Assembly (NCBI GenBank): GCA_029862005.1
Contig: JAOTYD010000027.1
Span: 1 to 42,447, forward strand
Reading direction: 5' to 3'
DNA length: 42,447 bases
From: Gammaproteobacteria bacterium
Lineage (GTDB): Bacteria; Pseudomonadota; Gammaproteobacteria; GCA-001735895
Positions 1 through 42,447 of this stretch are shown piece after piece. The notes under the pieces were generated by a model. The model was given only the letters and a program-made list of their open reading frames with translations. It was not told the DNA's origin and did not search any database. Numbering within the stretch: position 1 is the stretch's first letter; every line of letters starts with the position of its first letter. Made by a program: the position numbers and the translations under genes.

Positions 1-914
1 GACTACTGGATATCCGCCTGGTCAATCCCTCCGCCGGACGCGAGTTCGAATGGGGTGGTGACCGCTTTGATAAAACCGATGCGGTTAAAAAGATACTCGT
101 TGTCGGTGGTGGGCCCGCTGGCATGGAAGCGGCACGGGTTGCCGCCGAGCGCGGCCACCATGTCACCCTGTGCGAGGCGCTGGGGGATCTTGGCGGGCAG
201 TTCCGGTTAGCCGGGCTCGCCCCCCGCCGCGGCCAGATCACCGAACTAATGGGTTGGTATCTGCGTCAGTTTGAGCAACTCGGTGTCGAGGTGCGTTACT
301 TTTCACCCATGGATGAACAGGACATCATCGAGTTCGGTGCCGATGATGTCGTGCTGGCCACCGGTTCGATGCCCGATGGGCTCGCAAAACAACGCTGGTT
401 ACCCGAGGCCGACGAGTTGCCGGGTCTAAGTAACGGCAAGGTATATGCCTGCGAAGAAGTCTACCGCGACCAGGCCGAGCTCGGCAAATCGGTCATCGTG
501 CTCGACGAGGGCGGTAACTGGCGTGGTACCGGCACCGCCTGGTACCTGGCCGACAAGGGTCACGAGATTAGCATCGTTACTCCCGATCCGATGATTGGGC
601 AGGAGCTAGCGCGCACCACTTCGGATTCGCCGATTCGCCAAAATCTCGCCAGGCTGGGTGCAAATTTTATACTCGAATCGGTCATCGAACACTGGCATGG
701 CGACCGTGCTGAAATCCGTTCGCTGCTTGACGGCTCGACGTCGAGCATCGAGGCATCGGCAATCGTCACCGCCACCACTAACGTGGTTTACAACGACGTT
801 GAGCTCGCGTTAAGCGAAACCGAGGTTCGTTTTCACGTGATTGGCGATGCCGCTGCTCCACGCCAGGCTCCTTACGCGTTTCACGATGGCCGCAAGATCG
901 GCATGGCCCTGTAA
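1..914 (+). CDS. C-terminal part of a TMADH/2,4-dienoyl-CoA reductase-type flavin oxidoreductase (5' end outside window)
   Basis: The reading frame is open from base 3 and ends with TAA at 912-914, so only the last roughly 300 residues are visible. The frame opens with a stretch like the NPxxGRE(F/W)EWG segment of trimethylamine/dimethylamine dehydrogenases. It is followed by a dinucleotide-binding fingerprint VVGGGPAGMEAARVA and a second nucleotide-binding half ending in HVIGDAAAPRQAPYAFHDG. In this family an N-terminal FMN/4Fe-4S barrel oxidises N-methylamines or enoyl compounds and the C-terminal half binds ADP or FAD; the barrel is off the window. The MttB-like gene begins 4 bp after the stop codon, so the two are probably co-transcribed and act on a methylated amine. 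The substrate is an inference. Confidence 0.85.
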   Translation, partial: LLDIRLVNPSAGREFEWGGDRFDKTDAVKKILVVGGGPAGMEAARVAAERGHHVTLCEALGDLGGQFRLAGLAPRRGQITELMGWYLRQFEQLGVEVRYFSPMDEQDIIEFGADDVVLATGSMPDGLAKQRWLPEADELPGLSNGKVYACEEVYRDQAELGKSVIVLDEGGNWRGTGTAWYLADKGHEISIVTPDPMIGQELARTTSDSPIRQNLARLGANFILESVIEHWHGDRAEIRSLLDGSTSSIEASAIVTATTNVVYNDVELALSETEVRFHVIGDAAAPRQAPYAFHDGRKIGMAL

Positions 915-918
915 GACG

Positions 919-2433
919 ATGGCAACCCGGCGCAGAAGACAGGGTGGCAGCGCGGCACGGAGAGCCGCAGTAGCCAGTGCCGCGATCGTGCATCATCCGG
1001 AAATCAAGCGCGGCATCCCGATCATGGAAGTTACCAACCAGGAAGGTGTTGAGCTGATTCATGATTTTGCAATGCGCGTCGTCGAGCAGATCGGTTGTGA
1101 CTTCCAGGACCCGGAATCGCTCGACTACTGGCGCCAGACCGGTGCCGAGATCGACGCTGAGCGAGTCAGGATCGGGCGCGCGGAACTGCTCGAGCTGATC
1201 GGCAAGATACCGTCGTCTTACGTCCATCATGCGCGCAACCCTGAACGTTCGGTGCGCGTCGGTGACGGGCATGCGGTGGTGTCGCCCTCTTACGGCGCAC
1301 CTTTCGTGCGCGACATGGAAGGTGAGCGCCGCTACGCGACGCTGGAAGATCTCAACAACCTGCAAAAACTCAACCACATGGCGTCGACCGTGCATATCGC
1401 CGGCGGCACTATCGTCGAACCGGTCGACATCCCGGTGCCGCACCGGCATATGCACATGGCTTACAGCGGCCTCAAATACTCCGACAAACCGATCATCGGC
1501 AACGTGACCGCGCGTGAGCGGGCCGAGGATACGGTCGACATGATGAAGCTCGTCTTCGGCGAAGAATTTGCGACCAACAACACCGTCACCACCTCGTTGA
1601 TCAACGCCAATTCCCCGCTGGTATGGGACGAAACCATGCTCGACGCACTCAAGGTTTACGCGATGAATAACCAGGCGGTCATGTGTTCGCCGTTTTCGAT
1701 GGCAGCCGCGAGCACACCGGCCAGCAATGTCGGCACGGTCGGCGTGGTGCTCGCCGAGGCGCTGATGGCAATGGCGATGACGCAGATTATTCGCCCCGGC
1801 GCGCCCATGCTGTTCGGGGTGCCCGCGATGACGGTTGCACTCAATAGCGGTGCGCCGGTGCACGGTTCGCCGGACTCGGCGATGGTGCAGTTCCTGTCGA
1901 GTTCGATGGCGCGTTACTACAAGCTGCCACACCGCGCGATTCTGAATGTTGCGACATCGAAATCAGGCGACATGCAGGCAGCTTACGATTCGATGTGGGG
2001 GCTGTTTCCGAGCATGCTGTCCGATGCCAACTGGTTGACGATGGCGGGCGGCATGCTGGAAGGCGCCCTAACCGTCGGCTACGGCAAGACCATGATCGAT
2101 TTCGAACAGCTAGATGCCTTTTATCATTTCCTGCAGGGCCCGGATTTCAGCGATATCGAGGAGGTTTTCGAAGCCACCAAACGGGTTGGGCCCGGCGGGC
2201 ACTTCCTCGGTGAAACGCACACGCTCAACAGCAATCTTTTCATCTTCGATTCACAGCACAATAATTCCTACGAGCAATGGGACGCCGACGGTCGACTCGA
2301 CAGCGAGGCAGTCGGGGTGCGCAAGGCAAAACAGTGGCTGCAAAAATACGAACTCCCACCGCTCGATGAAGCACTTGACGAAGCGTTACTGGACTATATC
2401 GAGCAGCGCGGCCGCGAAATTCCAGCCAGCTGA
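919..2433 (+). CDS. Trimethylamine methyltransferase (MttB/MtgB) family protein, non-pyrrolysine
   Basis: This is a protein of about 504 residues. I chose the ATG at 919 because it lies just after the upstream stop and gives an Arg-rich N terminus (ATRRRRQGGSAARRA), the usual start of this proteobacterial subfamily. The frame also extends upstream to 841, but that would overlap the previous gene. The family transfers a methyl group from a quaternary or tertiary amine to a corrinoid protein. There is no in-frame amber codon, so it belongs with the pyrrolysine-free homologues such as glycine-betaine methyltransferases. No corrinoid protein or corrinoid:folate methyltransferase is encoded in the window. 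A second homologue lies at 15528-17063. The exact substrate cannot be read from sequence. Confidence 0.88.
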   Translation: MATRRRRQGGSAARRAAVASAAIVHHPEIKRGIPIMEVTNQEGVELIHDFAMRVVEQIGCDFQDPESLDYWRQTGAEIDAERVRIGRAELLELIGKIPSSYVHHARNPERSVRVGDGHAVVSPSYGAPFVRDMEGERRYATLEDLNNLQKLNHMASTVHIAGGTIVEPVDIPVPHRHMHMAYSGLKYSDKPIIGNVTARERAEDTVDMMKLVFGEEFATNNTVTTSLINANSPLVWDETMLDALKVYAMNNQAVMCSPFSMAAASTPASNVGTVGVVLAEALMAMAMTQIIRPGAPMLFGVPAMTVALNSGAPVHGSPDSAMVQFLSSSMARYYKLPHRAILNVATSKSGDMQAAYDSMWGLFPSMLSDANWLTMAGGMLEGALTVGYGKTMIDFEQLDAFYHFLQGPDFSDIEEVFEATKRVGPGGHFLGETHTLNSNLFIFDSQHNNSYEQWDADGRLDSEAVGVRKAKQWLQKYELPPLDEALDEALLDYIEQRGREIPAS

Positions 2434-2568
2434 GAATTTATCTGCCCGACGCTAGCAAGCCAACCCGGGATTGAACTAGACTGCCCGGATGTATCCATAC
2501 CTGTACCATGCGATGCGACATAACTAAAGCGTAGGATGAGAAAAAATTTTTTATCGCGTAAAGAATAT

Positions 2569-3285
2569 CTAATCCCCTAGACCATCAATTTGTTCCAGAG
2601 CATGATCGAGTAAAACCTGCGCTATCACCTGCCCTTTGGCAGGCGTGGCCAGGGTCGCCTGGCCAAATACACCCGAACGCGACCACAAGCCTTGCCCCTT
2701 GTTGCGGGTTAGGCGGCCCTCGCCCTCGGCACCATCATCGACTGCAAGGCTCATATTCACAACATCGGGCGCAATATGCAGCATTAGCGAAGTTTCGTGT
2801 TCGTCGGCATGCGATCCGTATTGTTGCTCGAGTAAACCGGCGGGCAGCGATTGCAAGGCTTCATCGAGGCTCAGGTATTCGAGGATAACGTCTCGATCCA
2901 GCATTCGTCTGGCCTCGGCGAGCGGCTGCAGCGTCGACAAGCCGGTATTAACGACATAAAAACGCGACAGTCCAAAACCAGCCAGGCTGGTGCAGGTGTC
3001 AACGATAACATCGCGCGCGGTTTCGCGGCGCAAACTGATGGACCCCGGATACTCGATAAACGCGGGATAAAAAGATGCATTGATCAACGGCGCGATGACC
3101 ACCGGTAACCGTTGCCTGATTTCTTCAGCCAGCCAGGTTGCAATGATGGCATCATTGTTAAGCGGCAAATGTGGTCCATGTTCTTTCGCTGCCGCACCGA
3201 GGGGTATCACGACAACGGGATTGCTCTCAAACCATTGCTCCGCCTCTATCCAGCTCAGCGTTTCAAGTTTGACTCCATGCTTCAT
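2569..3285 (-). CDS. Creatininase-family amidohydrolase with divergent metal site
   Basis: The protein has 238 residues, close to the usual length of creatinine amidohydrolase-family enzymes, which are metal-dependent cytoplasmic amidohydrolases. Visible hallmarks are PLGAAAKEHGPHLPLNND (residues 28-45) and HADEHETSLML near residue 180, which supply His, Asp and Glu ligands. The family motif NGHGGN is replaced by NTGLST near residue 113, so one of the classical metal-ligand histidines is absent. The E-Q-H-G motif is also shifted to K-E-H-G. It is convergent with the upstream MttB gene and divergent from the next gene. It is probably an amidohydrolase of a variant subclade; creatinine as substrate is not supported. 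Confidence 0.82.
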   Translation of the reverse strand: MKHGVKLETLSWIEAEQWFESNPVVVIPLGAAAKEHGPHLPLNNDAIIATWLAEEIRQRLPVVIAPLINASFYPAFIEYPGSISLRRETARDVIVDTCTSLAGFGLSRFYVVNTGLSTLQPLAEARRMLDRDVILEYLSLDEALQSLPAGLLEQQYGSHADEHETSLMLHIAPDVVNMSLAVDDGAEGEGRLTRNKGQGLWSRSGVFGQATLATPAKGQVIAQVLLDHALEQIDGLGD

Positions 3286-3456
3286 GTTTCTCTATGGTTC
3301 ACTGGATTACCGAGTAGAATTATTCTGATGATAACCCGTGATAAAACTTAATACACAACATCGTTCAATCCGTTTATGCTCGCATGACTTGTATCGGCAG
3401 CCGTGCAGATATCGCCGCGCGCAGATATTTATCGCGCTTGAAAAGACAAATACAGG

Positions 3457-5160
3457 ATGAAGAATCAGGAAAGCCATTCAGCATGGAATCCGGGGATTGA
3501 ATCGGAAATACCGCCCGCCTATCGTGAGCTCGAAACGATTTACAATTCCGCGAACGTTTTCACCACCCTGGCCGAAGTTAATGAACTCGTGGCGGAAACC
3601 GGGCTAAGCCCGGAAGAACTGATCAGCTTCCGCCCACATCGGCTGGTTTTGCATGAGCTGATCGTGCGTATTACTGCAGACATCGTGGTACTCGAAGGCG
3701 AGTACGAAGAAGATCTCGGTATCAATTTTCGCACCATCGCGCGCAAGATTTTCAGCAAGTATGTCATCCCCAACCTGATGCAGATTGAGCATGGATTTGA
3801 AACCATGTGGACCCGGATCGAGGATATTACCCAGCTGGAACTGGAGCGGGCACTGGCACCACAGACACCCACGGTTAGTGCGAAATCTTCCTTCTGGTCG
3901 CGGTTGCGGGGTGCCAGTCCGAAGCGGCCTGCAGCTGCTCCGCAAAGCAGGCAGGAACGTGAATTCGAGTTAATTAATAGTTACAAGCAACGCGGTCTCA
4001 ATGCCGACGACAAATTTTCGCGGGCTGTTTATCGAAGCCTGTACCGGGTTCTGGGGTCGATAGCGACGACCCGCGGATTTGTTGGTAACGATCCGGATTA
4101 CCTGAAAAATATCTGTGTCCGGCATGCCTGTAATTACCTCGGCAGCCGTGAGATCGGCAACAAGGTCGGCAAACTGGTAGACGAGGCCATCGCCGCCGAA
4201 GGCTACGAGCGCATCGCGGATGCCGAGAAACCGATACTGATCAGCCTCAAGGGGGCTTCCGCCGCCGGCAAGAGTTCGTTACGCCCGATGTTGAGCCAGA
4301 TGATGACCGATCTCGGTATCGAGGATCACGGCTATGGCACGATCAGCCCGGATATCTGGCGTCGTATGCTGCTCGATTACGATGCTCTCGGTGAGAGCTA
4401 CAAGTACGCCGGCCGGTTTACCAGCCATGAAATCAACATTATCGATACCAAGCTCGATCACTACATCCGGGCCAAGGCCGACCAAAAGCATTCGATTCCG
4501 CACCTGATGGTGGACCGGTTTCGCTTCGATAGCTTCGCCAGCGAAAAAATTACCCGCGTCCTGCACAAGACCTACGTGCGTTACATTGACACCATGTATA
4601 TGTATTTTATCGTAACGCCGCCCGAGGCCACCGTCGAACGCGGTTGGGAACGCGGGCTGGTACGCGGACGCTACAAGGCAGTAGAGGATTTTCTCGGCCA
4701 CTGCATCGAGGCCTACGCTGGCATGCCCAAACTCCTGTTCAAATGGCTGGCCAACGATAAGCCAAGATACTTTTTCGAGTTTCTCGACAACAGTGTCGCC
4801 AAGGGCACCTACCCTGAACTCATCGCCCGCGGCACCCAGGGGCAAATGCAGATCTACCGGGTTCGCCCCCTGATCGACATCGAGCGTTACCAACGCATCA
4901 ACGTGCTCGCAACCAACCCGGAACAGGTTGCAGCATCGGCCGAACTGTTAGAAGTGGAAAACAATCTCGGATTTCTGCGTCAGTGCATCTCGAAAATTAA
5001 ACTGATCGAGTTTGTCGACATTAAAACTGACACCAGTTTCCTGGCGATTCGCTCGGGCAGTTTCGATGTCGTCGACGACGATCTTTTCAGGCGAAACCTG
5101 GCCGATGAAACCCTGCGCGAGATTGTCGCCTTGCTGGCGCCTGATTTGCTGCCCGAATAG
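3457..5160 (+). CDS. Uncharacterised P-loop (zeta-toxin/kinase-like) protein, 567 aa
   Basis: I do not recognise a named family. The N-terminal 200 residues are mostly helical in appearance with a Pro/Ala linker near residues 150-165. A clear Walker A motif, KGASAAGKSS, lies near residues 264-273. It is followed by HLMVDRFRFD, a candidate Walker B-like strand, and a basic ERGWERGLVRGRYKA segment that could be an arginine lid. This order resembles zeta-toxin or nucleoside-kinase-like P-loop phosphotransferases, but the protein is much longer. No signal peptide or membrane segment is visible, so it is probably cytoplasmic. The 171-bp divergent gap from the creatininase gene presumably carries its promoter. 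Kinase activity is an inference. Confidence 0.8.
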   Translation: MKNQESHSAWNPGIESEIPPAYRELETIYNSANVFTTLAEVNELVAETGLSPEELISFRPHRLVLHELIVRITADIVVLEGEYEEDLGINFRTIARKIFSKYVIPNLMQIEHGFETMWTRIEDITQLELERALAPQTPTVSAKSSFWSRLRGASPKRPAAAPQSRQEREFELINSYKQRGLNADDKFSRAVYRSLYRVLGSIATTRGFVGNDPDYLKNICVRHACNYLGSREIGNKVGKLVDEAIAAEGYERIADAEKPILISLKGASAAGKSSLRPMLSQMMTDLGIEDHGYGTISPDIWRRMLLDYDALGESYKYAGRFTSHEINIIDTKLDHYIRAKADQKHSIPHLMVDRFRFDSFASEKITRVLHKTYVRYIDTMYMYFIVTPPEATVERGWERGLVRGRYKAVEDFLGHCIEAYAGMPKLLFKWLANDKPRYFFEFLDNSVAKGTYPELIARGTQGQMQIYRVRPLIDIERYQRINVLATNPEQVAASAELLEVENNLGFLRQCISKIKLIEFVDIKTDTSFLAIRSGSFDVVDDDLFRRNLADETLREIVALLAPDLLPE

Positions 5161-5199
5161 GGACTGGGCTAAACTTCAGGCAACCCGGAGAGGACAACC

Positions 5200-5625
5200 A
5201 TGAATAAACCCACCAGGGGTAGCTGCCTGTGCCAGGCCGTCACCTACCAGTTTCAAGGTCCTGAATACATCTTTCAGTACTGCCACTGTTCGCGCTGTCG
5301 CAAATTCACCGGCAGTGCCCACGCCAGTAACATCATCGTCGACCCGAAACAGTTCGAATGGTTGAGTGGAGAAGAGTTGGTCGGTCGCTTCGAACACCCG
5401 GAGGCCCGGCATTTTGCAACCTGTTTCTGTAAGCAATGCGGTTCCTCCTTACCCTGGCTTTCGCAAAGCGGTACCGCGATGATCATCCCGGCAGGCACCC
5501 TGGATGAAGATCCCGGAATCAAACCCACGCAGAACATATTCTGGAAAGATCGAGCATCCTGGCGCGCAGCGGTGGAGGATCTGCCGCAATATGATGAACT
5601 GCAGCCGCGCAAGGTAAAAGACTGA
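5200..5625 (+). CDS. GFA-family (glutathione-dependent formaldehyde-activating enzyme-like) zinc protein
   Basis: The protein has 141 residues, typical for the family. It shows the Zn-binding cysteine pattern: GSCLCQ near residue 9, YCHCSRCRKFTG near 27-38, and CFCKQCGS near 72-79. The family was named after S-hydroxymethylglutathione synthase, but most members have no proven activity. It starts 39 bp after the P-loop gene behind GGAGAGGACAACC, a good ribosome-binding site. A formaldehyde role would fit nearby demethylation genes but cannot be shown here. Confidence 0.88.
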   Translation: MNKPTRGSCLCQAVTYQFQGPEYIFQYCHCSRCRKFTGSAHASNIIVDPKQFEWLSGEELVGRFEHPEARHFATCFCKQCGSSLPWLSQSGTAMIIPAGTLDEDPGIKPTQNIFWKDRASWRAAVEDLPQYDELQPRKVKD

Positions 5626-5635
5626 TACTCGTGCC

Positions 5636-6637
5636 ATGAACAAGCGCGCTGCCCGGGTATTACTGGCTACCTGCCTGTTGATAGCGCTGCAATCGGCACA
5701 GTCGGCATACCCCGTCAATCCGCTACTGATCGGCGACTCGATTTATGTTTCACACCAGGGTATTTACAGGTTTGATCAAAAACAGCCCGAGCCACTATGG
5801 TCAAGCCTGGTTGGTGTAGAGACATTCGAACCCGTTATTTATGAAACCTTGCTGCTGGTCGGAAGCACGCAAGGCTTGTATGCACTTGAACTCGCAACTG
5901 GTCGGATTGCCTGGCACCTCGAGCAGCAGTACACGCTGTTCACACCGAGTGTCTCCACCTGGGCCTTTGCCGGGAGTCTGCATGGTGATCTCTACGCGAT
6001 CGATCCCGATCACGGGCAAATCATCTGGCGCAGCCAGTTTCCGGGGTGGATTTATTCGCCGGTTGTTAACGAAGCGACGACCCGGCTTTGGGCCGGGGGG
6101 CAAGCCCACAGGATTTACGCGCTATCGGCAACCGAAGGTCGTCTCGAAAAGGAAATTGAAACAACCCAGGAATCGGTCTTCAGCCCAATCGATCTCGGCA
6201 ACAACCGAATTGCGGTCAATCTATTTGACGGTAGCACGCTTGTCATCGACGCACTAAATGAAGCAATCGAAGCCGTGCTGGAAGGCGATTCGCAACCCAT
6301 GGATCTGCATCATGACGGCAATCGTATTTATCGCAGTCATCGAGACGGAACGCTGAGCGCTTTTGACCGTGAAAAACTTGGATTCAGCTCACGCAAATCG
6401 GTCGTCGCCCGGGACTTGGCCATGCATCCTTCGCAGCCCGGATACCTGCTGCTCAGCGACCGTGATCGCAGCGTGATTCTGCTGGATCTCGAACAAGGCG
6501 ATGATGACTGTCGTATCCAAACCGATGGCCAATGGATTTTACCCCTCCAGACCGATTCCGGGATCATTCTATTTTTTCGGAAATCAATGCAACCTCCTGA
6601 TCTGACGCTTGTCCAATTTCAGGCACAGTGCAAATAA
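5636..6637 (+). CDS. Secreted PQQ-type beta-propeller (BamB-like) protein
   Basis: The protein has 333 residues. It has an N-terminal signal peptide of about 23 residues (hydrophobic core LLATCLLIALQ, cleavage likely near SAQSA). Repeated blades follow with the signature of PQQ-like propellers, for example GLYALELATGRIAWHLEQ and DLYAIDPDHGQIIWRSQF. Such domains occur in BamB and in periplasmic quinoprotein-like proteins; no lipobox is seen, so it is probably periplasmic. It starts 10 bp after the GFA gene and its stop lies 14 bp before the cytochrome P460-like gene, so the three are likely co-transcribed. No catalytic PQQ dehydrogenase residues were identified. Confidence 0.82.
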   Translation: MNKRAARVLLATCLLIALQSAQSAYPVNPLLIGDSIYVSHQGIYRFDQKQPEPLWSSLVGVETFEPVIYETLLLVGSTQGLYALELATGRIAWHLEQQYTLFTPSVSTWAFAGSLHGDLYAIDPDHGQIIWRSQFPGWIYSPVVNEATTRLWAGGQAHRIYALSATEGRLEKEIETTQESVFSPIDLGNNRIAVNLFDGSTLVIDALNEAIEAVLEGDSQPMDLHHDGNRIYRSHRDGTLSAFDREKLGFSSRKSVVARDLAMHPSQPGYLLLSDRDRSVILLDLEQGDDDCRIQTDGQWILPLQTDSGIILFFRKSMQPPDLTLVQFQAQCK

Positions 6638-6651
6638 AAAGGGGAATCCAA

Positions 6652-7179
6652 ATGAAAACAATGAAAGTGTTATACCTGGGAGTTCTTGTATTTTTAACAG
6701 GGGGCGTCAACGCGGCAGCGCCTTTTGGGGGTGAAGAGGACGTCAATTACGCCAAGAATTTATGGCAGACCATGCTGGATGCCGGTTATGCCGGAAAAGA
6801 CGGGCTGATGTCACGACCCTACACCGGCCAACACCCACATGGCGCAATCCTTGATACCATCTCGGGGCAAATCGCCCTCGATGGAAAGCTGCACCACATT
6901 ATTGTCAAGCGCAACTACGGGGGTGAAGGTGTCAGTATCGCAACGGTCGCGAATGATCCGGTGAAGTATCTGAAAGCCGTTACCGTGATGTTGAAACGCC
7001 CCGGCTACGATCCTGAAACCAAGGACTGGTTCTGGGCAAAGTACAAGGCGGACGGTAGCCTCGACACCAATCCAGCAGGCATGATGCTGGCTGGCAAGGT
7101 AGCCAAGGGCAAGCCAGCGGGCTGTATTGCCTGTCACACCGCCGCACCTGGCGGCGACATGATGTTTCTGCGTGACTGA
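6652..7179 (+). CDS. Periplasmic cytochrome P460-like c-type haem protein
   Basis: About 175 residues. The ATG at 6652 is preceded by AGGGGAATCCAA, a strong ribosome-binding site, and is preferred over an in-frame GTG at 6628 that lies inside the previous gene. A signal peptide (VLYLGVLVFLTGGVNAAA) sends it to the periplasm. A haem-attachment motif CIACH near the C terminus and the small beta-sheet-like body with NYGGEGVS and DWFWAKY match cytochrome P460/cytochrome c'-beta family proteins. P460 enzymes oxidise hydroxylamine, while many relatives only bind nitric oxide. It follows the propeller gene, so the two may be periplasmic partners. The catalytic role is uncertain. Confidence 0.8.
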   Translation: MKTMKVLYLGVLVFLTGGVNAAAPFGGEEDVNYAKNLWQTMLDAGYAGKDGLMSRPYTGQHPHGAILDTISGQIALDGKLHHIIVKRNYGGEGVSIATVANDPVKYLKAVTVMLKRPGYDPETKDWFWAKYKADGSLDTNPAGMMLAGKVAKGKPAGCIACHTAAPGGDMMFLRD

Positions 7180-7205
7180 AACATTGTTGTCATAGTCGCG
7201 TAGGT

Positions 7206-7320
7206 GGCGGCCCGACGTATCGGAATCTTGGGATTGCGCCATCATTATATTGATCCCGGATATGCGCTACCCGCATTCCGGGATGACTATTAGCCGATTC
7301 ATTCTCGTGCCAGCGGGAAT
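7206..7320. repeat. Intergenic interspersed palindromic repeat (copy 1)
   Basis: The stretch between the P460-like gene and polB starts with GGCGGCCCGACGTATCGGAA (continuing to 7230). It then carries a hairpin with arms around ATCCCGGATATGCG and CGCATTCCGGGAT (7252-7286) and ends with a segment whose reverse strand reads GTCATTCCCGCTGG. The 25-bp opening recurs with three differences at 17078-17102 after the second MttB gene. It behaves like a REP/BIME-type element placed between genes and may also end transcripts from both sides. Confidence 0.6.
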
Positions 7321-7328
7321 GACATTTT

Positions 7329-9683
7329 CTAAAACAGATTCTGCTGCTGGCGCGTAATCTCGTCCATCGACGACCCGATCGCGTTGAGTATCGTGTCTGC
7401 AATCGGTGTTAACTGTTTCTCGACGATGTGGTCATAGTCGAGCCTTGCGTTCTGACACTCCAGGGTCTGTGCCCCGGCAACGGTAATCACGTAATCGACC
7501 CAGCTCCGGTTGAGATATCTTGACGGTTGTTGCTTCTGCTTGAATTCCGCCTCCGCCTTGATCGCAGCCTGCGCATGGGGCGGAATATTCTTCTGGTACT
7601 CTCCAAGTTTCTTATGTAGGCGCTTTCGATACACGAGTTGATGATCGAATTTGCCATCGTAAAGGTCCGCGATCGTTTTTCTTATATATTCGCTATATTC
7701 TTCGCCGTCAAAAATTAGCTGGTACAGGGTTTGCTGAAACTCGCGCGCCAGCTCGGTCCAGTCGGTGCGCACGGTTTCCAGGCCCTTGTAAATAATTCTG
7801 CGGTTGCCCTGCTCATCATCGATCAAACCTGCGTAGCGCTTCTTGCTGCCCTGGTCCGAACCGCGCATGGTGGGCATGAAAAATTGCCGAAAATGGGTTT
7901 CGAACTCCATTTCCAGGCAGGACTCGATGGCGTACTCCTGCTGCAGATGATCGCGCCAGTACCGGTTTATGGTATCGACCAAATGCTTGCCGATTTCAGC
8001 CGCGGCGCAATTGTCGCGTGGGCCGCTTAGGGAAACAAAAACCGAATCGGTGTCTCCATAAATAACTTCGTAACCTTCCGCCTCGATGAGCTTAACCGTC
8101 TGGATGATGATGTCGTGACCGCGCTTGGTGATCGAACTGGTCAAACGTGAATCGTGCAGGCGGCAACCGGATGTTCCGAGCACGCCGTAAAACGAGTTCA
8201 TGATGATCTTGATCGCCTGCGATAACGCGGCGTTGCCGTCGTGCTTGGCCTGGTCTCGCGCGGCCCACAGGTTTTCGATAATTTGCGGCAGGATATGCTC
8301 GTGCCTGTGAAAACTGGCACCGCCGTAACCCGGAATGACGTCTTGTGGTTCTGCCCGGATTGCTGCGATTCGTGCGTAGGGATCGACGCGAAAGGTACGG
8401 ATAATGCTTGGGTATAGGCTTTTATAATCAAGCACCAGTACCGAATCCTGTAAACCGGGCGTCGAATCCATGACGTATCCTCCCGGTGCACTCAATTCCC
8501 CCTGGTAATCACCAATATTCGGGGCAATGTAGCCCTTGCGGTGCAGGCGCGGCAGGTAGAGATTGTCGAATGCCGCAACCGAGCCACCCGCGCGATCCAT
8601 TTCCAGCCCGGTAAGCCTAGCACGCTCGATCGAAAAATTGACCAGGTCGAGCTTTTCAAAAATTTCCCAGACCAGTTGGCAATCTTCCAGGTTGTAGGCC
8701 GCCAGGGTTTCTTTTTCCTGCCTGAACTGACGCTTTATTTCTTTCGCCTTATAAAGCGGATCAGAGTGAGTTTTGTCATGAATTAACTTACCTCTCCCAA
8801 GCAGTTCCCGGGCCACCGATTCCAGCGCAAAACTGGAAAAGTTGTAGGTCGCCGAGCGCAGCGTATCGATGCCATCGAGTACCACCCGACCCGGAATCAA
8901 TACAAAGTAGTGGTTGCGGTCGACCTGTGACTGCCGCCACAGCGGTGGTGAAGCTCCGCGACCGATGTCGAGCGGCACACCAAGTGCCTGGGACTTGCTC
9001 TGTAGTAGCCTGAGGTCAAAATTGATCACGTTCCAGCCGATCAGGATATCGGGATCGATTGTCTCGACCCATTCGATCCATCGTCGCAACAAGCCGGTCT
9101 CATCCGCGACATATTCGATCAGGTCATTATTGACCCCGTCACCAATCATCAGGACTCGGTTAATATTTGCGGTTACAAATGCAATTGAAAACAGCGTATC
9201 GCTCTCGTAATCGGATTCAATATCGAGCGACATGACTTCAAAATCCGGTGTGTACTGGCCAGGCTGTAAACGCAGGTTATGCAGTGCCTGCTTGCTGTAG
9301 TCCGCATCAATCTCGACCGAGGCGGTAATGAAACGCTCGCACAGGAAGCGCTCGGTCGGGCGAATGTCCGCCTCGTAACAGGCGATGCCGTTTTGTTCCA
9401 ATCGATCGCGTGCACGGTAAAGTTGTTGTTGCGAAGACAGGTAAACCGCGCTGACCGGTTCACCGCTAAAGGTTTTCAGCTCGAGCGGTTTGATTGACAC
9501 ATCCCGTACATTGCCGAGCAATCCGGTCGCCGCCTCGGCATCCGCCTGGCGGATAAAAAACAGGGCTTGTTGTTGATGGATCGACACCGTCAGCGGACCC
9601 TGTGCGGTTGCAAGCCAGAAGTCCAGGCGCACGCCATCCGGCTCGTCAGACCACTGGCGCGTCAATAAAAATGCTGGAGTCAA
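7329..9683 (-). CDS. polB: DNA polymerase II (family B)
   Basis: The protein has 784 residues, almost the same as E. coli PolB (783). The 3'-5' exonuclease motifs are visible as SLDIES (DIE at 154-156) and GWNVINFDLRLL near 205. Polymerase motif A DYKSLYPSI lies near residue 418, motif B KIIMNSFYGVLGTSG near 490, and motif C YGDTDSVF near 542 with both catalytic aspartates. The enzyme takes part in translesion synthesis and replication restart; in E. coli it is SOS-induced. No LexA box was recognised in the 91-bp gap upstream. It is divergent from the D-cysteine desulfhydrase gene. Confidence 0.97.
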   Translation of the reverse strand: MTPAFLLTRQWSDEPDGVRLDFWLATAQGPLTVSIHQQQALFFIRQADAEAATGLLGNVRDVSIKPLELKTFSGEPVSAVYLSSQQQLYRARDRLEQNGIACYEADIRPTERFLCERFITASVEIDADYSKQALHNLRLQPGQYTPDFEVMSLDIESDYESDTLFSIAFVTANINRVLMIGDGVNNDLIEYVADETGLLRRWIEWVETIDPDILIGWNVINFDLRLLQSKSQALGVPLDIGRGASPPLWRQSQVDRNHYFVLIPGRVVLDGIDTLRSATYNFSSFALESVARELLGRGKLIHDKTHSDPLYKAKEIKRQFRQEKETLAAYNLEDCQLVWEIFEKLDLVNFSIERARLTGLEMDRAGGSVAAFDNLYLPRLHRKGYIAPNIGDYQGELSAPGGYVMDSTPGLQDSVLVLDYKSLYPSIIRTFRVDPYARIAAIRAEPQDVIPGYGGASFHRHEHILPQIIENLWAARDQAKHDGNAALSQAIKIIMNSFYGVLGTSGCRLHDSRLTSSITKRGHDIIIQTVKLIEAEGYEVIYGDTDSVFVSLSGPRDNCAAAEIGKHLVDTINRYWRDHLQQEYAIESCLEMEFETHFRQFFMPTMRGSDQGSKKRYAGLIDDEQGNRRIIYKGLETVRTDWTELAREFQQTLYQLIFDGEEYSEYIRKTIADLYDGKFDHQLVYRKRLHKKLGEYQKNIPPHAQAAIKAEAEFKQKQQPSRYLNRSWVDYVITVAGAQTLECQNARLDYDHIVEKQLTPIADTILNAIGSSMDEITRQQQNLF

Positions 9684-9774
9684 CAGCCCACTTCCGAAAA
9701 AAGGTTAACTTTAACGCACATTACATTATTATCGCGGATTTCCGATTAAACACGCATCATGTCTGGAGACCGTC

Positions 9775-10788
9775 ATGCATCTTTCCCACTTCCCACGACT
9801 GCATTTTGCCCATTTACCGACCCCGCTCGAGCCGTTAGAGCGCATCTCCGAAAATCTTGGCGGGCCCAACATCTGGATCAAGCGCGACGATTGTACCGGA
9901 CTGTCATCGGGTGGGAACAAGACGCGCAAACTCGAGTTCCTGATGGCTGACGCAGTTGAGCGCGGCGCCGATACGGTTATTACCCAGGGAGCGACCCAGT
10001 CGAATCACGCGCGTCAAACCTGCGCGATCGCGGCCAGGCTCGGTTTCGATAGTCATATTCTGCTCGAGGATCGTACCGGGTACCGTGACGAGGCCTATGC
10101 CCATAACGGCAATGTTTTACTCGACCAGCTGCACGGCGCAAGCATTTCGATTCGTCCCGCGGACAGCGACATGAATGCGGAAATGGAGCAGCTTGCACAG
10201 CAACTGCGTGATGATGGGAAAGAGCCTTACATTGTTCCCGGGGGCGGGTCAAACGAGATCGGCGCGCTCGGATATGTCAACGCGGCGTTCGAATTGACCC
10301 ACCAGGCGAACGAACGCTCGTTGAGGATTGATCACCTGGTGCATGCCACCGGCAGTGCCGGCACCCAGGCCGGGCTGGTGGTCGGAATGGAAGCGATGCA
10401 CAGCCGTATTCCGGTTTACGGTGTTAGTGTGCGCGCGCAAAAACAAAAACAGGAAGACAATGTTTACGCGCTGGCACTACGTACCGCCGAATTCATGGGT
10501 TTGAGCCCGGACCTGGTCGCGCGTGACAAGATTGTCGCCAACAGCGACTACGTCGGCGAAGGCTACGGTCTGCCCACCGACTCGATGGTCGAAGCCGTCA
10601 AGATGCTGGCGAGTTACGAGGGTATCTTGCTGGACCCGGTTTACTCGGGCAAGGGATTTGCCGGATTGATCGATCTGATCCGCAAGGGCCATTTTAAAAA
10701 AGATGAAAACGTCGTCTTTTTGCACACTGGTGGCAGTGTATCGTTGTTTGCTTATCCGAATATTTTCGATCTACCGGGGTACAGCTGA
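9775..10788 (+). CDS. dcyD: D-cysteine desulfhydrase / ACC-deaminase family PLP lyase
   Basis: The protein has 337 residues. It opens like D-cysteine desulfhydrases ([25 protein letters not shown]) and contains [12 protein letters not shown] with the PLP lysine at residue 49. A PLP phosphate-binding region [10 protein letters not shown] lies near residue 195, and the C-terminal motif [15 protein letters not shown] follows. DcyD turns D-cysteine into pyruvate, sulfide and ammonia. A close relative, L-cysteate sulfo-lyase (CuyA), shares the fold and would make sense in a marine organism, so the substrate is not certain. GGAGACC precedes the start. The aminotransferase gene begins 8 bp after the stop, implying an operon. 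Confidence 0.85.
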
Positions 10789-10796
10789 AATCGCCA

Positions 10797-11996
10797 ATGA
10801 GTAAAACCGTCTTTTCAAAACCGTTTACCCAGCAGGAAGCCATTCCCGAGACCGGTATCGAGCATGCGGTCGAGATATTACGCAGCGGGCGCCTGCACCG
10901 TTACAACACGCTCGAGGGTGAGACCTCCGAAACCGCGCTACTGGAACGGGAGTATGCCGATTACATGGGTCAACGCTACTGCCTTGCCTGTACTTCCGGC
11001 GGCTACTCGCTGCATATCGCCCTGAGGGCGGCGGGCCTTAAACCAGGCGAGGCGGTATTGAGCAACGCCTTCACGCTTGCGCCGGTACCGGGTGCCATTG
11101 ACAACGCCGGTGGTAAGCCGTTACTGGTCGAAATCGATGAAAACTACTGTGTCGACCTGGCCCATCTCGAAGCCATGATGCAGCAGTCAAAGGCACGTTT
11201 CTTCATGATCTCGCACATGCGTGGACATATAGCCGACATGGTAGCGGTGGTCGAGCTTTGCACAAAGTACGGCGTAACCTTGATCGAGGACAGCGCACAT
11301 ACGATGGGCGCAAGCTGGAATGGCAAAAAATCGGGTAGTTTTGGTAAAATTGCCTGCTTCAGCACCCAGACCTACAAGCATCTCAACTCGGGTGAAGGCG
11401 GTTTATTGACGACCGATGACGACGACATCATCGCGCGGGCCATCATCTACTCCGGTTCTTACATGATGTACGAACGCCACGGAACCCTGCCCGATGCCGA
11501 CGTGTTTGCCGATATCAGGCTCGATACCCCGAATTACAGTGGGCGCATGGATAACCTGCGCGCCACGATTCTACGCGCGCAGCTACCTGGCCTTGATCAA
11601 AATTGCGCACGCTGGAACGAACGCTACCGCAGCCTGGAAAACCGCCTGTCGCAAAATTCACGGATCCAGCTGCCATATAGGCCCGAGCAGGAATCGTATG
11701 TCGGCAGTTCGCTGCAGTTTCGCATCGCGGAATTTGATCAGGAGCAGGTGCCGGCTTTCGTCAGCGGCTGTGCACAGCGTGGCGTGGAATTAAAATGGTT
11801 CGGTAATGTTGAACCGCAGGGTTTTACGAGTCGTTATGATAGCTGGCGCTACCTCGAAAATACCCCGCAATTGCCGCAAACACTGGAAGTCCTGGCGACC
11901 ACATTCGACCTGCGCATACCGCTGACGTTTACGGTCGAAGACATGGAAATCATTGGCAGCATCATCGACGAGGAGACTGCTGCCATATTCGACTGA
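10797..11996 (+). CDS. DegT/DnrJ/EryC1/StrS-family PLP aminotransferase
   Basis: The protein has 399 residues. It has the fold-type I hallmarks of sugar aminotransferases: CLACTSGGYSLHIAL near residue 62, LIEDSAHTMGA near 162, and the PLP lysine in STQTYKHLNSGEGG at residue 194. Members usually aminate nucleotide-linked keto sugars; some act on other cyclic substrates. No nucleotide-sugar genes are adjacent. Its partner is the D-cysteine desulfhydrase gene 8 bp upstream, so an amino-acid-related role is possible. The substrate is unknown. Confidence 0.85.
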   Translation: MSKTVFSKPFTQQEAIPETGIEHAVEILRSGRLHRYNTLEGETSETALLEREYADYMGQRYCLACTSGGYSLHIALRAAGLKPGEAVLSNAFTLAPVPGAIDNAGGKPLLVEIDENYCVDLAHLEAMMQQSKARFFMISHMRGHIADMVAVVELCTKYGVTLIEDSAHTMGASWNGKKSGSFGKIACFSTQTYKHLNSGEGGLLTTDDDDIIARAIIYSGSYMMYERHGTLPDADVFADIRLDTPNYSGRMDNLRATILRAQLPGLDQNCARWNERYRSLENRLSQNSRIQLPYRPEQESYVGSSLQFRIAEFDQEQVPAFVSGCAQRGVELKWFGNVEPQGFTSRYDSWRYLENTPQLPQTLEVLATTFDLRIPLTFTVEDMEIIGSIIDEETAAIFD

Positions 11997-12037
11997 CGCC
12001 ATCATTCGATATCGGTCGTGAACTTTTACCCGGGGTG

Positions 12038-12862
12038 CTACTGTTGTCCCTGCTGCTGAAACATTTTCTGCAACTTTTCCATCTGTTGTTGCATTTCCTC
12101 GGTCATCTGCCCGCCGCCCTGCTGTATTTGCTTCATCAGCTCATTCATATCGGGCATGTTTTCCATCATTTCCTGGGTTTGCTGCGTCGCCTGGTTCATC
12201 CTCTCGCTCAGGTCGACAACCTTCATGCCGGCGGGCAGGTCGTAGTGATTTGCAGGGAATTTCTTGTTCGTATCCACCGCGAGGACTTCTGACACCATCT
12301 TGCCGTTTTCATCGATTACCTTCATCGGAGCCCCGCTCGATTCGATAACATCCGCCAGCTGCATGTTGGCCTGCTGGCAGACCGACATCATCCCGTCCAT
12401 GCCGCCTGTCATGTTGCGTGAGAACTGTTGCATATTACGCATCGACTCGAATATGGCCTGTACATCTTTGTTTTGAAGCAACTTGCTCGACGCATAAACC
12501 GTTCCACAGCGCTCACCGTTCGCGCTCATTTCATATTTGCGCGTCGAGTAGCCCGCAATCTTCTGACCACCACCCTTATCATTAAGGCTTACACTAACTG
12601 TCGAGCTATCGTCAGCAACGCCTCCGCTCTCGATCACAGTCCGCATTATTTCTTTCCGTTTCGAATCCACCATAAAGAACTCGCCACTCTGGTAATTGAT
12701 GATGACGTGGCCCGGCATTTGCCTGTCTTCGATGCGTGCCATCTTGCCATCGCTACTAAACGCACTCGTGCGCCCCTTGCCATCCTTGATTGTGATCAGC
12801 ACATCGGCCTGTGCGCCGCTTAAAAACACAAGAGCGACTGAGGTGAGTAAAGTTCTTTTCAT
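12038..12862 (-). CDS. Secreted DUF4412-like protein with Met/Gln-rich C terminus
   Basis: About 274 residues from the ATG at 12862, which follows GGGAGTTCAAAC, a good ribosome-binding site. The frame continues 6 codons further upstream, but without support. Residues 1-19 form a signal peptide (LLTSVALVFLSGAQA). The body has beta-rich repeats with GKMARIEDRQMPGHVIINYQ and MVDSKRKEIM, similar to DUF4412 proteins of unknown function. The last 55 residues are dominated by Met and Gln with likely coiled-coil character. It is probably periplasmic. The role is unknown. Confidence 0.78.
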   Translation of the reverse strand: MKRTLLTSVALVFLSGAQADVLITIKDGKGRTSAFSSDGKMARIEDRQMPGHVIINYQSGEFFMVDSKRKEIMRTVIESGGVADDSSTVSVSLNDKGGGQKIAGYSTRKYEMSANGERCGTVYASSKLLQNKDVQAIFESMRNMQQFSRNMTGGMDGMMSVCQQANMQLADVIESSGAPMKVIDENGKMVSEVLAVDTNKKFPANHYDLPAGMKVVDLSERMNQATQQTQEMMENMPDMNELMKQIQQGGGQMTEEMQQQMEKLQKMFQQQGQQ

Positions 12863-13101
12863 GTTTGAACTCCCTGCCATTGGTATTTTTTAACCTTAAA
12901 ATTTTAACATCGCTTTTACAACACTGTCTCGCTACAAAACTCGAACATCATCAAACGACCAGAACCAGGACCCGGGAAATCGACTCCAGGATACATTGAA
13001 GGAACAGTCGTCTACCAGGAATTTAGATCACGCAGCTTAATTATTGGTTGTCAACGAATATCAAATCGGCATCATTAACGAAATTTTCCGATTCAGGGCC
13101 T

Positions 13102-15531
13102 ATGGCAGACAACAGCTTAAAATCACATGCACGCGTGATCGTCATTGGCGGTGGCATTGCGGGCTGTTCAACCCTGTATCATTTAACACGCGAGGGCTGG
13201 ACCGACGTGGTACTGGTCGAGCGCGACGAGTTAACCTCGGGTTCGACCTGGCACGCGGCAGCACAGGTCACCCAGTTTGGCGGCAATCAAACCATGGTTG
13301 CACTGAAGCGTCACAGTATCGACCTGTACCGTGAACTCGCCGCCGATCCCGAGAACCCGATTTCCTACCACATTACCGGTGGGATGCGGCTCGCACATAC
13401 GCCCGACCAGGTCGACAGCTATCGTCATTACGTCGGCATGGCAGCTGGCATGGGAGTTGACATGGAGTTCATCGACGCCGCTGAAGTCGGTAAGCGTCAT
13501 CCCCTGATTAGCACCCAGGATTTACTCGGCGCCTGGTGGGATCCCCTCGACGGCGATATTGACCCGGCCGGAATCACGTTTGCGCTGGCGCGCAAGGCGC
13601 GCGAGGCCGGTGCCGAGGTTTCCCGCTTCAATCCGGTGGAGCGCATTACCCGAAAATCCAGTGGTGAATTTATCGTCCACAGCAAGCACGGCGACATCAC
13701 CTGCGAAAAGGTCGTCAACGCGACCGGGTATCGCGTCAACGAGGTTGGCAACATGCTCGGGGTAACGCATCCGGTCACGTCGATGGAGCACATGTATTTC
13801 CTGACGGATACGATGCCGGAGCTCGAGGCGCTCGACTTTCGGGTGCCCATCATCCGCGATCCCGGAGACGATTTTTACAGCCGCCAGGAAAAGCTGGGGT
13901 TGCTGATCGGCGTCTACGAGCAAAGTTGTAAAACCTTCGGTATGGACGGTATCGATCCCGATTTTACCCAGGCTCTGTGCCCTTCCGATCTCGACCGCTG
14001 CCTCGATAACATGGAGCGGATCTTCGAGCGCCTGCCCGCGCTCACCGAGGCCGGCATCCATACGGTCATCAACGGCCCAATAACCTACACCATCGATGGT
14101 GCACCGTTGATCGGCCCGATACCGGGCATCGAGAACGCCTATTGCGCTATCGGCTTACGCGCGGGTATCGGCGAATCCGGTGGTCACGGCAAGTTGCTTG
14201 CCGAAATAATCGTGCATGGCGAATGCGAATGGGACGCCTGGTTTCTCGATCCGCGACGCTTCACCCAGTATGCCAATACCGAGCATACCTGCCTGAAAGC
14301 TATCGAGGACTATCAAAACGAGTTCCACTACCACCTGCCGCACGAGCATCGGCCCGCATCGCGTCTCGCTCGCACCACCCCGCTCTACGCGGTACTTGAC
14401 CAGATGCACTGCGCCTGGGGTGTCGTCAACGGCTGGGAGCGCGTACTATTCTTCAAGCCCGACGCTGAGTTCGTCGATGAGCATAGCTACCGGTTTACGC
14501 CGACCAGGGCAGTGGTTGCAACAGAAGTCGAGCACCTGCAACAGCAGGTCAGTATCATGGAAGTCTCCGGGTTCAACCGTTACGAAATCAGCGGGGATGG
14601 CGTTGAAGCATTTCTCGATCAAATGATTTGCGGGCGCCTGCCGACCGGGATCGGCAAGGTAGGCCTGTGTTACCTGCTCACCGAAAAAGGCAATATCCTT
14701 AGCGAGGCCACGCTGGTAAAACTGGGCGAGAATCGCTACTGGTGGGGCTCGGCGGCAGCGGCCGAATGGCACGATCGAGATTGGCTGAATCGATACAAGC
14801 CTGATACGGTAACGATTACCGAAATGGCGAGTAGCCACACTATTTTGGTGGTTGCGGGACCGAAGTCACGCGCCCTGTTACAGTCGGTATCCCCGCGTTG
14901 CGACTGGTCAAGCACGGCTTTCCCCTGGTTACGCTGCCGGCAGATGTTCATCGGTCATGCCGAGGTGACCGCGATGAGCGTCAGTTTTTCGGGCGAACTT
15001 GCCTACGAGTTGCACGTACCGAATGAACAGCTTTACCTGGTGTGGCAGACCATAGTCGAGGCCGGGAAGGAATTTGATCTCGGTTACTTCGGGCTCTATG
15101 CAACTGAATCTATGCGTCTCGAGAAAGGCTACCTGCACTGGAAAGCGGACCTGATCTATGAACATGATCCGTTCGAGGCGAGACTCGATCGTTTCGTCAA
15201 GCTGGACAAGGGCGGCTTTATCGGCAAACAGGCTTTGCTCGAGCAAATCGAACGCGGACCGCGCAAGCTACTGGTATCGATGACGGTCGATTGCGATGTT
15301 GCCTGCGCCCATGGCGGTGACCCGGTATTCGTAGGCGCCGAGCAGATCGGATCGGTAACTTCAGGAGGCTATGGTCACCGGACAGCAAAGAATATTGCCT
15401 ATGCCTACGTCGATCCCGGTGCAGCGGAAGTGGGGACCCGCCTCAGTCTTGGCATTCTTGGCGAAAAATACGATGCTGTCGTGGTGGGCCCGGTACTATA
15501 TGATCCGGAAAACCGCCTGGTGCAGTCATGA
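13102..15531 (+). CDS. Dimethylglycine/sarcosine dehydrogenase-like flavoprotein with GcvT domain
   Basis: About 809 residues from the ATG at 13102, preceded by CAGGG; the frame also runs upstream to a TTG at 13048, which I consider less likely. The N terminus has the FAD fingerprint VIVIGGGIAGCSTLYHL and the segment LTSGSTWHAA, where the histidine is the covalent flavin site in dimethylglycine and sarcosine dehydrogenases. The second half is a GcvT-type tetrahydrofolate-binding domain (ISGDGVEAFLDQM, FSGELAYELHVP, GYLHWKADL). Such enzymes oxidatively demethylate N-methyl amino acids and pass the methyl group to folate. The last 4 bp overlap the start of the second MttB gene, so translation is likely coupled. 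Confidence 0.9.
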   Translation: MADNSLKSHARVIVIGGGIAGCSTLYHLTREGWTDVVLVERDELTSGSTWHAAAQVTQFGGNQTMVALKRHSIDLYRELAADPENPISYHITGGMRLAHTPDQVDSYRHYVGMAAGMGVDMEFIDAAEVGKRHPLISTQDLLGAWWDPLDGDIDPAGITFALARKAREAGAEVSRFNPVERITRKSSGEFIVHSKHGDITCEKVVNATGYRVNEVGNMLGVTHPVTSMEHMYFLTDTMPELEALDFRVPIIRDPGDDFYSRQEKLGLLIGVYEQSCKTFGMDGIDPDFTQALCPSDLDRCLDNMERIFERLPALTEAGIHTVINGPITYTIDGAPLIGPIPGIENAYCAIGLRAGIGESGGHGKLLAEIIVHGECEWDAWFLDPRRFTQYANTEHTCLKAIEDYQNEFHYHLPHEHRPASRLARTTPLYAVLDQMHCAWGVVNGWERVLFFKPDAEFVDEHSYRFTPTRAVVATEVEHLQQQVSIMEVSGFNRYEISGDGVEAFLDQMICGRLPTGIGKVGLCYLLTEKGNILSEATLVKLGENRYWWGSAAAAEWHDRDWLNRYKPDTVTITEMASSHTILVVAGPKSRALLQSVSPRCDWSSTAFPWLRCRQMFIGHAEVTAMSVSFSGELAYELHVPNEQLYLVWQTIVEAGKEFDLGYFGLYATESMRLEKGYLHWKADLIYEHDPFEARLDRFVKLDKGGFIGKQALLEQIERGPRKLLVSMTVDCDVACAHGGDPVFVGAEQIGSVTSGGYGHRTAKNIAYAYVDPGAAEVGTRLSLGILGEKYDAVVVGPVLYDPENRLVQS

Positions 15532-17063
15532 GTAAACCTGTCAGATCTAAACGACGCCGGGGTGGCAGCCGTGATGCCATGCTGGCCAAGCGCAGTAAAC
15601 CACCCGCGATCAATCCCGCGCCGGCGGGCCCGGTGGGCGGCCAGTACCGACCATTAACCGAAGCCCAGGTCAGCCAGATTTATAATACCTCGTTACGCAT
15701 GCTGGCCGAGCTCGGCATGGGCGACTCGCCTCCCGCCCTGACCGAGCAGGCACTAAAATGTGGCGCCACTATCAACGACCTGGGGCGTCTGTGCTTTTCA
15801 AAGGACATGGTCGAGGACATAATCGACGGCGCCTGCAAATCTTTTGTTTTCCACGGACGTGATCAAAAGCACAGCTTCGAGGTCGGCGGTGATCGCGTCT
15901 ATTTCGGTACCGGGGGCGCCGCGGTGCAAACGCTGGATCTCGACACCCACGTTTATCGCCCCTCGACACTGGCGGATCTATTCGATTTTACCCGTCTCGT
16001 CGATACCCTGCCCAACATATCCTGGTTTACCCGCTGCTGTGTTGCGACCGACATCCCGGACATCTTTGAGCTCGATTTCAATACCGCCTACTGCCTGATG
16101 CGCGGTACGCAGAAACCGGTTGGCACCAGCTTTACGCTGGGCGCGCACGTCGACCCGATTGTCGATATGTTTGACCGGGTCGCCGGCGGCGAGGGAAAGT
16201 TTGCCGAGAAACCATTTTGCAAGGTGCACATCAGCCCGATCATTTCGCCGATGCGTTATGGCGAGGACGCCTTCGAAGTCGCGCTGGCCAGCATCCGCCG
16301 CGGTATGCCAATTAACACAATTGTCGCCGCCATGTCGGGAGCAACTTCGCCGGCGACGATTGACGGCATGCTCGCTGCCTCGTTTGCCGAAACCCTGGCG
16401 GCACTGGTCATGGTCAATGTCTTCGTGCCCGGTTACCCGGTGATATTTTCCAACTGGCCTTTTGTCATCGACCTGCGCACTGGCGCGTTTTGTGGCGGCG
16501 GCGGCGAAATCTCGATTCTGAACGCGGGTGCAGCACAGCTGGCCAATCATATCGGTGTTCCCTCCGGGGTTGCTTCGAGCATGTCCGATGCAAAAGCCGT
16601 GGATGCACAGATGGGCATGGAAAAAGCGCTGTCATCACTCGCCTGCGGTTTGTCGGGCGCCAACATGGTTTATGAATCATCGGGCATGATGGCCAGCCTA
16701 CTGGGCGCTTCCTTCGAGGCCTTCGTGCTCGACAATGAAATGTTATCGCATGTCTACCGCATGATTCGCGGTGTCGAAGTAACCGAGGATACGCTGGCCT
16801 TCGAAGCGATGAAAAACGTGATTACCGGTGCGGGTCACTTCATTGGTGAAACCCAGACCATGGAGGCGATGGAGCGCGATTACTTTTATCCCAAACTGGG
16901 AGACCGCCTCGAGCCGACGACCTGGGCAGAGAGTGGTGCACAGGATGCCGGGCAGAAGGCTAACCAGGAAGTACGCGAGATACTGGCACGGCACCAACCG
17001 AACTATATCGATTCGGCAGTCGATGTCGCAATAAGAAGCAAGCATAACATCCTGCTGCCCTGA
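15528..17063 (+). CDS. Trimethylamine methyltransferase (MttB) family protein, second copy
   Basis: The protein has 511 residues with an Arg-rich start (SKRRRGGSRDAML), like the gene at 919. Its ATG overlaps the upstream TGA as ATGA. It is clearly homologous to but diverged from the first copy, for example in FGTGGAAVQTLDL and AGHFIGETQTMEAMERDYFYPKLGDR. No in-frame amber codon is present. Coupling to a dimethylglycine-dehydrogenase-like enzyme suggests a two-step demethylation: the first methyl from a quaternary amine by this protein, the next from the tertiary product by the flavoprotein. The substrate is an inference; no corrinoid partner gene is nearby. Confidence 0.9.
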   Translation: MSKPVRSKRRRGGSRDAMLAKRSKPPAINPAPAGPVGGQYRPLTEAQVSQIYNTSLRMLAELGMGDSPPALTEQALKCGATINDLGRLCFSKDMVEDIIDGACKSFVFHGRDQKHSFEVGGDRVYFGTGGAAVQTLDLDTHVYRPSTLADLFDFTRLVDTLPNISWFTRCCVATDIPDIFELDFNTAYCLMRGTQKPVGTSFTLGAHVDPIVDMFDRVAGGEGKFAEKPFCKVHISPIISPMRYGEDAFEVALASIRRGMPINTIVAAMSGATSPATIDGMLAASFAETLAALVMVNVFVPGYPVIFSNWPFVIDLRTGAFCGGGGEISILNAGAAQLANHIGVPSGVASSMSDAKAVDAQMGMEKALSSLACGLSGANMVYESSGMMASLLGASFEAFVLDNEMLSHVYRMIRGVEVTEDTLAFEAMKNVITGAGHFIGETQTMEAMERDYFYPKLGDRLEPTTWAESGAQDAGQKANQEVREILARHQPNYIDSAVDVAIRSKHNILLP

Positions 17064-17077
17064 CCCTGCTGCAAAGC

Positions 17078-17102
17078 GGCGGTCCAACGTATCGGAATCT
17101 TA
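17078..17102. repeat. Intergenic interspersed repeat (copy 2)
   Basis: GGCGGTCCAACGTATCGGAA, continuing to 17102, matches the element at 7206-7230 with three differences. As there, it sits directly after a gene end and is followed by more inverted-repeat sequence. Confidence 0.6.
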
Positions 17103-17140
17103 CTGCGTTTTTAATTTCCGATACCCCGCTTGCGCTGGGA

Positions 17141-17165
17141 TGACACCCTGCGGGTGTCACTTTTT
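17141..17165 (+). terminator. Rho-independent terminator after the second MttB gene
   Basis: A perfect 8-bp stem TGACACCC / GGGTGTCA with a 3-base loop (17141-17159) is followed by CTTTTT. It lies 78 bp after the MttB stop. The stop codon of the convergent hypothetical gene lies within the 3' arm, so the structure marks the boundary between both transcripts. Confidence 0.75.
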
Positions 17166-17738
17166 CAATTGGACCAGCGGTGGGAATAATTCGAACTCAC
17201 GCAGACTCTCGGCAAGGATCGCGGTAAAACTGTCTTTCAGTCGACTCTCGGAAAACACGTTCTGTATGTCCATCACGTCAAAGTAACGATGCGCTTCGTA
17301 GCTTGGATTCCATAGGATCAGCGGGCACTGTTGCTTGGAATAAATCGCGGTGCCCATACCCTTGTGGATCGAGCGAACCTCGATTTCAGCGGTTTCTTCA
17401 TTCTCACTCAGGTAAAGGCAGGAATTGACATCCACTTCGAAAATCTTTTCCAGCGCCGAGCGCGGGTGGATTTCGCCGATGATATGAACCATGCGAGTCA
17501 CGTCGGCTTCCGGATCCACCAGGTTGAAAGGACCTTGAACGTCATCACGGGCAAACTGGTAGCCATCCTCCTGGTAAACAATTTTGCCGATGACCAGCAC
17601 ATTTTCGATGATGTTGGCGGCGTAATATTTTGATATGTCGTGGAAAATGTCTTGCATTCGGGTTCCGGTGATTGCAGGCTCCTGGGCGCCTGTGATTCGT
17701 GCCTCAGAATAATACTTGGGAGTATAGGATAACACCAT
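17157..17738 (-). CDS. Hypothetical protein, 193 aa
   Basis: I do not recognise a family. The protein is mixed in composition, soluble in appearance, with no signal peptide or membrane segment. A central acidic stretch (LSENEETAEIEV) and a C terminus rich in aromatic residues (LREFELFPPLVQL) stand out. The ATG at 17738 has no obvious ribosome-binding site; an internal ATG at 17657 after CCGGAACCCGA could be the true start, giving 166 residues. It is convergent with the MttB operon and divergent from the cupin gene. Confidence 0.6.
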   Translation of the reverse strand: MVLSYTPKYYSEARITGAQEPAITGTRMQDIFHDISKYYAANIIENVLVIGKIVYQEDGYQFARDDVQGPFNLVDPEADVTRMVHIIGEIHPRSALEKIFEVDVNSCLYLSENEETAEIEVRSIHKGMGTAIYSKQQCPLILWNPSYEAHRYFDVMDIQNVFSESRLKDSFTAILAESLREFELFPPLVQLKK

Positions 17739-17878
17739 GTTTTAACAGTCAAAAAAGCACTCGTTGCGCAGATTCATTGCAGTTGCTAGATTGCACTATT
17801 TGCGCTAACGGAGATAAGCTTGGCCGGGGGAAAACCAGATTCTGCCTGTCGCGTGCCGAGAACGCGCATTTTGAACCA

Positions 17879-18202
17879 ATGCACGGGTACCGCGACTGGC
17901 TCAAGATTCGCAATCTCGGCCTCAGCGAGGCAACCCATGGCGCTTACGACGCCTGGGTCACGCGCGCCAACGACCTCGGCGGTTCAACCGGTCGGCATTA
18001 TCATAATTACGATTTTCAAATCATGTATGTGACCCGTGGCTGGGTAAAAATGTACTACGAGGGTGAAGGTGAATTCGTGCTGAAGGCGGGTGATTTCGTT
18101 TATCACCCGCCAAGGCACGTCCATGACTTCATGGAATACTCTGACGATATCGAAATATTCGAACTGGCCGCACCGGCCGACCATAGCGCAATCGATGTCT
18201 GA
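17879..18202 (+). CDS. Cupin-domain protein
   Basis: From the ATG at 17879 the product has 107 residues and forms one cupin barrel. Motif 1 GRHYHNYDFQIMYVTRGW and motif 2 HPPRHVHDF provide histidines for a metal. The frame is open back to 17699, but that region looks non-homologous and overlaps the upstream divergent gene, and no good ribosome-binding site fits either start. The TGA overlaps the start of the SHMT-like gene by 8 bp, so the cupin is probably translated together with it and may act in the same pathway or as a sensor. The start is uncertain. Confidence 0.72.
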   Translation: MHGYRDWLKIRNLGLSEATHGAYDAWVTRANDLGGSTGRHYHNYDFQIMYVTRGWVKMYYEGEGEFVLKAGDFVYHPPRHVHDFMEYSDDIEIFELAAPADHSAIDV

Positions 18203-19445
18203 CTTTTTTGATACCAGCCTGTCGGATTCGGATCCCCTGATTGGCGATGCCATAAGAGGTGAATTGCAACGTCAGCAGACACAGATCGAACTGATTGCAT
18301 CGGAAAACATTGTCAGCCGCGCGGTACTCGAAGCGCTCGGACACCCGATGACCAATAAAACACTCGAGGGTTACCCCGGAAATCGTTTTCATGGCGGCGG
18401 TGAATTTGTCGACGTGGTCGAGCAGGCAGTAATTGACCGCGCCCGCGAACTGTTTGATTGCGACTATGTCAACGCACAGCCGCATTCCGGTACCCAGGCC
18501 AACCAGGCGGTATTCTTCGCAACCGTAAAGCCAGGTGATCGAATACTAAGCCTCAACCTGGCGGCCGGTGGCCACCTCAGTCACGGTGCCAGCCCGAACC
18601 AGTCGGGCCGCTGGTTCGAAGCACACCATTATGGTGTCGACCGGGAAACCGGGCTGATTGACTACGAATCGGTTGCGCAAATGGCGAAGGAGATTCGACC
18701 AGCGTTACTGATTGCCGGCGGGTCTGCGTATCCGCGCTGCATCGACTTTGAGCGCATGCGTCATATTGCAGACTCGGTCGGCGCCCTTTACCTGGTTGAT
18801 ATGGCACACTTTGCCGGACTGGTCGCGGCTGCTGTTCATCCTTCCCCGTTACCTCATGCCGACATCGTAACCTGCACCACCACCAAAACCATGCGTGGAC
18901 CGCGCGGTGGCCTTATCCTGTCGCGTGATTCGACCTGGGCCAGGCAACTCCAGTCGGCAGTTTTCCCGGGCGTACAGGGTAGCTTGCACAGTCAGGTCAT
19001 CGCCGCCAAGGCGGTATGCCTGGGCGAGGCCTTGAGCAATGCTTTCAAAAACTACGGAAAGCAGGTTGTTGAAAATGCGCGGGTGTTCGGCCAGACGCTC
19101 TCGGGTCACGACATCAAGCTGGTTAGCGGCGGCACCGATACGCACATGGTATTACTCGATTTTTCAGCGCGCGGCCTAAGCGGCCAAATGGTTCAGGACC
19201 GGCTCGCCCGGGTTAATCTCACTTCCAACAAGAACCCGGTTCCATTCGACTCGAACCGGCCTTCCGAGTGGGTAGGGCTGCGTCTCGGGGTTGCTGCCGC
19301 AACCACGCGTGGTTTACAACAGGACGATTTCAAGTCACTCGGTGACATTATTGCGCGAACCATCGAACAGGGTTCGGAAAACCAGGTTCAGGATGACCGG
19401 AACAAAGTCCTGGCCATATGCGAGCGTTTCCCGATCTACGGTTAA
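18195..19445 (+). CDS. Serine hydroxymethyltransferase homologue with altered active site
   Basis: About 416 residues from the ATG at 18195, the normal SHMT length. The fold is unmistakable: IELIASEN, EGYPGNRFHGGGEFVD, VNAQPHSGTQAN, LVDMAHFAGLVA, and the PLP lysine at residue 231 in TTTKTMRGPRGG. Against E. coli GlyA several catalytic positions differ: Tyr55 is Thr56, Tyr64 is Phe65, Tyr65 is His66, and His228 before the lysine is Thr230. The Glu57 and Arg363 equivalents are kept. Standard SHMT makes glycine and methylene-tetrahydrofolate from serine. These changes suggest another beta-hydroxy or alpha-methyl amino-acid reaction, so I withhold the name glyA. It overlaps the cupin gene and converges with the HNH gene. 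Confidence 0.88.
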   Translation: MSDFFDTSLSDSDPLIGDAIRGELQRQQTQIELIASENIVSRAVLEALGHPMTNKTLEGYPGNRFHGGGEFVDVVEQAVIDRARELFDCDYVNAQPHSGTQANQAVFFATVKPGDRILSLNLAAGGHLSHGASPNQSGRWFEAHHYGVDRETGLIDYESVAQMAKEIRPALLIAGGSAYPRCIDFERMRHIADSVGALYLVDMAHFAGLVAAAVHPSPLPHADIVTCTTTKTMRGPRGGLILSRDSTWARQLQSAVFPGVQGSLHSQVIAAKAVCLGEALSNAFKNYGKQVVENARVFGQTLSGHDIKLVSGGTDTHMVLLDFSARGLSGQMVQDRLARVNLTSNKNPVPFDSNRPSEWVGLRLGVAAATTRGLQQDDFKSLGDIIARTIEQGSENQVQDDRNKVLAICERFPIYG

Positions 19446-19996
19446 GACCACCTGCCGTTTTTGGAAAACTGGGTTTTCAGGAAATCCATCTGATCGGTGA
19501 GAATATTCTTGTTCGCAAGATAGAAAAATTCGTAACGATTCGGTACGAACGGAACCGCAAGCAGCTGCATGCCTGCTTCCTCGGGAGTGTGATCTGCCTT
19601 GCGATGATTACAGCGTTTACAGGCGGTCACAACATTGGTCCAGCTGTCGGTACCGTTGCGTGACACCGGCAGAATGTGATCGCGTGAGAGATTATCAGCA
19701 GTGAACTTGCCCCCGCAATACATGCACAGGAATTGATCGCGGCGGAACAGGTAACTGTTGACCAGTGGTGGCACAAAATCGTTCAGCTTGATGCTGCCAT
19801 CGCTCGCCAGAATGCTCGGTAACGACAGCACCGACTGGCGACCGAGCCGGTTGATGCCGCCCCTGATTTCAAACGCATGCTCACCCAACGCCCAGACCAC
19901 CTGGTCCTTTACCAACAGCGTTGCGGCCTCTTCACGCGAAATCCAGTCAATCGGCATTCCGGCCTTGTTTAATCTCAGGATCTTTGCATTCCTCAT
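19442..19996 (-). CDS. HNH endonuclease family protein
   Basis: The protein has 184 residues. The C-terminal half carries the full HNH zinc-finger nuclease signature: CMYCGGKF, then LSRDHILPVSRNGTDSWTNVVTACKRCNHRKADHTPEEAGM with two CxxC pairs and the catalytic DH. The N-terminal part (NKAGMPIDWISREEAATLLVKDQVVW) is typical of stand-alone chromosomal HNH proteins widespread in bacteria. It overlaps the end of the SHMT-like gene by 4 bp on the opposite strand. The cellular role of this subfamily is unknown to me. Confidence 0.9.
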   Translation of the reverse strand: MRNAKILRLNKAGMPIDWISREEAATLLVKDQVVWALGEHAFEIRGGINRLGRQSVLSLPSILASDGSIKLNDFVPPLVNSYLFRRDQFLCMYCGGKFTADNLSRDHILPVSRNGTDSWTNVVTACKRCNHRKADHTPEEAGMQLLAVPFVPNRYEFFYLANKNILTDQMDFLKTQFSKNGRWS

Positions 19997-20201
19997 CGCT
20001 TTATTATGCCTTACAAAATCGTCAGGTAAACCCCTGATTTAATGGCCAAAATACACGATACTCGGCGTTTCTCACAATACTATTATAGTTGTGCAAACTT
20101 CGTTCAAGCGCGAAATCTAGAAAACGCTTTCGTAATTTACACGAATTTGCTTAGATTGCTGTGAAATTGTCACAACTTGATGACTCCGAGGAAAGATTCC
20201 A

Positions 20202-20294
20202 ATGGACAGATCTGCGGCACAGGTTTCAGTCGACGACAATGACTCACCTGTCAGCGCCAAAGCCCGGGATACCTCGCAAGGATGCCTGCCATGA
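20202..20294 (+). CDS. Possible 30-codon leader ORF coupled to the PhzF-family gene
   Basis: An ATG at 20202 follows GAGGAAAGATTCC, a good ribosome-binding site. It opens a 30-residue frame, beginning MDRSAAQVSVDDND and ending GCLP. Its TGA at 20292 overlaps the ATG of the next gene at 20291 in an ATGA junction. This arrangement suggests translational coupling. The peptide resembles nothing I recognise. It could also be chance, since it is short. Confidence 0.4.
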   Translation: MDRSAAQVSVDDNDSPVSAKARDTSQGCLP

Positions 20295-21199
20295 AGGCTT
20301 TTCCATTCGCGCTCTATGATGCGTTTTCTGCGACCGTATTCGGCGGTAGCCAGGCGGCGGTAATCACCGACGCAAAAACAATTAAATCAGCCGAACGGCA
20401 GCGTATTGCACGCGAGATCGGAATGCCGGCAACAGCCTTTGTTGACGACTATGGCGACGACTGGATCCAGGTCCAGTTCATGTCGACCGTCATGGAGTTG
20501 CCGATGTGCGGGCATGGCACGATCTGTCTGCTGACGCACCTGCTCGAATCGGAGCGCATCCGGCTGGATCAACAGTTAACGCGTGAGGTCGAATTACGCC
20601 TGCCCAGATCAACCGCAACCGTCGAATTGAGCGCGCGCCGTGATGCTCGTTACCAGGTCATGCTGGATATCATACCGCCGCGCTTCGAAGCCCCGCCGCC
20701 CCATACCGGCGCCCTGCTTAAAGTGCTCGGCCTCGAAGCCAGCGCGCTCGCCAATGACCTGCCGCTCGAAACCGCACGCGGTGATTTCATCCACCTGGTG
20801 GTACCGCTTACCGGGCTCGAAGCGATACGCGCGATTGAGCCTGACTTCAACGGCATGATCGAATTCTGTCATGCGTACGGCGTCGAGACGATCGCGGTAT
20901 TCTGTAGCGAGGTCGAAAATTCAGCTAACAGTATTCACGTGCGCGATTTCTGCCCGGCGGTCGGTGTCAGCGAATCCGCCGCCGCGGGAACGACCAATGC
21001 GACGTTGGCCAGCTACCTGGTACGGCATGACATGGTGACAGCGGACGCCGATATCATCACGGTTAACGCCGAACAGGGACTCGAACTCGGGCGCCCGAGT
21101 TCGGTACAATCCCGTGTTACGCTGATCGGCCAGGAAATCGACAGGCTGCAGGTGGGCGGCGTCGCGACCCGTGTCCTCGATGGGCAGGTATATTTATAG
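20291..21199 (+). CDS. PhzF-family isomerase/epimerase-like protein
   Basis: 302 residues from the ATG at 20291, which has CAAGGA at proper spacing; an in-frame ATG at 20282 lacks one. The family fold is shown by YDAFSATVFGGSQAAVI, the ELPMCGHGTI motif near residue 77, and GVSESAAAGTTNATLASYL near 225. In PhzF the catalytic Glu45 sits in SET-F; here the matching site reads PATAF with Ala47, so classical isomerase acid/base chemistry is doubtful. The next gene, an M19 peptidase, starts 8 bp later. The pair probably forms an operon for an unknown small molecule. Confidence 0.85.
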   Translation: MKAFPFALYDAFSATVFGGSQAAVITDAKTIKSAERQRIAREIGMPATAFVDDYGDDWIQVQFMSTVMELPMCGHGTICLLTHLLESERIRLDQQLTREVELRLPRSTATVELSARRDARYQVMLDIIPPRFEAPPPHTGALLKVLGLEASALANDLPLETARGDFIHLVVPLTGLEAIRAIEPDFNGMIEFCHAYGVETIAVFCSEVENSANSIHVRDFCPAVGVSESAAAGTTNATLASYLVRHDMVTADADIITVNAEQGLELGRPSSVQSRVTLIGQEIDRLQVGGVATRVLDGQVYL

Positions 21200-21207
21200 G
21201 TAAAGTC

Positions 21208-22206
21208 ATGCAACCGAGGCTTGAAAAACTCTACCGCGACGCGCTGGTGTGGGACGCGCATGCCGGCGTATTCCCGAGCCTCGAGGTCGATCTCAACCTG
21301 TTACAGGAATGGCCGGACAGCGGGGTTAATTACCTCAGCATCAATGTCGGCTTCGACGTCATGGACTGGCAGGATACCCTGGCCACGTTGGCCGCCTATC
21401 GTCACTGGGTGTTGGCGCATACCGATCGTATCGTACTGGTAGGCAATACCGCGGATATTGATCGGGCGCGCAAGCAAAATAAATTTGCGGTGAGTTTCGA
21501 TATCGAGGGTATGAACGCACTCAACGAAGATATCAACATGGTGAGCGTCTACCACGCGCTTGGCGTGCGGCAAATGCTGTTCGCATACAACCTCAACAAT
21601 GCGGCGGCCGGGGGCTGCCATGACCGTGACACCGGTCTGACCGAATTTGGCAGGCAAGTGGTACGCGAAATGAACCGTGTCGGCATGATTGTCGACTGCT
21701 CGCACGCAGGCTATGCCACCACGATGGATATCATGCACGAGTCGAGCAAACCGGTCGTATTTTCACATTCCAACCCAACGGCCATCTGGGACCACCAGCG
21801 TAATATCAGCGATGATCAGATCAAGGCCTGCGCCGCAACCGGGGGCGTAATCGGAGTCAACGGCATGGGCATCTTTCTCGGTGAAAACGACATCAGCAAT
21901 GCAACCCTGGTGCGCCACATTGATTACCTCGCCGACCTGGTTGGCTGCGAGCATATCGGCTTTGGTTTCGATTACTCGCCCAGGGTGGATGTTGATATCG
22001 GCGTGATTCTGCGCAGTCGCCCTGACTACTGGCCGGCGGGTCAGCAGTATGATACGCGGGGGATCGAACACGCTGGACCGCAACAACTGGAGGACCTGGT
22101 AGAGAAATTAGCGGACGCCGGCTACGGTGATGCTGACATTCGCGGCATGCTCGGGGAGAATTTCAGGCGCGTTGCCGCGAGCGCCTGGCAGGGTAGCTCA
22201 ACCTGA
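21208..22206 (+). CDS. Peptidase M19 (membrane dipeptidase/renal dipeptidase) family protein
   Basis: The protein has 332 residues. Family markers are WDAHAG (residues 15-20), FDIEGMNAL with the bridging Glu100, IVDCSHAGYATTMDIM with His166, FSHSNPTAI with His187, and HIGFGFDYS. In renal dipeptidase the first motif is HxD; here it is HxG, so one zinc ligand (Asp22 equivalent) is replaced by Gly20. This may reduce the site to one metal. No signal peptide is seen, so it is likely cytoplasmic. The last 9 bp overlap the convergent sodium channel gene. Confidence 0.87.
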   Translation: MQPRLEKLYRDALVWDAHAGVFPSLEVDLNLLQEWPDSGVNYLSINVGFDVMDWQDTLATLAAYRHWVLAHTDRIVLVGNTADIDRARKQNKFAVSFDIEGMNALNEDINMVSVYHALGVRQMLFAYNLNNAAAGGCHDRDTGLTEFGRQVVREMNRVGMIVDCSHAGYATTMDIMHESSKPVVFSHSNPTAIWDHQRNISDDQIKACAATGGVIGVNGMGIFLGENDISNATLVRHIDYLADLVGCEHIGFGFDYSPRVDVDIGVILRSRPDYWPAGQQYDTRGIEHAGPQQLEDLVEKLADAGYGDADIRGMLGENFRRVAASAWQGSST

Positions 22207-23064
22207 TTCTGAATTGCCGCTTTTCTCTGGCACCGCCTTTAACAGAAGTTTCAGTTCCGATATTTCCTGCCGTAGCGTTGCCATTTCCTGGTGCAGGTCC
22301 GCCTCGATGTGGTCCCTGGCCTGGTTCATCGCCTCCATCGCCTGCTGCGACTCTTCCTCGCTGAAGCTGTGCATCGCGTTGACGATGATGGCGATAAACA
22401 GATTCAGCATCGTGAACGTGGCGATCAGGATAAAACAGACGAAAAACACCCAGGCAGCCGGATGTACCTCCATCACCGGGCGCACGATGCCCATCGACCA
22501 GCTTTCCAGCGTCATGATCTGGAACAGCGTAAACAGGGATTCACCGATACTGCCGAACCATTGCGGAAAAGTGGGGCCAAATAGTTTGGTCGCGATCACC
22601 GCGAATACGTAGTAAATCAAGAGCAACACCAACGCGATCGAACCCAGGCCCGGGATCGAGTTCAGCAAGGCACCGACCACGCGTCGCATCGACGGTACCA
22701 GCGTCAGCAGGCGCAGCACGCGTAATACGCGCAGCGCTCGCAGCACGGCAAAGGGCCCGCTTGCAGGCACCAGCGCAATCGCGACTACGCTGAAGTCAAA
22801 TATACTCCAGGCATCGCGAAAAAATCCCAGGCGGTGCGCAAAGATGCGTAACCCGATTTCTATGACGAAGACGCCCAGTATCAGGTGATCAAGCGCCAGC
22901 AGGTATGTGCCGTAACTTTCCATGGCTGCGGGTACGGTCTCAAGGCCGAGGACGATCGCGTTAATCACGATCAGGGCCATGATGCCATTTTGTATTCGTG
23001 GACTTTCCACCCAGCGGCGGATCGCCCCACGCATGCCTGCTTGAGGCGGAGTTTCTGTTTTCAT
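22198..23064 (-). CDS. Bacterial voltage-gated sodium channel (NavAb/NaChBac family)
   Basis: 288 residues from the ATG at 23064; a TTG at 23070 is possible. It has a single six-transmembrane unit: S1 around IMALIVINAIVLGLET, and an S4 voltage sensor with arginines every third residue (LRALRVLRVLRLLT, near 109-118). The selectivity filter TLESWSMG (185-192) is identical to that of NavAb and specifies sodium. The long S6 is followed by a Glu/Gln-rich cytoplasmic coiled coil (SFSEEESQQAMEAMNQARDH) typical for tetramerisation. It acts in the inner membrane. It converges with the M19 gene; the 216-bp upstream gap likely holds its promoter. Confidence 0.95.
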   Translation of the reverse strand: MKTETPPQAGMRGAIRRWVESPRIQNGIMALIVINAIVLGLETVPAAMESYGTYLLALDHLILGVFVIEIGLRIFAHRLGFFRDAWSIFDFSVVAIALVPASGPFAVLRALRVLRVLRLLTLVPSMRRVVGALLNSIPGLGSIALVLLLIYYVFAVIATKLFGPTFPQWFGSIGESLFTLFQIMTLESWSMGIVRPVMEVHPAAWVFFVCFILIATFTMLNLFIAIIVNAMHSFSEEESQQAMEAMNQARDHIEADLHQEMATLRQEISELKLLLKAVPEKSGNSESG

Positions 23065-23280
23065 TGCCAATACCTGGAGACGCTACCAGAGCCTTGAGAT
23101 GGTGGCATGCAGGACGATTTCAATGCAACTATAAAATGGTGGTTACGTTCTGCTTCTAAAACATCCGCTACGCGGTATCATTCCAGATGTGTGGTCGATT
23201 CGTTCATTTCAGCCATCCCCAGGTTGACTGATAAACGAATTGGGTCACCGCGACTGTGAGAAAATCGGTGGGATGCATGG

Positions 23281-24903
23281 TTATTGCCCTCCGTCGAGAT
23301 CGACGCCGCCGTAGGCGACGCCGCTGAGTCGCGCCATGTCCACGTCGAATGTTGTTAGATCGTCGATCGAAAACTGGTTCAGATGATCGTGCCCGGCAGC
23401 CCGTGCGAGCACCGCCATCAGGTCCACCGTGGCACCGAAAAACCGCGCCAGGCGCTCTGCCGCGATATCTACGGGTAAGCGCGCGCGTAAATGCGGTTTT
23501 TGCGTGGCGATACCAACCGGACAATTATTGGTATGACAGGCGCGCATGCCGAGGCAACCGATGGCTTGAATGGCCGCATTGGACACTGCAACTCCATCAG
23601 CACCGAGTGCGAGCGCCTTGGCGAAATCGGCCGGGTGGCGTAGACCACCGGTGATGATTAACGTCACCCCATCAGCGTTGCAGCGATCGAGATGCCGGCG
23701 TGCTCGCGCCAGCGCCGGGATCGTCGGCACCGAAATGTTATCGCGGAAGATCAGTGGCGCGGCGCCGGTGCCGCCGCCGCGTCCATCGAGAATGACATAG
23801 TCAACGCCAATCTCGAGCGCCGCGTCGAGGTCCTTTTCAATATGCTGCGCCGATAGTTTGAAACCAATCGGAATGCCGCCGGTACACTCGCGCACTTCGC
23901 CGGCAAAATCACGGTACTGATCGAACGAGGTCCAGTCCGGAAAACGGGCCGGCGAAATCGCCGATTGGCCTTCGGGTAATCCGCGCACCTCGGCGATCTT
24001 GCCCTTGACCTTGTTGCCCGGCAAATGCCCGCCGGTCCCGGTTTTGGCGCCCTGACCGCCTTTGAAGTGAAACGCCTGGGTTTTCTTGACCTTATCCAGC
24101 GAATAACCGAAGCGTGCTGACGCGAGCTCGTAAAAGTAGCGCGAATTGGCCGCCTGCTCTTCGGGTAGCATGCCGCCCTCGCCGGAGCAGATGCCAGTGC
24201 CGGCGAGTTCGGCACCCTTGGCCAGCGCAGTCTTGGCTTCCTCAGACAGCGCGCCGAAGCTCATGTCGGAGACGAACAGTGGAATATCGAGCTTGAGTGG
24301 CTTGTTCGCATTAGGCCCGATCACCAGATCGGTGCCGACGGCTTCGTCGTCGAGTCGCGGCAGCTTGTGCAACTGCCCGACCACGAACTGAATGTCATCC
24401 CACTTCGGCAACAGATCGCGTGGCACGCCCATAGCCGAGGCGGGACCGTGGTGCCCGGTCTTGCTCAGGCCGTCATTGGCAAGCTGGCGAATGAACTTGA
24501 CGTAGGGCTCGTCGACGGTGCCATGGGGGTCCTGGTAGGCGCCCTGGTAACTGTCACGATTATAGGGTTGCGGGTTGGCCCCGGCCCAGGCGCTGACTTC
24601 GTCTTCGTCGACGCAGACCTGGCCGTCTTCGACCCAGGCATTAAATTTCGGCAGCGTCTCGCTGTTATTGTATTCGCTGATGCCGGTATCCATGCGGTAA
24701 TCCCAGTTATGGACTCCGCATATAAGGTTATCACCGGAAACAAAGCCGTCAGCCATCAACGCACCGCGATGCGCGCAGCGCCCGTAGAGCACACTGAACC
24801 GGTCGTCGAAACGAACGATGACGAGATCGACGCCTGCGACCAGAGCATGCGTCGGTTGGCGGTCGGGTAACTTGTTCCATTCGGTCAAGGCAATTTTTTT
24901 CAT
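23281..24903 (-). CDS. Rieske ferredoxin - FMN-binding glutamate synthase domain fusion protein
   Basis: 540 residues from the ATG at 24903, preceded by AGGGTAGGATC. Residues 1-100 form a Rieske 2Fe-2S domain with C43-x-H45 and C62-xx-H65 (CAHRGALM, CGVHNWDY). The rest is the FMN-binding glutamate-synthase barrel: AKTGTGGHLPGNKV, YVILDGRGGGTGAAPL, ITGGLRHPADFAKALALGADGV. Its 3Fe-4S cysteines are visible in CLGMRACHTNNCPVG. Relatives include the large subunit of glutamate synthase and N-methylglutamate synthase. A stand-alone domain fed by a fused Rieske centre suggests a ferredoxin-like electron input. The antiporter gene ends 4 bp upstream, so they are co-transcribed. Confidence 0.9.
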   Translation of the reverse strand: MKKIALTEWNKLPDRQPTHALVAGVDLVIVRFDDRFSVLYGRCAHRGALMADGFVSGDNLICGVHNWDYRMDTGISEYNNSETLPKFNAWVEDGQVCVDEDEVSAWAGANPQPYNRDSYQGAYQDPHGTVDEPYVKFIRQLANDGLSKTGHHGPASAMGVPRDLLPKWDDIQFVVGQLHKLPRLDDEAVGTDLVIGPNANKPLKLDIPLFVSDMSFGALSEEAKTALAKGAELAGTGICSGEGGMLPEEQAANSRYFYELASARFGYSLDKVKKTQAFHFKGGQGAKTGTGGHLPGNKVKGKIAEVRGLPEGQSAISPARFPDWTSFDQYRDFAGEVRECTGGIPIGFKLSAQHIEKDLDAALEIGVDYVILDGRGGGTGAAPLIFRDNISVPTIPALARARRHLDRCNADGVTLIITGGLRHPADFAKALALGADGVAVSNAAIQAIGCLGMRACHTNNCPVGIATQKPHLRARLPVDIAAERLARFFGATVDLMAVLARAAGHDHLNQFSIDDLTTFDVDMARLSGVAYGGVDLDGGQ

Positions 24904-24907
24904 GATC

Positions 24908-26188
24908 CTACCCTTGTTTGGTTTCAATAATGTGCCCTTCGCGCAACGGTATCTCCACGGCGGGCATGTTTTCTTCGCATTCGCCCATGCCGGCGGCCAG
25001 CCGAGCATAAGCGTTTGCCAGCGGCGCGGCGCTGACGCCGTGCAGCAGCGCACTCAACGTCACCGTGAGCACGGTGACGGTAAAAATTTCGTCGCGTTGC
25101 GGCAAATCGGATTCTTCGATGATCAGCAAAAGAAACAACACCGAAGCGAGTCCGCGCGGGCCGAACCAGCCGAGAAACAGTTGCGTCGGCAGGCGCACGC
25201 CGGTGGCGATCAATGACAGCAGGATCGGTAGCATCCTAACCACGGTCAGACTCAACAACGCGTAGACCAGGTGCTCAACGCCGGCGTGTTCGAGCGCTTG
25301 CGGCAGCATAACCGCGCCAAAAATCAGGAACGTAATCAGCATCAGCAGCTGGCCCTCGGTTTCCATGAATTCGAACAGGAAGGTACAGGCGTTTTGCAAA
25401 CGGTTGCCGAATACCATGCCGCCAATAAAAACGGCGATGAACCCGTTGCCGCCGATCAGTTCGGCGGCAACGTAAATCAATATCGCGAGCGCGAGGATTG
25501 CGATCCCCTGGTAACTGTCGCCCATCCAGCCGCACACCACCGCGCGGTCGAGCGCAACGGCGCCGGTGGCGCCGATAATAATGCCGACGATCGGGCCGAG
25601 CACGAGTTGCATCAATCCGAATTGCACCCACATGCTGGCATCGTTCTGCGTGCCATGGGCGGCGCCCGCGAGGCTCGCGAACAGCAACACCGCCGGCAGT
25701 GCAATACCGTCGTTAAGGCCACTCTCGATATTAATCGCCTGGCGGATGCGTGCCGGTACCGCTTTCGCCGAGACCACCGACTGGCCGAGCGCGGCATCGG
25801 TCGGCGCCAGAAGCGCGGCCAACAGTGCCGCCTCCCACAGCGAAAAGGCAGGAAACAGCCAGACCGCGACCAGCGCGCCGCACAGCATCGTTAACGGTAA
25901 TCCGAGCACGAGCATGCGCTGAGGCAGGTTGTGATCGATCCTGACGTCGCCAAGTTTGATGCGCGCGGCATCGGTGAATAGCACCAGGATCAAGGTGCAT
26001 TCGGCGATGAAATGGATCATGCCGTGCCCGGGATCGATATGCGCGACGCCAACGCCACTGGAACCGACAACCAAACCGAAGCCGACGAACACCAGCGGCG
26101 CGGTGATGATCGTGTCGCGCAGGCGGCCCGAGATCAACGAAAACAGCAGCAGGCCGCCGGCGATTATCGCTAAGGATTGAATATCCAA
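24908..26188 (-). CDS. NhaP-type cation:proton antiporter (CPA family)
   Basis: About 426 residues with 12-13 hydrophobic segments. Conserved transport motifs are LAPTDAALGQ and INIESGLNDGIALP, where the Asn-Asp pair is the proposed cation/proton site of CPA1 exchangers. I favour a TTG at 26188 preceded by GCGGGATTTCG; the frame is open to another TTG at 26212. No regulatory TrkA-C domain is visible; the C terminus is a short hydrophilic tail. It is in the inner membrane. It is the first gene of a two-gene unit with the Rieske-glutamate-synthase fusion, an unusual pairing. Confidence 0.87.
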   Translation of the reverse strand: MDIQSLAIIAGGLLLFSLISGRLRDTIITAPLVFVGFGLVVGSSGVGVAHIDPGHGMIHFIAECTLILVLFTDAARIKLGDVRIDHNLPQRMLVLGLPLTMLCGALVAVWLFPAFSLWEAALLAALLAPTDAALGQSVVSAKAVPARIRQAINIESGLNDGIALPAVLLFASLAGAAHGTQNDASMWVQFGLMQLVLGPIVGIIIGATGAVALDRAVVCGWMGDSYQGIAILALAILIYVAAELIGGNGFIAVFIGGMVFGNRLQNACTFLFEFMETEGQLLMLITFLIFGAVMLPQALEHAGVEHLVYALLSLTVVRMLPILLSLIATGVRLPTQLFLGWFGPRGLASVLFLLLIIEESDLPQRDEIFTVTVLTVTLSALLHGVSAAPLANAYARLAAGMGECEENMPAVEIPLREGHIIETKQG

Positions 26189-26446
26189 CGAAATCCCGCG
26201 ATTAGCAGCCAAGCAAGTGCAAGCAAGCAGGTTGTCTGCCTGGATTAATGATAATTCGACTCCTCTTGGTTATATTTGGGTTACCGTAAAGGCAACTGTT
26301 AATATTTAACGTCACGCGCGTCAGGATTACAATGGCTTTTCCGATAGCCTATAGGCTGCGAATTTCACTGCGGTGTCATTGCCAGCCAGGCCACAAAACA
26401 TGTCGGTCGCAGTGACCAAATCGATAAAGCCAAACAGGAGGCAACC

Positions 26447-27826
26447 ATGTCTAATCAGTACGAGGCAATAATTATCGGCACCGGCCAGTCGGGACCGGCG
26501 CTGGCTGGTCGACTGAATGCCGAGGGACTTCGAACGGCCATCATAGAGCGCGGCCTTGTCGGCGGTACCTGCGTCAATGTCGGCTGTATCCCGACGAAAA
26601 CCCTCGTCGCCAGTGCGCGGGCCGCTTATATGGCACGCGAAGCCCCGCGATTCGGGGTACAGATTCCCGGTGACATCGCCGTGGACATGGTCGCCGTCAA
26701 AGCACGCAAAGACGAAATTTCAGGAGCCTCGAACCGGGGCGTCACCAGCTGGATCGAGGGGATGGACAATGTTGACCTGATCCGCGGGCACGCCAGTTTC
26801 ACGGGTCCCAACGCAGTTGAAATCAATGGCGAGACGATCGAGGCCGAGAAGATATTCATCAACGTCGGTGGGCGCGCCCGGGTACCGGACTGGGAAGGTA
26901 TTGACGAGATACCATTCCTGAACAACTCGAGCATGATGGATGTCGATTTTCTTCCGCAACATCTCATTATCGTCGGCGGCAGTTACATTGGACTGGAATT
27001 CGCGCAAATGTATCGACGCTTCGGCAGCGAAGTGACAGTCGTGGAAAAGCACGATCGGATTATCGGCAGAGACGATGACGATGTCTCGAACGCGGTCAGG
27101 AAAATTTTGGAGGGAGAGGGTGTTCAGTTCCGTTTGAACGCGGATTGCTTCAGGGTCAGGAAAACGGACACCGGGGTTGCGATTCGGGTCAGCTGCGACG
27201 AGGGTCCCGAAGAGGTAACGGGCTCACACCTGCTTGCTGCCGTGGGACGAGATCCCAATACCGATGATCTCGGCGTTGACCGGGCGGGCGTCGAAACCAA
27301 CCGGTTCGGCTTCATCAATGTTGACGATCAGCTGCGCACAAGCGTGCCAGGTATCTGGGCGATCGGTGACGTCAATGGACGCGGCGCGTTTACCCACACC
27401 TCCTACAACGACTACGAGATCGTCGTCGCCAACCTGTTCGATGATGACCCCCGCAAAGTGACGGACCGAATACTATGTTACGGATTATTCGTTGATCCGC
27501 CATTGGGCCGCATCGGCATGACGGAAAGGGAGGTGCGAGCGTCCGGAAAACCCGCGCTGATCGGCAAGCGCATGATGACCCAGGTCGGCCGGGCCCGCGA
27601 GTTCGGCGAAACGCGTGGATTCATCAAGATCATCGTCGATGCCGAGACCGAGGAAATCCTGGGCGCCGCCATTCTGGGCCTCAATGGGGACGAAGTCATT
27701 CACTGCCTGCTAGACACGATGTACGCGCGCCGGCCCTATACCGTTATCGCGCGCGCCGTTCACATTCATCCAACAGTGGCAGAATTGATTCCTACGGTCC
27801 TGCAGGGCATGGTCCCGCTGGAATAG
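26447..27826 (+). CDS. Class I pyridine nucleotide-disulfide oxidoreductase (mercuric reductase/Lpd-like)
   Basis: The protein has 459 residues and is preceded by AGGAGGCAACC. FAD-binding segment IIGTGQSGPALAGRL, redox disulfide GGTCVNVGCIPTKT, NAD(P) fingerprint IVGGSYIGLEFAQ, second FAD motif SVPGIWAIGDVN and C-terminal dimerisation motif VHIHPTVAELIPT are all present. It has no N-terminal mercury-binding domain and no C-terminal vicinal cysteines, so mercury reduction is unlikely. It lacks obvious partners. It could be a soluble oxidoreductase for an unknown disulfide or quinone. A 258-bp divergent gap separates it from the antiporter gene. Confidence 0.9.
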   Translation: MSNQYEAIIIGTGQSGPALAGRLNAEGLRTAIIERGLVGGTCVNVGCIPTKTLVASARAAYMAREAPRFGVQIPGDIAVDMVAVKARKDEISGASNRGVTSWIEGMDNVDLIRGHASFTGPNAVEINGETIEAEKIFINVGGRARVPDWEGIDEIPFLNNSSMMDVDFLPQHLIIVGGSYIGLEFAQMYRRFGSEVTVVEKHDRIIGRDDDDVSNAVRKILEGEGVQFRLNADCFRVRKTDTGVAIRVSCDEGPEEVTGSHLLAAVGRDPNTDDLGVDRAGVETNRFGFINVDDQLRTSVPGIWAIGDVNGRGAFTHTSYNDYEIVVANLFDDDPRKVTDRILCYGLFVDPPLGRIGMTEREVRASGKPALIGKRMMTQVGRAREFGETRGFIKIIVDAETEEILGAAILGLNGDEVIHCLLDTMYARRPYTVIARAVHIHPTVAELIPTVLQGMVPLE

Positions 27827-27922
27827 TTGCAACACTATTTTCCTTGCTTTAAATTATCCGATCGATAGGGGACAGTCGGCTACCTGAAACAAGGGTCGAA
27901 TTTATACACTTAAGGAGTTGAA

Positions 27923-28561
27923 ATGAATAAAATCAGACCCGCCATCAGCTGTGCCAAGAATGGTCCGTATTTACTGAAAAGTGAAGCGATGTCGGCAGTT
28001 GAGCTCTGTGTTCCGGGGCCTGAAGGTGAAACTGTCTCTAGCGTCAGCGACGTAGCGCTGTGCCGCTGCGGTGGTTCAAGCAACAAACCCTTCTGCGATG
28101 GAACGCATCGTAAAAACAGTTTCAACGATCGCAATGAATCTGACACCGGGGAAAACCGCGTGGCCAGTTACTCCGGCACGCACTTATCGATCCATGACAA
28201 CCGCAGTATCTGTGCACATGCCGGTTACTGTACCGACCAGTTAAGCGCAGTATTCAAAATGAGCTCCAACCCCTGGATCGATCCGGATGGGGCCAGCGTC
28301 GAGGAGATCATCGCGCTCGTTAACCAGTGCCCATCGGGCGCTCTGAGCTATACAACCAACTCCGAGACCCGCGAGCAAACCTCAGAATCCCGAATCAGAG
28401 TCATGAAGGATGGACCCTATGCGATCAGCGGTGTTGATCTCGCCGATCACGAACTTGGCGCCGGAGCGACATCGGCCCGCTTTACCTTGTGCCGCTGCGG
28501 GGCTTCGAAGAATAAGCCATTTTGCGACGGCAGCCACTGGGATATCGACTTCAAGGGGTAA
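27923..28561 (+). CDS. Two-domain CDGSH iron-sulfur protein with Fer4_19-type domain
   Basis: The protein has 212 residues behind a strong TAAGGAGTTGAA ribosome-binding site. Two mitoNEET-like CDGSH motifs bracket the protein: LCRCGGSSNKPFCDGTH near residue 48 and LCRCGASKNKPFCDGSH near 191, each supplying three Cys and one His for a 2Fe-2S cluster. Between them is a divergent mono-cluster ferredoxin domain (ICAHAGYC ... NQCPSGAL). Such proteins are thought to store or transfer clusters or electrons under oxidative stress. It follows the disulfide oxidoreductase gene by 96 bp, so a functional link as an electron partner is possible. It is the last gene of the GC-rich section. Confidence 0.92.
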   Translation: MNKIRPAISCAKNGPYLLKSEAMSAVELCVPGPEGETVSSVSDVALCRCGGSSNKPFCDGTHRKNSFNDRNESDTGENRVASYSGTHLSIHDNRSICAHAGYCTDQLSAVFKMSSNPWIDPDGASVEEIIALVNQCPSGALSYTTNSETREQTSESRIRVMKDGPYAISGVDLADHELGAGATSARFTLCRCGASKNKPFCDGSHWDIDFKG

Positions 28562-28815
28562 AATAGCTCGTACCGGATGAAACACAGCAGGGGGCCATCA
28601 TCAAGGCTGGTACTTTTGGGCGTCGCGAGCGCTGCAGAGTACCTTGATCCCGGCAAATTAAAACTGCTGATTTTAATGTTGTTTAGGAAGGGTGTTGGCT
28701 AAACGGCGACCGCGGCGCACCTTCGATGCCGACGAATTTCCGGGAACAGGGGCAACTCCCTTCTTTGTGCCAATGTGTCTATCGGTTTGTTTGTGGCCGG
28801 GCGGCGGTTTGGGTG

Positions 28816-29628
28816 CTATCCCCGGAATAACAATATATCCAGTGCTTGCTCGGCCGAGCAGTTCATTAACAGGTCGATAATGGATAAGTTTGGAATAAAT
28901 GCTTCGAACTGGGTATTTTGTTGCGGATAAGGACGGCAAGTCCAGCTCTGTACCTCGATATTAATCTGATTATCCTGGAAAACTTCGCGATCCATGTAAC
29001 TGTCAAAGGCGGTCCCCCCGGCAAGATAGTTCGTTGCCTCAAAATTTTTACACAGGGATACAATTTTTTCAGATGCTGATATTTCGTTTTCCTCGGAAAA
29101 TAGGCTTGTACCTGTAGTAATATGGTAAAAATCGCCAATCCGTCTTTCTTGTAAAAGCGTATTAACCGATTCCAGGGACAGGCTGGCCAAGGATTCGGGC
29201 GCACGGCCTTCCAGCAGGCGAAACAATGCCCAGAATAAGGTAGCATTATTGAGCTTGGCTACTGTTTCGTATCCCGCCTCGAGAATGGCCTCGATTTCGG
29301 CGAAGACAGAATGAAACTCGGGGGACTTGGAGTAGTTAGATTTTAGCTGGTTCAACTGTTTCTTGGCCCAGGGTTGATCGTAGGAAATCTGGGTTTGATA
29401 AATTGGCAGCATTCCGCCCTTTTTTATCGGTACATTTAAAAGATGTATCCCCGCATTGGTTTTTATCGGGCTATGCACCTGGTGAGATACGCCACGGGTT
29501 CCATCGGAAAACTTGTGGTTTTTCACAAACTGGACATCGTCCCTGATGACAAAATGCTCGGATGCAAACATCCGCGCGAAGTAGTGTAATCTCGGGAAAT
29601 AATGAGGCTGAATGTCGCACAAGGTCAT
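28816..29628 (-). CDS. WbqC-family protein (copy 1)
   Basis: 270 residues from the ATG at 29628, preceded by CAGGCCATC; the frame extends 7 codons upstream. The N-terminal CDIQPHYFPRLHYFARMF, the RGVSHQVHSPIKTN segment and SYDQPWAKKQLNQ are typical of WbqC-like proteins. These occur in O-antigen and polysaccharide loci and are suspected to modify sugars, although the chemistry is not settled. It is a paralogue of the gene at 38311-39120, with identical PNLSIIDLLMNCS near both C termini. It is the most downstream gene of the exopolysaccharide-like block. Confidence 0.87.
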   Translation of the reverse strand: MTLCDIQPHYFPRLHYFARMFASEHFVIRDDVQFVKNHKFSDGTRGVSHQVHSPIKTNAGIHLLNVPIKKGGMLPIYQTQISYDQPWAKKQLNQLKSNYSKSPEFHSVFAEIEAILEAGYETVAKLNNATLFWALFRLLEGRAPESLASLSLESVNTLLQERRIGDFYHITTGTSLFSEENEISASEKIVSLCKNFEATNYLAGGTAFDSYMDREVFQDNQINIEVQSWTCRPYPQQNTQFEAFIPNLSIIDLLMNCSAEQALDILLFRG

Positions 29629-29771
29629 GATGGCCTGTCCCTTTGGCAAGTACGGAAGACTAGAGTAATGCTTCTAGCGAGGTTCGAACAATATTCACAT
29701 CGGGAGAGATTGTCTTCCCCTAAAATTCGCAAGCCTCAGTATAGGGGCGGGATTGGCATGGTCAAGAAGGG

Positions 29772-30170
29772 TTATCTGTTGATTTGCGCAACTTTGGCCT
29801 TAACGGGACCGAGTTGTTTTCTGAGTTGTTCGAGGTCGTCGGTGTCGTCGAGCGAATACTCGCGTTGATCGGCGTCGCGCACAATCACTTTATTATCCCG
29901 AGTCAATACATAGTTTTCATAACCTTCGTCGACAAATAACCAGGGAAGCTGGTCACCCGCGATGTCGAATGACTCCATGCCGAGCGAGTGAAGCACTTTA
30001 CCAGCAGCTTTTTCCCGCTCTTCGTCCAAGGCTTTTCGCGTCGATGGATCATGATTTACCAAGCAATAGAGCGAATAGGTCAAGTAAATATCTTCGATTT
30101 TGCTGTCCTGGGTGGCTGAATCCGATCCATGGTAGAACGACCATTTATACAAAACTTTCTTTTTCACCAC
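29772..30170 (-). CDS. Hypothetical protein, 132 aa
   Basis: I do not recognise a family. The start is one of two tandem GTG codons (30170 or 30167), preceded by AGGTTTAA. The product is soluble in appearance, with charged helices (DEEREKAAGKVL, DDTDDLEQLRKQL) and a beta-like stretch YENYVLTRDNKVIVRDA. No signal peptide is present. It sits between the WbqC gene and the GH18 lipoprotein gene, on the same strand, so it may belong to the polysaccharide block. Confidence 0.6.
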   Translation of the reverse strand: MVKKKVLYKWSFYHGSDSATQDSKIEDIYLTYSLYCLVNHDPSTRKALDEEREKAAGKVLHSLGMESFDIAGDQLPWLFVDEGYENYVLTRDNKVIVRDADQREYSLDDTDDLEQLRKQLGPVKAKVAQINR

Positions 30171-30518
30171 TTAAACCTGATACCGTATTTGTTATATATA
30201 TAGCAGATTTCCGGATTAGTTACCTTAGATAAATACGTAAAATAGCTGTGCGGAAATTCTCGATTTCCGAGGCAGCGAGTTAGTTCCCGGACTACGGAAG
30301 AGCCGGATTTGCGGGCGGTTCAGTTGATAAAATCGGTAGATGGCCGCGGATCTGTGGGCATTAAAAATGTACGTAAAGTATTTACTTTAAAAATAAAATG
30401 TCTTTTCGTGTCAATTCTTTACGATCACGTCATTGTCGTGCTTTCAATTTGAATTTGCTTGGTTTTCAATCTGGCGGATTTATCCGGAGCTTACTTTTCA
30501 TTTAAGGCCTACGGTTTT
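30171..30518. other. Gene-free stretch between small hypothetical gene and GH18 gene
   Basis: No open frame of interest is seen. It includes a short palindrome GTAAAGTATTTAC (30373-30385) in an AT-rich context, about 200 bp upstream of the 132-codon gene, so a promoter or operator is possible. No sigma-54 or strong sigma-70 pattern was recognised. Confidence 0.4.
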
Positions 30519-31667
30519 TCAATGCAGTGAATCTCTGATTTCTTCCCATATACCCGGATCTTCCTCGCCCAGCCTCCACAAGCCTATATTATTAATCCCA
30601 TACTTGGCCTTGAGTTTAAGCTTTTCCCTGATACTGTCCTTGTTTTCGAACCAGGCTACATAGCCTACTCCCCTGCTGTCCTCGAACAACTGGTAGGGAC
30701 TGCCGTGCGGATCGCTCCATTTGACCTCGGCGTCGAACCTGTCCTGGAATGAAGAAATTTTACGATAGGTAAATTCCTTGTCCACACCTACAAATTGGTT
30801 ACTTTTTTTGCGCTCCCACACCTCCCCATAAAGCGGCAGGCCCAGAAAAACCTTGTCCACGGGAACTCCTCGTTTTTCGATCGCGTAATTCAGAACTCCA
30901 TCTACCCATGCTGGCGACGCCAACGGCCCCGGTTGGCTGCCTGGGTAATGTTCGCCGTAAGTCATGAAGTGCATTTGATCGACATAGGGGTGTATTTCAC
31001 TCCAGTCCTGGGCATGCGAACCATTATCTTCCATTGGATTGTCCTCCGAAGTCTTGGGGTGCAAGGCAACGGCGAGCACCTTGCCCTGGTTCTGTAAAGC
31101 TTCTCCCAGCAATTGTATGAACTGCGTGAAATTGCTTCTGTATTCGCCAGGCAAAGCTTCGTAATCGATGTTGATGCCATCGAATCCCATGCGATTCACA
31201 AGGTCAATCAGGTCGGCGACATGTTTCTGTCTCCGGTTTTTCGATTTTATAACCTCCCAAACCCGTTCCGGATCCCAGTTAGAGGCCCCCTCGTTATCGT
31301 CGTCCGGAAGATTGGTGATTATTGCCAGCACCTTTACGCCATTTTTTTGCACAGACCTTATCAGTTCCCTGCTTTCCCTCGCACCCTTGTATTTTTTTAT
31401 TTTTCCACTTTCGTCGAGGACATACCAGAAAAGAGAAATGTGAGTAAACAAGTCAATGTTTTCCTGAAACGATTCCATCGCGTCATCCTGATCCCAATAA
31501 GGCACCCACCCCAATACTATCTTATGAGTATGTTCAGCTTCGTTCGAGGTAACCGAGTAACTATCCGGCTTGATACAGGAAACCACGAGCAGGACAGAAA
31601 TCACCAAGATACCATCAAGCAGATATTTTAGCGGTCGTCTTAATAAAGTGGTGCTGGCAGGCTGCAT
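30519..31667 (-). CDS. GH18-family glycoside hydrolase-like lipoprotein
   Basis: The protein has 382 residues. A lipoprotein signal ends in LLVVSC near residue 31, so the mature protein is probably anchored in the periplasm or at the outer membrane. The barrel shows VLGWVPYWDQ, the catalytic GH18 pattern FDGINIDYEAL (DxxDxE complete, Glu as acid/base), QMHFMTYGEHYPG and VFLGLPLYGEVWE. GH18 proteins cleave beta-1,4-linked GlcNAc polymers; the YaaH-like subgroup acts on peptidoglycan-type or exopolysaccharide glycans. In its context it may trim the polymer made by the GT2 synthase, as the C-terminal domain of PgaB does. That role is an inference. Confidence 0.87.
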   Translation of the reverse strand: MQPASTTLLRRPLKYLLDGILVISVLLVVSCIKPDSYSVTSNEAEHTHKIVLGWVPYWDQDDAMESFQENIDLFTHISLFWYVLDESGKIKKYKGARESRELIRSVQKNGVKVLAIITNLPDDDNEGASNWDPERVWEVIKSKNRRQKHVADLIDLVNRMGFDGINIDYEALPGEYRSNFTQFIQLLGEALQNQGKVLAVALHPKTSEDNPMEDNGSHAQDWSEIHPYVDQMHFMTYGEHYPGSQPGPLASPAWVDGVLNYAIEKRGVPVDKVFLGLPLYGEVWERKKSNQFVGVDKEFTYRKISSFQDRFDAEVKWSDPHGSPYQLFEDSRGVGYVAWFENKDSIREKLKLKAKYGINNIGLWRLGEEDPGIWEEIRDSLH

Positions 31668-31867
31668 AATCGGGATTTCCGTTTTCGCTATTAAAAGATA
31701 ACTGTCACCGTAAATATCCTTGATATACGGATTATTGTCCAGATTGGATTTATATGACAGATTCAGGCCTACGATGTTTGCACCAAAAAGCGCAGGAATC
31801 GGCCGGACCTGGCATAGGGCGGAGTCTGCGGTTGCTCACTCTTTTCACCATGCAGAGCCTGTCGCTG

Positions 31868-33325
31868 CTACCGGCGCCGGTCAACTCGGTCTGCCGGAGT
31901 AGAAGCCGGTAAAACCACTTCATCGAAACTGTAAACTAAAACCAATCCAAACAGAGTTTCTTCGAAGCTGGTTTCATCTATGGTTTCGAGAGCCGATTCG
32001 AGGCTCCAATTGTCGTTAATCCAGTAACGTACGACTACTTCGACAATTCTGCCCGTCGCTGCCTCCTCACTGGCATCGTTGGGCGTTACTTCCCGTTCCG
32101 AGTAGGCAAGTCCGATACCCAGGGGCCATGCGTTGTAATATGCGCTGATGGTAACGGTACTATGGTCTTCGGGATTATTGTTCGCATTTTCGATGTCTAA
32201 AAGTTCCAAGCCCAACTCGATTTCGTAGTTCTCGGACGGCTTAATTACCCCGTACAATGCGCCGATGGACATCTTTTCAACCAGCTCCAGGTCGAGACCC
32301 GGCTGCTGTTCTCCGTAACCGAGGACGTAGTCGACTCTTCCGGCTCCGTAGTTTGAGCTTCCGTGAAAAGTGAGAAGCCCATTATCAAATTTCTCGGTAT
32401 TTCCAGTCCCACCGTCTTCCTTATCCACTTCGTCCAAGCCACTGAGCAGGGGGGCACTAAGAAAAGACGTGTCGACATGAAACAAATGAAGCGTTAGCCA
32501 GTGCTCGTCGGTGGATTCGTTGCCCAGTCTGACCGCTCCACCGAGGCTTATTTTTTCGTCGAGATTGATGTAATTCGAATAATTGCCGAAAAATGTCGGG
32601 GATTCGGGAAATATTTCAGAAGCGGGCTCATATCGTCCGGCGAATAATGAGAATCGTTCTCCACTGTAGTCCAGTTTCAACATATCGATGTTCAGGCCTT
32701 TTCGAAACAGAAACTTTTCGTCCTGATCAAAAATGTTCTTCTCTTCGTCGAAGATGATATCGGTCTCCAGCAGCAAATTCAGGTTATCCGTGATTTTGAA
32801 ATCGGAATAGGATTTTACACGGCTGATAAAATCTTCCTGCTCGAATATCGGATCCGTAGCCTCTAAGACGTTCAAGTATTCGACCTCGGCCTGGACGTGT
32901 GTACTTTCCCAATTAAATAACCTAGTTTCCTGACTTGTCGTTGTGGAAGAATCCGGTAACACGGTTTCCAGTTCTTCCACCGGTGTGGCGTCGTCGGTTT
33001 GCGGTGGTGGCGTATCCTGCTCTGGCGCCTCGGTGCCATCCGTATCCGTTGCTAAGCTGTCGACTTGGGCACTTATCAGCGTCAACACACGATCCTGGGA
33101 AGACGGCAACAAAGGACTGGCGCCAAATCGCTTTTTAAAATCACCCGCAAAAGCCGATTCAGAATGGCATAAAACTAAATAAACGAGGATCAAGATAAAT
33201 TTTGATAAAGGGCCTCGTGATTTCGCGGTAGGTACCGATGATCCCCCGATCGTATTAGGACAAATTGGATCGGGTCGGCCAAGAGTTGCCGCTTTCGATT
33301 CTAGGTTGGTTAACAATATTGTCAC
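31868..33325 (-). CDS. Outer-membrane beta-barrel protein of the polysaccharide block
   Basis: Up to 485 residues. The start is uncertain: the GTG at 33325 leaves a long N-region before the signal peptide (KFILILVYLVLCHSESAFA). Residues about 70-130 are a low-complexity Thr/Pro/Asp/Glu linker (APEQDTPPPQTDD). The rest alternates hydrophobic and polar residues with many aromatic strand ends, typical of a beta barrel, and ends in a final strand-like segment (LFGLVLVYSF) and a short tail. No TPR region like that of PgaA is apparent. It probably forms the export pore or a polymer-associated porin; no family was named with certainty. Confidence 0.7.
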   Translation of the reverse strand: MTILLTNLESKAATLGRPDPICPNTIGGSSVPTAKSRGPLSKFILILVYLVLCHSESAFAGDFKKRFGASPLLPSSQDRVLTLISAQVDSLATDTDGTEAPEQDTPPPQTDDATPVEELETVLPDSSTTTSQETRLFNWESTHVQAEVEYLNVLEATDPIFEQEDFISRVKSYSDFKITDNLNLLLETDIIFDEEKNIFDQDEKFLFRKGLNIDMLKLDYSGERFSLFAGRYEPASEIFPESPTFFGNYSNYINLDEKISLGGAVRLGNESTDEHWLTLHLFHVDTSFLSAPLLSGLDEVDKEDGGTGNTEKFDNGLLTFHGSSNYGAGRVDYVLGYGEQQPGLDLELVEKMSIGALYGVIKPSENYEIELGLELLDIENANNNPEDHSTVTISAYYNAWPLGIGLAYSEREVTPNDASEEAATGRIVEVVVRYWINDNWSLESALETIDETSFEETLFGLVLVYSFDEVVLPASTPADRVDRRR

Positions 33326-33560
33326 GATTGTGTTTCCCGATTCAATCCCAATCCATTGTTTACCGGATGGGTGCTAAGGTTAAAAGCCGACATAGGAACG
33401 AGCGGTAAATAAACAAGCTGCACCGTCCGCTACGAAATGTGTCGCCCGGGGTAGGCGCGCCCAAGCGTAATGTAAATCCGGAGCGATCAACTTTAATTCC
33501 TGAATCAACAACCGATATCAAACGGGCATAAGCGTAATTTGTTGGTAGATTCCACGATCT

Positions 33561-34277
33561 TCAAAGAATCGCCAATCGTTTTAACCAAAACGTTTCGGCC
33601 GCCATGGCTCCGCATTGCAGCCCCCGATAACTGGCCATGGTCTTCACCCCATGGACCGAAAGCGGGCTATCGGCTTGTTTTAACTGGGATTGGTAGAGCT
33701 TGAGCGCTTCAATCTTGGCACTCAAGTCAGCCTCTTCCAATTTAACATACAGCGATGAAGAACTCAGGGTCTCGGCAGTATTCCAGGCATGATAAGGCAG
33801 TTCATATGTGGCCAGCATCGACTGATACGATTTTTGCTTCAACGAAGCCGGCCGCAGTGCGGTTACGGTCGCTTTGAATACCGCGCGGTGATCCTGGTTG
33901 TAGTCATGATTGGAGGTGGTGAGGACCAGGTTCGGTTCGATTATATGCAAGGCCAGTTTGCTCCCCCTTTCGATGGCATGTACCAGTTCGCCCTGGGGTA
34001 TGGCGTCGAGTTTCAGGTGGTATTTATCTCCGCTCAGGGCAATGTCGAAATCATCGAAGTCAAGGTAATCGGCAACCTTTTCAATTTCACTGATGCGTTC
34101 ATCGGCAGTCGATATTCCTTTATCGGAAAAATCCTTCGCAGTTCCCACCGTAACATACATGACATATACCTTGCCGCCTTCGCGCTTGATGCGATGAATA
34201 ATTCCGCCGCATCCAAAGACTTCGTCGTCGGGGTGTGGGGCGATTACGAGTGCCCTGACTTTACTTAGATCAATCAT
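33561..34277 (-). CDS. PIG-L/LmbE-family deacetylase
   Basis: The protein has 238 residues. The zinc-binding motif HPDDE is in VIAPHPDDEVFGCGG at residues 15-19, and the third ligand lies in the segment NHDYNQDHRAV near residue 125. These enzymes remove acetyl groups from GlcNAc-type sugars in lipid- or nucleotide-linked substrates. The ATG is preceded by CAGGAAATTACG. There is no signal peptide, so it works in the cytoplasm. It starts 22 bp after the GT2 gene, so it likely deacetylates a precursor or intermediate of that polymer. Confidence 0.88.
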   Translation of the reverse strand: MIDLSKVRALVIAPHPDDEVFGCGGIIHRIKREGGKVYVMYVTVGTAKDFSDKGISTADERISEIEKVADYLDFDDFDIALSGDKYHLKLDAIPQGELVHAIERGSKLALHIIEPNLVLTTSNHDYNQDHRAVFKATVTALRPASLKQKSYQSMLATYELPYHAWNTAETLSSSSLYVKLEEADLSAKIEALKLYQSQLKQADSPLSVHGVKTMASYRGLQCGAMAAETFWLKRLAIL

Positions 34278-34299
34278 CGTAATTTCCTGGAGTCATAGT

Positions 34300-36000
34300 T
34301 TACGCACGGGAAGGGCTAGACCAGCGACCATCAGACTCAACGAAATAAGTGAGGGGCAAGGTATACAAAAAAATAAATGCGTCGATCCAGCGTAGCAAGA
34401 CAAATCCCAGGCCGTACAGTAATAACATTGGTTTCTTCTCAAGCACGGCAATAACTATCGTCAAGATGTAATCAACCAGAAATATGCCGATAACGACGTC
34501 GCTCAGGCTGATATTGACGATCCCTAGCGTGGGAAGCCAGAGAGCCATTGTTTCGCCGGGGGCTAGCAGAAGCCAGACCAATACGACCGGAAACATCAGG
34601 AATACCACGCTTTGCAGCAGCACCTCTAATGTGAAAGTGCCGAGTGCAAGCCAGAAGAAACTAAACCAGAAACCATGTCTTTTCGCCGTTTGCCAAAAAC
34701 CAAGATTCCAGCGCTTAACCTGAGAAAAATAATCCCGCAGTGAGTGAGGATCTTCGCAAAATGAAATCGCTTTGGGCGTATATGCTATTTTCCCGCAGCG
34801 GTTTTTGTGAATCTCAAAGGTCATGTTGAAATCCTCGATCAATAGACCGGGGGCAGTTATATCGATGTCGGGAATCACGCTGCATCGATACATACTGGAA
34901 AAACCAGGGATAATGTAACTTACATTGGAAAACTCCCATGTCTGTCCGTAGCGAAGAAAAGCCTGCATGACCTTATATAGGCGGACTCGGTAGGCGATAA
35001 AAAAATTTCCCCAAACCGGTATCCAGTGTGGTTTCCATTTGGGAACTGCATGACCCGCAATCGCAACAACGGATGGATTGTCGAACAGGGGCAACGCATT
35101 TTTCATGTAGGCCTCATCGATTTCCGAATCGGCATCCATGATCAGCACTGCCTTGTAGTGGTCGCAGAGTTCGTAATGATCGATCAGATATTGTATTGCC
35201 CGGGCCTTTCCTCCATTGGGCTGTATATTCGCGACATTGCAGTCCCATTGCTTGGCCACCTCTACCGTGTTATCGGTGGATCCATCGCTACCGACAAAGA
35301 CATTGCGAATTGGTACGACTCTTTGTAGTGCATCAAGACATAGATGAATGGTTTTTTCCTCGTTATGGGCCGGCACTAGCACGGCCACGTCGTCTAGATC
35401 GACATGTGATTGTTCAGTCAGCTTATCGTTTGTTGAATCGCGCTTGATCCACCTGTAGTAGTTGAGCCTTAATCGACCGACGAGATACCTGCTGCCAAAC
35501 CAGCTCCCGATCAAGGCCAGTGAAAAGAAAATAGCCAATTCCTCCAAATAGGCAGGATCCGTGATATCGGCGAATTCAGCAATATTCGAATATTCGAGAT
35601 AATAATATAGCGACCAGTAAAGCACCGGGAACAGTAAGGTATCGACCAGGGAAAGTGCGGCACGCAAGATACGCACCAGGGTGTATGCGATCAGGACAGA
35701 CGCTGCAGTCCAGGAAATCGTCGGTAATACCCATGAAATCGGAGCAGGCAGAGAGTTTATGTCGTCTGCTGGCCGGGTATCTGTAGAAAAAACACCGCTA
35801 ATGGCCGTCGAAATCGAAAGCAATACTTCAAATAGCAAAAACGCAATCAGGGCCGCGAGCGAGAATAACAGAAAAAGCCTGATCGGGGATACGTATGCAC
35901 GGGCATTGTCTTGAGAGAGGAACCTGATAAATCCTATGGTGCCCCATAGCGAAAAACTGAAACCGTACAATGTTATAAACGCTAGTATCGATTTGGTCAC
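34300..36000 (-). CDS. Membrane family 2 glycosyltransferase (processive polysaccharide synthase, PgaC/cellulose synthase-like)
   Basis: 566 residues from a GTG at 36000, 12 bp after the epimerase stop. About five N-terminal membrane segments come first. The GT-A domain follows with VLVPAHNEEKTI, DGSTDN, the metal-binding DADSE, the acceptor acidic region LIEDFNMTF, and QVKRW for the growing chain. Three further C-terminal membrane segments complete it. This order (D, DxD, ED, QxxRW) defines processive beta-polysaccharide synthases such as PgaC and cellulose synthase. No PilZ domain is seen, so direct c-di-GMP control is not evident. It is the likely core of the cluster. Confidence 0.9.
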   Translation of the reverse strand: MTKSILAFITLYGFSFSLWGTIGFIRFLSQDNARAYVSPIRLFLLFSLAALIAFLLFEVLLSISTAISGVFSTDTRPADDINSLPAPISWVLPTISWTAASVLIAYTLVRILRAALSLVDTLLFPVLYWSLYYYLEYSNIAEFADITDPAYLEELAIFFSLALIGSWFGSRYLVGRLRLNYYRWIKRDSTNDKLTEQSHVDLDDVAVLVPAHNEEKTIHLCLDALQRVVPIRNVFVGSDGSTDNTVEVAKQWDCNVANIQPNGGKARAIQYLIDHYELCDHYKAVLIMDADSEIDEAYMKNALPLFDNPSVVAIAGHAVPKWKPHWIPVWGNFFIAYRVRLYKVMQAFLRYGQTWEFSNVSYIIPGFSSMYRCSVIPDIDITAPGLLIEDFNMTFEIHKNRCGKIAYTPKAISFCEDPHSLRDYFSQVKRWNLGFWQTAKRHGFWFSFFWLALGTFTLEVLLQSVVFLMFPVVLVWLLLAPGETMALWLPTLGIVNISLSDVVIGIFLVDYILTIVIAVLEKKPMLLLYGLGFVLLRWIDAFIFLYTLPLTYFVESDGRWSSPSRA

Positions 36001-36012
36001 TAATTGTTTCGA

Positions 36013-37023
36013 TTACTGGATAAAAGACACTAGTTCTAGAACTTCGCCAGTTTCAGGTGGAATTGAATCAATCGCTGGTACACCGTAGTTAGGCATCATT
36101 TCCAGCAATCCTTCGGCTACCGTTACTCTGGGAGACCAGCCAAGCCCCCTGATTTTGGTGGTATTGGGTAGGCGGCCGCCATGATCTTCGATGAAATGAG
36201 GGCGGAACTCAATTTCCACCGGCATCGACGTTAACGAATCAATCAGAAAGGCTAACTCCTTGATCGTCATCTGGGTTGAACCACCGATATTGTAAACCTC
36301 ACCGGGAGCTCCTCGCTCCAGGGCAAGCAGCATGCCGCGTATCAGATCTTGGACGTGCATGTGCGCCCTATTCTGGTTTCCGTCGCCGTAAATGGTGATT
36401 TTCTGGCCTAGTCGAATTCTCTTTAAAAATTGCGGTATCACCCGCGTGTCGTCGGGCGACATCCCGTTTCCAAAAGTGTTAAACAGCCGCATGATCTTGG
36501 CATCGATCTGGTATTTATTAACGTACATAGCGATTAGGGCTTCCGAGAATCTTTTGCCCTCCTCGTAAGCGCTTCTGGGGCCAACGGGATCGACATTGCC
36601 GTTATAGGTTTCCGGCTGTGGGAATATCTCGGGATCGCCGTATACTTCCGCTGAACTTGAGAATATGAGTTTCGACTTGCACTTTTTGGTCAGTTCGAGG
36701 ACATTGAAAGTTCCGGTCGAACAGGTAACCAGCATTTCCTCGGCCATTGGAAGGATATTCGGTACCCCAGTTGGGCAGGCCAAATGAAATATCTCATCGT
36801 ATTTTTCATCTTTAAATTCAGATACAAAACCAGGATCCGATATGTCAATCTCCATTAACCGAAAGGAGCGGCTTTCATGAAGGCTTGAAATTGATGCCTT
36901 TCGTCCAGTTGAAAAATTATCGATGCAGTCGACGCTATGACCTTTTTCGAGAAAGTATTTGCATATGTTGGACCCAACAAAACCTGCACCCCCGATTACC
37001 ATAACACGTTTCATTTTTCCCAT
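36013..37023 (-). CDS. NAD-dependent epimerase/dehydratase, UDP-glucuronate decarboxylase-like
   Basis: About 336 residues from the ATG at 37023; a Shine-Dalgarno AGGAGG lies 15 bp upstream, and an ATG at 37014 is an alternative. The Rossmann motif GGAGFVGSNI, the FSSSAEVYGDPE strand with the active Ser/Glu, and the catalytic SAYEEGKR (YxxxK) fit short-chain sugar-nucleotide enzymes. The stretch NVDPVGPRSAYEEGKR matches UDP-xylose synthase-like enzymes best. It would make the sugar nucleotide used by the adjacent synthase. Exact product (UDP-xylose, UDP-arabinose or another) is unresolved. Confidence 0.85.
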   Translation of the reverse strand: MGKMKRVMVIGGAGFVGSNICKYFLEKGHSVDCIDNFSTGRKASISSLHESRSFRLMEIDISDPGFVSEFKDEKYDEIFHLACPTGVPNILPMAEEMLVTCSTGTFNVLELTKKCKSKLIFSSSAEVYGDPEIFPQPETYNGNVDPVGPRSAYEEGKRFSEALIAMYVNKYQIDAKIMRLFNTFGNGMSPDDTRVIPQFLKRIRLGQKITIYGDGNQNRAHMHVQDLIRGMLLALERGAPGEVYNIGGSTQMTIKELAFLIDSLTSMPVEIEFRPHFIEDHGGRLPNTTKIRGLGWSPRVTVAEGLLEMMPNYGVPAIDSIPPETGEVLELVSFIQ

Positions 37024-37065
37024 ATTTTTGTCTTCATACCTCCTTCGTTGAGTATTTTGCGGCAA

Positions 37066-37859
37066 AATATAATCTACTAAATAACGGTGACTAGTTAATT
37101 TTAATCAATTAAAAACATTGTTCAGGTTTCCGAAAAGTCAAAGACGTTAATAACTGAATCAACGACTTCGATTCGCGCGATGCCAACCGATTTATACCAA
37201 AGTAACCATTTACCCAAAGCAACCATTTACACTTTGCATATAATTATTGCTTCTTAGCAAGAAAATACCAGATATTGTAGGCATTGTTAGTCCAAACAAC
37301 TATATATAGCGCTACAACTAGAAATCCCCCTGAATTTTTTGCTGGTTATTTAATACGTCTTATACAGTAATGAAGAAGTAAAGCACATCACCCAAATGAG
37401 GTAAGTTTCACCCAAACAGGTTAAAAATCTCCGCGATACATAGTGAGATGTTTATAGGCGAACGTCTCAGTTGGGATGTGAACTCAATCGGTCGATGCAA
37501 CATCTAATTTCTAGCTACAAAGAGGAGGATGTTGGTAATGCTTTGAATAATGGGGATCTGGGATTTTTTCCAATCAACATCCATCTGACGGCTCAAATTC
37601 TTCTGGCCACAATAGTTGGTGAGCCCTTAACGAGCCTCGGAAAACACTATACGTTGGTTTTAAACAATGCCGCAGAGTAATCGAAGATCGAAAAGATCTA
37701 TTGAGTCACAAGAATGGCGACATCATAACCCATTAGAGCAAAGTTAAAATCGAGCATCTGCGGGAGGCGGTGAATTCCATTACTAGAGATATCTACCGCA
37801 AATTTCCTACAGTGAGAGTTGCTGGAGAATGCGAAACGACGCTAAGTCATTGAAAGAAA
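37066..37859. other. AT-rich gene-poor stretch
   Basis: No convincing gene is seen. A 69-codon frame from a TTG at 37471 to 37680 lacks a clear ribosome-binding site. The segment includes AATTTCCTACA at 37801-37811, which recurs on the far side of the tRNA fragment. Promoter elements for the epimerase operon are presumably at 37030-37130. The composition differs from the first 28 kb and suggests decayed mobile DNA. Confidence 0.5.
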
Positions 37860-37905
37860 TGGTGGCTACGCCCTGATTTGAACAGGGGACCCCACCATTA
37901 TGAGT
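37860..37905 (-). pseudogene. 3' half of an elongator tRNA-Met (CAT) gene, probable att-site scar
   Basis: Read on the minus strand, the fragment runs ACTCATAATGGTGGGG, then a T arm CCCTGTTCAAATCAGGG, acceptor strand CGTAGCC and an encoded CCA. This matches the 3' half of bacterial elongator tRNA-Met, whose 5' acceptor strand would be GGCTACG. Upstream of the anticodon loop the matching 5' half is absent: the bases before it do not pair with TGGTG. A tRNA cut at the anticodon loop is a typical footprint of a tyrosine-recombinase integration event. No integrase gene remains in the window. Confidence 0.8.
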
Positions 37906-37998
37906 ACGATAAGGCAATTATATTAGGCTAATAATCAATAGCCTAGCGAGGCACCCATTGCCGAGATTGCACCACTAAGCATAACAATGCATTACTGA

Positions 37999-38017
37999 AT
38001 CCTACAATTTTCCTACA
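37999..38017. repeat. Tandem TCCTACA motifs near the tRNA fragment (possible arm-type sites)
   Basis: ATCCTACA (37999-38006) and AATTTTCCTACA (38006-38017) lie on one side of the tRNA-Met fragment, and AATTTCCTACA (37801-37811) on the other. Short direct repeats on either side of a core are typical of integrase arm-binding sites. This is suggestive only. Confidence 0.35.
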
Positions 38018-38070
38018 CCGGCAAACTACATTTTTTGAGAATGAAACCAGTGAAATTGATATAAACTGTT

Positions 38071-38190
38071 CATCGCGAATTTGATGCCTATTTGCGTTGC
38101 GACGGTCTGGATTATGGTTTCCAGCGCGTAGTCTGCGTATTCTGCCATGCCGAGCAGCTAGAGGCCTTTAGCTGCAAGAGGCGCGGCCCC
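38071..38190 (+). pseudogene. IS91-family transposase N-terminal fragment
   Basis: The frame reads HREFDAYLRCDGLDYGFQRV, then CVFCH and EAFSCKRRG, the N-terminal zinc-binding region of IS91-type rolling-circle transposases. The next conserved stretch (CPSC and catalytic part) is not found; after about residue 40 the similarity stops although the frame stays open to 38322. It is a truncated remnant, showing that an IS91-like element once passed through this locus. Confidence 0.65.
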
Positions 38191-38310
38191 TCCCGCAAGC
38201 CCTATCCGATCAACTGGGAAATACATCGGGTACGACGCGAAACTTGCCACGAGGAGCGCCTGCCCGCCTTTATCCGTATGCGCGGTCAATTTCAGCCAAA
38301 AAGACAACAC

Positions 38311-39120
38311 CTACGGCAGTAGCAGATCCAGCGCCTCGCCAGGTGAACAATTCATCAACAAATCGATGATGGAGAGATTGGGTGTAAATTCTTCCACGTC
38401 CATATATTGTTGCGCATAGGGCTCGCATAGCCATTGCTGAATCCGGACATTGATATTTCTTTCACTAAAAACATCAAGATCTAAATAACTCTCATAAGCT
38501 GTTCTGCCGGTGATGTAATCCGTAGCACCGAAAATCGTGCACAATCGGGCGATCTTTTCCGATGCGCTCATTTGATGATAGGCGGCGCCAACATCGACTT
38601 CGGTGCCGAGGATGATATGGCGTAACTTACCCGGCAACTTCTGATCTATCAGCGAATTTACCGATTTCAGGGTCATGTGTTCCGGACCTACCGGATCGAC
38701 GCCCAGCAGTCGGCTAACTGCCCAGCATATGGTTGTCGTGTTGAGTTTAGCCACCGTTTCATAGCCGCTTTCCAGGATCGACTGGATCTCGCTGAAGACG
38801 GGCTCGAATTGCGGGGACTTGCTGTAGTTATGTTTGATTTGATTTAATTGCTTTTTCAGCCACGGCTGATCGTAGGAGACCAGCGTTTTGCTGATCGGCA
38901 GGTAGCTCCCTTTTTTTGCGGACACGGTAAGCATTACTGGCCCGTGGTTGGTCTTGATAGGGGAATGCACCTGGTGTGATACCCCGCGCGAACCGTCTGT
39001 GAACCTGTGCTTGTTTACGAATTGAACCTCATCCTTGATGATGAACTGGTTGGATTCGAACATGCGGGCAAAAAAATTCAATCTGGGAAAATACTGAGGC
39101 TGTATGTCACTTAGAATCAT
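38311..39120 (-). CDS. WbqC-family protein (copy 2)
   Basis: The protein has 269 residues. LSDIQPQYFPRLNFFARMF, RGVSHQVHSPIKTN, SYDQPWLKKQLNQ and the C-terminal PNLSIIDLLMNCS align throughout with the gene at 28816-29628. The paralogues differ by scattered substitutions, so the duplication is not very recent. It is separated from the polysaccharide block by the tRNA fragment and the IS91 remnant, and lies downstream of the PEP-CTERM gene on the same strand. Confidence 0.87.
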   Translation of the reverse strand: MILSDIQPQYFPRLNFFARMFESNQFIIKDEVQFVNKHRFTDGSRGVSHQVHSPIKTNHGPVMLTVSAKKGSYLPISKTLVSYDQPWLKKQLNQIKHNYSKSPQFEPVFSEIQSILESGYETVAKLNTTTICWAVSRLLGVDPVGPEHMTLKSVNSLIDQKLPGKLRHIILGTEVDVGAAYHQMSASEKIARLCTIFGATDYITGRTAYESYLDLDVFSERNINVRIQQWLCEPYAQQYMDVEEFTPNLSIIDLLMNCSPGEALDLLLP

Positions 39121-39382
39121 GGCCGGATATTTCTTTAGTTAGGTTCAGTTAGCAATAAAATATCAAATACTCTTCCCGTTTGACAGTATCGTGATTATTC
39201 GGGAATGAATGTTCTCTAGCTGCTTTATAGCGGAAACGATCTCCCACAAATCTCCGAATATTTTAAGCCATCCTTTCGGGCCTAGGTCAGTGCTCGATTG
39301 TGGACACTCCATCTTTTGTTCTAAAGATAAAGTGTTGCGTCGATCAGTTGAACTCAGCACCCGCAACTGAGACACTCATAAA

Positions 39383-39411
39383 AAAGCCACCTAAAATAAG
39401 ATGGCTTAGTT
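39383..39411 (-). terminator. Rho-independent terminator of the PEP-CTERM gene
   Basis: On the minus strand AAGCCATC and GGTGGCTT flank an 8-base AT-rich loop and run into TTTTTTA. The G-T pairing is tolerated. It lies just over 20 bp beyond the PEP-CTERM stop, so it should end that transcript and isolate it from the WbqC gene. Confidence 0.75.
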
Positions 39412-39432
39412 ATTTTACTAAGTAGTTATTGG

Positions 39433-40068
39433 TTATGTTTTTCTGCGACGAGCAAAACTTAAACCGAGTAAACCCAACCCAAAGAGAGCTACGATTGAAG
39501 GTTCAGGTACAACTGTAATACTGGTCCTAATCCAGGCGGAGTCATCAGCATTAGCGAAGTTGTTCGCGGTGTAAATCCAATTGGCATTTGTGCTAATTCC
39601 ACTCACCGCTGCGCCGCCATTTACGGTAGTCCAGATGTTCGGATCGCCATTGAAGCCATACTCGGTTGCATTCGCGAGGAAATTGCCAGTGTCTACATCA
39701 TAGACTTCCCAGGCTGAGGAAGAATAGTTGGCGTTACCATCCCAAAGGATTTCTGCAAGCAATGCAGCAGGATTACCGTCGGATAAATTACCTACATTCA
39801 GTATGTTCCAGGCAAAATAGTGTGTGCCAGCACCCAGGTCGATTGTTACTGAATCGGATTGCGTCCAATCACTAGCATTTGCCAAAGCCCCCGAACCTAA
39901 ATCCTCCCAAAGCTGGCCATCCGTGCAGCTTGAATCAGAACACAATCCACCCGATGCGAGAATATTATCGACCGGCAGATTGATGGTTATGAGCGTGGCC
40001 TGGCTTGATGTCGCGAAACCGAAGGACAATATTAATGCCGCTGAGATTCGTATGATTGTATTTTTCAA
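39433..40068 (-). CDS. PEP-CTERM sorting-domain exported protein
   Basis: About 211 residues from a TTG at 40068. The frame is open to 40107, but that start would lie at or upstream of the predicted sigma-54 transcription start, so it is rejected. A signal peptide (IIRISAALILSFGFATSSQA) is followed by an Asn/Ser/Asp-rich beta domain. The C terminus is a textbook PEP-CTERM tail: VPEP, a hydrophobic helix (ALFGLGLLGLSF) and ARRRKT. Exosortase recognises this tail and the proteins go to the surface or extracellular matrix, usually where exopolysaccharide is made. No exosortase is in the window. Confidence 0.9.
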   Translation of the reverse strand: MKNTIIRISAALILSFGFATSSQATLITINLPVDNILASGGLCSDSSCTDGQLWEDLGSGALANASDWTQSDSVTIDLGAGTHYFAWNILNVGNLSDGNPAALLAEILWDGNANYSSSAWEVYDVDTGNFLANATEYGFNGDPNIWTTVNGGAAVSGISTNANWIYTANNFANADDSAWIRTSITVVPEPSIVALFGLGLLGLSFARRRKT

Positions 40069-40102
40069 TTTAGTATCACTCAATATTAGATTAGATGAAT
40101 AA

Positions 40103-40118
40103 AGCAAATTTCAGGCCA
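40103..40118 (-). promoter_or_regulatory. Sigma-54 (-24/-12) promoter of the PEP-CTERM gene
   Basis: The minus strand reads TGGCCTGAAATTTGCT, which fits the TGGC-N8-TTGC(A/T) consensus with exact GG-to-GC spacing. Transcription would start near 40092, giving a leader of about 24 bases to the TTG at 40068. Confidence 0.8.
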
Positions 40119-40211
40119 CGTAATTAATGATGGTGTTTATCAGTAACTTAAAAATAATTGAATATAAATTTTGAATCATTTTGCAAAATTTTTTTACAGC
40201 TTTCCGGTGCA

Positions 40212-40232
40212 ACTGTAAAGAATCTTTACAGT
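40212..40232. promoter_or_regulatory. 21-bp perfect palindrome, probable enhancer/activator site
   Basis: ACTGTAAAGA and TCTTTACAGT flank a single A, a perfect inverted repeat with 10-bp arms. Its centre is about 130 bp upstream of the predicted sigma-54 start, the usual distance for an enhancer-binding activator. A PrsR-type regulator, known to act with RpoN on PEP-CTERM genes in other bacteria, is a candidate, but the protein is not encoded here. Confidence 0.7.
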
Positions 40233-40629
40233 GTGTACTTTTGAGAACATAGCGAGAACTATACTATAGTCACCATTGATTTAAATTCAGTCAAAATCAA
40301 TGAAGGGCGGAACTAGACCAGGTGCGGGAGATAAGAAAGGTTCAGGACAGCAGCCCATTACATGGCGATGCTGGAACCTTATGCCGAAGAATTAATACAG
40401 CACGTTTGGAAATCGTGCTCTGAGTGCATTGGCATAAGGGTGCTTGACTGCGAGACAGACACGTCGAGCAGGGTCGAAAGACGCCTATGGGTCGGATATC
40501 GCCGCTGATCTATCGATTTTGAGCGGCAGCTTTCTCAATAGCAGACCCTCGTCAATCCCTGGTAGGCGGCAATTTTCGGCCAATACCGGACGCTCATATT
40601 TTCCGTGATAATATGTTATTTAGATAGAT
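40233..40629. other. Gene-free stretch upstream of the agmatinase-family gene
   Basis: No gene is seen. It holds repeat copy A (40491-40595) and the upstream region of the agmatinase-family gene. Much of the AT-rich part next to the palindrome may be regulatory. Confidence 0.5.
40491..40595. repeat. Dispersed repeat family, copy A
   Basis: About 100 bp including GAGCGGCAGCTTTCTCAATA, GCAGACCCTC, CCTGGTAGGCGGCAA and TTCGGCCAATACCGGAC. It matches the window end (42355-42447) over its length with scattered differences and partly matches 41630-41700. Confidence 0.65.
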
Positions 40630-41595
40630 ATGAAAGATTCTGATATCAATACCTCAGACGCTATATTTGGTTGTTCACGCCCGAGTGAGCAAACTTCCGA
40701 GGCACCATTTTTTGGCGCCAACACCTTCATGCGTCGGCCTTATTGCAGAGAGCTTCAACACGCTGACATTGCAATTCTTGGTGTGCCATTTGATCTCGCC
40801 GTTTGTAATCGCCCTGGCACAAGATTTGGACCCAGAGCAATAAGACAAGCGAGCCGTGACATATCAAGCTGGAGGAACCAATATCCCTGGGGATTTGATC
40901 CTTTCGATTATATAAATGTTTTCGATTATGGTGACGTGGTTTACCGTTACGGAGATGCCGCTGAAATGGTCGAGCAAACCCAAGCCTGCGTCGCTGATAT
41001 ATTAAGAAAGGGGGCAAAAACATTGAGCCTCGGCGGAGATCATTTTGTTTCTCTACCTATTTTGCGCGAAGTTGCAAAAACGCATGGTGCGGTATCGCTA
41101 GTTCACTTTGATGCGCATACAGATACCGAAAGAAACGACAATCCTTACGACCATGGATGCATGTTCTATCGTGCCGTTGAAGAAGGCATTGTTGATCCCA
41201 CGAGATCAGTACAAATTGGTATCAGGACCGACTACGATAAAGATAAAGACCAGTTTACTGTAATCGACTCACCTACGGTTCACCGAATCGGCATAGACTC
41301 AACTGTAGGGAAAGTAAGGCAGATGATAGGTGATCATAAGGCTTACCTCACTTTCGATATTGACGCTCTCGACCCCGCTTTCGCCCCTGGCACAGGCACG
41401 CCGGTTCCAGGGGGTCTAACTTCAAATCAAGCCCTAGAAATTCTAAGGGGGATATGGGATATCGAATTTGTCGGTATGGATATCGTTGAAGTGGCGCCGG
41501 ATTACGATCACAGCGAAATTACGGCTTTAGTTGCCGCTCAGCTAGGTCTCGAATTTATATGCATGCAAGCTGCATTAAAGCAAAATGCCCCATAA
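40630..41595 (+). CDS. Agmatinase/arginase-family ureohydrolase
   Basis: The protein has 321 residues. Binuclear manganese motifs are complete: GGDHFVSLPI with the first His, HFDAHTDTE, and TFDIDALDPAFAPGTGTPVPGG. Length and the C-terminal segment MDIVEVAPDYDHSEITALVAA fit agmatinases best. Agmatinase yields putrescine and urea, but guanidino-acid hydrolases of the same family cannot be excluded. Its TAA lies inside an attC-like sequence. It is on the plus strand like the RidA gene, opposite to the polysaccharide block, and its codons look more AT-rich than those of the first 28 kb. Confidence 0.9.
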   Translation: MKDSDINTSDAIFGCSRPSEQTSEAPFFGANTFMRRPYCRELQHADIAILGVPFDLAVCNRPGTRFGPRAIRQASRDISSWRNQYPWGFDPFDYINVFDYGDVVYRYGDAAEMVEQTQACVADILRKGAKTLSLGGDHFVSLPILREVAKTHGAVSLVHFDAHTDTERNDNPYDHGCMFYRAVEEGIVDPTRSVQIGIRTDYDKDKDQFTVIDSPTVHRIGIDSTVGKVRQMIGDHKAYLTFDIDALDPAFAPGTGTPVPGGLTSNQALEILRGIWDIEFVGMDIVEVAPDYDHSEITALVAAQLGLEFICMQAALKQNAP

Positions 41596-41754
41596 CAAGC
41601 GCATGCAGTCGGACAATCCACTCGTTGCGCTGACGATTTCTCAATAGCAGACTCTGAAATTCGTTTCCCAGGCTTCTCGAACCGGCCATAAGCGGACACC
41701 TGGCAGCAGATAATATATTATCAGGTCAATTACCTTTTCATTATGCTGTTAGGC
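41591..41754. other. attC-like recombination sequence after the agmatinase-family gene
   Basis: It begins with CATAACAAGCGCATGCAGTC and GGAC, which contains the gene's stop codon, and ends with TGCTGTTAGGC (GTTAGGC at 41748-41754). Those ends look like R-double-prime and R-prime boxes of integron cassettes. The region is 164 bp, longer than usual, and its middle contains repeat-family sequence, so it may be decayed or composite. Confidence 0.35.
41630..41700. repeat. Dispersed repeat family, partial copy B
   Basis: TTTCTCAATAGCAGACTCTG and CCGGCCATAAGCGGACACC resemble copies A and C in order and spacing, although it is less complete. It lies within the attC-like region. Confidence 0.5.
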
Positions 41755-41821
41755 GGCCATAGATGAGAGAAGCGAACCATCGATACCGATGTATGAGGGA
41801 AGTATTGAACCGGAGATAAAC

Positions 41822-42214
41822 ATGAGGCCCAAGAGAGTTATTGTTACCCCAGAGTTTCAGCATTTTCTCAACGATTGGCATCTGTCACCGGGCATTGATG
41901 ACGGTGATTATGTATTTTTTTCCGGGGTAACAGGAATCCAACCAGACCTTTCAGTTTCGACCGACCCAGAGACACAGTTTCGAGATACATTTCAAGTCCT
42001 CGAAAAAAACCTTGCGCAAGCGGAACTCAAATTCGATGATGTTGTGGACATGACAACTTACCATGTCGGATTGCGAGAGCATTTGCACACGTTTATGAAG
42101 GTAAAAGATGAGTTCGTTTCATCTCCATTTCCCGCATGGACTGAGATCGGTGTATCTGAGCTTATTACAGAAGGCACACTTATCGAGATTAGGGTTATAG
42201 CAAAGCGACAATAA
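41822..42214 (+). CDS. RidA (YjgF/YER057c/UK114) family protein
   Basis: 130 residues from the ATG at 41822, preceded by CGGAGATAAAC; the frame begins at 41789 but lacks a site there. The sequence GDYVFFSGVTGIQPD, QFRDTFQVLEKNL and the C-terminal ELITEGTLIEIRVIAKR fit the family. RidA proteins hydrolyse reactive enamines and imines; subfamily members have other uses. The usual arginine of active RidA appears in the C-terminal IEIRVIA segment. It follows the agmatinase-family gene, possibly as a separate cassette. Confidence 0.85.
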   Translation: MRPKRVIVTPEFQHFLNDWHLSPGIDDGDYVFFSGVTGIQPDLSVSTDPETQFRDTFQVLEKNLAQAELKFDDVVDMTTYHVGLREHLHTFMKVKDEFVSSPFPAWTEIGVSELITEGTLIEIRVIAKRQ

Positions 42215-42287
42215 TATGCGGGCACAAATGAGTGATACAACCCGCCTCTACGCAACATGCATCGGGGGAAGTGACTTGCGAGGGCCA

Positions 42288-42311
42288 CATAACAAGCGAA
42301 TGCAGTCGGAC
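42288..42311. repeat. attC-like half site, second copy
   Basis: CATAACAAGCGAATGCAGTC and GGAC differ from 41591-41614 at only one of 24 positions and lie about 74 bp after the RidA stop. Confidence 0.5.
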
Positions 42312-42354
42312 CCAAAAGTCCTCTATGCGCTTATAACTTCAAGGTCGGTTTAGG

Positions 42355-42447
42355 GTTGGATATTGCCGCTGCTTCACCGAGTTTGAGCGTCTGTTTTCTC
42401 GTAAGCAGACCCTCATAGAATCCTGGTAGGAGGCAACCTTCGGCCAG
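42355..42447. repeat. Dispersed repeat family, copy C (cut by window end)
   Basis: TTTTCTCGTAAGCAGACCCTC and CCTGGTAGGAGGCAACCTTC, then GGCCAG at the window end, align with copy A. The right end is outside the window. Confidence 0.6.

Follow-up and report, generated by a model that had tools for sequence, protein, structure and literature searches.

A gene cassette shared by Proteobacteria, Actinomycetota and Patescibacteria as a candidate synthase-dependent amino-sugar polymer system

A membrane-bound family 2 glycosyltransferase (GT2), usually accompanied by a UXS-like SDR and a deacetylase, marks a gene cassette that is conserved across phyla, far beyond the genome in which it is described here. 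We propose, with a probability of roughly 40%, that the cassette is a synthase-dependent amino-sugar polymer system with N-acetylxylosamine as donor sugar, in which PIG-L and WbqC proteins would carry out de-N-acetylation and then re-N-acylation in the cytoplasm.

Results

Gene content of the block

The window, that is the whole analysed stretch of 42,447 nt (contig JAOTYD010000027.1), contains all seven minus-strand open reading frames (ORFs) that a preceding sequence-only reading had placed across 28816-37023. Those assigned to Epimerase/SDR, GT2, PIG-L, GH18 and WbqC pass the Pfam cut-offs. Together with one further gene, they are:

36013..37023, minus strand: UXS-like SDR, predicted UDP-uronate decarboxylase (structure matches, SDR tree)
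34300..36000, minus strand: membrane-bound family 2 glycosyltransferase, predicted processive synthase/exporter (PF00535/PF13641/PF13632)
33561..34277, minus strand: PIG-L family N-deacetylase, predicted cytoplasmic (PF02585, 5.5e-20)
31868..33325, minus strand: putative outer-membrane beta-barrel (Porin_4, E 0.008, sub-threshold)
30519..31667, minus strand: GH18 glycosidase, predicted lipoprotein (PF00704, 1.5e-29)
29772..30170, minus strand: small soluble protein of 132 aa without family (ORF)
28816..29649, minus strand: WbqC family protein of 277 residues (PF08889, 2e-42)
38311..39120, minus strand: second WbqC paralogue, upstream of the SDR (PF08889, 1e-38)

The SDR is read from an internal ATG that GGAGG precedes by 15 nt, which gives 37023, the same end point as before. 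The second WbqC paralogue, absent from the sequence-only reading, is 57% identical to the WbqC of the block and also occurs in the close relative L005, which is, among the loci compared, the sole match to the 1.2-kb gap at 37066-38310. GH18 had been described as a separate lipoprotein, unlike PgaB, and its hydrophobic segment (residues 14-32), ending in a lipobox-like VVSC, agrees with this; the D-x-E catalytic pair is kept in the window and in all 28 homologues. The barrel has a signal-like segment at residues 43-61, and its GTG start is doubtful because this stretch begins near residue 43; an AlphaFold2 model from four sequences shows strands, though at very low confidence (pLDDT 28). The small protein matches no family in Pfam or NCBIfam.

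Conservation of the cassette across phyla

With the GT2 as bait, 243 stretches were matched, 220 of them relatives, and the best 80 of these 220 were analysed. They come from Gammaproteobacteria, Alphaproteobacteria, Actinomycetota and several lineages of Patescibacteria. Within these best 80 of 220 loci, a UXS-like SDR lies near the GT2 in 74 and some deacetylase in 73 (PIG-L in 40, CE4 in 25, DUF2334/DUF3131 in 9); a dehydrogenase is found in 40, WbqC in 39, GH18 in 28 and GH10 in 3. In 20 random 17.1-kb stretches, all from six actinobacterial carrier genomes and hence representing Actinomycetota only, none of the eight partner families reached 60 bits, the best control match being PIG-L at 32 bits. 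The counts rest on six-frame HMM searches, because the ORF caller chose antisense-looking ORFs in GC-rich actinobacterial loci; the HMMs were made with sequences of these very loci, where their sensitivity is therefore inflated, and contig ends affect the counts (more than 5 kb is present on both sides in 62 of the 80 loci). L002 duplicates L005, and L156 does not differ from L006 across the 9.6 kb they have in common, so that neither L002 nor L156 is independent.

The earlier expectation that all seven genes recur together, and in the same order, holds for the core of the cassette. It fails for the barrel and the small protein, whose homologues are found only in the same three loci, L005 (= L002), L006 and L007. 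With homologues in just 3 of the best 80 of 220 loci, both look like lineage add-ons, and the barrel has to be given up as a core part. Nor is the order fixed, since GH18 and barrel are exchanged in L006 and L007. In alphaproteobacterial loci, the DUF2334 deacetylase-like domain is fused to DUF3131 (one protein tested), which is a PgaB-like layout on a different branch.

The SDR and the donor sugar

The closest solved structures of the window SDR are UDP-glucuronate decarboxylases (2b69, 2.6e-65; next SDR 3.7e-34), and UXS has a lead of about 100 bits over the SDRs that follow. On this margin a 4-epimerase of the TviC/WbpP type, as for a Vi-antigen-like poly-GalNAcA, was rejected. For the SDR of the actinobacterial relative L060, UXS leads the next entry by about 29 bits in one phmmer test. 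In the SDR tree, built without the reference row AR02 SDR, the window protein falls into a 28-row clade of locus proteins (SH-aLRT 99) that is joined to the UXS references (91); the actinobacterial SDRs are unsettled against the references, and the long ArnA branch joined them. The E, YxxxK and R residues, which we take to be catalytic in UXS, are kept. By closest homology and these residues, the protein belongs to the UXS/UDP-uronate decarboxylase superfamily. One loop reads AC[PV]ASP in 3/3 UXS references, CPTGVPN in 26 of 28 proteobacterial and patescibacterial SDRs, and CPTGVPN in none of 47 actinobacterial ones. Among 40 plasmid records listed, identity to the window SDR is 53% for the same system in Mesorhizobium and then about 41% or less.

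Seven dehydrogenases of the loci score far higher as WecC than as Ugd (206 vs 58 bits for that of L020). The best structure matches of the L020 enzyme, the one tested, are UDP-HexNAc dehydrogenases. CalS8 is matched as well, which weighs against the donor assignment, and WecC-type dehydrogenases can act on other sugars. A UXS-like SDR with WecC-type UDP-HexNAc dehydrogenases as neighbours makes UDP-N-acetylxylosamine the likeliest donor: judged by these dehydrogenases and the changed loop, the SDR would act on UDP-GlcNAcA, as a UDP-N-acetylxylosamine synthase. The window itself has no dehydrogenase next to the block, and the source genome also contains one of the Ugd type; a dehydrogenase match at E 1e-20 is missing in 4 of 22 carrier genomes tested (of the 40 loci without a nearby dehydrogenase).

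Among the alternatives, the one that survives best, though unlikely, is genuine UDP-xylose synthesis by the SDR, with the GT2 building a xylan-like or mixed xylose polymer from UDP-Xyl and the deacetylase acting on a second sugar such as GlcNAc. The nearness of the SDR to UXS with its catalytic residues kept, the Ugd-type enzyme of the source genome and the want of an adjacent dehydrogenase in the window are all compatible with it, as are the UXS-epimerase-GT2 locus of Sinorhizobium meliloti and GH10, a xylanase family, adjoining three alphaproteobacterial loci (L011, L012 and L017). It is opposed by the UDP-HexNAc type of the locus dehydrogenases compared, by the separate clade and changed loop of the proteobacterial and patescibacterial SDRs and by the almost universal deacetylase (73/80, as above). 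GH18, moreover, usually needs a 2-acyl-amino sugar, and the two UXS-linked GT2s compared are distant.

The glycosyltransferase

The sequence-only reading had described a processive GT2 with QxxRW. This motif is present as QVKRW, together with DxD, and both are conserved in the family, across which DxD, IEDFNMTFE and Q..RW.LGFWQT are near-invariant; hydrophobic segments flank the protein at both ends. A GT2 that transfers just one or a few amino-pentoses onto a lipid or a wall polymer, with GH18 and PIG-L processing the glycan, would be equally workable in one-membrane bacteria and would suit the absence of a co-polymerase and a TPR exporter among the block ORFs. We consider it quite improbable, as membrane segments on both flanks and a Q..RW motif whose Q, R and W never vary are typical of processive GT2s, and the cassette is self-contained, with an endo-glycosidase family in many relatives.

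The block had originally been taken for a split Pga-like system, which would mean that it makes a GlcNAc polymer of the PNAG type and exports it by way of the barrel. The best NCBIfam match of the GT2 is indeed PgaC_IcaA (7.7e-17), and deacetylase and hydrolase recall PgaB, but the score of 61 bits is far under the cut-off of 422, and in the tree one PgaC and one IcaA fall outside the single clade formed by the 82 locus GT2s (SH-aLRT 97). This clade is also separate from ApsS-like synthases. No barrel homologue turned up in 77 of the best 80 of 220 loci, and to our knowledge a UXS-like SDR and a HexNAc dehydrogenase have no place in PNAG synthesis. Among the block ORFs no PgaD was seen, no TPR match was obtained in Pfam, in accord with the earlier remark that a PgaA-like TPR is missing, and no CE4 occurs, PIG-L being present instead; CE4 is found in other loci of the family. 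On the GT2 tree, the NCBIfam cut-off and the lack of the barrel in most loci, the split-Pga reading was dropped, and a PNAG-type system is very unlikely.

Wzx and Wzy had likewise been reported missing. None is among the Pfam hits of the block, and this part of the claim stands; in relatives it extends to a few loci inspected by eye. In the loci seen, homologues do not always carry a full Wzx/Wzy set (those few loci, by eye) or a fused PgaB. A flippase-like ORF was noticed by eye on contig 24, outside the block. The suggestion of an undescribed synthase-dependent polymer is still a fair one, given a conserved synthase-type system with separate GH18 and cytoplasmic PIG-L.

The PIG-L and WbqC proteins

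The window PIG-L combines the metal motif APHPDDE with its PF02585 match, and its best NCBIfam entry is BshB1 (7.2e-12, below cut-off). HPDDE occurs in 34 of 40 PIG-L family ORFs, and a loosely defined second His motif in 22 of the 40. A hydrophobic N-terminus is absent, in line with the cytoplasmic location without signal peptide assumed before, and neither PIG-L nor WbqC has membrane segments. The two are paired over the best 80 of 220 loci (both in 38, PIG-L alone in 2, WbqC alone in 1, neither in 39), and PIG-L nearly excludes CE4, the two occurring together in 1/80. Four phylogenetically independent pairs on supported branches (2 the same way, 0 opposite, 2 equal), of which two are informative, are too few to reach significance.

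The predicted WbqC fold (pLDDT 89.5) aligns by VIA-align to BshC (4wbd) with Z 14.2 over 229 residues at rmsd 3.6, the next row having Z 6.7; on this comparison the modelled WbqC shares the BshC fold. Foldseek with the same model returned no match that reached E 0.001, and BshC was missing from its top 50. Pfam BshC (PF10079) gave no hit among 17 WbqC proteins, and a search of 39 genomes from relatives of the window turned up no BshC sequence. In the window's class, 12 of 13 loci have a DegT sugar aminotransferase near WbqC and all 13 have DegT or PIG-L there, a set that includes L156, the same contig as L006. Of ten sampled plasmid neighbourhoods of WbqC, seven have an aminotransferase and three no annotated amine-making enzyme. 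Nearness to DegT is suggestive only, because DegT genes are common in surface-sugar clusters and the control is actinobacterial only. We propose that WbqC may be a BshC-like amino-sugar N-acyl (aminoacyl) ligase.

Least likely of all is that PIG-L and WbqC, both without membrane segments, leave the polymer untouched and are co-inherited by chance, their product being a small conjugate of an amino sugar, either a lipid or a thiol cofactor (BshB/BshC make a small thiol). A BshA-type glycosyltransferase is absent from the family hits of the block, and sister GT2 loci have CE4 polysaccharide deacetylases in place of the pair.

Discussion

The preferred reading, an N-acetylxylosamine-based polymer, can be laid out as a pathway, in which we infer the donor sugar, the identity of the polymer, the WbqC reaction, the order of steps and the role of the barrel. 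UDP-GlcNAcA would be supplied by a WecC-type UDP-HexNAc 6-dehydrogenase, here probably the enzyme on contig 24, and decarboxylated by the UXS-like SDR to UDP-N-acetylxylosamine. Cytoplasmic PIG-L would remove the N-acetyl group, and WbqC, with its predicted BshC fold, would add another acyl group to the freed amine, perhaps an amino acid such as cysteine; both steps might take place at the level of the nucleotide sugar or of the nascent chain. The GT2 would polymerise and translocate the chain, and the GH18 lipoprotein would trim it beyond the inner membrane. In the CE4 or DUF2334/DUF3131 variants an extracytoplasmic deacetylase would replace the PIG-L/WbqC pair.

The full form of this proposal is rather doubtful: that a xylosamine exopolysaccharide, its amines freed by PIG-L and then capped with amino acids by WbqC as a BshC-fold ligase, is made from Patescibacteria to Actinomycetota and Proteobacteria, that CE4 does the work outside the membrane in sister loci, and that WbqC proteins in general are amino-sugar N-(amino)acyl ligases. 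In the literature searched, with most subscription papers outside its scope, no paper was found that describes a polysaccharide of xylosamine or connects WbqC with BshC, and no reaction assigned to WbqC.

If correct, the proposal would add a further synthase-dependent exopolysaccharide to the five named in the available part of a 2020 survey (PMC7112194), built from a donor sugar that the available text of PMC5078965 names only as a pathway product. WbqC would become open to enzymatic test, as an acyl ligase of amino sugars whose fold is related to that of BshC. The cassette is also present in Patescibacteria, a group with poorly understood surfaces.

Several known systems invite comparison. 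The S. meliloti locus (L097), presumably genes for an arabinose-containing polysaccharide, likewise has a UXS-type decarboxylase directly with a GT2 synthase. It differs in that its GT2 sits on a very long separate branch, its UXS is canonical and a GalE-type epimerase replaces the dehydrogenase; no deacetylase or WbqC is annotated within the 6.9-kb stretch. The thiopeptidoglycan of Sphaerotilus would be, by its name, a precedent for amino-sugar polymers that bear cysteine. The papers on these sheath polymers (Kondo 2011, Kashiwabara 2021) are in the reference list of PMC11087309, whose available text gives the sheath sugars as glucuronic acid, galactosamine and glucose, different from the sugar proposed here.

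The proposed donor route is that of Bacillus, in which UDP-GlcNAc dehydrogenase is followed by UDP-N-acetylxylosamine synthase. The available text of PMC5078965 credits this pathway to Gu et al. 2010, describes the use of the Bacillus UDP-GlcNAc 6-dehydrogenase and UXNAcS to make UDP-N-acetylxylosamine in E. coli, and names no polymer, whereas one is proposed for the cassette. In bacillithiol synthesis, a 2-acetamido sugar is the substrate first of BshB and next of BshC (PMC4360819, as far as available), so that a deacetylase of the family nearest to PIG-L precedes an enzyme with a WbqC-like fold on a 2-amino sugar. According to the same 2015 review, BshC was a putative cysteine ligase whose activity in vitro was then unproven. 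WbqC differs from BshC in size (277 vs 540 residues) and has no detectable similarity to Pfam BshC, and the product is a small thiol in one case and, as proposed, a polymer in the other. Pig-L and biofilm in Clostridioides difficile are the subject of a 2025 paper (PMC12613277).

With the PNAG systems PgaABCD and IcaADBC, finally, the cassette shares a processive GT2 with Q..RW, N-deacetylation and a hydrolase-like partner. Its GT2 belongs to another clade, PIG-L replaces CE4 in the window's branch, and, where PgaA and PgaD are unseen in the block, the cassette adds a UXS-like SDR, a UDP-HexNAc dehydrogenase and WbqC.

The gene block and its relatives

Open reading frames and Pfam searches bear out the seven-gene minus-strand block described in the sequence-only reading, and a second WbqC gene lies upstream of it:

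28816-37023, minus strand: in order of transcription, SDR (a UXS-like sugar-nucleotide enzyme), GT2, PIG-L (a cytoplasmic N-deacetylase), a putative outer-membrane beta-barrel protein, GH18, a 132-aa protein without family and WbqC
38311-39120, upstream of the block: second WbqC paralogue, 57% identical to the first

The 1.2 kb between the second WbqC gene and the SDR gene (37066-38310) contain no credible ORF, and parts of them are shared by the close relative L005 only. A PEP-CTERM sorting-signal protein is encoded just upstream of the second WbqC gene (39433-40107), with no homologue at E 1e-3 among the carrier loci searched. A 99-nt Rfam match resembling bacterial 23S rRNA (40386-40484, E 7.7e-14) disappeared when 40200-40700 was searched alone.

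Among relatives of the host, GT2 is rare (2/143 genomes at E 1e-60 or better, own genome counted), and the barrel was found in 2 of the 95 genomes searched. With GT2 as query, 220 relatives turned up in the species-genome collection, and the 80 best loci were fetched: 51 from Actinomycetota (Nitriliruptoria included), 13 from Patescibacteria lineages, 9 from Alphaproteobacteria and 7 from Gammaproteobacteria. In six-frame translations of these 80 loci, our own HMMs detected near GT2 an SDR in 74, UDP-sugar dehydrogenase in 40, PIG-L in 40, WbqC in 39, GH18 in 28, CE4 in 25, a DUF2334/DUF3131 protein in 9 and GH10 in 3; a deacetylase of some type was present in 73. Against 20 randomly chosen 17.1-kb stretches, drawn from six actinobacterial carrier genomes, the same HMMs gave no match at 60 bits; the strongest hit was PIG-L at 32 bits. 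Barrel and 132-aa protein were detected in just three of the 80 loci (L005, L006 and L007), so that the conserved core consists of SDR, GT2 and a deacetylase, commonly joined by a dehydrogenase and a glycosidase. We conclude that the block is a conserved polysaccharide-synthesis cassette (probability about 0.95).

The probable synthase

With one PgaC, one IcaA and two UXS-linked GT2s included as references, the tree places all 82 locus GT2s in a single clade (SH-aLRT 97) on a long stem. The motifs IEDFNMTFE and Q..RW.LGFWQT, near-invariant within this clade, are different in PgaC/IcaA; the earlier label "Pga-like" is not supported. The catalytic part is flanked on both sides by hydrophobic segments. 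GT2 is probably a processive polymer synthase, and its family features suggest that it would export its own product. A polyprenyl-phosphate sugar-transferase-like ORF was noticed by eye in one GT2 locus, L010 (2908-3504); its sequence cluster recurs less than 8 kb from GT2 in five loci (L010, L039, L062, L063 and L084).

The donor sugar

Compared with solved structures, the SDR matches UDP-glucuronate decarboxylases (UXS) best (2.6e-65; next family 3.7e-34). Among the plasmid matches listed (40 of 1,611 matching records), the top one, at 53% identity, is from Mesorhizobium AR02, a carrier of the same GT2 system; the others show about 41% or less, several being annotated as UDP-glucuronic acid decarboxylases. 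The SDRs of Proteobacteria and Patescibacteria fall into a single clade (99), which joins the UXS references (91), and the rows aligned keep the residues that we take to be catalytic in UXS. CPTGVPN occurs in 26 of 28 of these SDRs (CPTGV in the remaining two) and in none of 47 actinobacterial ones; the three UXS references have AC[PV]ASP at this position.

The one dehydrogenase compared with solved structures, that of GT2 locus L020, matches UDP-HexNAc dehydrogenases best, and all seven locus dehydrogenases compared match WecC better than Ugd. The window's block has no adjacent dehydrogenase; its genome encodes a WecC-type enzyme on contig 24 (45% identical to that of locus L022) and a Ugd-type enzyme on contig 89. 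For the 40 loci without a nearby dehydrogenase, 22 carrier genomes were tested: 18 carry one elsewhere and four gave no match at E 1e-20. Together, the UXS-like SDR and HexNAc-type dehydrogenases point to the route UDP-GlcNAc to UDP-GlcNAcA to UDP-N-acetylxylosamine, which has been run in E. coli with Bacillus enzymes (PMC5078965). We therefore lean slightly towards a donor sugar of N-acetylxylosamine type. GH10, a xylanase family, adjoins three alphaproteobacterial loci, consistent with a xylo-configured backbone. Near the L020 cassette, an ORF (15907-16686) resembles glucosamine-6-phosphate deaminase (NagB) by eye.

PIG-L and WbqC

PIG-L and WbqC co-occur: 38 of the 80 loci have both, two PIG-L only, one WbqC only and 39 neither; supported branches of the tree gave too few phylogenetically independent pairs for significance. 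Only one of the 80 loci combines CE4 with PIG-L. L020 has two WbqC genes of different types. In the alphaproteobacterial loci L012 (9146-11974) and L017 (9153-11963), GT2 is immediately followed by a protein of ~940 aa whose start is TAT-like; Pfam assigns DUF2334 and DUF3131 to that of L017, so that DUF3131 might serve catalysis or binding within a PgaB-like enzyme.

WbqC occurs in 14 of 140 gammaproteobacterial genomes (own genome counted). The 13 other gammaproteobacterial loci fetched (10-13 kb stretches) all have DegT sugar aminotransferase or PIG-L by WbqC, DegT in 12 and PIG-L in three; without L156, which is the L006 contig, DegT is found in 12 of 12. Actinobacterial control stretches gave DegT in 0/20 and PIG-L in 1/20, at 47 bits. 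On plasmids (10 neighbourhoods sampled of 53 records), seven have an aminotransferase, one of these also PIG-L, and three have neither. In L158 (G074:C1:1394149-1394764), also among the 13 gammaproteobacterial loci, WbqC is broken by a stop codon within a DegT-containing cluster. A Mariluticola plasmid (L123, 1465-2148 and 5004-5684) provides a different context for PIG-L and WbqC, which there lie in a cluster of pseudaminic-acid type. These neighbourhoods suggest that WbqC accompanies enzymes creating free sugar amines; because DegT genes are frequent in such sugar clusters, its proximity is suggestive only. The odds that WbqC acts on the freed amine seem to us about even, and an amino acid is a tentative candidate for the group placed.

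A possible mechanism

The dehydrogenase and then SDR would supply UDP-XylNAc, PIG-L would free the amine and WbqC re-acylate it; GT2 would polymerise and export the chain, GH18 would trim it, and in this lineage the putative barrel might provide outer-membrane passage. GH18 catalysis relies on a 2-acylamino group, and an N-aminoacyl group would still offer the amide carbonyl. The D-x-E pair is kept in the window GH18 and 28/28 homologues.

Comparison with known systems

Cellulose, acetylated cellulose, PNAG, alginate and Pel are the five polymers that a 2020 survey counts as synthase-dependent exopolysaccharides (PMC7112194). The cassette failed the test for membership in the PNAG system. As for the other four, apart from the general GT2 domain the block's Pfam hits include neither PilZ nor TPR, nor any other component typical of these systems. 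Among the open-access papers listed in literature searches, none was seen to describe a xylosamine polysaccharide, a WbqC-BshC link or PIG-L synthase systems. The system probably belongs to the synthase-dependent polysaccharides, and its polymer may be new.

In bacillithiol synthesis, BshB deacetylates GlcNAc-malate to a free amine, which is then capped by BshC, a putative cysteine ligase (PMC4360819). The best NCBIfam model for the window PIG-L is BshB1, with a score below cut-off. The predicted WbqC structure (17 sequences, pLDDT 89.5) gave no significant match with Foldseek alone; compared with BshC (4wbd) it aligns over 229 residues (Z 14.2, rmsd 3.6; next chain Z 6.7). Although none of the 17 WbqC proteins matches Pfam BshC, the window pair, a PIG-L nearest BshB1 and a WbqC with a BshC-like predicted fold, resembles the BshB-BshC pair.
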